From: Haloarcula halophila
GTDB taxonomy: Archaea; Halobacteriota; Halobacteria; Halobacteriales; Haloarculaceae
Assembly (NCBI RefSeq): GCF_029278565.1
Contig: NZ_CP119559.1
Span: forward strand, 2,232,001-2,296,000
DNA: 64,000 bases
Direction of reading: 5' to 3'
Made by a program: the position numbers and the translations under genes. Of the stretch, positions 1 to 64,000 are shown piece after piece. Within the stretch, counting starts at the first letter, position 1, and the number at the start of each line of letters is the position of its first letter. A model generated the notes under the pieces. The model did no database searches and was not told where the DNA came from. It saw nothing but the letters and a program-made list of their open reading frames with translations.

Positions 1-185
1 AACACGACGGATACACCAGCCGATACACTCGCTCATCTCTTTCTCGGCCTCGGGCGATCCACGCCAGGATCACAGTTGTCTCGACTGCGAAACGTCCCGT
101 CGAGCGGTTGCTCCTGATTGGCGAAGGGGATAAACCGTCGATCCGAGGTCACAGTTTTCTTGTCGTGGCCGCGCACAGCAGATGT
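1..185. other. Left-edge sequence with no supported gene
   Basis: No convincing coding region, RNA gene or mobile element is visible here. The open frames running through it on both strands have arginine-rich, low-complexity translations typical of shadow frames in GC-rich haloarchaeal DNA. It is the upstream region of the gene starting at 186. Confidence 0.4.
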
Positions 186-578
186 ATGTCCTGTCCCGAG
201 TGTGGCGGCGAGCAACTGGTGATTCCGGTTCCCGTGGACCTCCGGGAGCACCTCCGGGGGGACGCACCGGGCGTCCTCGTCTGTCGGTCCTGCCTGGCGA
301 TGCGTCCGGCGGACGACCCGCCGGCCGAACTGCCCGATCTGACGAGTCTGGACGACGCCCTCCCGTCGAACCCGGAGGCGGCGCTCCCGCTCGTGTTACT
401 CGTCGGGTTGCTGGACTCGCTCGCGGTCAACCGAAGCGAGATCACCGCGTTGCTCGAACGTGCCGAACGGGCCGGCGCCGACCCGTTGCTGGTCGTCGAC
501 CGGCTCGGTGACAGTTTCGGCGCGGACGCCCACGTCGACTTGGCGAGTCGCCGTCGACAGCTCGAACAGTTGCTGTGA
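186..578 (+). CDS. Small zinc-ribbon haloarchaeal protein (DUF6276-like)
   Basis: A 130-residue acidic soluble protein of unknown function. It opens with a CPECGG knuckle at residues 3-8 and has a second CRSC pair near residue 38, which together look like a four-cysteine zinc ribbon. The rest is leucine- and alanine-rich helix ending in a charged tail. The start at 186 is preferred over an upstream in-frame ATG at 108 because the zinc knuckle then begins at residue 3, as in similar haloarchaeal proteins (from memory). It is convergent with the release factor gene, 9 bases away. The family name is from recall and not verified. Confidence 0.75.
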   Translation: MSCPECGGEQLVIPVPVDLREHLRGDAPGVLVCRSCLAMRPADDPPAELPDLTSLDDALPSNPEAALPLVLLVGLLDSLAVNRSEITALLERAERAGADPLLVVDRLGDSFGADAHVDLASRRRQLEQLL

Positions 579-587
579 GAAAACGGC

Positions 588-1838
588 TTACACGCCGGTC
601 GAGTACCGCAGGAGGCCGGCGACCCCGCCGAAGGCGGTCAGGAGCTGTTCACCCTTCTCGAAGTCCGTCGAGACGAAGACCGTCTCCGAGCCCCGCTGGT
701 CGGCCAGTTCCATCAGGTGGTCGATGGCGTCCTCGCGCTCGGCGTCCGCGGCATCGACCGTCGCCGAACACCGGGTGCAGTCGTGGTCATCGGTATCGGC
801 GGTGCTGTTTATCAGTTCGTACTCGTCGTGACCGTTCTCGCAAGTGTAGCTGACGACGTCTTTCCGGAGGTCCTCGGAGATGAGGAGCTGATCGACCGCG
901 CCCATGTTGAGGTTCTGGCGGGTCTGATCGAAGCCGTAGGTGGCCTTGTTGCCGTCGTGGAGTTGCTTGAAGAACTCCTCCATGGTCTGTTTGTCCTGGA
1001 GGATCTCGTGTTGAGCCAGGACCTCGTCGGCCGCGTCGACGAGATCGTACAGCCCCGACTCGTCGGTGTAGGCCACGTCGAACTTCCCGAGGACCATGTC
1101 CTGGAGTTCGTGGTGGAGGTAATCTCCGTCGAGGAACTCGTCTTTCGTCGGTGAGGGACCACCGACGAGTACGCCGTCCATCTCGTGGCGGTCGTCGACC
1201 ATCAGGTCGTTCGCCATGCCGGCGACTTCCTGGTAGAAGTTGTCGATCGCTTCGAGGCGCAGCCGGGCGAACCGTTGTGCCGACTGGCCACCTTTCCGCT
1301 GTTTGCCCGGGACCAGCGACGACGCGGATTTGACGGGTTCGACCCGCTTTCCTTTGAGCCAGCCGACGTTGGCCTCGCGTCGGTCGAGCACGATGAGGCC
1401 GAAGAGACCCTTGTCGGCCAGCATGTCCTCCAGTGGCTCGGTGAGGAACTCGGCGTCACAGTGGTATCGGAACGACTGGATCGGGTCCGGCGGCGATTCG
1501 AGGACTTTCGTCACCATATCCGTCCGGCCGCCGCCCTGATCGATGGCACCCGAGAACAGTACCATGCCGTTCTCGGGGGAGGTGTCGTAGTAGCGAAGTC
1601 GGTCCTTGATCGAGGTCAACGCGTCCTGGACGGCCGTTCGCGTGTCCTTGGACTTGATGTTCGAGGCCTCGGAGTGCTCCTGGGTGACGTGGGCGACGAC
1701 ATCGCTGAGGAGCTTGTCCTCGGGGACGTAGATAGAGACGAGTTGTGTTCCCGATCCCCGGTAATCCTTGAGCTCCTCGATCACCTTGCGGAACTCGTAT
1801 TTCTGTTTGTCCGATTGATCCTGTTCCTGCTCGCTCAT
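588..1838 (-). CDS. prf1: Peptide chain release factor aRF1
   Basis: A 416-residue class I release factor that reads all three stop codons and triggers peptidyl-tRNA hydrolysis. The NIKS stop-codon recognition motif is at residues 60-63 and the catalytic GGQ at 183-185, followed by SAQRFARLRLEAI, which is typical of archaeal and eukaryotic eRF1. A CxxC pair near the C-terminus (DCTRCSA) fits the zinc-bearing C-domain of archaeal forms. The open frame continues 93 codons upstream, but the start at 1838 (MSEQEQDQSD) gives the usual family length. A weak TATA-like stretch near 1866 would put transcription start at or close to the ATG. Confidence 0.96.
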   Translation of the reverse strand: MSEQEQDQSDKQKYEFRKVIEELKDYRGSGTQLVSIYVPEDKLLSDVVAHVTQEHSEASNIKSKDTRTAVQDALTSIKDRLRYYDTSPENGMVLFSGAIDQGGGRTDMVTKVLESPPDPIQSFRYHCDAEFLTEPLEDMLADKGLFGLIVLDRREANVGWLKGKRVEPVKSASSLVPGKQRKGGQSAQRFARLRLEAIDNFYQEVAGMANDLMVDDRHEMDGVLVGGPSPTKDEFLDGDYLHHELQDMVLGKFDVAYTDESGLYDLVDAADEVLAQHEILQDKQTMEEFFKQLHDGNKATYGFDQTRQNLNMGAVDQLLISEDLRKDVVSYTCENGHDEYELINSTADTDDHDCTRCSATVDAADAEREDAIDHLMELADQRGSETVFVSTDFEKGEQLLTAFGGVAGLLRYSTGV

Positions 1839-2176
1839 TACTACGTGTTGGCCGAGGTGGTGTAAGAACCTGTTGACAGGGCGGCGCGACACCCGCGGGA
1901 AAGCGCAGCGGTGAACGCAGTGAGCCGCGAGCAAGGGACGCCCGAAGCCACGGGGGCGGAACGCCCGCGGAAGAGGCGGACGATTCGAGCATCGGGGGAA
2001 CCACAGAACGTGCGAGAGCCAGAGCGGAGCGAGGATCCGAAACGCCGAGCGGCGACCGACTCCACCACGCTGTCGGGTGCCGGTTCGGTCCCTCCCGTAT
2101 CGGCTACACCTTGTCACCCGACCACACGACAGCCGGTTTTATATGACTGTCATTCCTGTGGACAAGCAACCAAATC
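1839..2176. other. Divergent intergenic region rich in palindromes
   Basis: This 338-base gap separates the divergent prf1 and minD genes. It holds several short hairpins, for example GCGG..CCGC at 1908-1928 and GGGCG-gaa-CGCCC at 1954-1966. The minD-side TATA box is at 2137-2145. No ORF here looks coding. The loop at 1913-1924 (GAACGCAGTGAG) recurs in other intergenic hairpins of the window. Confidence 0.55.
2137..2145 (+). promoter_or_regulatory. TATA box for the MinD-type ATPase gene
   Basis: The sequence TTTTATATG sits about 36 bases before the ATG at 2177. Archaeal initiation about 26 bases downstream would leave a leader of roughly 10 bases. Confidence 0.55.
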
Positions 2177-2995
2177 ATGTCGGGGTACGTGTGTACGGTT
2201 GCGGGCGGAAAGGGAGGTGTCGGGAAGACGACGACAGCGGTCAACGTCGGGTCTGCCCTGCAGGAGATGGGGTACGATGTCGCCGTCGTAGACGCGGACC
2301 TCGGGATGGCGAACCTCGGTGCGATGCTGTCGGTCGAACCCGAACGGAGCCTCCACGAGATCCTGGCCGGTGACGGCGCCGTCAGTGAGGCATTGACCGA
2401 CGCGCCGGGTGGGCTGACGGTCATCCCCGGCGAGCAGTCTCTGGAAGCCTTTGCCGACGCCGATCCGGCCAAGCTCCGGAAGGTCATCAAGACGCTGCGG
2501 AACGCCTACGACGTTGTCCTGATCGACACCGGCGCGGGGCTGAGCCACGAAGTGGCGGTGCCGCTGGGGCTTGCCGACGGGATCGTGCTGGTGACGACGC
2601 CGGACACCGTCGCGGTCGGGGACACCGTCAAGACCGCGGAACTCGCCGACCGGATCGACGGCAACGTCATCGGCGCGATCATCAACCGCGTGACCCGACA
2701 CACCGACGTTGCAGCCATCACCGAGCAGTTCGACTTCCCGCTGCTCGCCGTGATTCCAGACGACCCGCAGGCGACGACCGAGGAACCGCTCGTCCTCAAC
2801 GCCCCCGAGAGCTCGGCTGCGGACGCGTTCCGGCGACTGACGACCGCCCTGGAGGGGCTGTGGTTCCACGACCAGAGCGTCGAGGAAGACATCGATACGA
2901 TCGTCGACGACGACTGGTTCATCGAGGGTGAGGAAAGCGACACCGACGCCGAAGACGAGGACTCCGGGGGCGGGGTCTTCGGGTTGTTCAACTGA
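2177..2995 (+). CDS. minD: MinD/ParA-type P-loop ATPase
   Basis: A 272-residue deviant Walker A ATPase of the MinD/ParA/SIMIBI class. The signature GGKGGVGKTT occupies residues 10-19 with both lysines (K12 and K17), followed by the VVDADLGMANL switch region. Central ATPase motifs such as VLIDTGAGL are present. A poorly conserved, Asp/Glu-rich tail ends in GGGVFGLFN, which could be a short membrane-contacting segment. Haloarchaea carry several MinD paralogs involved in positioning polar structures and cell-shape functions rather than classical MinCDE oscillation. No MinC or MinE lies nearby, so the partner and role are unknown. Confidence 0.88.
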   Translation: MSGYVCTVAGGKGGVGKTTTAVNVGSALQEMGYDVAVVDADLGMANLGAMLSVEPERSLHEILAGDGAVSEALTDAPGGLTVIPGEQSLEAFADADPAKLRKVIKTLRNAYDVVLIDTGAGLSHEVAVPLGLADGIVLVTTPDTVAVGDTVKTAELADRIDGNVIGAIINRVTRHTDVAAITEQFDFPLLAVIPDDPQATTEEPLVLNAPESSAADAFRRLTTALEGLWFHDQSVEEDIDTIVDDDWFIEGEESDTDAEDEDSGGGVFGLFN

Positions 2996-3031
2996 TCGGC
3001 GCTCCGCTCACGATGGAGTTCCAGCGAGCTG

Positions 3032-3820
3032 TCACTCGGGATCGGTGGTCGTCGTTGGCGTACCAACGAAGGGATCGACTTTCAGACCGGTCGCGTCCGG
3101 ATTGTGCGCGAGCGACTCTGTCATGTGGATCGCCGTCTCCTCCATGAGTGCTAGACACTCCTCGGACACCGGCTCGTCGTCGTTGGGGCTCGTGCTGAGG
3201 TTGAACGTGGACTCGAAGTACAGTGTTCGCCCATCGATCTCGTAGGGAAGGTAGACCCTCCAAAACTCCTTGGTTCGGCGGACCGTCGTACTTCGGCGGG
3301 CAGTAACCGTCTCCCCGTTGAACTCGGTCTGGGTCAGCTCTTCCCAGCCCTCGGGGAACGTCGCCTGATCACGGGTCGTCCCGCGCACGAACTGCTGGAG
3401 GTTGAGCTGGAGGAAGTCCCCGTTTTGATCGGGTGACTGGAGCTTGACGATGAACACTCCCTCCTGGTTCTCGTCGAACCCCGGCGTCGCAGCCGACTGC
3501 TCGCCGAACACGTCCGGGTAGTCGCAGGTGTATGTGAACGGGCGTTCTCCCGGGTCGAACCGCAGGTACTCCCCTGATCCGATGTCCAGGCAGGTCTGGC
3601 TGCTGTTGCTGGTGGTATCACCGGCACCGTCGCTGGTGCTACTGCCACCGTCGCTGGTGCCACTGCCACCGTCGCTGGTGCTACTACCACCGTCGCCGCC
3701 CGATCCCGGTTCACCCGAGCAGCCGGCCAGTCCCACCGTGACCGCTGTCCCGAGTGAGGCGAGTACTTGTCGCCTGTCGTAGGCTGTTTCGGTTCGGTCG
3801 CTCTGGATATCGTGTCGCAC
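3032..3820 (-). CDS. Secreted Tat lipoprotein of unknown function
   Basis: A 262-residue protein with a twin-arginine signal (DRRQVLASLG) and a lipobox ending in LAGC at about residue 34, so probably exported folded and lipid-anchored outside the cell. After the cysteine comes a flexible Gly/Ser/Asp linker made of short repeats (GGSSTSDGGSGTSDG), then a globular domain of about 190 residues that I do not recognise. It contains CLDIGSGEYLRFDPGERPF and CDYPDVFGE, and ends EECLALMEETAIHMTES. It starts with GTG at 3820; a TATA box about 28 bases upstream makes a leaderless transcript likely. It is convergent with minD. Confidence 0.8.
   Translation of the reverse strand: MRHDIQSDRTETAYDRRQVLASLGTAVTVGLAGCSGEPGSGGDGGSSTSDGGSGTSDGGSSTSDGAGDTTSNSSQTCLDIGSGEYLRFDPGERPFTYTCDYPDVFGEQSAATPGFDENQEGVFIVKLQSPDQNGDFLQLNLQQFVRGTTRDQATFPEGWEELTQTEFNGETVTARRSTTVRRTKEFWRVYLPYEIDGRTLYFESTFNLSTSPNDDEPVSEECLALMEETAIHMTESLAHNPDATGLKVDPFVGTPTTTTDPE
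3629..3691. repeat. Tandem 21-bp repeat encoding the lipoprotein linker
   Basis: Three consecutive 21-base units (3629-3649, 3650-3670, 3671-3691) differ by only one or two bases. They encode the GGSSTSD/GGSGTSD linker of the Tat lipoprotein. Such in-frame units can vary in number by slippage without breaking the reading frame. Confidence 0.85.
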
Positions 3821-3844
3821 GGGAGCCGATACTGTGGGGGATCG

Positions 3845-3851
3845 AATATAA
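3845..3851 (-). promoter_or_regulatory. TATA box for the Tat lipoprotein gene
   Basis: On the minus strand this reads TTATATT and lies about 28 bases upstream of the GTG start at 3820. This fits leaderless transcription and supports that start. Confidence 0.6.
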
Positions 3852-3926
3852 TCGCAGTCTAGCCGTTTAGTGTGGCTCGACCGGACGTCAGCGTGTCCGT
3901 ATTCCCCGACACAGTGGTGTCACACG

Positions 3927-5663
3927 TCACATCGACGTTGGGGCTTCGACGCCGACGGCATCGAGCGCGTTCGCGACCGTGTTCCGTGCCGCGACCACGA
4001 GCGCCAGCCGCGCTCGCCGGGTCTCCGGATCGGCGTCCAGCACCGGACACTCCCGATAGAAGGCGTTGAACGTCTCGGCGATGTCGCGGGTGTACGTCGC
4101 GACGCTGTGGGGTTGGAGGTCCTCGGCGGCTTCCTCGATGACTCTCGGGAAGCGGGCGACGACACGCAGGAGATCCAGTTCCTCGGGCTCGGTGAGCGCG
4201 TCGAAGTCGGGTTCAGTGGGGCGGTCCCCGGTTTCGTCGAGGATGCCACAGCACCGCGCGTGGACGTACTGGACGTAGGGTGCCGACTGGGCCTCGAAGT
4301 CCAGCGCGCGGTCCCACTCGAAGGTGATCCCCTTCGTGGGCTGTTTCGAGACGATGTCGTATCGGACGGCGCCGATACCGACCTGGTGGGCGATGCGCTC
4401 GATGTCGTCCTCGTCGAGATCACCCCGGCTCCGGTCGTCGAGGCGGTCCTCGACCTCATCCCGTGCCCGATCGATCGCTTCGTCGAGCAGGTCGTCCAGA
4501 TCGATCCCGGTCCCTTCGCGGGTACTCATCCCGCCCTCGGGGAGGTTGACCCACGAGTAAAACACTTGCCGGAGTTGCTCGGTGTCGTTGCCCAGCAGTT
4601 CTAGGGTAGCCGACAGCTGGTCGGCCTGGAGCTTGTGGTCCTCGCCCAGCACCGTCACCGCACGGTCGTAGTTCTCGAACTTCCACTCGTGGTGGGCCAG
4701 GTCACGCGTCGTGTACAGCGAGGTCCCGTCCGAGCGCAGGAACACGAGGTTCTTCTCGAAGTCGGGCAGGTCGAGTTGCCAGGCGTCGTCCTCGTAGACC
4801 GCACAGTCCAGCGCTTGCAGTCGGTCGACGAGTTCGTCCGTCGACCCGTCACGCATGAACTGGGTCTCCTTGACGAACTCGTCGAACTCGGCGGGGAGCC
4901 GTTCGAGCGTCGTCTGCATCCCGCCGAGGACCGTGTCGACGACCTCGGCGACCCGTTCGTAGGTCTCCTCGTCGCCCTCCTCCAACCCCTGGAGGATCGC
5001 CGCGATCTCGGCTTCGGCCTCCTCGACGGCGTCCGGCTCCTCGTCTTCGAGATACGAGTTGCCCGCCCGGTAGTACCGGACCATCTCGTACTCCGGGGAG
5101 TCCCGTTCGGGCTCGGGCAGTTCGCTCTCGTCGATGGTCTCATAGGCCCAGGTGAACACCGCGATCTGTCGGCCGGCGTCGTTGACGTAGTAGTGGCGAT
5201 CCACGTCGTACCCGGCGTAATCGAGCACGCGAGCGACCGCGTCGCCGATGATCGGGTTCCGAGCACGGCCAACGTGGACCGGTCCGGTCGGGTTCGCCGA
5301 CGTGTGTTCGACGACGACGCTCGTCTCCCGGTCGGGCAGCCGTCCGTAGTCGTCGTCGACGGCGGCCGAGAGCGTCTCGGCGAAGTAGGCCTCGCTGGGC
5401 AGGAAGTTGACGTACGGCCCCTGTGTCGTCACGTCGCTGACGTAGGTCAGTCCGGTGGTGTCGATCGCCTCGGCGATGTCGGCGGCGACTGCCGGCGGTG
5501 GTGCGCCGACCTCCCCGGCCAGCCGGAAGGCCGCGCTGGACGCCAGGACGGCGTCGACGTCCTCCGGCGGCTCCTCGATCCCGAGGTCGTCGGTCGGGAG
5601 GTCAAGATCGGTGAGCGCGGCCGCCAGCGCGTCAGCGGCTTCCGCGCGAAGCTGCAGGAACAT
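3927..5663 (-). CDS. argS: Arginyl-tRNA synthetase
   Basis: A 578-residue class I aminoacyl-tRNA synthetase that charges tRNA-Arg. The HIGH-type motif is visible as [14 protein letters not shown]. The archaeal KMSKS-equivalent region reads [18 protein letters not shown]. The C-terminus ([17 protein letters not shown] onward) matches the DALR anticodon-binding domain. An N-terminal ArgS tRNA-binding domain opens at [17 protein letters not shown]. The frame remains open upstream, but the start at 5663 gives the expected length and fold. It lies 47 bases downstream of the intramembrane protease gene on the same strand. Confidence 0.96.
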
Positions 5664-5710
5664 ACGCCGGGCTTTCGCGGCGGGGAGTAAATGGGTAACG
5701 AAAGGCGGCG

Positions 5711-7468
5711 TCAGGCGAACAGCCGCGGCCCGAAGATCATCAACAGCAGCCCACCGATCATCGAGACGGTGATCGTGATCGTGACCGCCGTCGTGAGCTG
5801 TCGCCGGTCCGGAACCGGGAGTCGAGAGACGAACGACTCCGTGCTCGTCCGAAGGATGTGCCCGCCGTCCAGCGGGAACGTCGGGACGCAGTTGAACTGG
5901 CCAATGACGACGTTGATCCACCCCGTCCAGAACAGGGCGTTCGCCAGCAGGAACACGGGCGCGGTCCCCAGTGCGCTCAGTGGCCCCTCGACGGTGTAGA
6001 AGTTCGTCGCGATCCCGGTGAAGCCGGCGAAGTTGTAGCCGAAGCCGCCGGCGACGCCGATAAAGGGCAGGATGATCGCCCCGAAGATCCGCTGGGTGAA
6101 CGAGAACTCCCGTGCCGCGTCGGGGTTCTCGGGCGAGCCACCGAGGAACTCCAGGAACGTCGCGGCGGGGTACTCGTCGATGCCGAAGTCGTTCGTGGTC
6201 ACGCCGCTGATACCCGCAAGCGGCGTGACGCCGAGGCGGGGACTGTCGCTCCCGCCCAGCGTGACCTGATAGGTCTGTGGCTGGCCGTCGACGTAGCCGA
6301 CGACTTCGACCTCCTGGCCGGGCGAAGTCTCATCCAGGGCGGCCCCGAGCGTGCTCGCGTCGTGTGTCCGCTGGCCGTCGATCGAGGTGACGATGACGGC
6401 CTCACGGCCCGGTGCGCTGGCGTTGTCCAGTGGGCCGTCGGGTTGGACCAACACGTAGGCGCCGATCGGCATCGTCACCGACCGGCCCTCGGCGGTCGAC
6501 AGCGTCGCGACCGTGGTGTTGCGGACCTCCCGCTCGAAGGCCACGCTCGTCGAGACGTTCGTCCCGTTGACCGCGGTGATCGTCTCCCCGGTCGAGACCG
6601 GTGCCGACTGGACGGCGCTGTCGACGACGACTGCCCGATCGACGGTCACGGACTCGGCACCTTCGAGCGAGACGGCGACGGAACTGGCTTCGGTCTCGGC
6701 CAAGACCGCGTCGAGTTCGTCGCCGTTCGCGATCGGCTGGCCCTCGACGGCAGTGATCACGTCACCGGACTCGATCCCCGCCTGGGCGGCCGGGGTCTCC
6801 TCCAAGGTGCCGCCGACCGGGACGCCGTCGACGACGGCGATCGCCCCCGAGATCGGTCCGAACAACAGGAGCAAGGCGACCAGTGCGAGCGCGAAGTTGT
6901 TGGTGACGCCGGCCGCGAACATCCGTGTCTGGGCACCCCTGTCGGAGTGGATCAGTTCGTCCTCGTCGGGCTGGACGAACGCGCCGATCGGGATGAGCGT
7001 AAACAGCGCCAGCCCCATCGACTCGATGTCTATGTTCTCGACCCGACAGAACAGGCCGTGGCCGCCCTCGTGGACGACCAGGCCCAACAGGAGTCCGAAG
7101 ACGATCTCCGGGGCGACAGAGAGCGGGAGGAAGTCGTTGACGCCGGGGATCGCCAGCGCGTTCCGTGGTTCGTTGAGCGCGGAGGGCTGTGGGTTCACGA
7201 TCGCCTGGTAGGCCCCGAACACGACCATCGCGAACGAGCCGACCATCACGACCAGCGCCATCCCGACACCGAGGTTCCCCCAGGCCCGCCAGAACCGCGT
7301 GGGGCGAGCCAGCCAGTCCAGGACGGCTTTCCCTTTCTGGGTGTGGATCGTGGTGATCGGCCCGCTGAACCGGATGTACTCGGGGATCACCCCGCGGGCT
7401 CGCAACGCCATCGCCAGCAGGGTGTAGGCGACGACGCCGGCGAGCACCCACGTCAGCGTGCGTACCAT
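5711..7468 (-). CDS. Site-2 protease family membrane metalloprotease with PDZ domains
   Basis: A 585-residue polytopic membrane protein of peptidase family M50. The zinc-binding motif is [10 protein letters not shown], and the distal aspartate motif is [10 protein letters not shown] near the C-terminus, so both catalytic elements are present. Between them are one or two PDZ-like modules ([20 protein letters not shown] and a second degenerate copy), which usually gate substrate access. Likely role: regulated cleavage of transmembrane proteins; the substrate is unknown. The start at 7468 ([18 protein letters not shown]) places the first helix at the N-terminus. The frame stays open upstream through the structured repeat at 7523-7656. 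Confidence 0.9.
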
Positions 7469-7522
7469 GTGTCCCAGACGTAGGTCCACCCACGCAAGAG
7501 GGTTACCCTTCGGCACCCACTT

Positions 7523-7656
7523 TTTACTTCGTCGGGTTTCCTCGCGGCGCTTTGCGCCGCTGTGGCAACCCTCCTCGCAAAAACGTGGGGAAAAACAGCC
7601 GGACGCTCGGCGATGCCTCGCGTCCGGGGAAACCGCTCGCTTCACTCGCGGTATGC
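7523..7656. repeat. Structured dispersed intergenic element, copy 1
   Basis: A 134-base stretch shares several exact blocks with 31938-32066. These are TTTACTTCG (7523-7531), a 32-base identical core (7577-7608), a 17-base block (7620-7636) and GCGGTATGC (7648-7656). The blocks form or bracket three hairpins: an outer GGGTT..AACCC stem enclosing GCGGCGC-TTT-GCGCCGC, then CCGGACGC..GCGTCCGG, then ACCGC..GCGGT. Variable bases lie mainly inside the hairpins. It sits between lysS and the M50 protease gene. I do not recognise a named family. Confidence 0.8.
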
Positions 7657-7754
7657 TTGGACCCTGCCTTTCCCCAGGTCACGGCACGGAGGCCGCTCCC
7701 GGCCGACCGCGCTGCGACCGCTCCCCAGGCCGCACCGCCAGCGGCTACAGCCGC

Positions 7755-9395
7755 CTACGCCTCGCGGCGCAACCGCTTGACGACGAACTCCTGGTCGAGC
7801 TTGGCGATGAACGTTCCCAGTTGCGGGCCTTCGGTGTCGTCGAACAGCAGGCGGTAGCCGGCGGCGAAGAAGTCACCGACGGGCACGTCGTGGCGTTTCG
7901 CCGTCTCGTAGATCTCGCCCTGGATGGTCTCGCCGTCGTGGCCCTCGGCGACGAAGTCGGCAAGTTCGTCCAGTGCGGCCTCGGTGGCCGCGTCGAAGTC
8001 GTGGTCGGGCAGTTCGGCGCGCTTGAGTTCGTAGTCGAAGGCGTTGCCCGTCCGTCGTGCCCAGTTGCGGGCTCGCTCGACCCGGGCGAGTGCGTCTTCG
8101 ACGGCCCACTCGGGGGCGTCGTCGGGGATGTGTCCCTCCCGTCGGGCGATCTCCTCGCGCAGGTCGGAGTCGTCGGTCATCCCCAGCACTGCGGCGAAGG
8201 TGTAGGGAATCCGGACCCGATCGGGGTCGGGGTCGGGGACGACCATCGGGTACGCGCGGTCGGCGACCGCCTGCTCGTCCTCCTCTCTGGGCTCTCCCTC
8301 GTCGAAGTACAGCCCTTCGAACCGGTCGAACTCGTCGACGAGCTGGTCGACGTGCTCGACGGAGAAGTCACGCTGCTTGCGCGGGGTCTTCACGAAGAAG
8401 TACTTGAACACCTCGGGTTCGAGGATCTCCAGGACTTCGTCGACCGTGATGACGTTGCCCGACGAGGAGGAGAGCGGTTCGCCCTCCAGCGTGAACCACT
8501 CGTAGACCATCGGGACCGGCGGCTGGATGTCCAGGACGTTCTCGGCGATGTCTTCGCCCGACGGCCAGGACCCTTCGGCGTGGTCCTTGCCGAACGGCTC
8601 GAAGTCGACACCGAGTATCTCCCACTGGGCCGGCCACTCGAACCGCCATGGGAGCTTTCCCTCCCTGAGGGTCGCGGTTCCCTCGTGGCCACAGCCCTCG
8701 ATGGTCTGGTCCCCGGCCTCGACGTCTTCACAGACGTAGCTGACCTCGCCGGCGTCCAGATCGACTTCGGTGACGCCCTCGGTGAGCTTCCCACACTCGG
8801 AACACTGCGGGAGGAAGGGGACATAGTCGTCGTCGACCTTGTTCTGGTACTCCGCGAGTACCTCGCGGGCGCGGTCTGCGCGTTCGAGCACGCGACGCGT
8901 CACCGCCTCGAACTCGCCGTCGGCGTACAGTTCGGTGTTCGAGACGAACTCGACGTCGACGTCGACGAGTTCGGCGCTCTTCTTCAGGAGGTTCGTGAAG
9001 TGTGCGCCGTAGGAGTCACAGCAGCCGAAGGGGTCCGGGATGTCCGTGTAGGGCTTCCCGAGGTTCCGGCCGAGCGCACCGGCGTCGACCTCGCCCAGGC
9101 CGACGACGTTCCACTCCAGGTCGGCCAACTGTCGGGGGACTTTCCGTAGCCGGTCCTTGTCGTCTGCGGTGAACACCTGCCGGACCTCGTGGCCACGGTC
9201 CCGGAGCGCCTCCGCGACGTAGTACCCCCGCATGATCTCGTTGAAGTGTCCGATGTGGGGCACGCCCGAGGGCGAGACGCCGCCCTTGATGACGATCGGG
9301 TCCGACGGGTCCCGCGCTTCGATCGCGTCCGCGACCGAATCGGCCCAGAATGCCTTTTTTCCGCCGCTACCGACTGCGTATGGGTCTTCGGCCAT
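7755..9395 (-). CDS. lysS: Lysyl-tRNA synthetase, class I
   Basis: A 546-residue archaeal class I LysRS (LysK type), which charges tRNA-Lys with a fold unrelated to the bacterial class II enzyme. The HIGH motif is at residues 47-50 within GVPHIGHFNE. The KMSKS equivalent is the serine-rich loop LSSSSGN at about residue 307, as is usual in this class. Cysteine pairs (CSECGK and YVCEDV..GCGHEG) form the zinc-binding insertion. It is directly upstream of, and one base from, nothing downstream except the structured repeat; pyrH precedes it on the same strand with a one-base gap, suggesting co-transcription. Confidence 0.96.
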   Translation of the reverse strand: MAEDPYAVGSGGKKAFWADSVADAIEARDPSDPIVIKGGVSPSGVPHIGHFNEIMRGYYVAEALRDRGHEVRQVFTADDKDRLRKVPRQLADLEWNVVGLGEVDAGALGRNLGKPYTDIPDPFGCCDSYGAHFTNLLKKSAELVDVDVEFVSNTELYADGEFEAVTRRVLERADRAREVLAEYQNKVDDDYVPFLPQCSECGKLTEGVTEVDLDAGEVSYVCEDVEAGDQTIEGCGHEGTATLREGKLPWRFEWPAQWEILGVDFEPFGKDHAEGSWPSGEDIAENVLDIQPPVPMVYEWFTLEGEPLSSSSGNVITVDEVLEILEPEVFKYFFVKTPRKQRDFSVEHVDQLVDEFDRFEGLYFDEGEPREEDEQAVADRAYPMVVPDPDPDRVRIPYTFAAVLGMTDDSDLREEIARREGHIPDDAPEWAVEDALARVERARNWARRTGNAFDYELKRAELPDHDFDAATEAALDELADFVAEGHDGETIQGEIYETAKRHDVPVGDFFAAGYRLLFDDTEGPQLGTFIAKLDQEFVVKRLRREA

Positions 9396-9396
9396 C

Positions 9397-10083
9397 TCAG
9401 CTCTCCGGGAGCACTTCGGTACCGTCGAAGTCGCCGTTCAAGACTGCGCGGACCACGCGATCCGGATCGGTGCCGTCCAGAACGACCGTCCGGATGCCCG
9501 ACCGCTGGATCACCTTCGCCGCGAGCAGGTCGACGGGGGCGTTGCTGCCGGCGTCCATCTCCATGTCCGCGATGACATCGACCAGCTCTCCCGCGTCGAT
9601 CTCGTCGAAACGCGTCGCGTCGGCGTCCGTCTTCGGATCGGCGTCGTAGACGCCGGCGACGGAGGTCGCGTACACCAGCAGGTCGGCCTCGACGTACTCC
9701 GCGAAGGCCGCAGCGACGGCGTCGGTCGTCTGTGCCGCGACGATGCCACCGAGTACCGGGATATCCCCGCGACGGATCGCCTCCCGACCCTCGTCGTAGC
9801 TCTCCGCCGGTGTCGGTGCGGCCCGGTCGTCAAGCGCGGCGATCAGTAACCGGCCGTTCAGCCGCGTGACGGCGATCCCGAGCTGGTCGAGTTCGATCTC
9901 GTTTGCACCCAGATCTCTCGCGGCGCGGATGTACTTCCGTGCTGTCGGACCGCCGCCCACGACAGTTCCGAGTGTATGGCCCTGTTCGTCGAGTGACTGA
10001 AGCGCTTCGGCGTACGCAGCGACCCGGTCAGATTCCAGATCCGGAGCCAGGACGCTCCCACCGACTGAGACGACGACTTTCAT
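9397..10083 (-). CDS. pyrH: UMP kinase (archaeal PyrH)
   Basis: A 228-residue member of the amino acid kinase family that converts UMP to UDP in pyrimidine nucleotide synthesis. The N-terminus MKVVVSVGGSVLAP is the phosphate-binding strand-loop. VVGGGPTARKYIRAAR and PVLGGIVAAQTTDAVAA are the other family loops. The length matches archaeal UMP kinases. The stop codon is one base from the lysS start, so lysS probably follows it on the same transcript. A TATA-like CCTTATTAA on the minus strand at 10107-10115 lies about 28 bases before the ATG. Confidence 0.92.
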   Translation of the reverse strand: MKVVVSVGGSVLAPDLESDRVAAYAEALQSLDEQGHTLGTVVGGGPTARKYIRAARDLGANEIELDQLGIAVTRLNGRLLIAALDDRAAPTPAESYDEGREAIRRGDIPVLGGIVAAQTTDAVAAAFAEYVEADLLVYATSVAGVYDADPKTDADATRFDEIDAGELVDVIADMEMDAGSNAPVDLLAAKVIQRSGIRTVVLDGTDPDRVVRAVLNGDFDGTEVLPES

Positions 10084-10429
10084 TGCCCCGCCGTAGCTTC
10101 GAGGCGTTAATAAGGGTTGTCAAGCCGATTCGGTCCACCCTGGGGTGCTGGATGCGCGAGACGCATCCGTTCCGGTCCGACAATTACCGGCAAGGATTTC
10201 ATTCTTTACCGGTGAGAACGATCTATATTCCCGACTGGGGATAAGAAACAAAGGTAAAATTCCCATCCGATGTAACTCTCTCAAAAAGCGTTATAAAATA
10301 TCTAAGGCGCTATAAAACGATCATAAAACGTGCGTTTCACACTATTTTTGCTAAATGGAGCCGAATCGACGCGAAGCTTCCTTCCTTTATATACTCCCGG
10401 CAGCACAAGCGACAAGCGAGGTTACACAC
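10084..10429. other. AT-rich intergenic region with phased boxes
   Basis: A divergent 346-base region between pyrH and the small gene at 10430. It contains a perfect palindrome, GGATGCG-cgaga-CGCATCC, at 10150-10168. There are two TTACCGG direct repeats at 10184 and 10206, and an AT-rich tract at 10240-10345 with three TATAAAA-like boxes at 10292, 10311 and 10322. The proximal TATA box of the small gene is at 10386-10393. No ORF is credible. Confidence 0.6.
10386..10393 (+). promoter_or_regulatory. TATA box for the 82-residue DUF7123-like gene
   Basis: TTTATATA is 37 bases from the ATG at 10430. Expected initiation near 10416 would leave a leader of about 14 bases. Confidence 0.65.
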
Positions 10430-10678
10430 ATGAGCGCTACCCTAACGTCCTCTACCGAGGAAGAGCCCTCCAAAGAAGAGCGTCTCAAGTCCTTCCTCGC
10501 GGAGAAGGCAACTGACGGCGAGATGTACTTCAAGAGCAAGTTCATCGCAGAGGAGGTCGGTCTCTCGCCAAAAGAGATCGGCGCCCTGATGGTGAAGCTC
10601 AAAGACAGTGCATCCGAACTCCAGGTCGAGAAGTGGTCGTACACGAGTGCGACGACGTGGCGCGTCGAGCCAGCGTGA
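10430..10678 (+). CDS. Small conserved haloarchaeal winged-helix-like protein (DUF7123-like)
   Basis: An 82-residue soluble protein. After a variable Ser/Thr/Glu-rich start it has a compact helical segment (KEERLKSFLAEKA, then SKFIAEEVGLSPKEIGALM) that reads like a small winged helix-turn-helix. It ends in a conserved-looking WSYTSATTWRVEPA tail, probably the wing strands. This suggests a small DNA-binding protein, but the function is unknown. The start at 10430 is chosen over 10355 because the TATA box lies between them. The long AT-rich promoter region suggests strong or elaborate regulation. The family name is from recall. Confidence 0.85.
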   Translation: MSATLTSSTEEEPSKEERLKSFLAEKATDGEMYFKSKFIAEEVGLSPKEIGALMVKLKDSASELQVEKWSYTSATTWRVEPA

Positions 10679-10815
10679 GCGCGTCTGTCGCCGAGACCAC
10701 AGTTCACTGAGTCCGCTCTGAACAATTTCTCTCCCGTGGTCGTTTCGCCTCCCAACCCGAAACGTCCCGTCCGTGAGCGCGGAGTATTAGTGTTCGGCTC
10801 CGCTACTCGGCAGCG

Positions 10816-12006
10816 ATGAGTCGGTCCGACGAGAGGCCGCCACCGCCCGATGCGTTGGCCGGCGTCTTCCAGGTCTGGTCGGTCGAGCGCGTCGAGGACA
10901 CGGTACGGTACGTCGGTGATCCGCTCGTTCCCCCCGACGCCGTCGTCGACGAACTACGGACGGCGTTCGGCCAGCGCGGGTACGATCTGCGGCTCGAACG
11001 GCAGTCCACCGACGAGACCGGCGCCGGTGACGGCCGCCGAGTCCCGACTACCGGCGGTAGTGCCTACGTCCTCGTCGCCGAACCGGAGGCGACCTCGACG
11101 GGATCGATCCCCTGGCTGAACGTCGGGCTCTTGCTGGCGACGATCGTCTCGACGCTGTACGTCGGTGCGACACAGTGGTACTACATTCCGGTCGCCGAGG
11201 CCCCGTTGCGTCTCTTCGAGGCCTGGCCGTTCGTCGTCGCGATGCTCGGTGTCCTCGGGATCCACGAACTCGGCCACTACGTCGCTGCCCGGTACCACGG
11301 CGTCGACGTGACGCTGCCGTATTTCATCCCGTTTCCCTCGCTGCTCGGGACGATGGGCGCGGTCATCAACATCCGCGGGCGGATTCCGAGCCGGCGGGCG
11401 CTGTTCGACATCGGCGTCGCAGGGCCGCTCGCGGGCCTCGTCGCGACGACCGTCGTCACCGTGATCGGGCTCACCTTGGAGCCGATCACGATCCCACAGG
11501 CCGTCCTCGAAAGCGACGCGGGGTACACGATCGACTTCCACGACCCACTGTTGTTACAGGGGTTGGACGCCCTGGTCACCGCCGCTGGCCTGCGGGCGAC
11601 GGTCGGTCCCGGTGAGTCCCTGCATCCAATCGTCTTCGCCGGCTGGGCTGGGATGTTCTTTACCTTCCTCAATCTCCTGCCCGTCGGGCAACTCGACGGC
11701 GGTCACATCGTCCGTGCGATCGTCGGCCAGCGCCAGGAGACCGTCGCGGCGGCCGTCCCCGGTGGGTTGTTCGCACTGGCTGGGTTCCTCTACCTCACTC
11801 GTGACCCGCCGCCGATCGGCTTCGGCGTGTGGACGCTGTGGGTGTTCTGGGGCCTGCTGTCGTTGGGCTTTGCCTACGCCGGGCCGGCCCGCCCGACGAT
11901 CGACGAGTCCCTCGACCGGCGCCGGGCTGCGCTGGGTGTGCTCACGTTCGTGCTCGGGCTAGCCTGTTTCACGCCGGTCCCGTTCGAGATCACGGCGGCC
12001 GCGTGA
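10816..12006 (+). CDS. Site-2 protease family membrane metalloprotease (M50)
   Basis: A 396-residue intramembrane protease. A cytoplasmic N-terminal domain of about 100 residues is followed by at least six hydrophobic helices. The zinc motif HELGH is at about residue 150 and the second catalytic motif, LLPVGQLDGGHIVRA, at about 290. There is no PDZ domain, which separates it from the M50 protein at 5.7-7.5 kb and resembles the EGY1/sll0862-like group. The substrate is unknown. It runs alone on the plus strand. Confidence 0.9.
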   Translation: MSRSDERPPPPDALAGVFQVWSVERVEDTVRYVGDPLVPPDAVVDELRTAFGQRGYDLRLERQSTDETGAGDGRRVPTTGGSAYVLVAEPEATSTGSIPWLNVGLLLATIVSTLYVGATQWYYIPVAEAPLRLFEAWPFVVAMLGVLGIHELGHYVAARYHGVDVTLPYFIPFPSLLGTMGAVINIRGRIPSRRALFDIGVAGPLAGLVATTVVTVIGLTLEPITIPQAVLESDAGYTIDFHDPLLLQGLDALVTAAGLRATVGPGESLHPIVFAGWAGMFFTFLNLLPVGQLDGGHIVRAIVGQRQETVAAAVPGGLFALAGFLYLTRDPPPIGFGVWTLWVFWGLLSLGFAYAGPARPTIDESLDRRRAALGVLTFVLGLACFTPVPFEITAAA

Positions 12007-12151
12007 ACGGAACCGCCTGGATATCCGCCGAAAGGCGTCTGTCACCGACGTTCCACCGGTCGTATCGGTTCTCCATAGCGACGCTCGTGAAACCCGGGCG
12101 TTCGCCGTGAAACGAGTGAAACCACGCGAATCGAACGGAACTGTCGACCGG

Positions 12152-12158
12152 TTATATG
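12152..12158 (+). promoter_or_regulatory. TATA-like box for the 43-residue ORF
   Basis: TTATATG lies about 32 bases before the ATG at 12187, compatible with a near-leaderless transcript. Confidence 0.45.
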
Positions 12159-12186
12159 CGCCGATGGGAGTAAGTGACGTGTACAG

Positions 12187-12318
12187 ATGTGCTCCCGCCC
12201 ACCCCTGGGGACCCCTCCCGAAGCAGACGGCGAGTTGAGTTACGACCAGCGGGCCGACGCCGCCGCGGAGGCGGCCCGGCAGGTCTCGACGACGCTCGCC
12301 GCGCTCGACCGGGACTAG
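12187..12318 (+). CDS. Possible 43-residue small protein
   Basis: An ATG-started frame of 43 residues, beginning MCSRPPLGTPPEADGELSYD, followed by an alanine-rich helix (ADAAAEAARQVSTTLAALD) and ending RD. It is preceded by a TATA-like box at the right distance. An in-frame stop at 12175 means this ATG is the only start. Its end overlaps the end of thiL by four bases, tail to tail. The composition is haloarchaeal, but nothing identifies a function. Confidence 0.45.
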   Translation: MCSRPPLGTPPEADGELSYDQRADAAAEAARQVSTTLAALDRD

Positions 12319-13181
12319 TGTGAGTAGCCGCGGTCGGGCAGTGGCTCCCCGTCCAGGGTCACGCCGTCGGCCGTCGTCGTCCCGATCCGCGTGAGCGGAC
12401 ACGATACCGCCGCCCGTGCGGCCGGGAGATCCGCCTCGGGGACCGTACAGACCAACTCGAAGTCCTCGCCGAAGAACGCGCCGAGTTCTCGCCGTTCCCG
12501 TTCGTCGCTCGCGACTGCATCGACCGCGTCGTCGATCGGGAGCGGCGACTCGATCGCCGCGCCGCAGTCGCTGGCCGCACAGAGCTGGTGAACCGAGCGG
12601 GCCAGCCCGTCGCTTGAGTCCATCATCGCGGTCGCGTGCGGCGCGAGTCCGGTTCCGGCACGCACCCGCGGCTCGAACCTGAACAGCTCGTTCGCCCGCT
12701 CGGTCTCGCCTGCCTCAAACAGTTCGAGTGCGGCACCCGACCGGCCCAGCGTCCCCGTGACACAGACCGCCTCACCGGGGCTGGCCCCCGAGCGGCGGAC
12801 GGGGTCGTCAGTCCGGCCCAGCGCCGTCGTCGCGGTGGTAAACTCCGCGTGGTCGTCTAAGTCTCCACCGACGTACTCGGCGTCGACGGCCGAACAGACG
12901 TCGCTGGCGCCGTCGACGAACGCGAGCAGCTCCGTCTCGTCGAACGTTGGCGCGCCGTAGACGGCCACCGCGGCGGTCGCTTCGGCGCCCATCGCGGCCA
13001 CGTCCGACAGCGAGGCACCGACTGCCCGCCAGCCGGCCGTGTAGCGGGTCGTCCCCTCGGGGAAGTCCGTCGTCTCGTGGAGCATGTCCGTCGTCAACAC
13101 CTGCCCGTCGACGATGGCACAGTCGTCGCCCGCGGCCGACAGCCGCTCGCCGAGTACGCCGAGTGCAGCCCGCTCGTCCAT
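12315..13181 (-). CDS. thiL: Thiamine-monophosphate kinase
   Basis: A 288-residue ATP-dependent kinase of the PurM/ThiL fold that phosphorylates thiamine phosphate to the active cofactor. Recognisable elements are GDDCAIVDG near residue 18, TTDMLHETTDFP, the SLSDVAAMGAEATAAVAVYG helix and GGDLDDH, and a C-terminal DSSDGLARSVHQL motif. The start at 13181 gives the usual length; the open frame upstream runs antisense to the membrane gene that follows. No other thi gene is adjacent. Confidence 0.92.
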   Translation of the reverse strand: MDERAALGVLGERLSAAGDDCAIVDGQVLTTDMLHETTDFPEGTTRYTAGWRAVGASLSDVAAMGAEATAAVAVYGAPTFDETELLAFVDGASDVCSAVDAEYVGGDLDDHAEFTTATTALGRTDDPVRRSGASPGEAVCVTGTLGRSGAALELFEAGETERANELFRFEPRVRAGTGLAPHATAMMDSSDGLARSVHQLCAASDCGAAIESPLPIDDAVDAVASDERERRELGAFFGEDFELVCTVPEADLPAARAAVSCPLTRIGTTTADGVTLDGEPLPDRGYSH

Positions 13182-13262
13182 ACCGATTGGTCGGCGCCGG
13201 GGTGGAAAACGCTCCCGGTCACTGTCGGTGGGTTCAAGCCCCGGACGCTCCACGCCACCGAC

Positions 13263-14294
13263 ATGGACGACAGTCGGTGGGCGACGGTACTGGGGTTCGC
13301 CGGCGCGCTCGTCGTCCTCGGGGCGCTCGTCTGGCTCGTCGGCGTCGACGAGACGGTCACTGCGCTCACCAGCGCGGACCCGGGCGGGCTGGCGCTCGTC
13401 TTCGGGATCGCCGTCCTCTGGCTCACCACGTGGGGGCTCGCGCTGTGGACGGTCCTGCGCGCGCTGGACGCTCCGCTCCCCGCCTACATGGCTGTCCTCG
13501 TGTTCGCCGGCGCCATCTTCTCGAACAACATCACGCCGTTCGGGCAGGCCGGCGGGGAGCCATTGAGCGCGTTGCTCATCTCGACGGCCGCCGACAGCGA
13601 GTACGAGACGGGACTGGCCGCCATCGCCAGCGTCGATACGATCCACTTCGTCCCATCGCTGATGTACGCCGTCGTCGGGTTCACGTTCGTCGCGGCCGGC
13701 GCGGTCCGGCTCGGGCGAAACCTCATGTTCGCGGCCGTCGCGGTCGCAGTGCTGACGGTGGGGCTGCCGGTCGGCGCGTATCTGGGCTGGCGGTACCGGT
13801 ACGAACTCGAAGCGACGGTCGTCCGCCTGCTCACACCGCTGTTGCAGTTTCTCGGCCGGGTCGTCCCCGGTCGGTCGCCGCCGTCGAAGGGCGGGATCGA
13901 ACACCGTATCGAGGGGTTTTTCGCCGCGATCGACCGGGTCGCGGCCGACCGCTGGACGCTCGTCCAGACCCTGGGATTCTCGGCGCTGGGGTGGGCCTGT
14001 CTGGTCGCCTCGCTGTGGACCTCGCTGTACGCCGTCGGCATCACCGTTCCGGTGGCATCGGTCCTGCTGGTCGTTCCCGTCGGATCGATCGCCAGTATCG
14101 CGCCGTTACCTGGCGGATCGGGCGCGATCGAAACCGTCCTGGTGACGCTGCTGGTCTCGACGACCCCGGCGACGCTGGTGGTCGCGACCTCCGCGGTGTT
14201 GATCCATCGCGGCGCGACCTACTGGCTGCCGACGTTGGTCGGGGCCGGCGTGGCGACGGCATTGGGTGCCGACCGCGCGACGACACGTGGATGA
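13263..14294 (+). CDS. Lysylphosphatidylglycerol synthase-TM / flippase-like membrane protein
   Basis: A 343-residue polytopic membrane protein of the UPF0104/LPG_synthase_TM group. It has seven or eight hydrophobic helices and the family-typical SNNITPFGQAGGEPLSALL stretch near residue 85, plus a C-terminal LLVVPVGSIASIAPLPGGSGAIE segment. Relatives are proposed to flip or modify lipids or to act in glycan and lipid transport; the substrate is unknown. The start at 13263 places the first helix at the N-terminus. Divergent from thiL with an 81-base gap. Confidence 0.82.
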   Translation: MDDSRWATVLGFAGALVVLGALVWLVGVDETVTALTSADPGGLALVFGIAVLWLTTWGLALWTVLRALDAPLPAYMAVLVFAGAIFSNNITPFGQAGGEPLSALLISTAADSEYETGLAAIASVDTIHFVPSLMYAVVGFTFVAAGAVRLGRNLMFAAVAVAVLTVGLPVGAYLGWRYRYELEATVVRLLTPLLQFLGRVVPGRSPPSKGGIEHRIEGFFAAIDRVAADRWTLVQTLGFSALGWACLVASLWTSLYAVGITVPVASVLLVVPVGSIASIAPLPGGSGAIETVLVTLLVSTTPATLVVATSAVLIHRGATYWLPTLVGAGVATALGADRATTRG

Positions 14295-14359
14295 GAGCGG
14301 TTCACGTCCCGGAGCCGCGAACGATGCGCTTAAATGACGGCAACGGGAAAACTGGCCCA

Positions 14360-14821
14360 ATGACGACACTCTACGACGCTCCGCCCGAGGAGCTCATCGA
14401 GGCGCTCACGGAGAAACTCGCCGACGAGGACGACATCGAACAGCCCGACTGGGCGATCGTCGCCAAGACGGGCGTCGACCGCGAACTCCCGCCCGAGCAG
14501 GACGACTTCTGGCAGCGACGCGCGGCCAGCCTGCTCCGGAAGGTCGCCGTCGACGGGCCGGTCGGCGTCAACAGCCTCCGCAGCGAGTACGGCAGCTCCA
14601 AGCAGGGGACCACGCGCTACCGCGTCCGCCCCAAACAGAAGTCCAAGGGCTCGGGGAACATCATCCGGACCGCGCTCCAGCAGCTCGAAGACGCCGGCTA
14701 CGTCGAGACCAGCCAGAACGACGGCCGCCGCATCACCGGTGACGGGCAGAGCCTGCTCGACGACACCGCCGGCGAGGTCATCGAGGACCTCGACCGCCCG
14801 GAACTGGAACGGTACGCGTAG
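14360..14821 (+). CDS. rps19e: 30S ribosomal protein S19e
   Basis: A 153-residue archaeal/eukaryotic-type small-subunit protein involved in 40S/30S head maturation. Characteristic stretches are PDWAIVAKTGVDRELPPEQ, DFWQRRAASLLRKVAVDGPVG and the basic YRVRPKQKSKGSGNIIRTAL, with LEDAGYV and GRRITGDGQSLLD at the end. It begins a likely three-gene unit with the PDCD5-like gene at 14915 and the PP-loop gene at 15263, although the 93-base gap before the second gene may hold another promoter. Confidence 0.96.
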   Translation: MTTLYDAPPEELIEALTEKLADEDDIEQPDWAIVAKTGVDRELPPEQDDFWQRRAASLLRKVAVDGPVGVNSLRSEYGSSKQGTTRYRVRPKQKSKGSGNIIRTALQQLEDAGYVETSQNDGRRITGDGQSLLDDTAGEVIEDLDRPELERYA

Positions 14822-14914
14822 CGCGCCTCTCTTCGATTCGTCGGTGCCGAACCGACGGTTCGACAGCCCGCTCCGAAATGATTTTCCGCGCGACGCCAGT
14901 AGTTCGGTGTAGTC

Positions 14915-15262
14915 ATGAGTGGCGACCCGAGCGAGGAGGAGCTCGACGAGCTCCGCAAGAAGAAGATGGAACAGCTCAAGGAACAACAGGAGGGCGAAGA
15001 CGGCGAGGCCCAGCAGGCCGCCCAGCAACAGGCCGACGCCCAGAAGAAGGCGATCCTCCGACAGCACCTCTCGGACGGTGCGCGCAAGCGACTCAACACC
15101 GTCAAGATGTCCAAACCCGACGTGGGTGAACAGATCGAACAACAGGTCGTCGCGCTGGCCCAGAGCGGCCGTATCCAGGGCCAGATCGACGAGGAGAAGA
15201 TGAAACAGCTCCTCCAGGAGCTGACACCCGACTCCAAGAGCTTCGACATCAAGCGCCGGTAG
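14915..15262 (+). CDS. PDCD5-like DNA-binding protein
   Basis: A 115-residue charged helical protein of the archaeal DNA-binding/PDCD5 family. The N-terminal coiled-coil ([19 protein letters not shown]) and the core ([20 protein letters not shown], then [14 protein letters not shown]) are typical, with a lysine/arginine end. S19e and PDCD5 are neighbours in many archaea, consistent with a ribosome- or chaperone-linked role. Its stop codon abuts the next ATG directly, implying translational coupling. Confidence 0.93.
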
Positions 15263-15865
15263 ATGCGCTGTGGGCTGTGTTACAGCGCCGGGAAGGACTC
15301 GACGCTGGCGGCGGTGCTGCTGGACCCGTTCTACGAGGTGGTGTTGCTCAGCGGGACCTTCGGGGTCGTCGAGCCCGAACCGGCCCGCGAGGCCGCCGCA
15401 GCCGTCGGCTTCGACCATCGGACCGTCGACCTCGACCCGTCGGTCGCCGAGGAGGCTGTCGCACAGATGTACGCGGACGGCTTCCCGCGGAACGCCATCC
15501 AGCAGGTCCACGAACACGCCGTCGAGACGGTCGCCCGGCGGGCCGACGACATCGACATCGACGCCGTCGCCGACGGCACCCGTCGTGACGACCGAGTCCC
15601 GACCATCGAGCGCCCCTTCGCTCAGAGCGTCGAAGACCGCTTCGGAGTCGACTACCTCGCGCCGCTCGCGGGCGTCGGCCGGGACGCGATTGACGACATG
15701 GCCGAGCGGACACTCGTCGTCGAAACCGGGCCGAGCGCCCAGGTTCCGAAGGCCGACTACGAGGTCGAACTCCGGGCGCTGCTGGCCGAGCGGTACGGGG
15801 AGAGCGCTGTCGACGCGGTGTTCCCCGAACACACCCAGTCGCGGGTGCGGGGACTGGCGGAGTAA
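15263..15865 (+). CDS. PP-loop ATP pyrophosphatase family protein
   Basis: A 200-residue protein with a PP-loop, SAGKDSTLAAVLL, at residues 8-20, which binds ATP and adenylates a substrate. Further motifs are VVLLSGTFG, DGTRRDDRVPT and a C-terminal Arg-rich tail. Such proteins include tRNA thiolases, diphthamide amidases and argininosuccinate-synthase relatives. The haloarchaeal member (called DUF7411 or alpha hydrolase in annotations I recall) has no proven role. The ATG follows the PDCD5 stop codon without a single spacer base. The operon with S19e hints at a tRNA- or ribosome-modifying function. Confidence 0.8.
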   Translation: MRCGLCYSAGKDSTLAAVLLDPFYEVVLLSGTFGVVEPEPAREAAAAVGFDHRTVDLDPSVAEEAVAQMYADGFPRNAIQQVHEHAVETVARRADDIDIDAVADGTRRDDRVPTIERPFAQSVEDRFGVDYLAPLAGVGRDAIDDMAERTLVVETGPSAQVPKADYEVELRALLAERYGESAVDAVFPEHTQSRVRGLAE

Positions 15866-15947
15866 CCAGCGCTGTTCTCGCTGTCCGGTAACGCCACCGG
15901 CCGATTAAGTGTCCCGGAGGGGACCCTCCTCGTGTGGGGGAGCACAC

Positions 15948-16415
15948 ATGGGAATCTTCGTCCCGTACGACGGGTCTGCACTGTCGAGCGCCGCACTCGA
16001 ACGGGCACACGAACTGGCGAGAGCCACCGACGAAGAGTTAACGATCGCCACGGTCGTGCCGGACGATCATCGGATCGCTCTCGAAAACGGGTGGATCACC
16101 GAGGACGAACCGTTCGCCGTCGGGACGATCATGGAACGACTCCGGAGCCGTGTTGCGGGGATCACGCCAACGGCGGACTATCGAATCGAACACGTCGGCG
16201 GCCACCCCACGTCGGGAGCTATCGCCAGACGTCTGCGTGATATCGCCCGTGATGTCGACGCCGATCTCGTTGTGATGGGAAGCGAGAACATCGCGAGTTC
16301 GGCCACACCCGCCGACATGGTGAGCGGCCGGGTCGCTGCCAGACTAGATCTCGACCTCTATATCGTTCAGGAAGAGCGGGCCGATGTCGAGCCGATCGCA
16401 GCGGTCTCGGTGTGA
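15948..16415 (+). CDS. Universal stress protein (UspA family)
   Basis: A 155-residue protein with the Usp fold. It begins with MGIFVPYDGSALSSAALERA and contains VDADLVVMGSENI at about residue 107. The full ATP-binding G-2x-G-9x-G(S/T) signature is incomplete here (MGSENIASSATPADMVSG), so nucleotide binding is uncertain. The start at 15948 is preferred to 15909 because it begins with the first beta strand. A TATA-like GATTAAG lies about 40 bases upstream. Confidence 0.85.
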   Translation: MGIFVPYDGSALSSAALERAHELARATDEELTIATVVPDDHRIALENGWITEDEPFAVGTIMERLRSRVAGITPTADYRIEHVGGHPTSGAIARRLRDIARDVDADLVVMGSENIASSATPADMVSGRVAARLDLDLYIVQEERADVEPIAAVSV

Positions 16416-16454
16416 ACGGACAGGTTCAAGCGCGCCCTCGCTGTAGCCGCCGGT

Positions 16455-17756
16455 ATGTACGACCGGGTCAAGGGCTTTCGCGACTTCTACCCCGAGGAGA
16501 TGCAGGCGCGCCGCTGGGCGATGGATACGATCGAGGACGTCGCCGCCCGCTACGGCTTCCGCGAGATCGGGACGCCGGCGCTGGAGCCGACCGAGATGTA
16601 CGCCGACAAGAGCGGCGAGGAGATCGTCGAGGAACTGTACAGTTTCGAGGACAAGGGTGGCCGCGACGTGGCGCTCACGCCGGAGCTGACGCCGTCGGTC
16701 GCGCGGATGGTCGTCGCCAAACAGCAGGCCCTCTCGAAGCCGATCAAGTGGGTCTCGACGCGGCCGTTCTGGCGCTACGAGCAGGTCCAACAGGGTCGGT
16801 TCCGGGAGTTCTACCAGACCAACGTCGACATCTTCGGCTCCGCGGACCCCGCGGCCGACGCCGAGATCCTGGCCGTCGCCGTCGACATGCTCACGGACCT
16901 GGGGCTGTCGGCCGAGGACTTCGAGATCCGGGTCTCCCACCGTGACATCCTCTCGGGCCTGCTGGAGAGTTTCGACGCCGAGGTCGACACTCGCGAGGCG
17001 ATCCGGGCCGTCGACAAGCGCGCGAAGGTCGAGCGCGAGGAGTATCTGGACGCCCTCTACGGGACCGGGCTGAGTTACGACCAGGCCGAGCGGTTCGACG
17101 AGTTGCTCCAGACCGGCGAGGACGACCTGGACGAACTGGCCGAGCGGAGCGAGGCCCTCCGCGAGGCGACCGAGAACCTGCGCGCGGTGCTCTCGGCGAC
17201 CGAGGACTTCGGCGTCCGTGAGTTCCTGACGCTGTCGCTGTCGACCGCTCGCGGGCTGGATTACTACACCGGCGTCGTCTTCGAGTGTTTCGACTCGACG
17301 GGGTCGGTCTCCCGGTCGGTCTTCGGCGGCGGCCGCTACGACGACCTCATCGAAGGCTTCGGCGGCCAGCCCACGCCCGCGGTCGGCTTCGCACCCGGTC
17401 ACGCGACCCTCCAGTTGCTCTGTGAGCGGGCCGGCGTCTGGCCCGAGGAGACGCTGTCGACGGACTACTACGTCCTCCAGGTCGGGGACACGCGGGCGAC
17501 AGCGGCCCGGATCGCCCGGGACCTCCGTGAACTGGGTCACGTCGTCGAGACGGACGTCGTCGACCGCTCGTTCGGTGCCCAGATGGGCTACGCCGACGGG
17601 ATCAACGCCGAGACGGTCGTCATCGTCGGCGAGCAGGACCTCGAAAACGACGAGGTGACGCTCAAGGAGATGGACGAGGGTGAGCAGGTGAGTGTCCCGG
17701 TCGACGCGTTCCCCGGCGAGCACGACCGCCCGACCTACGCGGATTTCGCCGAGTGA
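16455..17756 (+). CDS. hisS: Histidyl-tRNA synthetase
   Basis: A 433-residue class II synthetase that charges tRNA-His. Motif 1 lies near EIGTPALEPTEMYADKSGEE, motif 2 near RFREFYQTNVDIFG and motif 3 in FAPGHATLQLL. The histidine-specific loop appears as ARGLDYYTGVVFE. The C-terminal anticodon-binding domain (YYVLQVGDTRATAARIARDL) is complete. It stands alone; a seven-thymine tract follows the stop. Confidence 0.96.
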   Translation: MYDRVKGFRDFYPEEMQARRWAMDTIEDVAARYGFREIGTPALEPTEMYADKSGEEIVEELYSFEDKGGRDVALTPELTPSVARMVVAKQQALSKPIKWVSTRPFWRYEQVQQGRFREFYQTNVDIFGSADPAADAEILAVAVDMLTDLGLSAEDFEIRVSHRDILSGLLESFDAEVDTREAIRAVDKRAKVEREEYLDALYGTGLSYDQAERFDELLQTGEDDLDELAERSEALREATENLRAVLSATEDFGVREFLTLSLSTARGLDYYTGVVFECFDSTGSVSRSVFGGGRYDDLIEGFGGQPTPAVGFAPGHATLQLLCERAGVWPEETLSTDYYVLQVGDTRATAARIARDLRELGHVVETDVVDRSFGAQMGYADGINAETVVIVGEQDLENDEVTLKEMDEGEQVSVPVDAFPGEHDRPTYADFAE

Positions 17757-17770
17757 CACTGTTGTCGTAG

Positions 17771-17777
17771 TTTTTTT
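17771..17777 (+). terminator. T-tract terminator after hisS
   Basis: Seven consecutive thymines lie 15 bases after the hisS stop codon and before the next ATG at 17803. Archaeal termination commonly occurs at such U-rich stretches. Confidence 0.5.
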
Positions 17778-17802
17778 GCCTGTCCCGGCTAGTCCCCCGG
17801 GT

Positions 17803-18201
17803 ATGGTTCCCACCCTCCCGAAGAACAAGCTCATGGGCGTCGTCGGGACGCTCTCTTTCGGCCTGCCGGCGCTGTTTGCGATCCTGAATCTCGGCCCGTT
17901 GGTCCCGGCGACGTTCGTCCTCTGTGCGTTCATCCTCCTGCCGCTGATCGGCATTCTCGGCGACGATTTCCCGCTGGTCGAACCCGAGCCAGCGGAGCCG
18001 GAGGACGCAGAAACGCCGGCTACAGACTCCCACGGCGTCGACGACCGGACGGCTTCGAGCGACCGATCTCCACTCGAACAACTCCGGGAACGCTACGCCC
18101 GCGGCGAAGTCAGCGAAGAGGAGTTCGAACGGCGGCTCGAACGGTTGCTGGAGACCGAACACGTCGATACGGAGCGGCCCCGTGACCGCGAGTTCGAGTA
18201 G
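17803..18201 (+). CDS. Small membrane protein with SHOCT domain
   Basis: A 132-residue protein with two hydrophobic helices at about residues 10-55, an acidic linker and a C-terminal SHOCT-type helix pair, PLEQLRERYARGEVSEEEFERRLERL. SHOCT domains are short oligomerisation modules often attached to membrane anchors in haloarchaea. The start at 17803 places the first helix near the N-terminus. Convergent with the acetyltransferase gene, whose stop is adjacent. Confidence 0.85.
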   Translation: MVPTLPKNKLMGVVGTLSFGLPALFAILNLGPLVPATFVLCAFILLPLIGILGDDFPLVEPEPAEPEDAETPATDSHGVDDRTASSDRSPLEQLRERYARGEVSEEEFERRLERLLETEHVDTERPRDREFE

Positions 18202-18705
18202 CTACAGCGATCGCTCCATCTCGTTCTCGGCGCGGTCCCGGGTCGTCGTTTCGAAGCCGACCGAGTCGTACAGCCGCATCGCGATGTGGTTGGTCCGCTC
18301 GACGGCCAGCCAGACGCTGTCCAGCCCCTGCTGTTGGCCGTGGCCGAGCAGCGCCCGGATGAGCTGTGAGCCGATCCCGACCGACTGGTAGCCCGGGTGG
18401 ACGAAGATCGCGAGCTCCGAGGTCCCGTCGTAGGGGACCAACACGGCGTGGCCCACGATCCGGTCGCCGTGCCAGACGACGACGTTGTACCCCTCCGCGA
18501 GCAGATTCCCGATCCACTCGCGGATCTCGTCCTCGTGGCGGGGCGGGAGTCCCTGAGCGCGGGAGTCGGCGTCGAAGTCGGCGTACATCGCCACGAGCGG
18601 CTCCGCGTCCCCGTCGTACGCGTCGATCACCAGGTCCCGCTCGGCTCGATCCGTGAACGCGACCGGTGGGCACGGAAACTCGGGGCTCTCGTCGGCTGTG
18701 GGCAT
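18202..18705 (-). CDS. GNAT family N-acetyltransferase
   Basis: A 167-residue acetyl-CoA-dependent acetyltransferase. The acetyl-CoA binding motif A reads ELAIFVHPGYQSVGIGSQLI (residues 110-130), and the C-terminal motif B includes VERTNHIAMRLYDSVGFE. It has the length of a single-domain RimI-like GNAT, but the substrate cannot be told from sequence. Convergent with the SHOCT gene. Confidence 0.88.
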   Translation of the reverse strand: MPTADESPEFPCPPVAFTDRAERDLVIDAYDGDAEPLVAMYADFDADSRAQGLPPRHEDEIREWIGNLLAEGYNVVVWHGDRIVGHAVLVPYDGTSELAIFVHPGYQSVGIGSQLIRALLGHGQQQGLDSVWLAVERTNHIAMRLYDSVGFETTTRDRAENEMERSL

Positions 18706-18863
18706 CCACGTCCACGTTGGGGAGTCACCGTCCTAAGTGTGGCTGTCGGTTCCCAGCGTCTGCGAACCGCTGTCGGGGGTCGTCGTACCTGCGGGAATCG
18801 ACGAGCGCCCGCCGGAACTCACGCGCCGAGGCCTCCAAGTGACCGGGCTGCCAAACTCCGGTG

Positions 18864-19661
18864 ATGCGTGCCTACCGGATCGCCTACGACGGCCGGCCGT
18901 TCCACGGCTTCCAGCGCCAGCCCGACGTACGGACCGTCGAAGACGAACTGCTGGCTGCACTCTCCCGGCTCGGTGTCGCCGACCAGCGGGTCCCCGAGGG
19001 GTACGCGGCGGCCGGCCGCACCGACGCCGGGGTCTCGGCGCTGGCACAGACCGTCGCTTTCGAGGCACCGGACTGGCTCTCGCCGGCCGCGTTCAACAGC
19101 GAACTCCCGGCGAGCGTCCGTGCGTGGGCCAGCGCGAACGTCCCCGCGTCGTTCCACGCCCAGTACGACGCGACCGAGCGTCGCTACACCTACCACCTCC
19201 ACGCTCCCGACGCCGACGACGAGCGTGCTCGGGCCGCACTCACGGCTCTCTCCGGGGAACAGGACTTCCACAACCTCACGCCCGACGACGAGGGGACCGT
19301 CAGGGAGCTCTCGACCCACCTCTCCCGGGACGGGGAGTTTCTGGTCGTGGCGCTGACCGCCGGCGGGTTCTGCCGGCAGCTCGTCCGCCGCGTCGTCGGG
19401 CTTGTCGCCGAGATCGCCCGCGGCCAACGGGACCTGTCGTTCGCCGACCGGGTCCGCTCAACCGAGTCCTTGGAAGGGCCGGACGGCGTCGCTCCTGCGC
19501 CAGCCCACCCGCTCGTGTTGACCGACGTACTGTACCCGGGCGTCGAGTTCGCGGTCGACGCCGACGCTCGGGAAAGTGCCCGCGAGGTGTTCGCCGATTT
19601 GCGTGCCACGCGAGCCGCTGGTGCCCGCGTCGCCGGGACGATCCGGGACGGGCTGGCGTGA
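18864..19661 (+). CDS. truA: tRNA pseudouridine synthase A
   Basis: A 265-residue TruA-type enzyme forming pseudouridine in the tRNA anticodon stem. The catalytic aspartate is in AAGRTDAGVSALAQTVAF, and RYTYHLH and AGGFCRQLVRRVVGLVAEIA are the other conserved parts. GTG at 18861 could also start translation, but ATG at 18864 directly precedes the first beta strand (RAYRIAYDG). PepF follows 40 bases downstream on the same strand. Confidence 0.94.
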   Translation: MRAYRIAYDGRPFHGFQRQPDVRTVEDELLAALSRLGVADQRVPEGYAAAGRTDAGVSALAQTVAFEAPDWLSPAAFNSELPASVRAWASANVPASFHAQYDATERRYTYHLHAPDADDERARAALTALSGEQDFHNLTPDDEGTVRELSTHLSRDGEFLVVALTAGGFCRQLVRRVVGLVAEIARGQRDLSFADRVRSTESLEGPDGVAPAPAHPLVLTDVLYPGVEFAVDADARESAREVFADLRATRAAGARVAGTIRDGLA

Positions 19662-19701
19662 CCGAGAAAGGCTTACTTCGGGGCCGTCCCTACGCCGGCC
19701 C

Positions 19702-21492
19702 ATGAGTTCGGTACCCGCACGGAGCGACATCGACGAGGAGTACAAGTGGGACCTGGCGTCCCTCTACGCCGACGACGAGGCGTGGGACGCCGCCTTCGAG
19801 GAGGCCGAGGAATTGATCGAAGACCTGGCCGCCTACGAGGGGCGGGCGACCGACGACGCCGCTACCCTCCGGGAGACGCTGGAAACGTACGAGGAGCTGA
19901 TGCGGACCGTCTCGAACGTCTCCGCCTACGCCCGGATGCGTCGGGACGAGGACACGACCGACGACACCTACCAGGCGCTGACGGCTCGGTCGCAGTCGCT
20001 GTCGTCGGACGCCAGTTCGGCCGCATCCTTCCTCGAACCCGAACTCCAGGCACTGGACTGGGCGGAGATCGAGGCGATGATCGAGGAAGAACCGGCGCTT
20101 GCCGACTACGAACACTACTTCGACGACGTCCACCGGATGCGCGACCACACCCGGTCGACCGAGGTCGAGAACCTGCTCGCGGAACTCGGGGAGGTGACCG
20201 GCGCGCCCGGCGAGGTGTACAACATGCTCGCCAACGCCGATATGGAGTTCCCGACCGTCGAGGACCCCGACGGCGACCAGCAACCGATCACGCTCAACAA
20301 CTTCACGACGCTGCAGAAACACCCCGATCGGGAGTTCCGCCGGCGGGTCTACGAGGCCTTCTACGACGAGTGGGAGACGGTGCGCAACGCCGTCGGGACG
20401 GCCTACAAGAACGCCGTCAAGGCCGACGTGAAACTCGCCCAGGCACGGGACTACGACACCGCACGCGAGGCCGCGCTCGACGGCCCGAACGTCCCCGTGG
20501 AGGTGTACGACACGCTCGTCGACACCGTCCACGAGAACCTCGATACGCTCCATCACCACGCCGATCTCAAACGCACGGCGATCGGGGCCGACGAACTCCG
20601 GATGTGGGACCTCTACACCCCGCTGGTCCAGGAAGAGTCTCCCGAGATCGAGTACGAACAGGCCTGCGAGTACGTCACCGAGGCCGTCGCGCCGCTGGGC
20701 CAGGACTACCAGTCCCGACTCGCCGAGGGGCTGGAGTCGCGGTGGGTCGACGTCTACGAGACCAAACACAAGCAGTCCGGCGCTTACTCCGGCGGGACCT
20801 ACGACTCACAGCCGTTCATCCTGATGAACTACCAGGACGACGTCGAGTCGATGTACACGCTGGCGCACGAACTGGGTCACTCGCTGCATTCGGAGTACAC
20901 CAGCGAGGAGCAGCCGTACGTCTACTCGGGCTACGAGATCTTCGTCGCCGAAGTCGCAAGCACCGTCAACGAGACCCTGTTGACCCACCACCTCCTGGAG
21001 ACCGTCGAGGACGAGCGCCTGCGCCGGCACGTCCTCAACGAGTACCTCGAACGGTTCCGGTCGACGCTGTACCGACAGACGATGTTCGCGGAGTTCGAGC
21101 ACCGAACCCACGAGATGGTCGAGGCCGGCGAGCCCCTGACCCCCGACCGGCTCGACGACCTCTACGCCGACCTGAAAGGCGACTACTACGAGCCGGCGGT
21201 GCTCGACGACCGCATCGCTCGTGAGTGGATGCGCATTCCCCACTTCTACCGGGCGTTCTACGTCTACCAGTACGCGACCGGTATCTCCGCGGCAGTCGCT
21301 CTCGTCGACGGCATCTTAGAGGAGGGCGAACCGGCCGCACAGCGATATCTCGACTTCCTCCGCAGTGGCTCCCGACAGTATCCCCTCGAACTGCTGGGTG
21401 AAGCAGGCGTCGACATGGCTAGCCCCGAGCCGGTCCAGTCGGCGCTGGACACCTACAGCGAGTATCTCGACGAGTTCGAACGACTCCTGTAG
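19702..21492 (+). CDS. pepF: Oligoendopeptidase F (M3 family)
   Basis: A 596-residue zinc peptidase that degrades short oligopeptides in the cytoplasm. The zinc motif is LAHELGHSLHSEY with the third ligand region in EIFVAEVASTVNETLL, as in PepF/M3B enzymes. The N-terminal helical domain starts RSDIDEEYKWDLASLYADD. The start at 19702 gives the common family length; the upstream open stretch overlaps truA. Probably co-transcribed with truA, although the functions are unrelated. Confidence 0.94.
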   Translation: MSSVPARSDIDEEYKWDLASLYADDEAWDAAFEEAEELIEDLAAYEGRATDDAATLRETLETYEELMRTVSNVSAYARMRRDEDTTDDTYQALTARSQSLSSDASSAASFLEPELQALDWAEIEAMIEEEPALADYEHYFDDVHRMRDHTRSTEVENLLAELGEVTGAPGEVYNMLANADMEFPTVEDPDGDQQPITLNNFTTLQKHPDREFRRRVYEAFYDEWETVRNAVGTAYKNAVKADVKLAQARDYDTAREAALDGPNVPVEVYDTLVDTVHENLDTLHHHADLKRTAIGADELRMWDLYTPLVQEESPEIEYEQACEYVTEAVAPLGQDYQSRLAEGLESRWVDVYETKHKQSGAYSGGTYDSQPFILMNYQDDVESMYTLAHELGHSLHSEYTSEEQPYVYSGYEIFVAEVASTVNETLLTHHLLETVEDERLRRHVLNEYLERFRSTLYRQTMFAEFEHRTHEMVEAGEPLTPDRLDDLYADLKGDYYEPAVLDDRIAREWMRIPHFYRAFYVYQYATGISAAVALVDGILEEGEPAAQRYLDFLRSGSRQYPLELLGEAGVDMASPEPVQSALDTYSEYLDEFERLL

Positions 21493-21567
21493 GACCCAGG
21501 GGCTCGTAGCCGTTGTTGTGAATCCGTCGCCGCGGTAGTCAGTACAGCCACCAGTGTGCGTGAACGA

Positions 21568-21601
21568 CCCCCGCTACTCGCTTCGTTCGTTGAGGCAGGG
21601 G
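21568..21601. other. Stem-loop resembling an IS200/IS605-type right end
   Basis: CCCCCGC pairs imperfectly with GCAGGGG, with an inner CTC..GAG and the loop GCTTCGTTCGTT; a CTTTTAGCT tract follows. This arrangement resembles the hairpin near the right end of haloarchaeal IS200/IS605 elements as I recall them. No transposase or TnpB reading frame is nearby, so at most this is a remnant. Confidence 0.3.
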
Positions 21602-21755
21602 CTTTTAGCTCCGAGACACGCTCGGCCGTCGTCAGTGGTCCCCAAGAGCCCTATTGTCGGATCGCGCCCGAGAGAGCGGTTCCACGCCACTCGAACCGGG
21701 GTCGGGACGGACCACGAAGGGAGAATTCCGAAGTGAACCGTCGAAACCGGGAGTT

Positions 21756-21851
21756 ACACACGAGTGTAGGGGGTAAAACGGCCGTTCTCACGCGACAAGA
21801 ACCCCCGTAGAGTGCGGTGTGGGCGGTGTACACACGACTGTGATAGGGGGT
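21756..21851. repeat. Pair of near-identical direct repeats upstream of lctP
   Basis: Copy one (21756-21774) and copy two (21830-21851) share ACACACGA, a TGT and AGGGGGT, with a single base change and a three-base insertion in the second. The copies are 74 bases apart, about seven helical turns. They are candidate operator sites. Confidence 0.5.
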
Positions 21852-21950
21852 TCGAGACAGCTCCCGTATCCCGCGAATATGGTCTATTGAAGGCCTCTAA
21901 AAGCCGTCCGTGGATTACCGACACGTCACCGGCGTTTGAACAGTGGGCAG

Positions 21951-21959
21951 GTATATATA
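21951..21959 (+). promoter_or_regulatory. TATA box of the lactate operon
   Basis: GTATATATA centred near 21955 predicts initiation near 21982. That coincides with the ATG at 21983, so the first ORF is expected to be leaderless. Confidence 0.7.
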
Positions 21960-21982
21960 CACCTAATAACATGACACGTTCG

Positions 21983-22135
21983 ATGCTTCGACATAGCAGA
22001 CGTGGCATCGACGGATTCCAGGCGGTACAGCTACTCGAACCGGACGACACGGGAAACTCGCCGATCGTGATCGAACCCGGCTCACCACACGGGGAGACGG
22101 TGACCGGTCGGGTCCCGTCCGTGGAGGCGACCTAG
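21983..22135 (+). CDS. Leaderless 50-residue protein before lctP
   Basis: A 50-residue frame starting MLRHSRRGIDGFQAV, with a middle of LLEPDDTGNSPIVIEPG and a Thr/Val-rich end. The ATG at 21983 is preferred to the one at 21971 because the TATA box predicts transcription starting at 21983. The stop codon is one base before the GTG of lctP, so translation of the two is probably coupled. I do not recognise the protein. It could be a small accessory to the permease, or serve mainly as a translated leader. Confidence 0.6.
   Translation: MLRHSRRGIDGFQAVQLLEPDDTGNSPIVIEPGSPHGETVTGRVPSVEAT
22123..22127 (+). promoter_or_regulatory. Shine-Dalgarno sequence of lctP
   Basis: GGAGG lies nine bases before the GTG at 22137 and inside the end of the upstream small ORF. 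It fixes the GTG as the permease start. Confidence 0.65.
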
Positions 22136-22136
22136 C

Positions 22137-23915
22137 GTGGCAGACCTCACGTTAGCACTGCTGGCGGTACTCCCGCTGGCGGTCATCGGCGTGTTGATGG
22201 TCGGGTTGTACCAGCCGGCCACGCGGACGATGCCGATTGCGTGGGTGATCGCGGCCGTGGTCGCCTTCGTCGGGTGGGAGATGGCGCCGCGGCTCATCGC
22301 CGCCGCGTCGATACGCGGCGCGCTGACGGCGACCCGGATACTCGTCATCGTGTTCGGGGCGATACTCCTGTTGTACACGCTCAAACAGTCCGGTGCGTTC
22401 GAGGTCATCAACGCGGGGTTCTCCTCGATCAGCGACGATCGGCGCGTCCAGGTGGTGTTGCTCTGCTTCCTGATGGGCTCGTTCATCGAGGGCGCGGCCG
22501 GCTTCGGGACCCCGGCGGCCATCGTCGGTCCGCTGCTGGTCGGGCTCGGCTTCCCGCCGCTGGCGGCAGTGGTCGTCGCGCTGACCGGGAACCTGCTCGC
22601 GATCACCTTCGGCGCAGTCGGGACGCCCCTGATCATCGGTCTCCGGGACGTGGTCTTCGCCGAGGGGACGGGGACAGCACAGCAGGTCGTCCAGCAGGGC
22701 GGCTTCGAGAGCGTTGGGGCCTACGTCGCCCAGATCGGCGTCTGGGCGGCGGTCATCCACGCGATCGTTGGGATCGCCGTCCCCTTCATCGGCGTCGCGA
22801 TGATGACCCGCTTTTTCGGCGAGGACCGGTCGATCAAACCCGCGCTGGAGGTGCTCCCGCTGACGCTGTTCGCGTGGGCCGCCTTTGCAGTCCCGTACGT
22901 CGCGACGGCGGTCCTCCTCGGGCCGACGTTCCCGGCGCTGCTGGGTTCGATGGTCGGCCTGCTCGTCGTCACGACGACGCTGCGGGCGGGCTATTTCCTC
23001 CCGGACGAGGAGTGGGACTTCGGTCCCCGAGACCAGTGGCCCGACCACTGGGTCGGGAGCGTCAAGCCCGGACAGGGCGTTGGCACCGGTGGTGGCACCA
23101 GCCGTGAGGGGACCGTCGCCGCGGACGGCGGCGTGGCCACGTTCGAGGACACCCACTCCCAGGACATGTCCCTGGGGATGGCGTGGCTGCCGTACGTCCT
23201 CGTGGCCGCACTGCTGGTCCTGACCCGCGTCGTCGGCCCGGTCCAGGAGTTCCTCTCGACGACCGGCGTGTTCGCCTGGAACAACATCCTGGGCACACCG
23301 TTCTCGGAGGGTGTGGAACTGCTGTATCTCCCCGGGAGCCTCTTCGTGCTGGTGGCGGTCGTCACGTATGCGCTCCACGGGATGAACCGCGAGGAGATCA
23401 CGGATTCGTGGTCGGAAGCGCTCCGCAACATCGCTCCGGCGGTCATCGCGCTGTGGTTCGCGGTCGCGACTGTGATGATCATGCAGCGGACCGGCAGCGC
23501 AGTGGTTCTGGAGGCGGCCCCGGTCGACTCCGGCATGCTCGGCCTGCTCTCGGAGATAACCGCGGACACGACGGGACAGCTCTTCCCGTTCTTCTCCGGG
23601 TTCATCGGCGCGTTCGGCGCGTTCATCGCCGGCTCGAACACGGTCAGTGACATCCTCTTCGGACTCTTCCAGTTCCAGGCCGCACAGCAGATCGGCGCGC
23701 CGACCCAGGTCGTCGTCGCGGCCCAGGCGGTCGGCGGGGCGTTCGGCAACCTCATCTCCATCCACAACGTGGTCGCCGCGCTCACCGTGGTCGGGCTCAT
23801 CGGCGAGGAGGGACGTGTCATCCGACTCGAACTGATTCCGGTGCTGTACTACGGCGTGTTCACGGGGATCGTGACGCTGCTCCTCGCCTACGTCGTCGCG
23901 CCGGGAGCCTTCTAA
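22137..23915 (+). CDS. lctP: L-lactate permease
   Basis: A 592-residue LctP-family transporter with about 12-14 membrane helices that imports lactate (and often glycolate). Family landmarks are EGAAGFGTPAAIVGPLLVGLGF in the first half and FIGAFGAFIAGSNTVSDILFG in the second. The hydrophilic loop around residues 290-335 contains a Gly/Thr-rich insertion. It starts with GTG preceded by a Shine-Dalgarno sequence. The lactate dehydrogenase gene follows 20 bases downstream, making an uptake-and-oxidation operon. Confidence 0.95.
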   Translation: MADLTLALLAVLPLAVIGVLMVGLYQPATRTMPIAWVIAAVVAFVGWEMAPRLIAAASIRGALTATRILVIVFGAILLLYTLKQSGAFEVINAGFSSISDDRRVQVVLLCFLMGSFIEGAAGFGTPAAIVGPLLVGLGFPPLAAVVVALTGNLLAITFGAVGTPLIIGLRDVVFAEGTGTAQQVVQQGGFESVGAYVAQIGVWAAVIHAIVGIAVPFIGVAMMTRFFGEDRSIKPALEVLPLTLFAWAAFAVPYVATAVLLGPTFPALLGSMVGLLVVTTTLRAGYFLPDEEWDFGPRDQWPDHWVGSVKPGQGVGTGGGTSREGTVAADGGVATFEDTHSQDMSLGMAWLPYVLVAALLVLTRVVGPVQEFLSTTGVFAWNNILGTPFSEGVELLYLPGSLFVLVAVVTYALHGMNREEITDSWSEALRNIAPAVIALWFAVATVMIMQRTGSAVVLEAAPVDSGMLGLLSEITADTTGQLFPFFSGFIGAFGAFIAGSNTVSDILFGLFQFQAAQQIGAPTQVVVAAQAVGGAFGNLISIHNVVAALTVVGLIGEEGRVIRLELIPVLYYGVFTGIVTLLLAYVVAPGAF

Positions 23916-23935
23916 CCGACCACGACTCCATTTTT

Positions 23936-26900
23936 ATGGCATACGACTCACGACCCACCGACGGACCCGATCCGTCGACCGACCCGAGTGCGAACTACGA
24001 CTACCGCGGCGGGGAGGAACACCGACCCGACCTCACCGCGGCCCTGACCGCCCGCGTCGACGGCGACGTTCGCTTCGATACGTACACCCGCGAACTGTTT
24101 GCCACCGACGCCAGCGCGTACGAACAGCGTCCGATCGGCGTCGTCTCGCCGCGGTCGGTCGAGGACGTCGTCGCCGTCGTCGAATACTGTGCCGAGCACG
24201 GGGTTCCCGTGCTTCCCCGCGGCGGCGGCACCAGCCTCGCCGGCCAGGCGGTCAACGAGGCGGTCGTCCTGGATTTCAAACGGCACATGGATCGGGTCGT
24301 CTCGGTCGACGCGGACGACGGTCGCGCGAAAGCAGAGGCCGGCATCACGATCGCCCGCCTCAACGACCGTCTCGACCCCCACGGACTGAAGTTCGCGCCC
24401 GACCCCGCCTGGGGGGACAAGAGCGTCCTCGGGGGTGCGATCGGTAACAACACCACGGGCGCTCACTCCCTGAAATACGGGAAGACGGACGCGTACATCG
24501 AGGAGTGCGAGGCCGTCCTCGCCGACGGGACACACACGACGTTTGGCTGGGTCAGCGTCGACGAACTCCAGCGACGGGCCAGAGCGGCAGACGAGGACAG
24601 CGATCTAGAGGGGCGAATCCACGCCGCAGTCGCGCGGATCCTCGCGGAAGACGCCGAGGAGATCGACGAGCAGTACCCCGACCTCAAGCGCAACGTCTCG
24701 GGGTACAACCTCGACGAACTCGTCGACAACGCCAGGGAACGCGGCGAGGTCAACCTCGCACGGCTGCTGGCCGGCAGCGAGGGGACGCTGGCGATCGTCA
24801 CCGCGGCGACGGTCTCGCTCGAACCAGTCCCCCAGTCGACGGCCGTCGTGCTGTTGACCTACGACGACATCCTCGACGCGATGCGTGACGTGGCCCCGAT
24901 CCTCGACCACGACCCCGCCGCCGTCGAGGTGATGGACGACACGCTCTTGGACCTCGCTGCGGACACCGCCGAGTTCGCCGACGTGGTCTCGCTGTTGCCG
25001 GACGGCACCGACTCGACGCTCCTCGTGGAGTTCTACGCCGACTCCCCGGCGGACGCGGAGCGAAAGATCGCCGACCTGCTCGCCGACCGCCTCCCCGGGC
25101 ACGACGCGAGGGCCACCCCGACCCAGGGGGCGGGAGACGTGACAACCGAGCCCGTCCACGCCGTCGACGCGCTGGAGGCCTACGACGCCGACCGCCAGGC
25201 GAAGTTCTGGAAGATGCGCAAGGCCGGCCTCCCGATCCTGCTGTCCCGGACCGGCGACGACAAACACTGGCCGTTCGTCGAGGACACCGCGGTGCCGGCC
25301 CGAAACCTCCCGGAGTACGTCGCCGACATCCAGGCGCTCCTCGACGAGCACGACACGTTCGCCTCCTACTACGCCCACGCCGGCCCCGGCGTCTTGCACA
25401 TCCGGCCGTTGCTGAACCTCAAATCCGAGGACGGTATCGGGACGATGGAGGCCATCTCCGAGGGAATCACCGACCTCGTCGTCGAGTACGAGGGCTCCGT
25501 GTCGGGCGAACACGGCGACGGCCGCGCCCGAACTCAGTGGAACCGGAAACTCTACGGCGAGGACCTCTGGGCGACGTTCCGGGAGCTGAAGACGGCGTTC
25601 GACCCGGACTGGCTCCTCAACCCCGGCAACGTCTGTGGCGACCACGACCCGACCGAGACGCTCCGGTACGACGCCGAGTACACGTTCGATGCGGGGTTCG
25701 AACCGACGCTGAACTGGGATACCGAGAACGGTTTCCAGGGGATGGTCGAACTGTGTCACGGCTGTGCCGGCTGTACCGGCCATCAGGAGACGACCGGCGG
25801 CGTCATGTGTCCGACCTACCGGGCCAGCGAGGAGGAGTTGACGAGTACCCGGGGCCGGGCGAACATGCTCCGGTCGGCGATGGACGGCGACCTGCCCGAC
25901 GACCCGTTCGACGAGGCGTTCGTCACGGAGGTGCTGGACCTCTGTATCGGCTGTAAGGGCTGCAAGAAGGACTGTCCGAGCGGGGTCGACATGGCGAAAC
26001 TGAAAGCCGAAGTCGTCCACGAGCACCACCAGCGGGAGGGGCTCTCTCTGCGGGACAGACTGTTCGCCAACGTGGAGACGGTGCTCTCGCTGGGGAGTAC
26101 GTTCGCCCCCGTCTCGAACTGGCTGATGGACGTTCCGGGCGCGGGACGGCTCGCCGAACGGACCGTCGGGATCAGCAGCGAGCGCACCCTCCCGGGGTTC
26201 CACCGGACGACGTTCCGCGACTGGATGGCCGAGCGCGGCGGGTCCCGTGTCGCCGAACGCGATGCCGACAGGAAGGCGCTGATCCTCGCGGACCCGTACA
26301 CGGACTACTCCCACCCCGACGCGGGGAAAGCGACGGTCCGGGTACTCGAAGCGGCGGGCGTCCACGTCTCGGTCCCCGACGCCGTGACCGACAGCGGGCG
26401 TCCCGCCTTCTCCAAGAGCATGCTCGATCACGCCCGCGAGACGGCCCGCGAGAACGTCGCCGCGCTCGCCCCGCGGATCCGGGAGGGGTGGGACGTCGTC
26501 GCCGTCGAGCCCTCGGACGCGGTCATGTACCAACTGGACTACCGCGACCTGCTCTCGACCGACGACGCCGACACGGTTGCGACGAACACCTACGGCGTCT
26601 GCGAGTATCTCGACACCTACCGCCTGCTCGACGGCGTCGAGTTCGGAGCGACCGAGAGAGCGCTGGCCTATCACGGCCACTGTCACCAGAAGGCCACGAC
26701 GAAAGACCACCACGCGGTCGGGGTGTTGCGCCGGGCCGGCTACGACGTCGACCCGCTCGATTCGGGCTGTTGTGGCATGGCCGGCTCCTTCGGTTACGAG
26801 GCCGAACACTACTCGATGAGCGAGGCCATCGCCGGCGTGTTGGTGGACCAGATCGGGGACTCGCCCGCCCAGCAGGTAGTCGCACCCGGAGCCTCCTGCC

Positions 26901-26977
26901 GGTCACAGCTCGAGGACTTCGGCGAGGACGGCGAGCCACCCCACCCCATCGAGATGGTCGCGGCGGCGCTCGCCTAG
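23936..26977 (+). CDS. FAD-linked D-lactate dehydrogenase fused to an Fe-S/CCG module
   Basis: A 1013-residue fusion. Residues about 50-290 form a VAO/PCMH FAD-binding domain (VPVLPRGGGTSLAGQA), followed by the FAD-oxidase C-terminal domain with EHGDGRARTQWNR. At about 600-700 are two cysteine clusters for iron-sulfur binding (LCHGCAGCTG and LCIGCKGCKKDCPSG). The C-terminal domain has a CCG/HdrB-type motif, DSGCCGMAGSFG, preceded by YHGHCHQK. This is the GlcD+GlpC architecture of membrane-associated D-lactate/2-hydroxyacid dehydrogenases that feed quinones. The position behind lctP makes lactate the likely substrate; the stereoisomer cannot be proven from sequence. Confidence 0.9.
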   Translation: MAYDSRPTDGPDPSTDPSANYDYRGGEEHRPDLTAALTARVDGDVRFDTYTRELFATDASAYEQRPIGVVSPRSVEDVVAVVEYCAEHGVPVLPRGGGTSLAGQAVNEAVVLDFKRHMDRVVSVDADDGRAKAEAGITIARLNDRLDPHGLKFAPDPAWGDKSVLGGAIGNNTTGAHSLKYGKTDAYIEECEAVLADGTHTTFGWVSVDELQRRARAADEDSDLEGRIHAAVARILAEDAEEIDEQYPDLKRNVSGYNLDELVDNARERGEVNLARLLAGSEGTLAIVTAATVSLEPVPQSTAVVLLTYDDILDAMRDVAPILDHDPAAVEVMDDTLLDLAADTAEFADVVSLLPDGTDSTLLVEFYADSPADAERKIADLLADRLPGHDARATPTQGAGDVTTEPVHAVDALEAYDADRQAKFWKMRKAGLPILLSRTGDDKHWPFVEDTAVPARNLPEYVADIQALLDEHDTFASYYAHAGPGVLHIRPLLNLKSEDGIGTMEAISEGITDLVVEYEGSVSGEHGDGRARTQWNRKLYGEDLWATFRELKTAFDPDWLLNPGNVCGDHDPTETLRYDAEYTFDAGFEPTLNWDTENGFQGMVELCHGCAGCTGHQETTGGVMCPTYRASEEELTSTRGRANMLRSAMDGDLPDDPFDEAFVTEVLDLCIGCKGCKKDCPSGVDMAKLKAEVVHEHHQREGLSLRDRLFANVETVLSLGSTFAPVSNWLMDVPGAGRLAERTVGISSERTLPGFHRTTFRDWMAERGGSRVAERDADRKALILADPYTDYSHPDAGKATVRVLEAAGVHVSVPDAVTDSGRPAFSKSMLDHARETARENVAALAPRIREGWDVVAVEPSDAVMYQLDYRDLLSTDDADTVATNTYGVCEYLDTYRLLDGVEFGATERALAYHGHCHQKATTKDHHAVGVLRRAGYDVDPLDSGCCGMAGSFGYEAEHYSMSEAIAGVLVDQIGDSPAQQVVAPGASCRSQLEDFGEDGEPPHPIEMVAAALA

Positions 26978-27433
26978 TCACCACCCGAGCAGTCGGCCGA
27001 GTCCGGTCCCCGCCCGTCGTCGGACGGGCACATCCCGTGTATCGAGGGTCGACTCCAGCGCCGCGGTGAAGGCCTCGGCGTCGAACTCCCCGTGCACTCG
27101 CACGGCGGTCGCCGTCCCGTCCGCGGACCGGACGACGACCTTGGGGCGGCCGAACCAGCCGCCCTCGTAGACGTCGACACCCTCGATACTCCCGTACTCG
27201 TGTGTCTCGACGGCTTCGGCGTCGTCGATCGCCGTGGCGATCCCCTCACTGGTGACCCGGTCTGCGAAAGCCCGTGCCCGCCGTCTCGCCGATCCGACGG
27301 CGATATCGAACGGCGTCAGGTAGCCGTATTCGACGTATCTGACCGTCTCGGTACAGAAGAGGAGATCGAGCAGCCGGAGCGGGTAGGTCCCCCGCATCGC
27401 GAAATGGAGGTGGACCCGCAGTTCGTCGGTCAC
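26978..27433 (-). CDS. Hypothetical protein coupled to the Nramp-like transporter
   Basis: A 151-residue protein that I do not recognise. It begins near RVHLHFAMRGTYPLRLLDLL and contains a mid-region YEGGWFGRPKVVVRSADG that resembles beta strands. There is no signal peptide or clear membrane helix. The GTG start at 27433 is supported by a four-base GTGA overlap with the stop codon of the upstream transporter gene, so the two are translationally coupled. Context suggests a cytoplasmic partner of the transporter. Convergent with the lactate dehydrogenase gene. Confidence 0.7.
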   Translation of the reverse strand: MTDELRVHLHFAMRGTYPLRLLDLLFCTETVRYVEYGYLTPFDIAVGSARRRARAFADRVTSEGIATAIDDAEAVETHEYGSIEGVDVYEGGWFGRPKVVVRSADGTATAVRVHGEFDAEAFTAALESTLDTRDVPVRRRAGTGLGRLLGW

Positions 27434-29157
27434 TTGAACCAGCCTCCGGCGACTCGTGCCCGCTCGACTGTTCCGCTGGCGGCGACTTTCGCGCGGCCGA
27501 CGCGGTAGATCGTGTACAACTGGACGAGCGCGTAGCCGATCCAGAGAGCGTAGCCGCCCGCGGCGCTCCCGACCACGCCGGGACTGACGGCGAACACCTG
27601 CAAGCCGAACTGACTCGCCAGTCCCGTCCCGACCAGCCGGACGCTGAAGTAGCCGAAAAACGCCGCTGCGAACCACATCGCGACGACGCGGCCCCAGCCC
27701 GGCATCGTGTGTTCCGGGAGCCTGACGGTGTTGACCAGCTGGACGACGACGATGTACGGCCACATCATCAGCCCGGACATCGCCGCCCCGACGACGAGCA
27801 GGCCGAACGGGTCGTCGATAGCGATCGGGAACAGGAGGATGACGACGCCCCAGCCACAGAAGACGGTCAACAGCCCCCAGAACAGGCGGGGGAGACTCCA
27901 GCCGGCCTCCCGCCCGTACAGCTCGTAGATGATGTCGGAGCTGTTGCGGACGAACGACTCGACGATGGCGTACTCGGTCGTAAAGAGGGCCAGAAACAGC
28001 GTGACGTAGATGATCTCGGTGGTGATACCGCCGGACGCCGGCGCGATCTGGACGAGCCACATGTCGACGGCCCCCAGCGCCGTCCCGGGTGCCAGCGACA
28101 CCGCGATGACGACCAGCGCCGTGGTGACGACGAGCAGGCCCGAGAAGAACGTCAACAGGTGTTCGAGCTGTGTCACCCGCCACCAGCCACGCCACCGTTC
28201 GAGGTTCGTCCTGTCGGGCGGGAACGTGAACCCGTTCTCGTGGACCGTCTCGGGGTCGTCACCGGCGAACGGGTTCTTGATGCGTCCCTGGTACCGCCCC
28301 ATCCCGTACCCCTTCTCCCGGATCCAGAGGCTCTGTGAGAGGTTGAGATACCCTCCGGCACCGGCGTAGGCCAAGGCCCCGACGAGGACGGCGATAGACC
28401 CGGTCGGGGCACCTCTCCTGATCTCCGTCACACTGGTCGGGATACTGAACAGGACATCGACAGAGCCGACGAGCGCGAACAGGAGGAGCGTGAACACGAT
28501 CGAGAGGCTCACGAGGACGATCTGCAGCCGTTCGACCACGTTGTACATCAGCGGCGTCACCTGGTAGGTGATCCAGATGAACACCATCAGGACGATACCG
28601 AACAGCCGCCAGCCGGCCAGTTGTACCCCACCGACGTCGTAGGTGCCGAGCGCGAGCCCCTCGGCGCCGATCTGTGCGGCACTCGCCGCCCACCCGGGCC
28701 AGCCGAGGCTGACGAACCCGCCGACCAACATCGCCAGCGGGACGACCGGATGGACCCGCTCGAACGCACGGAAGATACTCTCCCCCGTTGCGAGCGTCCA
28801 TCGCTGTATCTCCGTGTTGACGACGAACTGGATACAGACGGCCGCGACGAACAGCCAGTAGAGCCCCCAGCCGTAGCGAGCCACCAGTTGTGGCCAGAAC
28901 AGCGTCTCACCGCTCCCGATCGAGGCCCCCAACATGATCGCGCTGGGGCCGACGATGTGTCGGAGTTTCGGGACCTTCGGGAGGTCCAGTTGCTTGAACC
29001 GGCCCCCGCTTCCGGGGTCCGGGCTATCGTCGGTGGCCGGCCCCGGTTCGAGGTTGTCGTAGGCGACAGGGGTGTACGTGGACATCAGGGACCGTTGCTC
29101 GTCGTCAGAGACGTACACGTCGGTCGACTCCCCATCCGCCCCGCCCGTTCCCGACAT
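27430..29157 (-). CDS. Nramp-like divalent metal transporter family membrane protein
   Basis: A 575-residue protein with about 11-12 helices and a hydrophilic N-terminal tail of some 60 residues. The first helix holds GPSAIMLGASIGSGETLFWP, which corresponds to the Nramp TM1 metal-site region. The canonical Nramp DPGN and MPH signatures are not obvious, so metal transport is uncertain and another small solute or ion is possible. Haloarchaeal relatives are labelled Nramp family in annotations I recall. It starts three bases after the regulator stop; an internal ATG at 29085 could be used instead. Confidence 0.7.
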   Translation of the reverse strand: MSGTGGADGESTDVYVSDDEQRSLMSTYTPVAYDNLEPGPATDDSPDPGSGGRFKQLDLPKVPKLRHIVGPSAIMLGASIGSGETLFWPQLVARYGWGLYWLFVAAVCIQFVVNTEIQRWTLATGESIFRAFERVHPVVPLAMLVGGFVSLGWPGWAASAAQIGAEGLALGTYDVGGVQLAGWRLFGIVLMVFIWITYQVTPLMYNVVERLQIVLVSLSIVFTLLLFALVGSVDVLFSIPTSVTEIRRGAPTGSIAVLVGALAYAGAGGYLNLSQSLWIREKGYGMGRYQGRIKNPFAGDDPETVHENGFTFPPDRTNLERWRGWWRVTQLEHLLTFFSGLLVVTTALVVIAVSLAPGTALGAVDMWLVQIAPASGGITTEIIYVTLFLALFTTEYAIVESFVRNSSDIIYELYGREAGWSLPRLFWGLLTVFCGWGVVILLFPIAIDDPFGLLVVGAAMSGLMMWPYIVVVQLVNTVRLPEHTMPGWGRVVAMWFAAAFFGYFSVRLVGTGLASQFGLQVFAVSPGVVGSAAGGYALWIGYALVQLYTIYRVGRAKVAASGTVERARVAGGWFK

Positions 29158-29160
29158 CGC

Positions 29161-29733
29161 TCACCCGCCGCTGTAGTGCCAGACGTGATCGCCGTCGCTC
29201 GCTATCTCGACGTCCGGGAGCGATTCGAGCGCGGGACCGATCGCGTCCCACCACTCGTCGGCCGTGGTGTACCCGGCGGGGTGGTCCGGGAACACGTCGT
29301 TGAGAAATGCCCCGTGGTCGGTGTCGGGATGTTCCATGAGATAGTCGTAGGACGCCCTGAGCGCGTCGCGGCGCCGTTCCAACAGTTCGCCGCTCCCCGG
29401 GAGGTCCGCGTTCGCGATACTGATCTCGACCAGCGGGTCCCGCGGCAGTTCCGCTGGTCCTTCGGGCTCCCGTCTCCGCGGGATCGGGACCCACCAGATG
29501 CGACTCCGTGCGCCGACTTTCCGAGTCTCCAAGGTTCCCTGTTCGACGAGTTCGTCCAGTTTGTCGTGGGCCGTCCGTCGGGAACAGCCCAGGGCCTCCA
29601 TCACGTCGTTGGCGGTCAGCGGTTTGGCGAAGTCCCGCCGCCCTTCGAACACCGAGATGACGCGCTCGGTAGTGAATGTAGCCGTGGACGGTGGCGAGTT
29701 CTCGTCACGCCCGTCGTCCGCGGAATTGCTCAT
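29161..29733 (-). CDS. Winged helix-turn-helix transcriptional regulator
   Basis: A 190-residue protein. The N-terminal half is a wHTH: TTERVISVFEGRRDFAKPLT, then DVMEALGCSRRTAHDKLDELV as helix-turn-helix, and a wing ending in RSRIWWVP. The C-terminal half (residues 95-190) is rich in Asp, Trp and Tyr and may sense a ligand. It heads an operon with the Nramp-like transporter and the 151-residue hypothetical gene, facing the lctP/dehydrogenase operon, so it may control either or both. The gap on its upstream side contains a TTATCAGTTATCC stretch that could be an operator. Confidence 0.8.
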   Translation of the reverse strand: MSNSADDGRDENSPPSTATFTTERVISVFEGRRDFAKPLTANDVMEALGCSRRTAHDKLDELVEQGTLETRKVGARSRIWWVPIPRRREPEGPAELPRDPLVEISIANADLPGSGELLERRRDALRASYDYLMEHPDTDHGAFLNDVFPDHPAGYTTADEWWDAIGPALESLPDVEIASDGDHVWHYSGG

Positions 29734-29862
29734 ATTCGATACTCACAGTCGTCTGTCTTATCAGTTATCCCAGTCTCTTTCGGATAGGGATCACTCCCCG
29801 ATGCCACCACATCCCGATGAAACGGGTCTGTGAGGCCACCCCTACGACACGCTCTTGCCGAG

Positions 29863-30435
29863 TTAGCTCTCAGCGACGACGATCTGTACTGTATCGCCGT
29901 CCTCCAAGACGTAGTCGGGCGAGACGGCCTCGCTGTCGACGGTCACGCTGATCTCGTAGCCGTCGGCTTCGGTGTAGTTGGTCCCCTGGAACCGGACCGA
30001 GGAGTCGGTGACGCCGACCCCGAGCGTCTCCATCCCGTAGTCGAGGGTCACGCCGGTCGCGTGGGCGTGCCAGCGCCCGTCACCCTCGAAGTGGAACCGG
30101 TTGTCCTGGAGCTGGTACTGCTCCTGTGTGAAATCGACGCGATCGCCGAGGACGGTCATCTGGATCGTTCCGTGGTAGTGGGCGCTGCCGGCCGGCCCGA
30201 TCTCGCTGCCGCTGCCGCCGACCGATAGGAGCAAGACACCGCCGAGGAGCGCGACGACTCCCACCGCGACACCTGCGACGGCGAGCTGGCCGGTCGGGAG
30301 GCCGCCGTCGCCCTCGTCACCCCCGACGCGGCGTCTGTCGATCGGACCGAGTTCTCCCTGGTGGGCATCCCCCAGGTGGGCGAGATACGCGTCCTCTCCC
30401 TCGAAGGATTCCTCGCAGTAGTCACACTCGGGCAT
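29863..30435 (-). CDS. Zinc-finger membrane protein with extracytoplasmic domain
   Basis: A 190-residue protein with an N-terminal C2H2 finger (CDYCEESFEGEDAYLAHLGDAH, residues 4-25, Cys4, Cys7, His20 and His25). Next come a charged linker, one membrane helix at about residues 50-72 (LAVAGVAVGVVALLGGVLLL) and a C-terminal beta-rich domain likely outside the cell that includes SAHYHGTIQMTVLGD. The arrangement suggests a cytoplasmic finger coupled to an outside sensor domain. No function is known to me. A possible 26-residue ORF lies six bases upstream. Confidence 0.75.
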   Translation of the reverse strand: MPECDYCEESFEGEDAYLAHLGDAHQGELGPIDRRRVGGDEGDGGLPTGQLAVAGVAVGVVALLGGVLLLSVGGSGSEIGPAGSAHYHGTIQMTVLGDRVDFTQEQYQLQDNRFHFEGDGRWHAHATGVTLDYGMETLGVGVTDSSVRFQGTNYTEADGYEISVTVDSEAVSPDYVLEDGDTVQIVVAES

Positions 30436-30441
30436 CGACTC

Positions 30442-30522
30442 TCACCTCTCTCCGTGATACGCGTCGGCGTGTTCGGAGACGCCCCCGAACCAGTGACGGA
30501 CGAACCGCCGCGGAGGGTTCAC
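30442..30522 (-). CDS. Possible 26-residue leaderless peptide
   Basis: A GTG-started frame of 26 residues beginning MNPPRRFVRHWFGGVSEHAD. A TATA-like GATATAC on the minus strand at 30548-30554 lies about 29 bases upstream, consistent with leaderless translation. It ends six bases before the ATG of the zinc-finger gene. The residue mix (Trp, Phe, His, Tyr) is less shadow-like than surrounding frames, but the ORF is very short and could be chance. Confidence 0.3.
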   Translation of the reverse strand: MNPPRRFVRHWFGGVSEHADAYHGER

Positions 30523-30677
30523 ACATAGGTCCGAGTAGTTGGCCCCTGTATATCAATGACGCGTGTGATGGTCCCGACTCCGGACAGGCCCGTTCTGGGA
30601 ACCGGTTTCGGGTGCCGTGGAGCGCCGACCCGGACGGGTACGCCGACCTCTCGTCCGATGAGTGACCCAAAGGCCCT

Positions 30678-30685
30678 TTGTATAC
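30678..30685 (+). promoter_or_regulatory. TATA box of the pan gene
   Basis: TTGTATAC centred near 30682 predicts transcription starting near 30709, within two bases of the ATG at 30711. This supports that start over the upstream in-frame ATG at 30678. Confidence 0.6.
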
Positions 30686-30710
30686 CAGCGCCGTAGTACC
30701 GGATATCCAA

Positions 30711-31931
30711 ATGTCGCGCAGTCCTTCGCTTCCGGAACGACCACGGTTGGACCTCGACCCCGATATGACTCCCGACGAGCGGTTGGCAGCGCTCAGGGAG
30801 CACTTCGTCGATATCGTCCGTGTCAACGAACAGCTCACCGAACAACTCGAAAGCGCTCGGGGGCGACAGCAGGACCTGACGAGCCAGGTCGACCAGCTCG
30901 AACGGGAAAACGAGACGCTCAAGACCTCCTCACTGTACATCGCGACCGCCGAAGAGATGCTCGACGACGGCGTCGTCGTCAAGCAACACGGCAACAACCA
31001 GGAGGTACTGACGGAGGTCTCCCCCTCGATCCGTGAGGAGATGGAGGCCGGCGACCGCGTCGCCATCAACGACTCCTTCTCGGTCAAGCAGATCCTCGAT
31101 CCGGAGACCGACTCCCGCGCGCAAGCGATGGAGGTCGACGGCTCGCCCGACGTTTCCTACGACGACATCGGTGGCCTCGAAGAGCAGATCCGCGAGGTCC
31201 GGGAGGCCGTCGAGGAACCGCTGATCAACGCCGAACAGTTCCGCGAGATCGGCATCGAACCGCCGAGCGGCGTCCTGCTGCACGGCCCGCCCGGGACCGG
31301 GAAGACGATGCTCGCGAAAGCAGTGGCCAACGAGACCGACGCGACGTTCATCAAGATGGCCGGCTCCGAACTCGTCCGGAAGTTCATCGGCGAGGGCGCA
31401 CGCCTGGTACGGGACCTGTTCGAACTCGCCAGCGAGCGCCAGCCAGCGATCATCTTCATCGACGAGATCGACGCCATCGCCGCCAAACGGACGGAGTCGA
31501 AGACCTCCGGCGACGCGGAGGTCCAGCGGACGATGATGCAGTTGCTCTCGGAAATGGACGGCTTCGACGACCGCGGCGAGATCCGTATCATCGCCGCCAC
31601 CAACCGCTTCGACATGCTCGACCGGGCGATCCTCCGGCCCGGCCGCTTCGACCGCCTCATCGAAGTCCCCAACCCGAACCACGAGGGCCGCGAACGCATC
31701 TTAGAGATCCACACCCAGGAGATGAGCCTGGCCGACAGCGTCGATCTGGGCGCGTTCGCCAAGGAGACAGACGGTCTCTCTGGGGCGGAACTCGCTTCCC
31801 TGGCCACCGAGGCCGGGATGTTCGCCATCCGCGACGGCCGGACGACCGTCGAACAGCGCGACTTCCACGAGGCCTTAGAGAAGATCTCACAGGACGAAGA
31901 GACCGGGAGCGGCCCCGTCGCGTTCGCCTAA
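30711..31931 (+). CDS. pan: Proteasome-activating nucleotidase PAN
   Basis: A 406-residue AAA+ ATPase that unfolds substrates and opens the 20S proteasome gate. Residues about 35-85 form the N-terminal coiled coil, followed by the OB domain. The Walker A motif is GPPGTGKT and Walker B IIFIDEIDAIA, with RPGRFDRLIEVP as arginine-finger/SRH region. The C-terminus is GPVAFA, so the gate-opening hydrophobic-Tyr-X tail has a phenylalanine in the tyrosine position. The start at 30711 is set by the TATA box. The structured repeat (copy 2) begins seven bases after the stop. Confidence 0.96.
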   Translation: MSRSPSLPERPRLDLDPDMTPDERLAALREHFVDIVRVNEQLTEQLESARGRQQDLTSQVDQLERENETLKTSSLYIATAEEMLDDGVVVKQHGNNQEVLTEVSPSIREEMEAGDRVAINDSFSVKQILDPETDSRAQAMEVDGSPDVSYDDIGGLEEQIREVREAVEEPLINAEQFREIGIEPPSGVLLHGPPGTGKTMLAKAVANETDATFIKMAGSELVRKFIGEGARLVRDLFELASERQPAIIFIDEIDAIAAKRTESKTSGDAEVQRTMMQLLSEMDGFDDRGEIRIIAATNRFDMLDRAILRPGRFDRLIEVPNPNHEGRERILEIHTQEMSLADSVDLGAFAKETDGLSGAELASLATEAGMFAIRDGRTTVEQRDFHEALEKISQDEETGSGPVAFA

Positions 31932-31937
31932 CCACTC

Positions 31938-32066
31938 TTTACTTCGAGGGGTGTCCTCGCTCGCGTTGCTCGCTGCGGGCACCCCCCGTTGCAAAAACGT
32001 GGGGAAAAACAGCCGGACGCTCACTGCGTTCGCGTCCGGGGAAACCGCACCTTCGGCGCGGTATGC
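31938..32066. repeat. Structured dispersed intergenic element, copy 2
   Basis: A 129-base stretch sharing TTTACTTCG (31938-31946), the 32-base core (31991-32022), the 17-base block (32032-32048) and GCGGTATGC (32058-32066) with the copy at 7523-7656, in the same order and near-identical spacing. The outer stem here is GGGGTG..CACCCC where copy 1 has GGGTT..AACCC, so pairing is kept although the bases differ. The loops also differ. It lies directly downstream of pan, in the sense orientation relative to it. Confidence 0.8.
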
Positions 32067-32307
32067 CCCGTACAGCCCCGCTCTTCCATGGGTCCTCACG
32101 GTTCCACCGCGAGGCTCGGGGGACTTCCGGTCTCCCAGCAGGCGGCACAGTGGCTGCTTCCGGCTGACCGTACGCTGATTCCAGAAGCGATGGATACCGC
32201 CGCCACTCCCGGCCGCCCCATCGAATTCTCCCGGCACACGGCGAGACTTTCTCCCGTTCCGGTCCGTCCCCGCGCAATTTAAGCCACGCCGTCCGGTATC
32301 GCGCGGC
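32067..32307. other. Intergenic region after the structured element
   Basis: About 240 bases with no supported ORF. A TATA-like AATTTAAGC at about 32276-32284 precedes the ATG at 32308 by the distance expected of a leaderless transcript. The remainder shows no feature I can name. Confidence 0.45.
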
Positions 32308-33525
32308 ATGGACGAGACCGGACAGACGCGGCGGGCGTTCCTCGCGGGCGTGGGAACGGCCGTCGCGGGGTCGCTCGCGGGCTGTCAGGGGAGCTTCGAC
32401 CCGCTGGCCTCGACCGCACTCGACGAGCACGCCTCGACGCAGTTCCGGCAGGGCCTGTTGAACCAGGGATACCGCGACGTTGCCCTCCCGAGTGCCGTCG
32501 AGAAGGCGTGGGAACTGCCGGCCAACCGCGGCGACCACACCGCAGCGAAGGGGAGCCCGGTGTTCGACCCGGCGGGCAACGTCGTCCTCGCGGACGACAC
32601 CGGCCGGATTCGCTCGGTGACGCCCGACGGCGAGGTCCGGTGGGCGACGACGTTCACGCAGGCCGGCCGCGGGAGCCACGGGACGCCGGCCATCGCCAAC
32701 GGAACGGCCTACATCGGTGCCTACGACGGCGCGGTGTCGGCCATCGATCTCGCGACCGGTCGCCGGCAGTGGCGCACGAGCCTCGGCGACGCCATCGGCG
32801 CGAGTCCGACCTACTACAACGGGACGCTCTACGTCGCGGTCGAACACGCGGCTCCCAGCGGGAGCGTCGCCGCGGTCGACGCCGCCACCGGCGACGTTCA
32901 CTGGCGGGACTCGCGGCCGACCCACCACCCCCACTCGACGGTCACCATCGACCGCGAGCGGGGGCGCCTGCTCTTCGGGTCGAACGACGGCCACTGCTAC
33001 GCCTGGACGTTCCCGGGGCTCGAACGGGCCTGGAGCTACGACACCGGCGCGGAGATCAAAGCGCCCGTCGCCGTCGCCGACGGCGTGGCCGTCGTCCCCT
33101 CCTGGTCCGAGACGGTGACGGGCCTGGACGTCGAGGACGGGAGCGAGGTCTGGACGTTCGAGACCGACCAGGACGTGATGTGTGCGCCGGCGATCCGGGA
33201 CAGCACTGTCTTCGTCGGGAGCCACGACCACCACCTCTACGCGATCGACCTCCAGAGCGGCCAACAGGAGTGGGCACTCGACGCCGGCGGCTGGCTCATC
33301 GGCAGTGCGGTCGCCACGAGGGACCACGTCCTCGTCGGGTCCTACGACACGACCCTCTACGCCGTCGAGCGGGCGACCGGCGACGTGGCCTGGACGGTCG
33401 GCAACCGCGGCCACGTGACGAGCGCGCCGCTGGTGACCGATTCGGCGGTCTACTACGCCGAGCGGGCCGTCGACGGCGAGGCCGACCGGCCGGGGATGTG
33501 TTACAAACTGACAGCGATGGGCTGA
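32308..33525 (+). CDS. PQQ-like beta-propeller Tat lipoprotein
   Basis: A 405-residue exported protein. A twin-arginine signal with lipobox (TRRAFLAGVGTAVAGSLAGC) ends at Cys27. The rest consists of repeated PQQ/BamB-type blades, for example GTAYIGAYDGAVSAIDLATG, GTLYVAVEH, STVFVGSHDHHLYAIDLQSG and VLVGSYDTTLYAVERATG, which form an eight-bladed or similar propeller. It probably scaffolds protein contacts outside the membrane. No PQQ-dehydrogenase catalytic residues can be singled out. Pyruvoyl-dependent arginine decarboxylase follows 39 bases downstream. Confidence 0.88.
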   Translation: MDETGQTRRAFLAGVGTAVAGSLAGCQGSFDPLASTALDEHASTQFRQGLLNQGYRDVALPSAVEKAWELPANRGDHTAAKGSPVFDPAGNVVLADDTGRIRSVTPDGEVRWATTFTQAGRGSHGTPAIANGTAYIGAYDGAVSAIDLATGRRQWRTSLGDAIGASPTYYNGTLYVAVEHAAPSGSVAAVDAATGDVHWRDSRPTHHPHSTVTIDRERGRLLFGSNDGHCYAWTFPGLERAWSYDTGAEIKAPVAVADGVAVVPSWSETVTGLDVEDGSEVWTFETDQDVMCAPAIRDSTVFVGSHDHHLYAIDLQSGQQEWALDAGGWLIGSAVATRDHVLVGSYDTTLYAVERATGDVAWTVGNRGHVTSAPLVTDSAVYYAERAVDGEADRPGMCYKLTAMG

Positions 33526-33564
33526 AGCGAAACCCCTTACCGCTCGGCCGGTCGAACGTCGGGT

Positions 33565-34035
33565 ATGAGTACCATCCGGGTCGTGTGGGGGACCGCGACC
33601 GGGCCGACGGCGCTCTCGTCGTACGACGCGGCTCTGGCCGAGGCCGGTGTCCACAACTACAACCTCGTCACGCTCTCGTCGGTCATCCCGGCGGGACCGG
33701 CCATCGAGGTCGTCGGTGAGACACCGGAGCTGGGTCCCCCGGGGGAGGCACTGGAGGTCGTCCAGTCGGCGGCGACGGCCGCTCCCGGCGAGCGCGTCGC
33801 GGCCGGCATCGGCTGGGCACGTACCGCCGACGGCCCGGGTATCTTCTACGAGGTCGACGGTGAGGACCCCGACGCGGTCCGCTCGGAGATCCGCGAGGGA
33901 CTGGCCGCCGGGCGGGACCTGCGGGACTGGGAGTTCGTCGAGGAGGAGGTCGTCGTCCGCTCGGTCGAACCGACCGAGACACACGCGAGCGCGGTCGTCC
34001 TGGCGACCTACGGCGAGAGCCGGCCAGTCGTGTGA
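33565..34035 (+). CDS. pdaD: Pyruvoyl-dependent arginine decarboxylase
   Basis: A 156-residue self-processing enzyme that converts arginine to agmatine for polyamine synthesis and, in archaea, for agmatidine. The autocleavage site is in NLVTLSSVIPAGP, where the second serine becomes the pyruvoyl group. GEALEVVQSAATAAPGERVAAGIGWA and the conserved C-terminal half with FVEEEVVVRS are also present. The length equals that of the archaeal family. Confidence 0.93.
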   Translation: MSTIRVVWGTATGPTALSSYDAALAEAGVHNYNLVTLSSVIPAGPAIEVVGETPELGPPGEALEVVQSAATAAPGERVAAGIGWARTADGPGIFYEVDGEDPDAVRSEIREGLAAGRDLRDWEFVEEEVVVRSVEPTETHASAVVLATYGESRPVV

Positions 34036-34084
34036 GAGTCAGGAGGTTTTTATCACCTGCTCTCCTATCCCTGCAGGAACGTCC

Positions 34085-34438
34085 ATGTATGGCAACACGC
34101 CGTTCGGTGGGGACACCGAGACGGTGACGCTGACGACCGAACAGCGCCATCGGCTGCGGGAGGACCTCGCTAACGTCGCCGCCCGAACACGCGAACTGCT
34201 GCCCGGCGAGTTCGTCGTCGGCTCCGAGATCAGCAACGGACAGGCCGGCCCACGAGCACGGATCGCCGTCCAGCCGCCGGTCGGCTCCGTGGTCAGCGCC
34301 GATTACTCCCCTGACAACCCCGACGAGGTCGCGATCAGCGACACCGAACGGGACGAACTCGCCCGCGGAATCGCCGCCTCCGCCGCGCTCCAGGTCAAGC
34401 AGGTGATGGGTAACGACGACACGCCGACCGCGCAGTAG
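34085..34438 (+). CDS. Conserved haloarchaeal protein (DUF5811-like)
   Basis: A 117-residue soluble protein beginning MYGNTPFGGDTETVTLTTEQ. A helical segment (RHRLREDLANVAARTRELLPGE) is followed by a beta region (EFVVGSEISNGQAGPRARIAVQPPVG) and a helical C-terminus. I know it only as a domain of unknown function in haloarchaea. An AGGAGG plus TTTTAT stretch precedes the start. It is convergent with the 65-residue membrane gene. Confidence 0.82.
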   Translation: MYGNTPFGGDTETVTLTTEQRHRLREDLANVAARTRELLPGEFVVGSEISNGQAGPRARIAVQPPVGSVVSADYSPDNPDEVAISDTERDELARGIAASAALQVKQVMGNDDTPTAQ

Positions 34439-34439
34439 C

Positions 34440-34637
34440 TCACCCTGCGCCTGACTCGACTGGGGGGTTGTAGAACAGTGCGTAGCCGATCGATCCGCTA
34501 GCCGGGAGACTCCCGGCAGCCAGCGCAGCGACCACACTGAGCGAGGACGCGACCGCACCCAGACCCGCGAGCACCATCGAGAGCGCGATGGTCGCGAGGA
34601 CGGCATCGGCAGTCGAGACGGGGAACTCACCCGACAT
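34440..34637 (-). CDS. Small membrane protein, 65 residues
   Basis: A 65-residue hydrophobic protein with two probable helices (VLATIALSMVLAGLGAVASS and VAALAAGSLPASGSIGYALF) and no charged core. The minus strand has an A+T-rich AATATTTAATTA about 25 bases upstream of the ATG, a good promoter. The function is unknown. Convergent with the DUF5811-like gene with one base between stops. Confidence 0.7.
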   Translation of the reverse strand: MSGEFPVSTADAVLATIALSMVLAGLGAVASSLSVVAALAAGSLPASGSIGYALFYNPPVESGAG

Positions 34638-34675
34638 CGTATCTCAACTGCCGTTCGCGCGGTAATTAAATATTA

Positions 34676-35566
34676 TTACTCCGTCTCGGGAGCCAGTTCC
34701 GCGACGAGTTCCCGGGCCGCCTCGACGAGCGCGTCGTCGCCGTCGCTCTGGCGCTCGTTCAACACCGCCTGGAGTCGCGCCAGCGAGTCGGGGTCCGCGT
34801 GGAGTGTCTCGTCGAGTCGCCTGACGATTCCGGCTGTCCCACGGAACGAGCCGTCTTCGGCCGGAAGCAACGCCATGTGATCCTCGCAGTGGACGGTGTT
34901 GCCGTCGGCGTCTTCGAGCGTCCGTTCGAACGTCGCCGACGTCCGGTCGGGATCGCCGAGCAGTCGGTCGATCTCCTCGCGGGCCGTCTGTCTGCTCGAC
35001 TCGCTCATCACCACCGAGATGTGCCGGTCGACTAGCTCCTCGGGCCGGTAGCCGGTCAGTGCCACGGTGTTTGCGGCGAAGACGACCGTTCCCTCCGGAT
35101 CGACCGCGTACACCAAGTCGTCGACAGCCTCGACGACGGTCCGGTACCACCGCAGTTCGCGGTTCGTCCGGTACTGTTCGACTGCACGGTCGATCCGGTT
35201 CGCGAGGAGGGCGTAGTGATCGCCGGTGATCTGTTTCTCGACGTAGTCGGTGACGCCGGCGGAGATCGCCGCGCTCGCGATCTCCTCGGACCCCGTCGCC
35301 GTAAAGAGGATGAACGGCAGTTCCTCGTCCTCCGCCCTGACGGCCTCCAGCAGGTCGAGTCCGGTCCGTTCGGGCATGTCGTAGTCGCTGACGATACAAT
35401 CGACGGGTTCGGCGGCGAGAGACTCTTCGGCGGCGTCGGCGCTGTCGACAGCGGCCGCCCGATACCGGTCGTCGATCGTTTCGAGTCGCTGGGCGGTCAT
35501 CTCGGCGAATTCCCGCTGATCGTCGACACAGAGCAGGCGTATCGGTCCGCCCACTGCAGCGCTCAT
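34676..35566 (-). CDS. Response regulator with PAS domain
   Basis: A 296-residue signalling protein. Residues 10-120 are a receiver domain with the phosphorylatable aspartate in VDCIVSDYDMPERTG, plus FILFTATGSEE and the conserved lysine in YVEKQITGD. Residues about 140-265 are a PAS domain (LRWYRTVVEAVDDLVYAVDP onward). There is no DNA-binding or histidine kinase output, as is common in haloarchaea. The ATG at 35566 lies about 27 bases from a TATA box. Confidence 0.88.
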   Translation of the reverse strand: MSAAVGGPIRLLCVDDQREFAEMTAQRLETIDDRYRAAAVDSADAAEESLAAEPVDCIVSDYDMPERTGLDLLEAVRAEDEELPFILFTATGSEEIASAAISAGVTDYVEKQITGDHYALLANRIDRAVEQYRTNRELRWYRTVVEAVDDLVYAVDPEGTVVFAANTVALTGYRPEELVDRHISVVMSESSRQTAREEIDRLLGDPDRTSATFERTLEDADGNTVHCEDHMALLPAEDGSFRGTAGIVRRLDETLHADPDSLARLQAVLNERQSDGDDALVEAARELVAELAPETE

Positions 35567-35584
35567 GCCAGCACTATCGGTGTT

Positions 35585-35595
35585 GTGATATAAAG
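35585..35595 (-). promoter_or_regulatory. TATA box of the response-regulator gene
   Basis: On the minus strand CTTTATATCAC lies about 26 bases before the ATG at 35566, matching leaderless transcription. Confidence 0.6.
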
Positions 35596-35664
35596 AGTCA
35601 ACGGCGGCTCACTCCCCACAGACTGTCTCGCTGGAGCGGTCACGCACAGCAGGACGGTCCGGGA

Positions 35665-35844
35665 TCAGTTCGGGTCCGTGCTGTCCAGATAGTTGTTGAG
35701 CAGTTGTGGCGCTACGACGCCGATGCAGATCAGCATCCCGATCAGGAGGCTGTCGTCCACGTTCGTCACGACGCGTCCGCCGTAGGCCAGCACCAATCCG
35801 ACCGTCGCGAAGAGGAGGATGACTGCGTTCTCACGGGAGACCAT
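35665..35844 (-). CDS. Small membrane protein, 59 residues
   Basis: A 59-residue protein beginning MVSRENAVILLFATVGLVLA, with a first membrane helix, a short VVTNVDDS loop and a second helix (LLIGMLICIGVVAPQLL), ending NNYLDSTDPN. The composition and topology are those of a real two-helix membrane peptide. It follows infB on the complementary side with about 40 bases between. The function is unknown. Confidence 0.65.
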   Translation of the reverse strand: MVSRENAVILLFATVGLVLAYGGRVVTNVDDSLLIGMLICIGVVAPQLLNNYLDSTDPN

Positions 35845-35885
35845 ACCGTGATTTCGACCTTCGGTTTCAAATGCCCTTTGTCTCC

Positions 35886-37691
35886 CTACTTGCCCCAGAA
35901 CGGCGATTGCTCGCGGCGCTTCTCCAGATACATCGACAGCGCCTCGCGTTCGTCGACCGAGATGTCCTCCCGTAGTTCCTGTTCGAGGATCTTCGCGTGT
36001 TTCTCCGGGAGTTCCACCCAGAGGTCGTCGCCTTCCTCGATCTGGCGGCCGACGGTCGGGCCGTCGATGGAGACAGCCATCCGCTCGCCGGTCCGTGCCT
36101 CGTCGACGTCTTCGCCTTCGTCCTGGATCGTCTTGAGCCGGCCGACACGCTTGGGGTCGCCGCCCTCCCAGCGGACGACGTTGACGTTCCGCCGCAACAG
36201 TCCGGAGAGCACCTCCACGCCGACGACAGCGGGATCGGACTGTCGGAAGGTGTGGTCTTTGAGGACCCGGAACTTCGCCGGTCGGGTGATGTTTTCGAGG
36301 ATCTGTTCCTGCTGGGCTTCCTCGATAGCGGTGACGTGGTCGTCGTACTCCTCGATGAGCTGGTAGATGACGTCGTTCTCGAACAGTTTGACCTCCTCCT
36401 GTTCGGCGAGATCGCGGGCGTCGTCGAGCACCTCGACGGAGAACGCCAGGATCGCCCGGTGTGTCGGCTCGTTGGCCGTCTCCGCGACGCGGATGTCGCG
36501 AGGAGCGACGGCGCCGACTTCCGCGCGCATGATCGGGATCTCCTCCTCTTCGAGTGTGCTGGAGATCGCTTCGAGCGAGCCCAGCGTGTCCGCTTTGACG
36601 ACGACTCCCTCCTCCTGGGTGGTCACCTCGATACCGGCCAGTTCGGATTCGACCTCCGCGATGACCTCGCTGCGGTTCCGGTCCCGGATGACGCGGATGG
36701 GTGCGCCAGCCATCGCCCCGTCGAGGTCCGGCGCGGCGATCTTCACCCCGTCGGCGGCGGCGACCGCGTCGACCTGCTCGAACGTCTGTTCGGTCCGGAT
36801 CTCTTCGAGGGGACGGGGGCGGAGCAGGGCGCGCACGTCCGTGACGATCGGCCCCTGGAGTCCGCCGACGACGATCGTATCGTCGGCCCGGATCGTCCCG
36901 TCGTAGATGATGGCGTCCAGTGTCGTCCCGAAGCCCTGGGTGTCCTTGACTTCGAGGACCGTCCCGACGCCCGGACCGGCCGCGTCGATGGCCATCTCCT
37001 CTTTCATGTACCGCTGGGAGAGGCCCATCATCACCGTCAGCAGGTCCGGGACGCCCTCGCCGGTCTCGGCCGAGACCGGGACGACGCCGATGTTGGCCTG
37101 GAAGTTCTGGACACGCCAGTACATGTCCGCCGAGAAGCCGTTGTCGGAGAGTTCACCGATGATCTCGTAGAGGTTCTCGTTGAGGTCCGACTGGACGCGC
37201 TCGGACTGACTCTCCATCGTCTGCTGGACCGGGCTGTTCTCGTTCGGTCGCCACCCGGGGACGGTGTCGATCTTGTTCGCGGCGACGATGAAGGGAGTCT
37301 CGGTCCGCTTGAGGATATCGATGGCCTCCAGGGTCTGGGGCTGGAACCCGTCGTTGACGTCGACGACGAGGATCGCGATATCCGCGAGCGCACCGCCCCG
37401 CGAGCGAAGCGTCGAGAACGAGTGGTGTCCCGGCGTGTCGATAAACAACAGGCCCGGGAGGTCGAAGTCCGTCGGGTCGACCAGCTCGCCGGCGATCTCC
37501 GAGATCACCGAAAGCGGGACGGCGGTCGCGCCGATGTGCTGGGTGATCGCGCCGGACTCGCCGGCGGCGACAGCGGAGCCGCGGATTCGATCGAGCAGGC
37601 TCGTCTTCCCGTGGTCGACGTGGCCGAGGACAGCCACGATCGGCGTTCTGAGCGTGTCAGCGTCCGTCTCTGGGGGGTCCGTGTCAGACAT
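35886..37691 (-). CDS. infB: Translation initiation factor aIF5B (IF-2)
   Basis: A 601-residue GTPase that promotes ribosomal subunit joining. The G1 motif is [10 protein letters not shown] at about residue 20, followed by [22 protein letters not shown] (G3) and [10 protein letters not shown] (G4). Later domains match archaeal/eukaryotic IF5B, with no bacterial IF2 N-terminal extension. The start at 37691 ([10 protein letters not shown]) is favoured over 37730. Upstream on the same strand is the halocyanin gene. Confidence 0.95.
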
Positions 37692-37769
37692 AGATGGCTC
37701 CAGAAGTTGGCAGAACCCAGTCGGCCACACCAGTTAAGTTCGTCGTCATTCGCTCGACCGGTGTCCGCT

Positions 37770-38309
37770 CTACTCGGTGACGGTGAACGACCCGACCATC
37801 CCGAGGCTCTGGTGGGGGTGGCAGTAGTAGCTGTACTCCCCTGGCACGTCGAAGGTGTGGTCGTAGACGTAGCCGGTCCGGTAGGTCTTGCTCTCGCTGC
37901 CGGGCGTCCCGGTCCACTCGCTGGCCCCGGGAGCCCCGCCGTCCTCGGGCTTGACGTTGTGGAAATCCCCTTCCCAGCGCCACTGGACGGTCGCGCCGAC
38001 TGGTACCTCGAACGTCTCCGGCGCGAAGACGAACCCGTCCGGTGCGACGGCGACGACCTGGTCGGGGTCGGTGGCCGGCGTCGCAGTGGCCGTCGCCGTC
38101 TCGGTCGGCGTGGCCGTCGCAGTCGCGGTGTCGGTTGGCGTGGGTGTCGCCGTCTCTGTCACTGTCGCCGTCTCCGTCGGTGTCGCTGTCGAAGTCCTGG
38201 TCGCCGTCTCGGTCGGGGTCTCGGAACGACCGTCGCCCCCACAGCCGGCGACGCTTCCGGTGACACCGGCAGCCAGTACCGCGAGGAACCGCCGTCTGGT
38301 CCGTTTCAT
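37770..38309 (-). CDS. Halocyanin-like blue copper lipoprotein
   Basis: A 179-residue exported electron carrier. The N-terminus MKRTRRRFLAVLAAGVTGSV has a Tat-type signal with a lipobox cysteine (VAGCGG). A Thr/Pro/Glu-rich stalk of about 60 residues (PTETATRTSTATPTETAT pattern) precedes a plastocyanin-like domain. Type 1 copper ligands are visible as the histidine in GDFHNVKPE and YYCHPHQSLGM (Cys, His, Met). It probably transfers electrons on the outer face of the membrane. The start at 38309 puts the signal at the N-terminus; the frame stays open upstream. Confidence 0.92.
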   Translation of the reverse strand: MKRTRRRFLAVLAAGVTGSVAGCGGDGRSETPTETATRTSTATPTETATVTETATPTPTDTATATATPTETATATATPATDPDQVVAVAPDGFVFAPETFEVPVGATVQWRWEGDFHNVKPEDGGAPGASEWTGTPGSESKTYRTGYVYDHTFDVPGEYSYYCHPHQSLGMVGSFTVTE

Positions 38310-38400
38310 GGCTAGATTCGGGGATTGATCCGGATAAGTGCCGTGCCGGGCGTCAGACATCCCCGTGGCGTTTATGTAACCCCACTCGGAACATGGGGAC

Positions 38401-38640
38401 ATGGCAGAGATACTCGCGGAGAACCTCTCCGGAAAAGACGTGATGGGTACTGACGGCGCCGAACTCGGCAGCCTCTACAACATCACGATGGATCTGACCT
38501 CGGGATCGCTCGAACACCTCATCATCGATCCCGCCGAAACCGTCCGCGACAGCGAGTTCGAGTACAGCGACCAGGGCCGCCTGCTCGTTCCCGTCGAACG
38601 AGTCAAGGCCGTGAAAGACCACATGATCGTCCAACGCTAG
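38401..38640 (+). CDS. PRC-barrel domain protein
   Basis: A 79-residue small beta-barrel protein (AEILAENLSGKDVMGTDGAELG, LTSGSLEHLIIDP). PRC-barrel proteins are RNA-processing (RimM-type) or adaptor modules. In archaea such a short gene sits beside nob1. The stop abuts the nob1 ATG without a gap, so the two are coupled and a ribosome-biogenesis role is plausible. Confidence 0.9.
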   Translation: MAEILAENLSGKDVMGTDGAELGSLYNITMDLTSGSLEHLIIDPAETVRDSEFEYSDQGRLLVPVERVKAVKDHMIVQR

Positions 38641-39099
38641 ATGTACGTTCTCGATTCGTCCGCTTTCATCAACGAGTACCACACAGAAGAACGGATAGCC
38701 GCAGTGCCGGAGGTCCGCGAGGAACTCGAAGACGAGGCCGCGTATCGGTTCGACGCGCTGGAAGGCTCGGGGATGCACCTCCACATCCCGGAGGAAAACA
38801 CCGTCGAGCGCATCGAGCGCGCCGCCCGCGAGACCGGCGACCTCGCCGAACTCTCCGGGACCGACATCCAACTTATCGCCGCTGCGTTCGAACTCGACGG
38901 GACGCTTGTCACCGACGACTACGCGATGCAAAACGTCGCGGAGAAACTCGACGTGACTGTCGAAGTCATCGCCCGTGAGGGGATCACCGAACGCCGTGAC
39001 TGGCTGTTCCAGTGTGCTGGCTGTGGCCGGGAGTTCGAGGAGAACCACGACCGCTGTCCGGTGTGTGGCAGTTCGCTCTCGCGGAAGAACCCCGCGTAG
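38641..39099 (+). CDS. nob1: rRNA maturation endonuclease Nob1
   Basis: A 152-residue endonuclease that trims the 3' end of 16S rRNA precursor. The N-terminal PIN domain has the first catalytic aspartate in MYVLDSSAFINEY and further acids in GTDIQLIAAAFEL and LVTDDYAMQN. The C-terminal zinc ribbon is CAGCGREFEENHDRCPVCG. It forms an operon with the PRC-barrel gene directly upstream, as in many archaea, and lies near infB. Confidence 0.95.
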   Translation: MYVLDSSAFINEYHTEERIAAVPEVREELEDEAAYRFDALEGSGMHLHIPEENTVERIERAARETGDLAELSGTDIQLIAAAFELDGTLVTDDYAMQNVAEKLDVTVEVIAREGITERRDWLFQCAGCGREFEENHDRCPVCGSSLSRKNPA

Positions 39100-39108
39100 T
39101 CGCCGGCG

Positions 39109-39255
39109 TCACATCGGCTGATTCTCGATGTCGTCCAGTCCCGACTCGATGAGCTGTTGGATCACTTCCTCCGTCGTGATGCCGTAACGACGCGCCAGCG
39201 TCTCGATCGCCCGGGACTGGTCGTCGTTGCACACGACCGTATACCGGGTTGGCAT
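39109..39255 (-). CDS. Small ribbon-helix-helix-like protein, 48 residues
   Basis: A 48-residue acidic protein with the pattern of a CopG/Arc-like ribbon-helix-helix: a beta strand (RYTVVCNDD) followed by two helices (QSRAIETLARRYG and TTEEVIQQLIESGLDD). It may be a small DNA-binding or antitoxin-type protein; no toxin gene is adjacent. Stop codons are convergent with nob1. Confidence 0.65.
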   Translation of the reverse strand: MPTRYTVVCNDDQSRAIETLARRYGITTEEVIQQLIESGLDDIENQPM

Positions 39256-39302
39256 GGCACTACGTTTGCCCTTTGCCGGGATAAACACCCGTCAGACGGC
39301 CG

Positions 39303-40094
39303 TCATGCAGGCAGTTGCGCGCCGGTCGTCGCGAGATAGTACTGGATCGCGAACAGTCCGGCGTTCCAGAGGCCGTGCGTGACCGCGGGGACGACGATGT
39401 TCTCGGTGTACTCGTAGATCGCACCCAGCACCATACCGAGCGCGCCCGCGACGAGGATGTACGTCCAGGCGCTTCCGCTACTGATCGCGAAGTAGTGACC
39501 CAGCCCGAACAGCCCGCTGGCGACGACCAGCCCCGGGACGACGCCGAACGAGCGCCGGAACAGCCCCTGGACGACGCCGCGAAAGACCAGTTCCTCGCCC
39601 GGTCCGACCAGGAAGAGCGCGACGGGGATCATATAGAGGAACAGTTGCGGGTTCTCCTGGCCCTGCGTGATGATGCTGTTCTGCCCGGTCGTGATCTCCG
39701 TGCCGAACAGCGCCTCGGCCAGCGCCGAGAGCGCCTCGACGACGGCACCCATCACGAGCGCGGCCACGAGGATGCCGACGACGCCGACCAGCGCCCAGCC
39801 GGCGTCGGACAGCGTCGGCGACCGGACGTGGACGAGATCCGGCTCCCGGCGGAGCCAGAGGTAGCCGGCCGAGGCGGCCAGAAAGCCCACGAACGAGAGG
39901 CCCTGGACGCTCGCGTTCAACAGCGGGTCTCCCTGGAGGGCTTCGACCGACTGGACGCCGACGGCGCTCATCCCGACCTGACCGAGCAGCGCTGCGAGGA
40001 CGAACGCCGACGCGACGACCGCGACCGCGCGGATCGAACTCACCAGGATCGTCTCGCCGTCTGCGATCTCGACGTACGGGCGGTTCGGTGCCAT
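39303..40094 (-). CDS. CPBP family intramembrane metalloprotease
   Basis: A 263-residue polytopic membrane protein of the CAAX/bacteriocin-processing-like family (Abi). The three motifs are GPGEELVFRGVVQ (EExxxR), LFGLGHYFA and VTHGLWNAG, so active-site residues are kept. Such proteases mature peptides or prenylated proteins; the substrate is unknown. It follows pgi on the same strand with a 51-base gap. Confidence 0.9.
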   Translation of the reverse strand: MAPNRPYVEIADGETILVSSIRAVAVVASAFVLAALLGQVGMSAVGVQSVEALQGDPLLNASVQGLSFVGFLAASAGYLWLRREPDLVHVRSPTLSDAGWALVGVVGILVAALVMGAVVEALSALAEALFGTEITTGQNSIITQGQENPQLFLYMIPVALFLVGPGEELVFRGVVQGLFRRSFGVVPGLVVASGLFGLGHYFAISSGSAWTYILVAGALGMVLGAIYEYTENIVVPAVTHGLWNAGLFAIQYYLATTGAQLPA

Positions 40095-40145
40095 CGATTG
40101 GTAGGCGGTGGTACGCGACGGACGTTCAAGACCCCATCGACCGAC

Positions 40146-41441
40146 TCAGTCGACGACGTGACTCGGCCGCTCGTCGACGACGCGGGTCTCCTCGGTCGTC
40201 TCGCCCTGGACGAGCGCCCGGGTCGCCCGTTTCCCCCACTCGACGGCGGGCTGGGTAAACGTCTCGACGCCGGCGAGTTCGCCCATCAGGACACACGCCG
40301 CCTCCATCGCGTACAGCAGTTCCCCGACGCCCTGCGGGTCGAGCCGATCGATCTCCAGTTCGATCGCCGGGCGGTCGGCCGCGGGGAGGCTGGCGACCGT
40401 CGCCTCGTACTCGGCGTCGATGAGTTCGCCCAGGTCGACGCCGTCGAGATACGACAGCGCCTCGTGGCTGGCCGACGGGATCGGCAGGTCGGGCCGTTCG
40501 CCGGGGCGGACGAACGTGACCACCTTGTCGGCGGGGCCGGCCCGATACAGTTGTAGCTGGGAGTGCTGGTCGGTCGCACCCAGCGCTCGAACGGGCGTCT
40601 GGCCGTGCCCGTCTTTCCCGAGACTCTCGGCGAACAGCTGTGCGACCCACTCGGCGAACGACTCCAACCGTTCGGCGTAGGGCATCACGGCGTTGACCGC
40701 GGCTCCCTCCCGTTCGAGTTGGTGGGCGACGGCGCCGTAGGCGTAGGCCGGCGTGTCCTGTAGCGACGGCCCGAGGTCGTCCGCGACCGCGGCGGCACCC
40801 GCGACGACGCCCTCGACGTCGACCCCCAGGATCGCCGGCGGGACCAGCCCGACGGCCGACAGCGCCGAGAACCGCCCCGGGACGCCCTCGGGGACCGGCA
40901 GCGTCGGCAGCCCCTCGGCGTCGGCCAGTTCCCGGAGCGGCCCCGCCTCGCCCGTGGTCACGACGGTCAGCTCCGTCCAGTCGACGCCGGCCTCCTCGTA
41001 GGCCGCCCGGACGACCAGGAAGTTCGCCAGCGTCTCGGCGGTGGTCCCCGACCGGGAGACGACGTTGATCGCCGTCTCGGACAGCGGGAGCTCCGAAAGC
41101 GTGCGCTCGACGTGCTCGGGGTCGACGTTGTCCAACACGACGTGTCGTTCGGGCGCTTCGGCCAGCGCCGATGTGATCGTCCGTGCCCCCAGCGCGGAGC
41201 CGCCGATGCCGACCGTGATGACGTACTCGGCGTCCGCGACCGGTTCGACGGCGTCCCGGATCGCACCGGGGTCGGTCCGTTCGGGGAGGTTCAGCGAGGC
41301 ATAGCCGAACTCGTCGTCGGCCCGTCCCGCGGCGATGCGTTCGTGTGCGTCCCGAACCCGGTCGTCGAGGTCGTCCAGTCGGCTCTCCTCGACCCCCGGA
41401 TCGGCGACCGACGCCAGCGCTGCACCGATATCGACGTACAT
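40146..41441 (-). CDS. pgi: Glucose-6-phosphate isomerase
   Basis: A 431-residue enzyme interconverting glucose-6-phosphate and fructose-6-phosphate. Signatures are GIGGSALGARTITSALAEA, NVVSRSGTTAETLANFLV, RFSALSAVGLVPPAILGVD and, near the end, the active-site helix. This is the PGI superfamily type rather than the cupin type found in some archaea, and its length matches haloarchaeal forms. Confidence 0.95.
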   Translation of the reverse strand: MYVDIGAALASVADPGVEESRLDDLDDRVRDAHERIAAGRADDEFGYASLNLPERTDPGAIRDAVEPVADAEYVITVGIGGSALGARTITSALAEAPERHVVLDNVDPEHVERTLSELPLSETAINVVSRSGTTAETLANFLVVRAAYEEAGVDWTELTVVTTGEAGPLRELADAEGLPTLPVPEGVPGRFSALSAVGLVPPAILGVDVEGVVAGAAAVADDLGPSLQDTPAYAYGAVAHQLEREGAAVNAVMPYAERLESFAEWVAQLFAESLGKDGHGQTPVRALGATDQHSQLQLYRAGPADKVVTFVRPGERPDLPIPSASHEALSYLDGVDLGELIDAEYEATVASLPAADRPAIELEIDRLDPQGVGELLYAMEAACVLMGELAGVETFTQPAVEWGKRATRALVQGETTEETRVVDERPSHVVD

Positions 41442-41537
41442 ACCTCCCCGCTCGAAGCCCGCCTATATAACTCGTTCCCGCGCGGGTAGGCGCACAAGAA
41501 CACGGCGCTTAACCGCGTGCTGTCCCTACGACGGCTA

Positions 41538-42053
41538 ATGACAGCCGCCGCCGACGAACCGGAGTCGTACAACGGCCTCCCGGGGGCGTTCCCCTACGCC
41601 TTCCGGGCCAGCGACTCGTTGCTGTTCAAAATGTACGTCGGGGTCGCCCTCCTGTTGACGGTCGGCATCGCGCTCATGTTCGTGTTCGGCATCGTCGTCC
41701 TCCTGGGCGCGAGCGCGTCGGTCAGGGGCGGGACGTTCACGTTCTCGCGGGCGTTCTTCCTGTTCGTCGGCCTGCTGGTCGTCGCCCCACTGCTCGCGCC
41801 GGTGTTGCTCGTCGCCCGTCGCCACCGCCGACAGGGGTCCTCGACGGCCTACGACCGCGGGATGGGGCTGGCGGCGCTGGGCTTCGTGGCGTCGCTGTAC
41901 GTCGGGTTGATCATCTCGGTTCCGCCGGCGCTCCAGGAACCGACCGGGAGCGCCGTGGTCGCCACGCTGTACGCGCTCCCGCAACTCGCTGGCCTGGCGC
42001 CGCCGCTACTCGCTGTCGGCGTGTTGTATCTCGTCCATCGGCTGTTGCGGTAG
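41538..42053 (+). CDS. Membrane protein with four helices
   Basis: A 171-residue protein of unknown function. Helices lie at about residues 38-60, 72-95, 112-130 and 145-168 (for example YVGVALLLTVGIALMFVFG). There is no known domain. The start at 41538 is favoured over 41517 because the latter is in an upstream run lacking a ribosome binding site. The gene faces a 700-base gap that includes low-GC DNA. Confidence 0.72.
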   Translation: MTAAADEPESYNGLPGAFPYAFRASDSLLFKMYVGVALLLTVGIALMFVFGIVVLLGASASVRGGTFTFSRAFFLFVGLLVVAPLLAPVLLVARRHRRQGSSTAYDRGMGLAALGFVASLYVGLIISVPPALQEPTGSAVVATLYALPQLAGLAPPLLAVGVLYLVHRLLR

Positions 42054-42172
42054 GTGGCAGTCGAACCTCGTGAACGACAGTGTCGCTTGGCTCCGTTGAA
42101 CTGAAGTTTTACAGACAGATACCCGAATGAAACGGCCGATCGATGAGAACTACGAACTGAACGAGTTAGTAT

Positions 42173-42367
42173 TCAAACTGTATTTCGTTTTACTCTCACC
42201 ACATCCCAGAACACGACTGGTGAAAAGACAACTACACCGAACATGATGCCGTTTGTTACTGAAGAAACCGATATCCCACGACTTATAACGGCCAAACTCA
42301 CCGAGAATGCCACGAGAGCGAGGTACAGTTTTCGTATAAATCCGAGATGGATTCCGAGGAGTTCCAT
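42173..42367 (-). CDS. Possible 64-residue membrane protein in low-GC DNA
   Basis: A 64-residue hydrophobic frame with two probable helices (LYLALVAFSVSLAVI and FGVVVFSPVVFWDV) and a basic C-terminus (VRVKRNTV). It begins with ATG at 42367; a TATA-like CCTTATAAACC on the minus strand near 42410 is about 43 bases upstream. Its base composition differs sharply from neighbouring genes. It is plausible but unsupported by any family. Confidence 0.5.
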   Translation of the reverse strand: MELLGIHLGFIRKLYLALVAFSVSLAVISRGISVSSVTNGIMFGVVVFSPVVFWDVVRVKRNTV

Positions 42368-42748
42368 AGAATGCTTTCCATTTTCGGAAGTAAATAACGT
42401 GTTGGTTTATAAGGTTGGTAGAATTCCGGATTCTAAAATGATAAATATACTAGCTGTACTGATCGGAATCGGGACAGAATGTATCATCTACAGAGAATTC
42501 CAATAACCCCTGTACCTTCGGTTTCGACTCGCGGAGCGTTCCGCCGTCTCGCGCGGCCCGTAGACAGAACCCGAGCGCACAGTTCTCGCGCCCGATCTGA
42601 CCGGATATTCCCCGGTGCACCACTGCGCCGACGGTTGCCGCAGTCGCTTCTGTGGTTTCGTGGTGAGCATCCAGTCCTTGAGCGCGAGGTGAGCCTCTCT
42701 GCTAGGCGATCCATACTGGTCGGGAGACTGTCATATGCGCTGAACAGA

Positions 42749-42755
42749 TTATATA
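42749..42755 (+). promoter_or_regulatory. TATA box of the 622-residue lipoprotein gene
   Basis: TTATATA centred near 42752 predicts initiation at about 42777, exactly at an ATG. This supports a leaderless start at 42777 over the ATG at 42768. Confidence 0.65.
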
Positions 42756-42776
42756 CCGCGCAGCGTAATGGTGTAC

Positions 42777-44645
42777 ATGAATGATAGAACAGGAACAACT
42801 ATCGAAGCGGCTGATAGTACGGGCAGCCCCTCCCGAGTGACGCGCAGAGCGGTCCTCGCAGCCGGTGGCGCGGTTGCACTGGGGGGCCTCGCTGGCTGTA
42901 CAGCGCTCGATGGGCTGGTAGACCGCGTCGGTGCCGAGGCAGTCGGGACCACGGAGGCGTCGCCAGCCGCCTTCTACGACGGGTCTGGAGGCACCTCTTC
43001 GAGTGGTGGCGAAAACGAGGGGACCGCGTTCTACCGGAGTGACCCGGTGGATGTCCGCTACGTCCCGCCGGCACTCCAGGCCGCCTCACGGGACATCGAG
43101 ATCGACGGCTGGAGTACCAGCACGCCCACGAAGGCCCAGGACTACAACTCCTCGCGCTCGAACAAACCGAGCTCGATCTGGTGGGCCGGCCCGGGCGACG
43201 GGGACTCCGACGCCGACGGTATCGACGACCTCGTCGACCTGCTCGACGTCGAGCGATCGCTGCTCGTCTACGCCGACGCAGCCATCGCGGCCGTGGACGA
43301 GCAGGCAACCGACGACGCGACGGTCACGCTCGACGCGTTCATCAACGCGACCACGAAGGCGCTGAAAAAAGGCGACCGGATCGAACGCTGCTCCACCGAC
43401 GTTTGCGGGACGATCCGGGAGCACATGGAGACGGTACGACAGCGCGCGGGAGACGCGGACGATGCCGTGGACGCGGGCGAGTGGGACGCCGCGATGCGAT
43501 CCCTCCAGGAGGCCCGCCGTACCGTCCAGGGCGATGTCGACGACATCTTTGACGACCTCGACAGCGACGACGACGGAGTCCTGGACGGCACGGAATCCCT
43601 ATACGACTACCTTGACGGGGAACCGACGATCGGCGAACGCTTCGTCGTCAGCCTCCCCGACGCACAAGTCCGTGGTGACGGACCAGCGCTGGCCGCGGAA
43701 CTCACACCCGAGCGGGTACTTTCGTACTTCGTCGGCGAACGGGACGCAGAGGGGTGTGCCGAGAGCGACCGGGACGTCGCGGTCCATCGGGAGCTGGCGT
43801 GCCGGAACCTCCTCACGTCGACGCTCGAAGTCGGTGAGGCTGTCGGGTCACAGCTCCGTGGCATCGACAAGAACGATATCCGTCGGGGAATGACCGCTCG
43901 GAGCGTCGCCGCCTTCGGAACCTCGGGCGGTGTCGTCGTCACCGGGGCGTCGCCGGATTTCGACGGGTCCGAGCCGATGGCGCGAATCTCGGGCGACTGC
44001 TGTGATCCGGACCCCGAGTGCTGTTTCGATTACGATACTTGGAGTGAGGAGACGGCCTCGGGGGAGGCCGCCGTGTCCGAGACGTTCGTCGTTCCCGTGG
44101 CGGCGACGCCGCCGGACAGTCCGCTCCCGCTGCCCGCGCTGTTGTACGTGCGCCGGATTCGTCACGACGACCAACTGCTCTACGTCGGCGGCTGGCAGAT
44201 CGACGACGGCGCGCTCTACGAGGACAGTGCGACGCTCCTGACCGCCGACGGTCCGAACGTCGTCGCTGGGGTCACGCGCTCGGACATCGAGGACGGCGGC
44301 GTCGACCTCCAGTCCCGCGTCACGGGCCGAAAAAGGCCCGGACGGACCACGTACGCGAACGTGACGCTCAGTGCGCCGTACGACCCGAACGCCGACTACC
44401 TTCCCGCCGGTGCGGGTCCGGTGTGTCGGGACGACGGGGAAGTCTGGTGCTGGGGCGTCCAGTCCCGGGAGGCGCTCGCCAGGCACGACACCGGCGGCTG
44501 TCCGAGCGAGGCCGAGCGCGACGCCCCCGCGTGGTCGGTCGTGACGGCGCTCGACGCGCCAGTCCTCCATCTCACCGGGGCCGCGGACGCCGGGAACGAC
44601 GTGAAGTTCAAAGCAGGGGCGGAGCTGTCGAAAGCGGTCAACTGA
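42777..44645 (+). CDS. Large Cys-rich Tat lipoprotein of unknown function
   Basis: A 622-residue exported protein. The Tat/lipobox signal (TRRAVLAAGGAVALGGLAGC) ends near residue 42. Two acidic loops, SDADGIDDLVDLLD and LDSDDDGVLDGTESLYD, look like calcium-binding DxDxDG modules of the thrombospondin type 3/dockerin kind. Cysteines are plentiful: CSTDVCG, DCCDPDPECCFDY, VCRDDGEVWCWG. No enzymatic motif is recognised. It starts at the ATG predicted by the TATA box. It probably acts outside the cell, stabilised by disulfides and calcium. The neighbouring low-GC patch suggests a possible accessory gene. Confidence 0.78.
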   Translation: MNDRTGTTIEAADSTGSPSRVTRRAVLAAGGAVALGGLAGCTALDGLVDRVGAEAVGTTEASPAAFYDGSGGTSSSGGENEGTAFYRSDPVDVRYVPPALQAASRDIEIDGWSTSTPTKAQDYNSSRSNKPSSIWWAGPGDGDSDADGIDDLVDLLDVERSLLVYADAAIAAVDEQATDDATVTLDAFINATTKALKKGDRIERCSTDVCGTIREHMETVRQRAGDADDAVDAGEWDAAMRSLQEARRTVQGDVDDIFDDLDSDDDGVLDGTESLYDYLDGEPTIGERFVVSLPDAQVRGDGPALAAELTPERVLSYFVGERDAEGCAESDRDVAVHRELACRNLLTSTLEVGEAVGSQLRGIDKNDIRRGMTARSVAAFGTSGGVVVTGASPDFDGSEPMARISGDCCDPDPECCFDYDTWSEETASGEAAVSETFVVPVAATPPDSPLPLPALLYVRRIRHDDQLLYVGGWQIDDGALYEDSATLLTADGPNVVAGVTRSDIEDGGVDLQSRVTGRKRPGRTTYANVTLSAPYDPNADYLPAGAGPVCRDDGEVWCWGVQSREALARHDTGGCPSEAERDAPAWSVVTALDAPVLHLTGAADAGNDVKFKAGAELSKAVN

Positions 44646-44827
44646 CCGGGAACGGTTCTGCGCCGACGAGACTCGTCGGGATGTCGTCTCCCGTCCGACT
44701 CGATGGTTCTTCCGGACCAGCCGGACGCTGTCGTCCGGTCGCTCCCGTACTGACGGACAACGGATTCTCCCGGGAGGTCATAACCGCGGTCGAAACCCGA
44801 AAGAGCCCTGACCGGCTACGCCGGGAT

Positions 44828-45295
44828 ATGACAGCGACCGACGGAACCTTTCTGGTGACCCACGCCGACGAGGGGTCGGCGACGCTGCGGGACGTCACGA
44901 ACGCACAGGTGTTCACGCTCTCGAAGAACCCCGGCGTCGAGGCCGGCGAGGTCGTCGAGGGGGTTCTCGAACCCGAACCGCCCATGGAGGTGACCTACGA
45001 GGTAGCCTCGCTGCGCGACCAGCGGACCATCCCGGTCGAGCGAGCCGACCTCGAACCGACCACACAGGCAAAGGAACTGGCCGCCGACCAGCCCGTCGGC
45101 GAACTGACGACCCGCGAGCGGGCCGGCGAGGGCGAACTCCACGTGTTGACCGTCGAAGAGGACGGGGCCGACGCGGCCGCTGCGGAGGTTATCGAGGACG
45201 AAGCGACCGTCTCGCGAGCGGCCCGACTCGGTGTCGACCGCGTCGAGATCCGGACCGCCAGCGGCGTCGTCAGCGTCCGATACCTCCCCGATTGA
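44828..45295 (+). CDS. Conserved haloarchaeal protein (DUF5796-like)
   Basis: A 155-residue acidic soluble protein. It begins TDGTFLVTHADEGSATLRDV, and includes an OB/TRAM-like beta region (VVEGVLEPEPPMEVTYEV) and a C-terminal segment, AARLGVDRVEIRTASGVVSV. It precedes secF by 61 bases on the same strand but has no obvious link to protein export. I recall it as a domain of unknown function restricted to haloarchaea. Confidence 0.82.
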   Translation: MTATDGTFLVTHADEGSATLRDVTNAQVFTLSKNPGVEAGEVVEGVLEPEPPMEVTYEVASLRDQRTIPVERADLEPTTQAKELAADQPVGELTTRERAGEGELHVLTVEEDGADAAAAEVIEDEATVSRAARLGVDRVEIRTASGVVSVRYLPD

Positions 45296-45356
45296 TCGGC
45301 CGAACCGTCACTCGAATAAAGGAAGGCTTATTCGGCCCGCTCTCACACCGTCGCCC

Positions 45357-46226
45357 ATGGTCGCGTTCGAGGTCCCTGAAGTCGACTATACCCAGTATTC
45401 GAACCGCCAACTCGTGGCGGTTCCGCTGGTCGTACTGGGGCTGGCCCTGCTGGTCATCGCCGGCTGGTGGGCCATGACCGGGTCGCCAGTGACACCCGGG
45501 ATCGACTTCACGGGTGGGTCGGAACTGACAGTCGAGTCGTCATCGTCTCTCACACAACAGCAAGCATCACAGATCTTCGACGAACCGGTCGTCTCCGTCC
45601 AGGCGATCCAGCAGGGTGACAACCGCTACGTCGTCACGTTCGACTCGTCGGACATCGACGGGATCAGATCGACGGCGGAGGCGAACAGCGAGCTGACGAT
45701 CCTCCGAAGCGGATCGACGTCGCCCATCTTCGGGTCGGAGAACCAGCGCCTGGCCGTCATCGGCGTCGGCGTCGCCTTCCTCGGGATGAGTCTGCTCGCG
45801 TTCGCGCTGTTCCGGACGTTCGTCCCGAGCATCGCGATCGTCATCTCCGCGTTCTCGGACATCATGATCCCCATCGCCATCATGAATCTGGTGGGGATCA
45901 AACTCTCGCTGGGGACCGTCGCCGCGCTGTTGATGCTGATCGGGTATAGCGTCGACTCCGACATCCTGTTGAACAACCACGTCCTCCGGCGCTCGGGTGG
46001 CTTCTACGAGTCGACCTACCGGGCGATGCAGACCGGTGTGACGATGACGGTGACCTCGATCGCAGCGATGGCGGTCATGGCGGTCGCTGCCACTGCCTTC
46101 GGCATCGACCTGATGGCCTCGATCGGGCTCGTCCTCGTCCTCGGCCTGACTGCCGACCTGATGAACACCTACATGCTCAACGTCACGCTGCTTCGCTGGT
46201 ACAAGTACGAGGGGGTCAACCGATGA
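45357..46226 (+). CDS. secF: Preprotein translocase subunit SecF
   Basis: A 289-residue membrane subunit with six helices that helps Sec-dependent protein export together with SecD. Family motifs are GIDFTGGSELTVE in the first external loop, LLMLIGYSVDSDILLNNHVL and MNTYMLNVTLLRWYKYEG at the end. Its final four bases overlap the secD start (ATGA), so the pair is translationally coupled, as is typical of archaea. Confidence 0.95.
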   Translation: MVAFEVPEVDYTQYSNRQLVAVPLVVLGLALLVIAGWWAMTGSPVTPGIDFTGGSELTVESSSSLTQQQASQIFDEPVVSVQAIQQGDNRYVVTFDSSDIDGIRSTAEANSELTILRSGSTSPIFGSENQRLAVIGVGVAFLGMSLLAFALFRTFVPSIAIVISAFSDIMIPIAIMNLVGIKLSLGTVAALLMLIGYSVDSDILLNNHVLRRSGGFYESTYRAMQTGVTMTVTSIAAMAVMAVAATAFGIDLMASIGLVLVLGLTADLMNTYMLNVTLLRWYKYEGVNR

Positions 46227-47773
46227 GCAGTCTCAAGGAGAACTGGCGGATCGCCCTGCTGGTGGTCCTGCTGATCGGCGCCGCGCTTGCGCTGTTCGTC
46301 CCCGGCGTTCCGGCCGGTGACACGGGCAACGCAACGAGCGACGCGCCGACGAACCTCCAGTACGGGATCCAGCTCAGCGGCGGGACCCGCATCCGGGCAC
46401 CCGTCGTCGGCCAGACGGCCGAAGGCGTCGCCGTGGACCCGAACGACTCGGCACAGCTCTCACAGAACGTCGCGAACCGGCTCGGGATCGACCCGATCGA
46501 CGTCGATGTCAGAGCCCCCGACCAACAGCGGGACACCGGCGCTGTCGAGGTGTTCACCAACAACGTCACTCGCGAGGAGTTCCGCGCAGCGCTGGAAGCC
46601 GAGGGGTATCAGCCCGACACGATCCGCGATGGCGTCACTCGCGAGACACGCCAGCAGATGGTGACGAGCGTCCAGGACAAGATCCAGACCTCCGCACTCA
46701 GTGGCGGTTCGGTCCAGACGGTCAGCGCACCCGGCGGCGGACAGTTCATCAGCATCACCGCACCGGGCCGTGACCGCGAGGACCTCGTCCGTATCCTGGA
46801 AGAGCGGGGTATCGTCCGGATGTACGCCGTCCACCAGGCGGACAACGGGACCTACGTCCGCGAGCAGGTCCTCTCCCAGGACGAGTTCGCCGGCGTGGCG
46901 TCGGAGAACTCCCAGACTGAGGGACCGATCGCCCGGGTCACCGTCGAGGAGACGGCGGCCGAACGGTTCAGCCAGCAGATGGTCGACGCCGGCTTCGACC
47001 AGCGTCGGAGCTGTACCAACTACAACCACAGCGACATCCAGCAGACACAGGGAAGCTGTCTCGTCGCGACGCTGAACGGCGAGCCCTTCTACGCCCGCGG
47101 TGTCGCACCGGGGCTGGCACAGTCGTTCCGCGAGAACACGTTCAAGAACGACCCGGTGTTCGTCCTGCCGGCCGAGAGCATGGACATGGCCCGCGAGATC
47201 GAACTGAACCTGAAGGCCGGCCGCCTGCCGGCACCGCTTGACTTCGAGAACTCCCAGAGCATCTCGCTCGACCCCGCGCTGGCCCAGCAGTTCCAGCAGA
47301 ACTCGCTGATAACGGGACTGCTTGCGGTCCTGGCCGTGAGCCTCGTCGTCTACGCCCGCTACGGCCGGAAAGAAGTCGCCGCGCCGATGGTCGTGACGGC
47401 ACTCTCGGAGGTGTTCCTGTTGCTCGGGTTCGTCGCGTTCGTCCAGTATCCGCTGAACCTCTCACACCTGGCCGGGTTCATCGCGGTCATCGGAACGGGG
47501 GTGGACGACCTCATCATCATCGCCGACGAGATCCTCCAACAGGGGAACATCGAGACCGGGCGGGTGTTCCAGAGCCGGTTCCGGAAGGCCTTCTGGGTCA
47601 TCGGCGCGGCGGCGGCGACCACCATCGTAGCGATGAGTCCGCTGATGGTACTCTCACTCGGTGACCTCTCCGGGTTCGCCATCATCACCATCGTCGGCGT
47701 CCTGCTGGGCGTACTCGTCACGCGGCCGGCCTACGGTGACATCCTCCGGAGCTTCGTCCTCGACGAGGACTGA
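46223..47773 (+). CDS. secD: Preprotein translocase subunit SecD
   Basis: A 516-residue membrane subunit with a large external P1-like domain after the first helix and a C-terminal helical bundle. Motifs include YGIQLSGGTRI near the N-terminus and HLAGFIAVIGTGVDDLIIIADEI in the membrane part. A cysteine-containing segment (RRSCTNYNHSDIQQTQGSC) in the external domain could form a disulfide. It works with SecF in proton- or ion-driven release of exported proteins. A strong hairpin follows the stop. Confidence 0.95.
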   Translation: MSSLKENWRIALLVVLLIGAALALFVPGVPAGDTGNATSDAPTNLQYGIQLSGGTRIRAPVVGQTAEGVAVDPNDSAQLSQNVANRLGIDPIDVDVRAPDQQRDTGAVEVFTNNVTREEFRAALEAEGYQPDTIRDGVTRETRQQMVTSVQDKIQTSALSGGSVQTVSAPGGGQFISITAPGRDREDLVRILEERGIVRMYAVHQADNGTYVREQVLSQDEFAGVASENSQTEGPIARVTVEETAAERFSQQMVDAGFDQRRSCTNYNHSDIQQTQGSCLVATLNGEPFYARGVAPGLAQSFRENTFKNDPVFVLPAESMDMAREIELNLKAGRLPAPLDFENSQSISLDPALAQQFQQNSLITGLLAVLAVSLVVYARYGRKEVAAPMVVTALSEVFLLLGFVAFVQYPLNLSHLAGFIAVIGTGVDDLIIIADEILQQGNIETGRVFQSRFRKAFWVIGAAAATTIVAMSPLMVLSLGDLSGFAIITIVGVLLGVLVTRPAYGDILRSFVLDED

Positions 47774-47794
47774 AACCGCTTCGCAGGCGGTTTC
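47772..47794 (+). terminator. Hairpin terminator after secD
   Basis: GAAACCGC and GCGGTTTC form a perfect eight-base-pair stem around a seven-base loop, directly overlapping the secD stop. It could also act for the convergent rnhB transcript. Confidence 0.6.
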
Positions 47795-47848
47795 GTGTTC
47801 GATCGCCGCAGTACAGTTCCCTTTCTCCGCTTCCGTGATACCGACCGT

Positions 47849-48484
47849 TCAGAACTCCCCCAGCGTCGACTGCTGGGCGGCCGCGAGCACGTCCTCGCAG
47901 GTCGACCACGAAGAGCGCGCACACGCGGGCAGTCGCCCGTTGGCCGCGACGTAGGCCGCCAGAAACTCCCGTGTCGTGGGGTCGCTCGGGTATCCCGAGC
48001 CGACCGCGCCGTACTCGGCAGCCAGCGTCTCGACGTGGGCGTCCCGTTCGACCTTGGCGACGATCGAGGCCGCACCCACCAGCGGGTCCGTCTCGTCGGC
48101 GCCGTGTTCCGCGTCGATCGTCACGCCGGCGTCGACCCGGTCGGCAACCCGTCGGCCGAACCGCTCGGCGTCGGTGTCGCCCGCGTCGACACGTCCCGAG
48201 AGGCCGTCACGTGCGACCGCCGACAGCGCCTCCGCGTGGGCGGCGACCGTCAGCGTGTTCATATCCGTCTCGGGGTCGTCGATGCGCTCGACGGGGATCT
48301 CGGCGACGCCGACCGCGTCGGCCCGCTCGCGGATCGTCGCTGCCAACTCCTCACGTCGCGCCGGCGGGATCTCCTTCGAGTCGCCCACGCCGTCGGGGAG
48401 GGTCCCGGGGTCGGCACGGACCGCGGCGGCGAACATCGATCCTAATACCGGCCCCTTGCCGGCTTCGTCGACGCCGAATGGCAT
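47849..48484 (-). CDS. rnhB: Ribonuclease HII
   Basis: A 211-residue enzyme that removes RNA from RNA-DNA hybrids and misincorporated ribonucleotides. The catalytic DEAG motif is at GVDEAGKGPVLGS (residues 4-16); DETDPLVGAASIVAKVERDA supplies the other acids. The start at 48484 gives the family length. Convergent with secD. Confidence 0.94.
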   Translation of the reverse strand: MPFGVDEAGKGPVLGSMFAAAVRADPGTLPDGVGDSKEIPPARREELAATIRERADAVGVAEIPVERIDDPETDMNTLTVAAHAEALSAVARDGLSGRVDAGDTDAERFGRRVADRVDAGVTIDAEHGADETDPLVGAASIVAKVERDAHVETLAAEYGAVGSGYPSDPTTREFLAAYVAANGRLPACARSSWSTCEDVLAAAQQSTLGEF

Positions 48485-48582
48485 GGTCCGATCCTTATCG
48501 GCCGCGCGCAAAGCCGTTGTGGTCGGTCAGGGTGGTGAGTCGAGTGGTACTCCAGTGGCAACGACTTCCACGCTTGCTCCCC

Positions 48583-48915
48583 TCAGAGTTGACTCATCCG
48601 CTGGTCCAGTTCGTCTAGGTCATATGTGTCGTCGCCTTTCGGTAAGACTGCGAGGGCTGTCATCGTGTCGTTTGAGATCTCGTAGATGACTCGGTAGCCA
48701 CTTCTACCCACCCACTCCCGATAGAAATTGTATCGCTCCGAGCCAGTGAGATACGTCATCTGCTCTTGGGGGACTCGCCCCCACCGTAGCTGTCGCTCCC
48801 AGTCCTCGATTGCATCGAAACAGCGTCGAGCGTGGTCCGGGTTGTGTTGCTTAATCTGTTCGATGTCCTGCAGAACAGCGGGATGTATCCGAAAACTCGA
48901 CGGCGCGTGTGGCAT
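48583..48915 (-). CDS. RelE/ParE-type toxin
   Basis: A 110-residue basic protein of the RelE/ParE superfamily: a helical hairpin (HPAVLQDIEQIKQHNPDHARRCFDAI) followed by beta strands (RYNFYREWVGRSGYRVIYEI and MTALAVLPKG). The C-terminal catalytic-type tyrosine and arginine region resembles ribosome-dependent mRNA interferases. The preceding antitoxin gene is two bases away, forming a toxin-antitoxin module. Confidence 0.85.
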   Translation of the reverse strand: MPHAPSSFRIHPAVLQDIEQIKQHNPDHARRCFDAIEDWERQLRWGRVPQEQMTYLTGSERYNFYREWVGRSGYRVIYEISNDTMTALAVLPKGDDTYDLDELDQRMSQL

Positions 48916-48917
48916 GC

Positions 48918-49082
48918 TTACTGGCGCTCGAAGTCGAGCTTTTCTGCCAGCTCGTCGATAGAGAGAAACTCGTCGTCCATCTCATCGAGGTCAGATCCAC
49001 GCTCAGCGATCGCTGCCCGCTCGTCTGGAAGCATTTCAGCTTCGGTTTCAGCGGGCGTTGGATCGTCGGAATCGCTCGACAT
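48918..49082 (-). CDS. Antitoxin partner of the RelE-type toxin
   Basis: A 54-residue acidic protein (MSSDSDDPTPAETEAEML, then ERAAIAERGSDLDEMDDEF and FLSIDELAEKLDFERQ). Its high negative charge and C-terminal helix suit an antitoxin that wraps a basic RelE toxin. A TATA box 27 bases upstream makes it leaderless, and the toxin ATG follows two bases after its stop, so the pair shares one transcript. Confidence 0.75.
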   Translation of the reverse strand: MSSDSDDPTPAETEAEMLPDERAAIAERGSDLDEMDDEFLSIDELAEKLDFERQ

Positions 49083-49104
49083 ACTGTACCATCTGCCGCC
49101 TATC

Positions 49105-49113
49105 GGTATAAAT
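49105..49113 (-). promoter_or_regulatory. TATA box of the toxin-antitoxin pair
   Basis: Reading ATTTATACC on the minus strand, it lies about 27 bases before the antitoxin ATG at 49082, giving a leaderless transcript. Confidence 0.65.
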
Positions 49114-49170
49114 CATCGGCTGAAAGAACCACTGTTGTCCAACGCTCAACATAGGCTCCTCCCAAGTGAC

Positions 49171-50448
49171 TCACTCCCGGACGTACTCCTCGGTGAGGAA
49201 CGGTTCGTCCTCGCCCTCCACGTCGACGACGTCGAGCGCGGTGACGACGGCCTCGACACCGAGCAGTCCAGACAGGCTCGGTGTCGTCCGGCCCTCGTCG
49301 CTGGAGACCAGTTCCTTCACGTAGAGGCCGCCCTCGCCGTGGATGCGGAGGTCGGCGTGGCGTTCGTCGACCAAGTCGCCGCTCGCCTCGTACACCTGGC
49401 GGGTCCGTGTCAGGTCGGCACGGCGGTGTGAGACCCGCTGGGGCGTCTCCTGTTCGATAGTCGTCCCCGCCAGTTCGTCGAGCGCGGCCTGCAGGTCCTC
49501 GTCGGTCACCGGTGCGCCGAACTCCACGTCCATCCGGTAGGTCTTCGAGGCGTCCAGTTCCTTGACGCGTTCGACCATCTCGTAGGTGGCCAGATGGAGG
49601 TTCTCGACCTCGGCTTTCCCGTCGGCGAAGGCGTTGACGGCGGCTTCGAGTTCGTCGGTGTCGACGTCGCGGACCCGGGGGTTCTCGACCTCGACGACGA
49701 ACGGGCGACCGGAGTCGAGCATCAAGGCGTCGACGTCCTCGCGGCCGGCGCCGTGGAAGGTGCCCGACTCGCCGTCCATCGCGTCGACGACGACCGGCGC
49801 AGTCAGTTGTTCGACGCTCTCGTCGTAGCGGTAGCCGGTCCCGTCACAGCCGTCACAGGGCTGGCCCTGCCAGCGCCCGGTGCCGTTGCAGTCGTTGCAG
49901 GGCCACTTCGTCTGGGGGATGTCCCGTTCGAGTTTGCGGTAGCGGCCGTAGACGAACGCGGAGTTGACCTGGACGTCGACCTCGTCGGTCGCCAGGTCGA
50001 TGGTGAACTGGACGTCCGGGCGGCCGAACTCGACTTCCGCGCCGGTCGCATCGCCGATCTGTTTCCCGACCTCGCGGTTGAACTCGGTCTTGAGCGCCTC
50101 GCCCGCGTCCTCGTCCATCCCGAGGTCCTCGCGCAGGAGCGCGTCGTTCTCTTCGAGCAGCGGCGGGACGCGCGTCCCGACCTGATAGGTGTCGAACTCG
50201 TAGCCGCGCGCGGCGGTGACGGCCTGCTCGGCCCACCAGTCGATCCGGTCGGTCTCCCGCTCGCAGACCCAGCAGTCCTCGCCGGCCTCGAACGGTTCGT
50301 CGGCGTCGAGTGCGAGCGTCACTCGCAACGAGCGGCCGCGCTCGGCGTTCGAGAGCCCGAAACTCCGGTCCGCGAACAGCCGACCCAGACAGTGGTCACA
50401 CAGCGGGCCGGCGTCGACGGCCGCCCGAGCGTCCTCCAGTACGGTCAT
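49171..50448 (-). CDS. pus10: tRNA pseudouridine(54/55) synthase Pus10
   Basis: A 425-residue archaeal Pus10 that forms pseudouridine at tRNA positions 54 and/or 55. An N-terminal zinc module has CDHCLGRLF and CWVCE, followed by a THUMP-like region. A second cysteine cluster occurs at CNDCNGTGRW and CDGCDGTG. The catalytic domain carries HRRADLTRTRQVYEA and GGLYVKELVSSDEGRTTPSL. Length and architecture fit the family. Confidence 0.95.
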   Translation of the reverse strand: MTVLEDARAAVDAGPLCDHCLGRLFADRSFGLSNAERGRSLRVTLALDADEPFEAGEDCWVCERETDRIDWWAEQAVTAARGYEFDTYQVGTRVPPLLEENDALLREDLGMDEDAGEALKTEFNREVGKQIGDATGAEVEFGRPDVQFTIDLATDEVDVQVNSAFVYGRYRKLERDIPQTKWPCNDCNGTGRWQGQPCDGCDGTGYRYDESVEQLTAPVVVDAMDGESGTFHGAGREDVDALMLDSGRPFVVEVENPRVRDVDTDELEAAVNAFADGKAEVENLHLATYEMVERVKELDASKTYRMDVEFGAPVTDEDLQAALDELAGTTIEQETPQRVSHRRADLTRTRQVYEASGDLVDERHADLRIHGEGGLYVKELVSSDEGRTTPSLSGLLGVEAVVTALDVVDVEGEDEPFLTEEYVRE

Positions 50449-50520
50449 TGTCTGGGTGTGGCGGGCGCTCCGTAACTGCGTTTCGACCGCCCGCCGGGCA
50501 GTCGGCTCGCCCGACGACGC

Positions 50521-51630
50521 TCAGTGTCCGCCGTCGGTCGACACCTCGCCAGGACTGGGGTCGGGTGTCGTCTCGAACGGGGCGGCCGCGTCGACGGCCC
50601 GCACCGAGATGTCCCGCTTGGGGAAGGGGATCTCGATGCCGTCGGCCTGGAACCGACGGTAGACGGCGCCGTTGAGATGGTGGATGGCACGCGCGGTCAC
50701 CGCGGGGTTCGAGACCCAGCACAGCAGTTCGAAGTTCAGTGCGGAGTCGCCGAACTCGCGGAACCGCACCCGTGGACTGGGACGCTCCTGGACCAACCGT
50801 TCGGCCTCGGCGATCTCCAGGAGGATCGTCTCGACCTCGTCGATGTCGGTGCCGTAGGCGACGCCGACGGGGACCCGGATGCGGCGCTTGCGTTTCGGAG
50901 TCGATTCGTTGACGATTGCGGCGCTGTTGAGCGTCGCGTTCGGGACGGTCACGAGGATGTCGTCGCGGGTCCGGACGACCGTCGAGCGCACGGAGATGTC
51001 CTCCACACGACCGCGCTCGCCGGTCTCCAGGACGACGTAGTCGCCGACGCGGTAGGTCCCGTCGAGATACAGCGACAGCGAGCCGAAGAAGTTCGCCAGC
51101 GTGTCCCGTGCGGCCAGGCCGACGATGATCCCGACGATGCCGGCCGAGGCCAACAGCGGCGTGACGTCGATCTGCCAGAGGACGAGCAACAGGAAGACCC
51201 CGACGATGGAGATCACCGCGCTCCAGACGTTCTGGAGGATCGGCACCATCTGACGGTCGACGTACTTGCTGTCGGTGACTGCCGTCGAGACCTTCCGGCC
51301 CAAGCGGATCAACGTCACCATCCAGACGACGATGATCGCCGACAGCGTCCCCGCCTCCAGCTGGACCGCGATCCCCGGCGAGACCTCGTAGAAGTCCGTC
51401 GCGACGTAGGCCCCCACGAGTCCCAGCGAGAGGTACACCGCCGTGTGCAGGTTCCGGAGGACGATGTCGTCGACGTCGCCGTCGATCCGGGCGGTGACCT
51501 GTCTGACGAACCGGTCACCGACTGTGTGAACGAGCGCGGCCAAGGCGAGAAAGCCGACGACGATGACGACGATACCCTGCCAGGGGGCGAGCCCGGCGAG
51601 TAGTTCCACGACGGGACGGTCCAGTTGCAT
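50521..51630 (-). CDS. Small-conductance mechanosensitive channel (MscS family)
   Basis: A 369-residue channel that opens under membrane tension and protects against osmotic downshock. It has four or five helices. The pore helix and MscS signature is GLAARDTLANFFGSLSLYLDG, followed by VGDYVVLETGERGRVEDI in the beta domain. The C-terminal cytoplasmic vestibule is complete. The start at 51630 (MQLDRPVVELL) is preferred over 51873. Divergent from uppP. Confidence 0.92.
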   Translation of the reverse strand: MQLDRPVVELLAGLAPWQGIVVIVVGFLALAALVHTVGDRFVRQVTARIDGDVDDIVLRNLHTAVYLSLGLVGAYVATDFYEVSPGIAVQLEAGTLSAIIVVWMVTLIRLGRKVSTAVTDSKYVDRQMVPILQNVWSAVISIVGVFLLLVLWQIDVTPLLASAGIVGIIVGLAARDTLANFFGSLSLYLDGTYRVGDYVVLETGERGRVEDISVRSTVVRTRDDILVTVPNATLNSAAIVNESTPKRKRRIRVPVGVAYGTDIDEVETILLEIAEAERLVQERPSPRVRFREFGDSALNFELLCWVSNPAVTARAIHHLNGAVYRRFQADGIEIPFPKRDISVRAVDAAAPFETTPDPSPGEVSTDGGH

Positions 51631-51720
51631 GCCACGTCTACGCGACTGGAATATAAATACTGCTACCGTCGGAGTAGCGGAACCGAACCGGTTTTGCCGT
51701 CGGGCGTCGCCCTGCATGAC

Positions 51721-52533
51721 GTGAATCCGATTCTCGTCGCGATCGTCCTCGGCCTCCTCCAGGGGATCTTGGAGTGGATTCCGGTCTCCAGCGAGGGCGG
51801 GGTAGCCATCGCGTCGACGGTGCTGACCGGCGTCGACCCCGACGCCGCGACCAGGCTGGCGCTGTTCCTCCACGCCGGGACGGCCGTGGCCGCTGTCGCG
51901 TACTACCGGGGCGAGATTCGTGAGTTGGCCGGCGACGCCCGATCACTGACCCGACGACCCTTCGCGGACGAGACGGCCGACCTCTCCTTTCTCGCGCTCG
52001 CGACGCTGGCGACGGCCGTGACCGGCCTGCCGGCCTATCTACTGCTCGACGCGGCCGTCTCCGGGCTGGAAGGCGGGCTCTTTCTGGCGCTGATCGGTGG
52101 CCTGCTCGTCCTGACGGGAGTGCTCCAGCGGTTCGCTGTCGCGGTGTCGCTGGGCCAGCGGGCGCGGCCGGACTGGGTGGACGCGCTCCTGGTCGGCGGG
52201 CTCCAGGGACTGGCGATACTCCCCGGGATCTCCCGGTCGGGGACGACCGTCAGCGCGCTGTTGCTCCGCGGTCACGAGGGCGAGTCCTCGCTCCGGCTCT
52301 CCTTCCTGCTGTCGATCCCCGCCTCGCTGGCCGCCAACGGGTTGGTGCTCGCCACCGACGGGGTCCCGGCGATCGAACCCGCAAGCGCCGTCGTCGCGCT
52401 CGCGGTCAGCGCTGTCGTCGGCTACCTCACCGTCGGCGCGCTGGTCCGCCTGGTTCGGCGGGTCCCGTTCTGGTCGGTCTGTTTCCTGTTCGGAGGACTG
52501 GGACTCGTCGGCGGTCTCGCCGTCGCGCTGTGA
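51721..52533 (+). CDS. uppP: Undecaprenyl-diphosphatase-like polyprenyl phosphatase
   Basis: A 270-residue membrane phosphatase of the BacA/UppP family, expected to recycle polyprenyl (dolichyl) diphosphate carriers for glycan export. It has the two family motifs: ILEWIPVSSEGGVAIAS and LPGISRSGTTVSALLLRG. The GTG start at 51721 fits the usual N-terminus (NPILVAIVLGLLQG). Its helices run through the whole length. Confidence 0.92.
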   Translation: MNPILVAIVLGLLQGILEWIPVSSEGGVAIASTVLTGVDPDAATRLALFLHAGTAVAAVAYYRGEIRELAGDARSLTRRPFADETADLSFLALATLATAVTGLPAYLLLDAAVSGLEGGLFLALIGGLLVLTGVLQRFAVAVSLGQRARPDWVDALLVGGLQGLAILPGISRSGTTVSALLLRGHEGESSLRLSFLLSIPASLAANGLVLATDGVPAIEPASAVVALAVSAVVGYLTVGALVRLVRRVPFWSVCFLFGGLGLVGGLAVAL

Positions 52534-52572
52534 CCCCAGTCTTTTCCACAAGCGGAGACGAACACCGGGGCG

Positions 52573-52842
52573 ATGAGCGACCCTGATCCCGCGGACATCG
52601 CGCCGTTGTGGCTCTGGAAGGGGACGGCCGCGAGCGGCCTCGCTGCCGTCCTCTCCGCTGCTGCCCTCCCGAACAGCCTCGACTGGCTCACCCTCGGACT
52701 CGTGGGCGTCGCCGCCGTCGGCGTCCTCGCTCTCCTGTATCGGTGGGGCCAGTACCGAGACAGCGACGGCGGTGACACCGACCGCCGGGAGAAAGAGATG
52801 CGAGCCGAGGCGGGTGGGTACGGCGGCAACGGCGGCGGTTGA
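52573..52842 (+). CDS. Small membrane protein, 89 residues
   Basis: An 89-residue protein with a short acidic N-terminus, two hydrophobic helices (GTAASGLAAVLSAAALP and LTLGLVGVAAVGVLALLYRW) and a basic, Gly-rich tail. The function is unknown. It follows uppP by 39 bases on the same strand and may be co-transcribed. Confidence 0.72.
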   Translation: MSDPDPADIAPLWLWKGTAASGLAAVLSAAALPNSLDWLTLGLVGVAAVGVLALLYRWGQYRDSDGGDTDRREKEMRAEAGGYGGNGGG

Positions 52843-52874
52843 CGGGGCCGCTCTCCCGGGCTTCGGTGTGGAAC

Positions 52875-52881
52875 TTATATA
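52875..52881 (+). promoter_or_regulatory. TATA box of the CheF gene
   Basis: TTATATA lies about 37 bases before the ATG at 52915; initiation about 26 bases later leaves a short leader of about 10 bases. Confidence 0.6.
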
Positions 52882-52914
52882 CCCTTCGGGGTCAATTTTC
52901 CGGCGATAGCGGGC

Positions 52915-53775
52915 ATGAGTGGTGACGAACGAAAGGTAGTCGACACGTCCGGCGATTTCCGCTACGCCGTTCGGGACGGACAGGCGGTGGACGGCCAGTG
53001 GCAATCGTGCCGGATCGTCGTCACCAACAAACGCCTCGTGTTGGCGACAAACGGGAACCGACAGGCCATCGCCCACTCGAAGATCGAGGTCCCGGACGAT
53101 CCCGAGGCGCTGATCCCGGACGACGTCGGCGGGTCGGTCACGCCCCTTCGTGTCGGCGACAACGTCCTGCTCGTCGACGCGGGGATCGAGGACTTCGAGA
53201 GGGAGTACTGCCGTGCGACACTCCAGGGGGAGGTCATCCTCGCCCGGACCCCGGCGGTCGTCGGCGGCGTCGTCCAGGAGGACACCGACTGGAGCAAGGC
53301 CCGGTTCTCCCTCGACGACGGCGAAGTCCGCCTCCAGTTTCCCGGTGGCGACACGACGACGTTCGACATCGAAGACGTGGGGACTATCGAGAGCAGCGAG
53401 AGCACCGTCATGGGGGATTCGAGACGCGTCATCGAGGTCGAACACACCGACCAGCAGGACCGCAGCGTCGAGACGCATTTCTCGGGGATGGCCCACCACA
53501 CGAACGCGCTGGCGGCACTGTTCACCCGCGTCGTCGAGGCCCGCGAGGACGACTACGAACTCTCCGAGATGGAGAGTCAGGTGTTGATGGCGCTGTACTC
53601 CGGGGTTTCGCCGTTCGAGATGTCCGACTTCGTCGGGATCAGCCCCGACGAGGTCGAGGAGATCTACCAGCGGCTCCTGGAGATGGGTGCCGTCGACGAG
53701 GTCCGGACCCGGACGGAAGTCGCGTTGAACGCCCAGGGGCGGAACATGGCGAGTGAAGCGATGAGCGGGGAGTAG
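52915..53775 (+). CDS. cheF: CheF-family chemotaxis protein
   Basis: A 286-residue archaeal adaptor of the CheF/DUF439 family that links CheY to the archaellum motor. The middle has an immunoglobulin-like beta region (RIVVTNKRLVLATNGNRQ, FEREYCRATLQGEVILART), and the C-terminal segment is a winged-helix-like domain (MESQVLMALYSGVSPFEMSD). No other chemotaxis or archaellum gene is in the window, so this is a stand-alone copy. Its own TATA box is present. Confidence 0.85.
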   Translation: MSGDERKVVDTSGDFRYAVRDGQAVDGQWQSCRIVVTNKRLVLATNGNRQAIAHSKIEVPDDPEALIPDDVGGSVTPLRVGDNVLLVDAGIEDFEREYCRATLQGEVILARTPAVVGGVVQEDTDWSKARFSLDDGEVRLQFPGGDTTTFDIEDVGTIESSESTVMGDSRRVIEVEHTDQQDRSVETHFSGMAHHTNALAALFTRVVEAREDDYELSEMESQVLMALYSGVSPFEMSDFVGISPDEVEEIYQRLLEMGAVDEVRTRTEVALNAQGRNMASEAMSGE

Positions 53776-53778
53776 GGC

Positions 53779-53930
53779 GATTCCGAACGCAGTGCGGAAT
53801 CTCCGAGAGCGAGCGGCGACGGCAGGAGCCGTGAGCAGTAGCGAGACTCCACCCTTCGGTCGGGTCTCGGAAACGCACAGCGACGAGCTGAACGACCCGC
53901 GAGCAGCGAGACGCCGAGGACTCACGGCGT
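53779..53930. other. Hairpin cluster between convergent genes
   Basis: Several stems lie back to back: GATTCCG..CGGAATC (53779-53801), a GGAG..CTCC stem (53825-53850), a GAGAC..GTCTC stem near 53843-53868, and ACGCCG..CGGCGT (53911-53930). The second and third overlap and so exclude each other. Cluster position suggests a two-way terminator for cheF and the Bat-like regulator. Confidence 0.6.
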
Positions 53931-53934
53931 GCGT

Positions 53935-54603
53935 TCACCTGCTCGGCTGTTCGCTGTCGTCCAGCAGCGAGGAGACCACCAGCCGCTTGATCGCGCGTCG
54001 AAGGAGACCGCTGGCTGCTGGTTGCGAGATATCCAGGTCGGCGGCGACCTCACCGAGCGTCGCGTTCCGGGGCTCCTCGAAGTACCCCGATTCGACCGCG
54101 AGGAGGAGTGCCTCCCGCTGGCTGTCGGTCAACCCAGCGTCGGTACTCCCGAGGCTAGCGTACTCGTTCACGCGCAGCAGTTCGATGTCGATGTCGTTCT
54201 GTCGGGCGTACTCCCACAGGCGGTCCAGATTCGTCCGCTCGGACAGCCAGACTGTCAGATGCCAGGCGCTACCCGCGTTCTCCATGTCGAGGATGACACC
54301 GCCCGCGGTCGAGATGACCGGCGAGAGCACCGTCGCTTCGTCCGAGTACTCCACGCTGTAGATCGCCTTCCCCTCTCCGGTTTCACGAACCCGTTCGAAC
54401 TCCCCGATGGTGTGATCGTTCCGTAGCCCGTCCTCGAACCGGCCGAGATCGGCCGACTGCACTCGATAGAAGAACTTCCCGGAGGTCGGGTCAGTTCCCG
54501 CCTCCGATACCGACCTGACAGTCGAACTGCTGTCGTGACGGACCGCTCCCGTGAGGACGATGTCGGGATGCTCGACTTCGACGACTGCTTTGATATCGGC
54601 CAT
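53935..54603 (-). CDS. Bacterio-opsin-activator-type HTH regulator
   Basis: A 222-residue transcription factor of the HTH_10/Bat group. The N-terminal 150 residues form a sensing domain without a recognised cofactor site. The C-terminus is the HTH-10 domain, LTDSQREALLLAVESGYFEE, then ATLGEVAADLDISQPAASGL. Haloarchaea hold many paralogs, and the target here is unknown. The start at 54603 is preferred over 54684 (a run of shadow residues). Convergent with cheF. Confidence 0.88.
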   Translation of the reverse strand: MADIKAVVEVEHPDIVLTGAVRHDSSSTVRSVSEAGTDPTSGKFFYRVQSADLGRFEDGLRNDHTIGEFERVRETGEGKAIYSVEYSDEATVLSPVISTAGGVILDMENAGSAWHLTVWLSERTNLDRLWEYARQNDIDIELLRVNEYASLGSTDAGLTDSQREALLLAVESGYFEEPRNATLGEVAADLDISQPAASGLLRRAIKRLVVSSLLDDSEQPSR

Positions 54604-54857
54604 TGTTCTGTCGGGAAATCGTCTTCGGGGTACTTCGCGATCGGCGGGCCTTCGGACGCTCGGCGGAGACCGACACTGGAACACGTTCGATTGCCGTCGT
54701 ATCGGTGGCCCTTCGGCGGGTCACGTCGCTCGGTTGGCTATGACCTTCAAATACGACGGGAGTGCTGATATACGTATGCCTCGCGCGTGTCGTTCGGACT
54801 GCCGAGTCGATTCAGAACCGCAGGGGTGAACCGGCTCTCCTGTGGACTCGTCTACGG
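54604..54857. other. Intergenic region between small genes
   Basis: About 250 bases with no supported coding region. It carries upstream sequence of the Bat-like regulator, including a TATA-like GTATATC on the minus strand near 54764-54770, which is too far from 54603 to be the proximal box. Confidence 0.4.
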
Positions 54858-55007
54858 CTATCTCGATTGAGCGACACCGTTGTCGAACAGCGTCGCCCAG
54901 ACCGACTCCAACCGATCGACTACCAGCGGGGCAGTGGACCCGGCGGGGAGGTAGAACTTCGGTTCGGCCGTTTCGGGGCTGTCCTGGATGCGGGGTCTCT
55001 GTGTCAT
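54858..55007 (-). CDS. Possible 49-residue small protein
   Basis: A 49-residue frame starting MTQRPRIQDSPETAEPKFYL, with a helical C-terminal segment (VDRLESVWATLFDNG). It has an ATG start and normal codon use, and is preceded on its strand by a TATA-like stretch inside a palindrome (CTTAT-CGGT-ATAAG, 55047-55060), about 47 bases upstream. No family recognised. Confidence 0.5.
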   Translation of the reverse strand: MTQRPRIQDSPETAEPKFYLPAGSTAPLVVDRLESVWATLFDNGVAQSR

Positions 55008-55107
55008 ACAGATAAACGAAGGGGGCCGTACCGCATCGGTGTCCGGCTTATCGGTATAAGACCTTTATATACTGCCGGCGAACGCTGGACGTTCCGGGGC
55101 GGACCTT

Positions 55108-55341
55108 TCAGTCGGCCTCGGTACTCACTGCGTCCAGCGACCAGAAGAAGCCGTAGTAGGCGACGACGCCGCCGGCCAGGGCGAGGTAGTACACCCACTG
55201 GGGAGCGCCCAGGAGCACGTCGAAGATAACGGTGACGACGGTCACCCAGGTCAGAGCGAACACGAAGTCGACGACCATCCCGGAGCGGTGCTCCTGGACG
55301 TGCTCGCCGATCGTTTCGAGCAGCCCCTTGCCGGATGCCAT
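55108..55341 (-). CDS. Small membrane protein next to UspA/ActP genes
   Basis: A 77-residue protein with two helices (VVDFVFALTWVTVVTVIFDVL and WVYYLALAGGVVAYYGFF). It begins near MASGKGLLETIGEHVQEHRSG; GTG at 55347 would add two residues. The universal stress protein stop lies nine bases upstream, so the gene is probably the last of the acetate-uptake operon. The function is unknown. Confidence 0.65.
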   Translation of the reverse strand: MASGKGLLETIGEHVQEHRSGMVVDFVFALTWVTVVTVIFDVLLGAPQWVYYLALAGGVVAYYGFFWSLDAVSTEAD

Positions 55342-55349
55342 CGGCACGA

Positions 55350-55811
55350 TCAGTCCTCCTCGTGTTCGTCGACGACGAGCACCGGGACGTGGGTCGACCG
55401 GAGGACGCGCTCGGTGACGCTCCCGAGCAGTGCCCGTCGGACGCCGGATCGGCCGTGACTACCCATCACGACGAGGTCGATGTCGTTGCTGTCGGCGTAG
55501 CCGGCGATGACGTCGTGGGGGGTCCCCACGCGGACTTCCTCGCGGACTTCGACGCCGTGGTCGGCGGCGACCGAGGTGACCGCGCCGGTCGCCTCGTCGG
55601 CCTTCTCTTTGAGTTCGGTCATCTCGCCGAAGTTCCCCTGTCTGATGCGGTCGACCTGTTCGGTACCGAGGCCGAAGTTCACGGCGTTGACGTCCACGAC
55701 GTACAGCGCGTGGAGTTCGGCGCCGTATTTCTCGGCCAGATCGACCGCGTGGTCGACCGCGGCGTTCGCGGTGTCGCTTCCGTCCGTCGGAATGAGGATA
55801 TGGTCGTACAT
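55350..55811 (-). CDS. Universal stress protein (UspA family)
   Basis: A 153-residue Usp protein with the full ATP-binding signature LVVMGSHGRSGVRRALLGSVTERVL at the C-terminus. The N-terminus MYDHILIPTDGSDTANAAVD is typical. It lies in the same transcription direction as, and two bases from, the ActP-like gene, as is often the case for transporters with a linked stress sensor in haloarchaea. Confidence 0.93.
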   Translation of the reverse strand: MYDHILIPTDGSDTANAAVDHAVDLAEKYGAELHALYVVDVNAVNFGLGTEQVDRIRQGNFGEMTELKEKADEATGAVTSVAADHGVEVREEVRVGTPHDVIAGYADSNDIDLVVMGSHGRSGVRRALLGSVTERVLRSTHVPVLVVDEHEED

Positions 55812-55813
55812 TG

Positions 55814-57490
55814 TTAGTCGTCCGCGGGCGTCTCGCCGCCGCTATTGGAGACGATGTCTTCCGCGCTCTGTTGCTGACCCATCGGTTCGGGGCTGTGACA
55901 CTGTCGGACCATCTTCTTGGTCTCCAGTGGTGGCTCGGGGGTCACCAGCGAGACGGCAATCGTGACCAGGAACACCAGCGGGGTCCCGATAAGTGCCGCG
56001 CCGATCGGCGGGACGTACTGTGCGTAGATGGGGATGATCGCCTGTCCGGGGCCGCCGGCGATGTCGGCGAGGAAGCCGACGTAGGCCGGCAGGACGCTGT
56101 TGACGACCGAGCCGATCCACAGCAGCAGGCCGGTCGTCATACCGGCCAGCGCACCCTGTCGGTTGGTGTTCTCCCACCACAGACCCAGGAAGAACATCGG
56201 GAACAGCACGGTTCCGGCGAGGGAGAACGCGTAGGCGACCAGTTCGCCGATCAGCGCCGGCGGGTTGAACGCGGTGACGGTCACCAGCGCGCCGATGGCG
56301 ACGATGGTCGCCCGGCCGATGAGGACCTGCTGGCGCTGGGTCGCGTCGGGGTTGATCAGTTCGGAGTAGATGTCGTGGGCGACCGCCGAGGAGGCCGTGA
56401 TGAACAGCCCCGCGGTGGTCGCGATCGCCGCGGCCATCCCGCCGGCGGCGACCAGCCCGACGAACCACGTCGGCAGGTCGGCGAACTGCGCCGCGAGGAC
56501 GACGATGACGTCACCTTCCGCGCCCGACATCGCCTGTTCGCCGTTGTAGACCGCGTCGGGGGAGATGTTGTTGACCGCCGCGAACAGGTCGACGCCGAAG
56601 GCGGCCATCGCGGGCGCCGCCCAGTACAGCAGCATGATGAAGAACAGGCCCGAGACGGTCGACCAGCGGGCCGTCCGCTCGTTCTGGACCGTGTAGAACC
56701 GCACCAGGACGTGTGGGAGGCCACAGGTCCCGAAGATCAGCGAGAACGCCGTCGCGACCCACAGGTAGTAGGAGTTCGCCCGGAACGGCTCGGAGAACTG
56801 CCGGCTGAGTTCGCTGAACAGCGCGCCGTACTCGATCTGCGGGAGGATCGTCGAGTAGCCCTGGCTGAACCCGACCACGTAGACGCCGGCCAGGAACGCG
56901 ACGATGAGGATGACGTACTGGACGGCCATGTTCTTGGTCGCGCCCAACATCCCCGACAACGCGAGGTAGCCGACGGTGATCGTCATCATCACGACGATCA
57001 TCGGGATGATATCGAGTCCGAAGACGTACTGGCCGACAAGGCCCATCCCGCGGGCCTGGCCCACCGAGTAGACGTACGCGATCAACAGCGTGGTAAACGC
57101 CGCCAGCGCGCGGGCCATCGGCGAGTTGAACCGGTCGGCGACGAAGTCCGGCGCGGTGTACTTCCCGAACCGGCGCATCTGTGCGGCCAGGAAGATGAGC
57201 AGGACGAAGTAGCCCGTGGTCCAGCCGACGATGAAAGCCACCCCGTAGAAGCCCGAGAGGGCGACCAGCCCGGCCAGTCCGAGATAGGAGGCGGCCGACA
57301 TCCAGTTCGCGCCGATCGCCATCCCGTTCTCGATGTTCCCGATGCCCCGGCCGGCGACCCACATCCCCTCGGTGTCGGCCACCTTGAAGACGTAGCCGAT
57401 GACGAGGAAGGAGGCCATCATCAGGAAGACGATGATCGCCGGCAGGAGCTTGAACGAGATGTCGAGCGCCTCCGCCTGGAGCGGGATCAC
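55814..57490 (-). CDS. actP: Sodium:solute symporter, ActP acetate-permease family
   Basis: A 558-residue transporter with about 13-14 helices of the SSS family, closest in style to the cation/acetate symporter (VC_2705/ActP-like) subgroup. Conserved stretches are NIENGMAIGANWMSAASYLGLAGL early and VARRFGKYTAPDFVADRF-like RRFGKYTAPDFVADRFNS after. It overlaps the preceding DUF4212 gene by four bases, the family's usual partner. Given the two acs genes upstream, acetate (or a short-chain monocarboxylate) is the likely substrate. Confidence 0.9.
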   Translation of the reverse strand: MIPLQAEALDISFKLLPAIIVFLMMASFLVIGYVFKVADTEGMWVAGRGIGNIENGMAIGANWMSAASYLGLAGLVALSGFYGVAFIVGWTTGYFVLLIFLAAQMRRFGKYTAPDFVADRFNSPMARALAAFTTLLIAYVYSVGQARGMGLVGQYVFGLDIIPMIVVMMTITVGYLALSGMLGATKNMAVQYVILIVAFLAGVYVVGFSQGYSTILPQIEYGALFSELSRQFSEPFRANSYYLWVATAFSLIFGTCGLPHVLVRFYTVQNERTARWSTVSGLFFIMLLYWAAPAMAAFGVDLFAAVNNISPDAVYNGEQAMSGAEGDVIVVLAAQFADLPTWFVGLVAAGGMAAAIATTAGLFITASSAVAHDIYSELINPDATQRQQVLIGRATIVAIGALVTVTAFNPPALIGELVAYAFSLAGTVLFPMFFLGLWWENTNRQGALAGMTTGLLLWIGSVVNSVLPAYVGFLADIAGGPGQAIIPIYAQYVPPIGAALIGTPLVFLVTIAVSLVTPEPPLETKKMVRQCHSPEPMGQQQSAEDIVSNSGGETPADD

Positions 57491-57930
57491 TGTTCGACAC
57501 CTCCGTCGGTGGCGGCCGCGTCGTCCGGGCCGCCGCCGGTGTCACCACCGGTGTCGGGCGTGCTGTGATCGATCCCGTACTTCTCGTCCAGGCTGTCCCG
57601 TTTCCGGGCGTAGATCGCCGCCAGGATCAGCGCCCCCGTCGGCGCACAGAAGGCGACGAGGAAGTAGTGCAACGGGAAGCCGAGTACCGGCATCGTCTGG
57701 CTCATCGGGCCGGGTGCGATAGCGGTGAGCGTGACCGGCCCGAAGACGATCAACGCCCAGACGACGAAACTCGTCCAGACCACCCGGAGGTGGTCCCGCA
57801 TGAACGCCGTACTCGGTTTGAGGATGTTCACCTCCTCGTCCAGGTAGTTCGTGTTTCGGTGTGCCTGTGCTGGCTGTGTGGCGGTACCGCCGTCGGTCTC
57901 GACGCTATCGTGAGTGTCGTTATCTGTCAT
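57487..57930 (-). CDS. DUF4212 small subunit of the symporter
   Basis: A 147-residue protein with two helices (VVWTSFVVWALIVFGPVTLT and LGFPLHYFLVAFCAPTGALIL) and hydrophilic ends. DUF4212 proteins are encoded with VC_2705-type sodium:solute symporters and are taken as their small subunit. The start at 57930 (MTDNDTHDSVETDG) is favoured over 57981. It shares four bases with actP, indicating coupling. Confidence 0.9.
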   Translation of the reverse strand: MTDNDTHDSVETDGGTATQPAQAHRNTNYLDEEVNILKPSTAFMRDHLRVVWTSFVVWALIVFGPVTLTAIAPGPMSQTMPVLGFPLHYFLVAFCAPTGALILAAIYARKRDSLDEKYGIDHSTPDTGGDTGGGPDDAAATDGGVEQ

Positions 57931-58002
57931 GGATTGTCGACTGCATGTGTGTCTGTTGTCCGTCCCGAATCCGCGTCTCAATTCGACAGGTGCGGGGCTC
58001 GC

Positions 58003-59997
58003 TCAGTCCCCGCGCACCTTCGTCGCGATATCGCTGACGACGTCGGGGTTGCGCAGCGTACTGGTGTCGCCCAGTTCCTCCCCGTTCGCGATGTCTTCGA
58101 GCAACCGCCGCATGATCTTCCCGGACCGAGTCTTCGGCAGCTCAGGCGTGAAGATGACCTGCTCGGGCCGGGCGATCGGGCCGATCGCGTCCTCGACCGC
58201 CTCGATGATCCGCTCCCGGAGCTCCTCGTCCTCGTCGGCACCGTCCTCGGTGATGACGTAGGCGTAGACGGCCTCGCCTTTGATCTCGTGGTTCCCGCCG
58301 ACGACGGCGGCCTCGGCGACCCCCTCGACGCCGACGATGGCGCTCTCGATCTCCATGGTCCCGAGGCGATGCCCCGAGACGTTCAACACGTCGTCGACGC
58401 GACCCAGGACGGTGATGTAGCCGTCCTGGTCGATCTTGGCCCCGTCTTCGGGGAAGTACACCCAGTCTTCGGGGTCGTCGCTGTCGATATCGGAGTACTC
58501 GCGCCAGTACTCGTCGATGAACCGCTCGTCGTTCTTGTAGAGGGTCCGGAGCATCCCGGGCCAGGGCTTGTTCACCACGAGGTAGCCGGCCTTGCCGGCC
58601 TCGACCGGGCTGCCGCTGACGTCGACGATGTCGGCGCTGAGGCCGGGCAGAGGCGGGCCGGCGGAGCCGGGTTTCATGTCCCCGACGCCGGGCAACGTCG
58701 TCAGCATCATCCCGCCGGTTTCGGTCTGCCACCAGGTGTCGACCACCGGGCAGGACTCGTCGCCGATGTGCTTGTAGTACCATTTCCAGGCCCGGGGGTT
58801 GATCGGCTCGCCGACGGTGCCCAGCAGGCGCAGGCTGGAGAGGTCGTGGCTGTCGGGGTACTCCTCGCCCCACTTCATGAACGCCCGGATCGCCGTCGGT
58901 GCCGTGTACAGTTGGGTCGCCTCGTAGTCCTCGATGATCTGCCAGAGGCGGTCCTTGTCCGGGTAGTCCGGCGTCCCCTCGTACATCATCGTCGTCGTCC
59001 CCAGCGCCAGCGGGCCGTAGATAATGTAGGAGTGGCCCGTGATCCAGCCGATATCGGCCGAGCAGAAGTACGTGTCGTCGGGCTTGATGTCCAGGACGGC
59101 CTGGCTGGTCCAGGCGGCATACGAGAGATACCCACCCGTCGTGTGTTTGACGCCTTTGGGTTCGCCGGTGGTCCCGGAGGTGTACATCAGGAACAGCATG
59201 TCCTCGGCGTCCCGGGAGACCGGCTCGACGCTCTCGCCTTCGTGGGCAGCGGAGAGTTCGTCGAAGGCGACCTGGTTGTCGGCGTAGTCGTGGTCGAAGC
59301 CGTCCCCGTCCAGCAGCCGTTCGGCGACGGCGACCGTCTGGACCTCGTGGTCGACGCCCTCTAGTCCCTCGTTTGCCTTCTCCAGGTGGTCGAGCGGGTC
59401 ACCGCGCCGATAGTAGCCGTCACAGGTGACCAGATACTCGGAGTCGGCGGCGTTCATCCGCGTGGCCAGCGCGTCCGCCGAGAAGCCGGCGAAGACCACC
59501 GAGTGGGGCGCCCCGATGCGGGCACAGGCCAGCATCGCGATGGGGAGCTGGGGGATCATCGGCATATACATCGTGACGACGTCGTCTTCGCCGACTCCCT
59601 GCTCGCGCAGTGCCGCCGCGAACTCGTTGACCTCGCGGTGGAGTTCTTCGTAGGTGTAGGTGACGTTGTCCTCCTCGACGGGTTCGCCGACCCACTCGAT
59701 CGCGGCTTCGTCGCCGCGCTCGTCGAGATGCCGGTCGACACAGTTCGCCGAGGCGTTCAGTGACCCACCTGTGAACCACTCGTAGAAGGGGGGGTTCGAG
59801 TCGTCCAGTACCTGGTCGTAGGAGTCCTCCCAGTCGAGTAAGTCGGCGGCCTGTTCCCAGCAGGCGGGCCAGTTCTCCTCGAACTCGTCGTAGATACCCT
59901 CGTCGGAAATATTGGCCTGCTCGACGAACGATTCCGGCGGTTCGAAGACCGCCTGTTCCTCGAGCCGGGCCTCCAGTTGCACATCTTCTTCTGACAT
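58003..59997 (-). CDS. acs: Acetyl-CoA synthetase (AMP-forming), copy 1
   Basis: A 664-residue enzyme that converts acetate, ATP and CoA to acetyl-CoA. Motifs are the P-loop MYTSGTTGEPKGV, the acyl-pocket DTWWQTETGGMM with its tryptophans (acetate-sized pocket), and PKTRSGKIMRR with the catalytic and acetylatable lysine. The N-terminal ACAS_N domain is present. It starts at 59997 right behind a TATA box. Actp/DUF4212 genes follow downstream, so import and activation are linked. Confidence 0.95.
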   Translation of the reverse strand: MSEEDVQLEARLEEQAVFEPPESFVEQANISDEGIYDEFEENWPACWEQAADLLDWEDSYDQVLDDSNPPFYEWFTGGSLNASANCVDRHLDERGDEAAIEWVGEPVEEDNVTYTYEELHREVNEFAAALREQGVGEDDVVTMYMPMIPQLPIAMLACARIGAPHSVVFAGFSADALATRMNAADSEYLVTCDGYYRRGDPLDHLEKANEGLEGVDHEVQTVAVAERLLDGDGFDHDYADNQVAFDELSAAHEGESVEPVSRDAEDMLFLMYTSGTTGEPKGVKHTTGGYLSYAAWTSQAVLDIKPDDTYFCSADIGWITGHSYIIYGPLALGTTTMMYEGTPDYPDKDRLWQIIEDYEATQLYTAPTAIRAFMKWGEEYPDSHDLSSLRLLGTVGEPINPRAWKWYYKHIGDESCPVVDTWWQTETGGMMLTTLPGVGDMKPGSAGPPLPGLSADIVDVSGSPVEAGKAGYLVVNKPWPGMLRTLYKNDERFIDEYWREYSDIDSDDPEDWVYFPEDGAKIDQDGYITVLGRVDDVLNVSGHRLGTMEIESAIVGVEGVAEAAVVGGNHEIKGEAVYAYVITEDGADEDEELRERIIEAVEDAIGPIARPEQVIFTPELPKTRSGKIMRRLLEDIANGEELGDTSTLRNPDVVSDIATKVRGD

Positions 59998-60024
59998 AGT
60001 CTATAACCAACAATACCCAGGCGG

Positions 60025-60052
60025 CATATAAACGGGGTAGCTAATTGTGCTA
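60025..60052 (-). promoter_or_regulatory. acs promoter: TATA box and adjacent TAGCACAATT motif
   Basis: The TATA sequence (minus-strand GTTTATATG, 60025-60033) lies about 32 bases before the acs ATG. Next to it is TAGCACAATT on the minus strand (60043-60052), with the repeated element GCTAA around it. The same 10-mer is present upstream of the second acs gene. Confidence 0.55.
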
Positions 60053-60066
60053 ACGCGTAGCCCGGT

Positions 60067-61737
60067 TCAGGGCGAATCTTCGACGGGACCGTCGGTGAAG
60101 AACGCGGTCAGAACCTTCTGTTGTGCCCGTCTGAGGTGGTTGTGTAGTGTCGGTGAAGAGACGTCCAGCGAGTCGGCCAGCTCCTCGGCCGTCGAGCCCC
60201 GCGGCCACTCGAAGTAGCCGCTGTGGAACGCCGCCCGCAGGACCGTCTCCTGGCGGTCGGTCAGCCGGTCCGACAGCCGGTCGCGAAAGCCCGTCTCGCT
60301 CTCGACGGGCCGGTCCGTCTCGCGTTTGGCGGCCAGGGTCGTCTCCGGGTACGCGGCGACGACGGCGTCGACGACGGGACGAACGTCGGTGTCGCCGGGC
60401 AGTTCGGTGACCAGCGTCGCGGTTCCGTCGGCGACTGTCAGTTCCTGGACCCGTCCACCACGTTCGATCAGCGCGAGCGCGGGCGCGTCGGTGACGACGA
60501 CCTCCAGCAGGGCACCCTCGCCGTAGTCCTCGATGAGGCGTGCGTCGGAGACGTCCGTGGCGTCGGTGAGGTGTGACAGCACCGGGCCGGCCGATGCTCC
60601 CTCGACGGTGAGATAGTACAGTAACGACCCGCCGCCGACGGGGACTAGTCCGGAGAGTTCGACCGTACAACCGAGCGCGGTCGAGAGGCCGACGGTCACC
60701 GCGTGGCTGTCCGTACACTCGAAGGTCAACTCGGTCACGGTATCGGCAAGCAGGAGCCGCTTGCGCTGGACGGCTGCCAGCCCGTGGCCGATCTGTGCGC
60801 CGAGCGCCGCAAGCAGGTCCCGCGTGGCGTCGTCGACGGCGTCGGTCCCGACGGCCAACACGCCGGCGACGGTGTCGCCCCGGACGATCGGGACCGCGAC
60901 GAACCCGCCGTCCTCGACGACACGCACCGTTCCGTCGTCGACGACGGCCGTCAGCGGTGTCTCGTGGCGTTGGAGCTGCGCCGTCGCGGTCTCCGGCTCG
61001 GTTCCCGCCGTGGCCTGGCGTGTGAACCCGTCGCCGGTCCGTTCGGCGACCCACGCGAACGCGAACCCCTCGGTCTCGGCGACGCGATCACAGACCGTCT
61101 GTTCGATCTCCGTCCCCGTCCCGGCGCCGACCACCGTCTCGCCGATATCGGCGAGGACGGCGGCGAGCCGGCGGAGCGTGGGGGATGTCCCGCCCTCGCC
61201 GGTCCCGCCGACTGCCGCTAACACGTCGGTTCGATCGGGCTCGCTCACGAGCGGTTGCAACCGGTCAAGTCGCTCCCACCCGCCCAGCGCACAGACGACG
61301 TGGGGCGGGACACCGTCGTCTAGCAGCGCGGCGGCGAACCGCCAGCGAAGGTCCCGGGAGGAAACGTCGGCTAGTTCCGGATGGTCCTCGGCCGCGCGGG
61401 TGGCGACTTCGCCGACCAGCATCTGGAGCCGGCGGGGTGAGACATCGAACAGCGGTTCCTCGGCGTCCCGGCCGTTCGACCGGGCGTACTTCCGGACGTC
61501 GTGTTCCACGTCGGCCGGGAGGTAGGTCTCGCGGGCGATCCCGTCGTCGGCCCGGACCGCGAGGAAGTACGCGTCGCCGTCCGGCTCGATGTCCCCGGTC
61601 CGGAGCCGACACATCTCGGCCGGCCGGAGCCCGACTTCGGCGCCCAACCGCACGACGAGATCGGCCCGGTGCGTGTCGGCGGCTCGACGGAGCCGCCGGT
61701 AGCCGCGCCGGCCGAGTACGTCCGGGCTCTCTGTCAT
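60067..61737 (-). CDS. Bat-type regulator with a degenerate tyrosine-recombinase N-terminus
   Basis: A 556-residue transcription factor. Residues 1-170 resemble the catalytic domain of a tyrosine recombinase: GLRPAEMCRL (Arg38) and SSRDLRWRFAAALLDDGV (Arg131), then LGGWERLDRL. The histidine and tyrosine positions are lost (Arg128, Gly153, and no Tyr near 162), so it cannot cut DNA. Residues about 180-330 look like a GAF domain, 340-490 like the bacterio-opsin activator domain, and 500-556 is HTH_10 (LTDRQETVLRAAFHSGYFEW). It sits between two acs genes and probably controls acetate use. Two dyads lie upstream of its start. Confidence 0.85.
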   Translation of the reverse strand: MTESPDVLGRRGYRRLRRAADTHRADLVVRLGAEVGLRPAEMCRLRTGDIEPDGDAYFLAVRADDGIARETYLPADVEHDVRKYARSNGRDAEEPLFDVSPRRLQMLVGEVATRAAEDHPELADVSSRDLRWRFAAALLDDGVPPHVVCALGGWERLDRLQPLVSEPDRTDVLAAVGGTGEGGTSPTLRRLAAVLADIGETVVGAGTGTEIEQTVCDRVAETEGFAFAWVAERTGDGFTRQATAGTEPETATAQLQRHETPLTAVVDDGTVRVVEDGGFVAVPIVRGDTVAGVLAVGTDAVDDATRDLLAALGAQIGHGLAAVQRKRLLLADTVTELTFECTDSHAVTVGLSTALGCTVELSGLVPVGGGSLLYYLTVEGASAGPVLSHLTDATDVSDARLIEDYGEGALLEVVVTDAPALALIERGGRVQELTVADGTATLVTELPGDTDVRPVVDAVVAAYPETTLAAKRETDRPVESETGFRDRLSDRLTDRQETVLRAAFHSGYFEWPRGSTAEELADSLDVSSPTLHNHLRRAQQKVLTAFFTDGPVEDSP

Positions 61738-61740
61738 CTG

Positions 61741-61766
61741 TTTCGGTTATTTTGAGACAGCCGAAA
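61741..61766. promoter_or_regulatory. Proximal inverted repeat TTTCG-N16-CGAAA
   Basis: TTTCG (61741-61745) and CGAAA (61762-61766) are inverted with 16 bases between, extended to TTTCGG..CCGAAA. The repeat is four bases from the regulator start codon, covering the expected TATA/initiation region. It is probably an operator for autoregulation or for an acetate-sensing factor. Confidence 0.65.
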
Positions 61767-61847
61767 TAAGCCTGTCGCAGCCGTCCGACTATCCTCGGGG
61801 CTCTCGTCGATATTTGTTGTTCAAGTAGTGGAACTGGCCGATAGCTG

Positions 61848-61873
61848 TTTCGACTATTAGAGAATATCCGAAA
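61848..61873. promoter_or_regulatory. Distal inverted repeat TTTCG-N16-CGAAA
   Basis: The same inverted repeat with identical 16-base spacing occurs 107 bases further upstream, extended here to GTTTCG..CGAAAC (61847-61852 and 61869-61874). It ends five bases before the acs2 stop codon. Confidence 0.65.
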
Positions 61874-61878
61874 CGCTG

Positions 61879-63822
<1,944 letters not shown>

Positions 63823-64000
63823 CGGTGTAACCTTTGTGCCGTCGGGGAAAAACGTTCCTTCTAGCTACGTCTGACAGTCCCGGAAGGTGTTGTCTTTCCC
63901 CGCTCATACGCACCGATAGCACAATTTGACTGCCAGTGTGTGCATTCAGTGGCACCAAATTCATGCAACTGGGGGAAATACCCTCCAAACGTGCATGGAC
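63823..64000. other. Right-edge upstream region of acs copy 2
   Basis: No supported gene. It contains the shared TAGCACAATT 10-mer at 63917-63926 and a TGCAT..ATGCA dyad at 63941-63967. Near 63849 a T-rich stretch could be part of the core promoter. The region stops at the edge of the window. Confidence 0.5.

Follow-up and report, generated by a model that had tools for sequence, protein, structure and literature searches.

Genomes of the class Halobacteria harbour a real, apparently undescribed family of structured dispersed repeats of 120-145 bp (hereafter, the element), two copies of which lie in the window, i.e., the whole stretch of 64,000 nucleotides of Haloarcula halophila DNA analysed here. 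The family itself, its structure, its conserved tracts, its placement relative to genes and its restriction to one clade are shown by the data presented below. The function of the element is inferred from its anatomy and placement, without RNA data: it is likely a transcription terminator or insulator acting in both directions, copies of which have been scattered over the boundaries of transcription units across the class.

The two window copies (copies 1 and 2) share an identical 32-mer, GCAAAAACGTGGGGAAAAACAGCCGGACGCTC, at 7577-7608 and 31991-32022, an identical 17-mer (7620-7636 in copy 1, 32032-32048 in copy 2) and two identical 9-mers (7648-7656 and 32058-32066; 7523-7531 and 31938-31946). 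These four blocks had been listed in an earlier note made from the sequence alone, and they were confirmed base for base, exactly at these coordinates. A 14-base core, GCAAAAACGTGGGG, has exact matches only at the positions of the two copies, with a chance expectation of ~0.15 even if 2 mismatches are allowed. The hairpins claimed in the same note are present in both copies, and both strands of both copies fold more stably than dinucleotide shuffles (z -3.0 to -5.6). The boundary drawn there held only in part: the true start is slightly earlier (CCAC at 7517 and 31932), and at its right end the element can extend further via an optional module (~7662-7704 in copy 1). The parts of the two copies are as follows.

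7517..7528, + strand: copy 1, box A (CCACTTTTTACT), the fixed left end with the T5 tract on the + strand
7534..7571, + strand: copy 1, hairpin 1, long form (fold, alignment)
7577..7595, + strand: copy 1, box B (GCAAAAACGTGGGGAAAAA), pairs with box A; its - strand has two U5 tracts 7 nt apart
7599..7627, + strand: copy 1, hairpin 2 (fold, covariation)
7632..7656, + strand: copy 1, hairpin 3 and TATGC (fold, covariation)
7662..7704, + strand: copy 1, optional right module, box C (CCTGCC..TTCCCCAGGTC) and fourth hairpin (alignment)
31932..31943, + strand: copy 2, box A (CCACTCTTTACT), T tract broken by C; abuts the pan2 stop codon
31947..31988, + strand: copy 2, hairpin 1, long form (fold, alignment)
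31991..32009, + strand: copy 2, box B (sequence match)
32013..32039, + strand: copy 2, hairpin 2 (fold)
32044..32066, + strand: copy 2, hairpin 3 and TATGC (fold, sequence match)
32073..32087, + strand: copy 2, degenerate box C (alignment)

In general, the element starts on the + strand with box A (CCAC-TTTTT-ACT), followed by hairpin 1 (short or long form), box B, hairpin 2 (CCGGACGC..GCGTCCGG), GGAAA or TGAA, hairpin 3 (CCG..CGG) and TATGCT. The optional right module is found in a quarter of the copies and consists of box C (CTGCCCTTCCCC), usually together with another hairpin; box C is present in 25 of 99 copies and once in the control stretch. Pairing of boxes A and B (CCAC-TTTTT with AAAAA-c-GTGG) produces the outer helix of hairpin 1, which is retained as CTAAA/TTTAG at locus L013 and as GTA/TAC at L038. 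A pairing of box B with the right-hand box C (GGGGAA with TTCCCC) was rejected, as it was no better than with permuted partners.

In a comparison of 117 aligned copies (113 distinct), 92.4% of the cells pair, double (compensatory) changes occur in 25 of the 29 pairs, and the covariation score is 0.348 versus 0.02-0.04 if the partners are slid by 1-3 columns. Note that the alignment was fitted to the covariance model, which somewhat favours structure, but the gap to the controls is still very large. The stem sequences vary freely. G-U and A-C combinations are about equally frequent (53 and 46 cells), and the pairing thus shows no strand preference, being maintained either to the same extent on the two strands or in the DNA itself. 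The strand-specific architecture proposed in the earlier note therefore held only partly: copies do have a defined orientation with respect to genes, but nothing indicates that the function resides in one particular RNA strand.

The near-invariant parts of the element are the T5 tract at its left end (93/99 copies, versus 0.2 in shuffled copies) and the two A5 tracts (at least two A5 runs in 88/99 copies, versus 0 in shuffled copies). The latter are, on the minus strand, two U5 tracts 7 nt apart, where box B reads UUUUUCCCCACGUUUUU; the + strand has one U-tract and the minus strand two. Runs of T5 or A5 are rare in the window (17 in 64 kb), and 5 of these are inside the two elements. In box A of copy 2, T5 is replaced by TCTTT.

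The genome of H. halophila contains 15 matches to the element detectable by blastn and 28 matches (~24 of them solid) to a covariance model built from 11 copies, the E-values of which are rough. All 28 model matches are on the main contig (C1), and none was found on the remaining contigs (~1.0 Mb). Nearly every member of the genus has at least 17-55 copies per genome (lower bounds), and across the class Halobacteria the model detected the element in 166 of 242 sampled genomes and in 57 of 73 genera (E 1e-6). In a draw from the whole phylum, it was present in 12/19 genomes of the same order and in 0/101 genomes outside that order, the latter doubling as a negative control for the model. The exact box B 19-mer is carried by, e.g., Haloarcula, Halomicroarcula, Halorientalis, Halosimplex, Halapricum, Natronomonas, Salinarchaeum, Haloplanus, Halorussus and Halorarius. 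Exact 19-mer matches in bacteria (Pectobacterium, Chitinophaga, Selenomonas, others) were set aside without a closer look as likely due to chance. Plasmid and phage records had no match to the element. One IMG/VR contig (94.7 kb) contains the exact box B 19-mer (L264:642-660), which may belong to a whole element or be a chance match.

The element did not reach the gathering score of any family in Rfam 15, in which only the neighbouring RNase P RNA, SRP RNA and tRNA were matched, and no published description was found in the open-access literature searched, although it may have been described elsewhere. The earlier note's statement that the element could not be matched to a named family thus stands for these sources, and its suggestion of a family is supported by many copies with conserved pairing in other haloarchaea that are not part of a known insertion sequence.

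The element is placed at the ends of genes. With gene ends called by a purpose-written codon-usage gene caller, 54 of 97 copies have their left end at -5 to +10 nt relative to a codirectional stop codon (counted from its last base), versus 11.3 expected for uniform placement and orientation within the same gaps; the typical distance is 0-4 nt past the stop codon. Several of the remaining copies follow RNA genes (tRNA 3' ends at 1-5 nt). By reading, the element was found within ~2-15 nt after the 3' end of the SRP RNA, always in the same orientation, in 8 of 30 family members inspected, and no element was there in the other 22. In other copies, among them copy 1, 38-48 nt separate box A from a minus-strand gene start, and further ones lie ~40 nt upstream of RNase P RNA. 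About half of the genes to the right are codirectional, so that a convergent gene is not always there. Many of the upstream genes are core genes; in H. halophila, they include those for EF-2, thermosome, IF-6, topoisomerase I, an Hsp20 protein and Thi4. The neighbours of the window copies are the following.

5711..7468, - strand: M50 peptidase gene (PF02163); its start (gene caller) is 48 nt left of copy 1
7755..9395, - strand: lysine--tRNA ligase gene (TIGR00467, PF01921); its transcript would reach copy 1 from the right
30747..31931, + strand: proteasome-activating nucleotidase Pan2 gene (NF047747); its stop codon abuts copy 2
32308..33525, + strand: PQQ-type beta-propeller protein gene (PF13360), right neighbour of copy 2

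The view that the two copies occupy unrelated contexts, also put forward earlier, thus failed: both are at transcription-unit boundaries, like most of the family. Only 2 of the 59 gene ends in the window bear the element, which is therefore not required for termination. In H. halophila, the element follows the SRP RNA gene (G000:C1:940706-941377, L231) at a distance of 13 nt, and a second, shorter element is found there in the opposite orientation within 140 nt. Apart from the element, exact repeats of at least 25 bases are present in the window at 58820-58870 and 62663-62713, within two long, neighbouring minus-strand genes (58003-59997 and 61879-63822), which might be recent paralogs or might have undergone gene conversion.

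In the proposed mechanism, a transcript coming from the left would end at the T5 tract of box A, few nucleotides past the stop codon or RNA 3' end, and a transcript coming from the right would traverse hairpins 3 and 2 and end at the double U5 tract of the minus strand. The U-tracts would be read by aCPSF1, the gene for which is present in the H. halophila genome; both the transcript ends and the dependence on aCPSF1 are inferred without RNA data. As a result of the pairing of boxes A and B, each U-tract would also be the 5' arm of a hairpin formed only in read-through RNA or extruded DNA. Intergenic termination sites of Haloferax have a T stretch, with hairpins near some of them (PMC7237163), and aCPSF1 of Methanococcus binds terminator U-tracts, best if two tracts of ≥4 are present, two-tract terminators being the strongest in vivo (PMC8716108). 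From anatomy and placement, termination is predicted to be stronger from the right than from the left. At the copies near minus-strand gene starts or RNase P RNA, the minus-strand tracts would stop transcription from the right side before the next promoter. Several observations speak against the terminator reading: the order of T-tract, stem and A-tract in hairpin 1 is the reverse of that in a bacterial two-way terminator and, like the role of the hairpins, has no explanation yet; T5 is not intact in box A of copy 2 (TCTTT); only 2/59 gene ends in the window have the element; and about half of the right neighbours are codirectional. If the reading is correct, the family offers candidates for strong archaeal terminators that are defined by sequence and occur throughout the class next to core genes, namely those for EF-2, thermosome, IF-6, Pan2, SRP RNA and tRNAs. 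With such a set, two-way and aCPSF1-dependent termination could be tested directly in haloarchaea.

The element is polymorphic across orthologous sites. At the pan2 site it is present in H. halophila (L164) and at L166, L167, L169, L170, L171 and L172 and absent at L165, L168, L173 and L174; in the gap between the genes for lysine--tRNA ligase and M50 peptidase it is present in H. halophila (L144) and at L145 and L151 and absent at L155 and L156. The mean similarity of copies within one genome (0.69) is slightly above that of all pairs (0.63), and some pairs at a single orthologous site reach 0.97. Furthermore, direct duplications of the adjacent gene end (25-245 bp, 83-100% identical) flank ~13 of 131 copies, tandem copies being excluded from the count, and no flanking duplications were seen in the control stretch. 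Duplication-flanked loci are L034, L038, L029, L032 and L042 in H. halophila and L049, L085, L101, L132, L075 and L076 in other genomes. The left duplicate ends 0-6 nt before box A, and this constant junction favours a real element end. For L038 (127 bp duplication), the joined flanks match genome G383 over 889/900 nt, i.e., an uninterrupted site. This site and the end of mfnA (L034) have differing duplication lengths (by eye) in other members of the genus. In genome G017, a 53 bp gene end plus element is repeated three times in units of 186 bp (L229:1946-2436), and in G384 at least two tandem units of gene end plus element are present at another site (upstream of the L240 match). An origin of the G017 triple array from an RNA gene was rejected, as no RNA gene is present there. 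The same contig has a second site with the spacing of this array, close to its other end. In G006, just upstream of the L260 match, the mfnA gene end is duplicated without the element, possibly as a relic of a lost copy.

Flanking duplications with lengths that differ between species at the same site imply that the element spreads; it spreads and turns over and is at least partly mobile, the mechanism being unidentified. Mismatches between the duplicates fall on codon positions 1/2/3 in 10/5/37 cases, and this excess at third positions (37/52) disfavours a plain target-site duplication followed by neutral decay. Recombination with a foreign gene end or gene conversion fits the mismatch pattern better, but leaves the constant box A junction unexplained, and both recombination and insertion with a long target duplication remain possible. 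An IS200/605 parent in the H. halophila genome was rejected, as its two Y1 transposase loci have no element. A bolder reading, which we consider possible but clearly less likely than not, is that of a class-wide, non-coding archaeal mobile terminator with one fixed end. Keeping to a single orientation, it would have entered the same gene ends repeatedly, and an unknown type of integration (e.g., priming at widely staggered nicks) would have produced the target duplications of 25-245 bp; the copies would then have been kept as terminators, and the duplicated gene ends homogenised by gene conversion.

The element could instead be primarily a selfish non-autonomous mobile element (MITE-like or retroposon-like) with its left end fixed at box A, which makes long variable target duplications near gene ends, its terminator signals being incidental or only harm-reducing. 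The duplications abutting box A in ~13/131 copies and in none of the control, the uninterrupted site in G383, the variation in duplication length between species at a given gene end and the tandem arrays speak for this possibility. However, most copies have no duplication, all copies of H. halophila are on the main contig with none on ~1.0 Mb of others, plasmid and phage records lack a match, the third-position mismatches (37/52) are unlike the neutral decay of a target duplication, and the narrow range of distances behind stop codons and RNA 3' ends suggests that a function is being selected for. We therefore regard this explanation as unlikely.

The strong covarying hairpins adjoining gene 3' ends would also be compatible with an RNA element, which could act on stability as a structure in the 3'-UTR or be transcribed on its own as a small RNA. 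Nevertheless, this appears very improbable: the pairing has no RNA-strand preference, the T5 tract of box A precedes the hairpins, so that a transcript from the left would usually end before them, the stem sequences change freely, and the element also follows tRNA and SRP RNA genes. Even less probable, in our view, is a DNA-level palindrome, i.e., a cruciform or protein-binding site for chromosome organisation with a role like that of bacterial REP/BIME. The palindromes are indeed kept without strand preference, and the copies are dispersed and confined to the main contig in H. halophila, but such a palindrome would account neither for the conserved T5/A5 tracts nor for the narrowly defined distance from stop codons and RNA 3' ends.

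Among known haloarchaeal repeats, the MITEs, PATEs and small mobile repeats of Haloquadratum (PMC3119063) resemble the element in being short (~110 bp), non-coding and dispersed and in having inverted repeats. The small mobile repeats insert into other mobile elements without duplicating the target (PMC3119063), whereas the element is class-wide and located at gene ends, with duplications of 25-245 bp in some copies (~13/131), and thus does not meet the criteria for small mobile repeats. Neither is it a classical MITE, which has terminal inverted repeats matching an insertion sequence and a short fixed target duplication, as the duplications here are long and variable; a parent was sought only among the Y1 transposases of H. 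halophila. The long gene-end duplications point to a spread unlike that of the mobile elements compared here. The intergenic repeats of halovirus HF2 are likewise haloarchaeal and bear transcription signals, but they are AT-rich, only 29-58 bp long and were shown to be promoters (PMC8707807). Bacterial REP/BIME are palindromes outside genes that recur within a genome, often close to the 3' ends of genes; they are associated with a RAYT transposase and have a conserved tetranucleotide at the hairpin foot. The element is likewise a repeated extragenic palindrome near gene 3' ends, but it has three hairpins, T5/A5 tracts and a fixed distance to stop codons, and no copy was found at the two Y1 transposase loci of H. 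halophila, the only loci checked for a REP/BIME-type transposase link.

Like bacterial bidirectional intrinsic terminators between convergent genes, a single palindromic element would serve both directions. The order in the bacterial terminators is A-tract, stem, T-tract. In the element it is T5, stem, A5, and the criterion for this type is not met; only hairpin 2 followed by the minus-strand U5 resembles it. The criterion for archaeal U-tract terminators, a T/U tract of ≥4 at the 3' end of the transcription unit, is met. The element resembles archaeal U-tract/aCPSF1-dependent terminators (PMC8716108, PMC7515710; PMC7237163 for Haloferax) in having U-tracts of 4-5 directly after genes, two close tracts on the minus strand and no need for an upstream hairpin from the left. 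Unlike these ordinary terminators, which are short local signals, it is a conserved structured repeat of 120-145 bp with tracts on both strands, in which the U-tract is the 5' arm of a hairpin.
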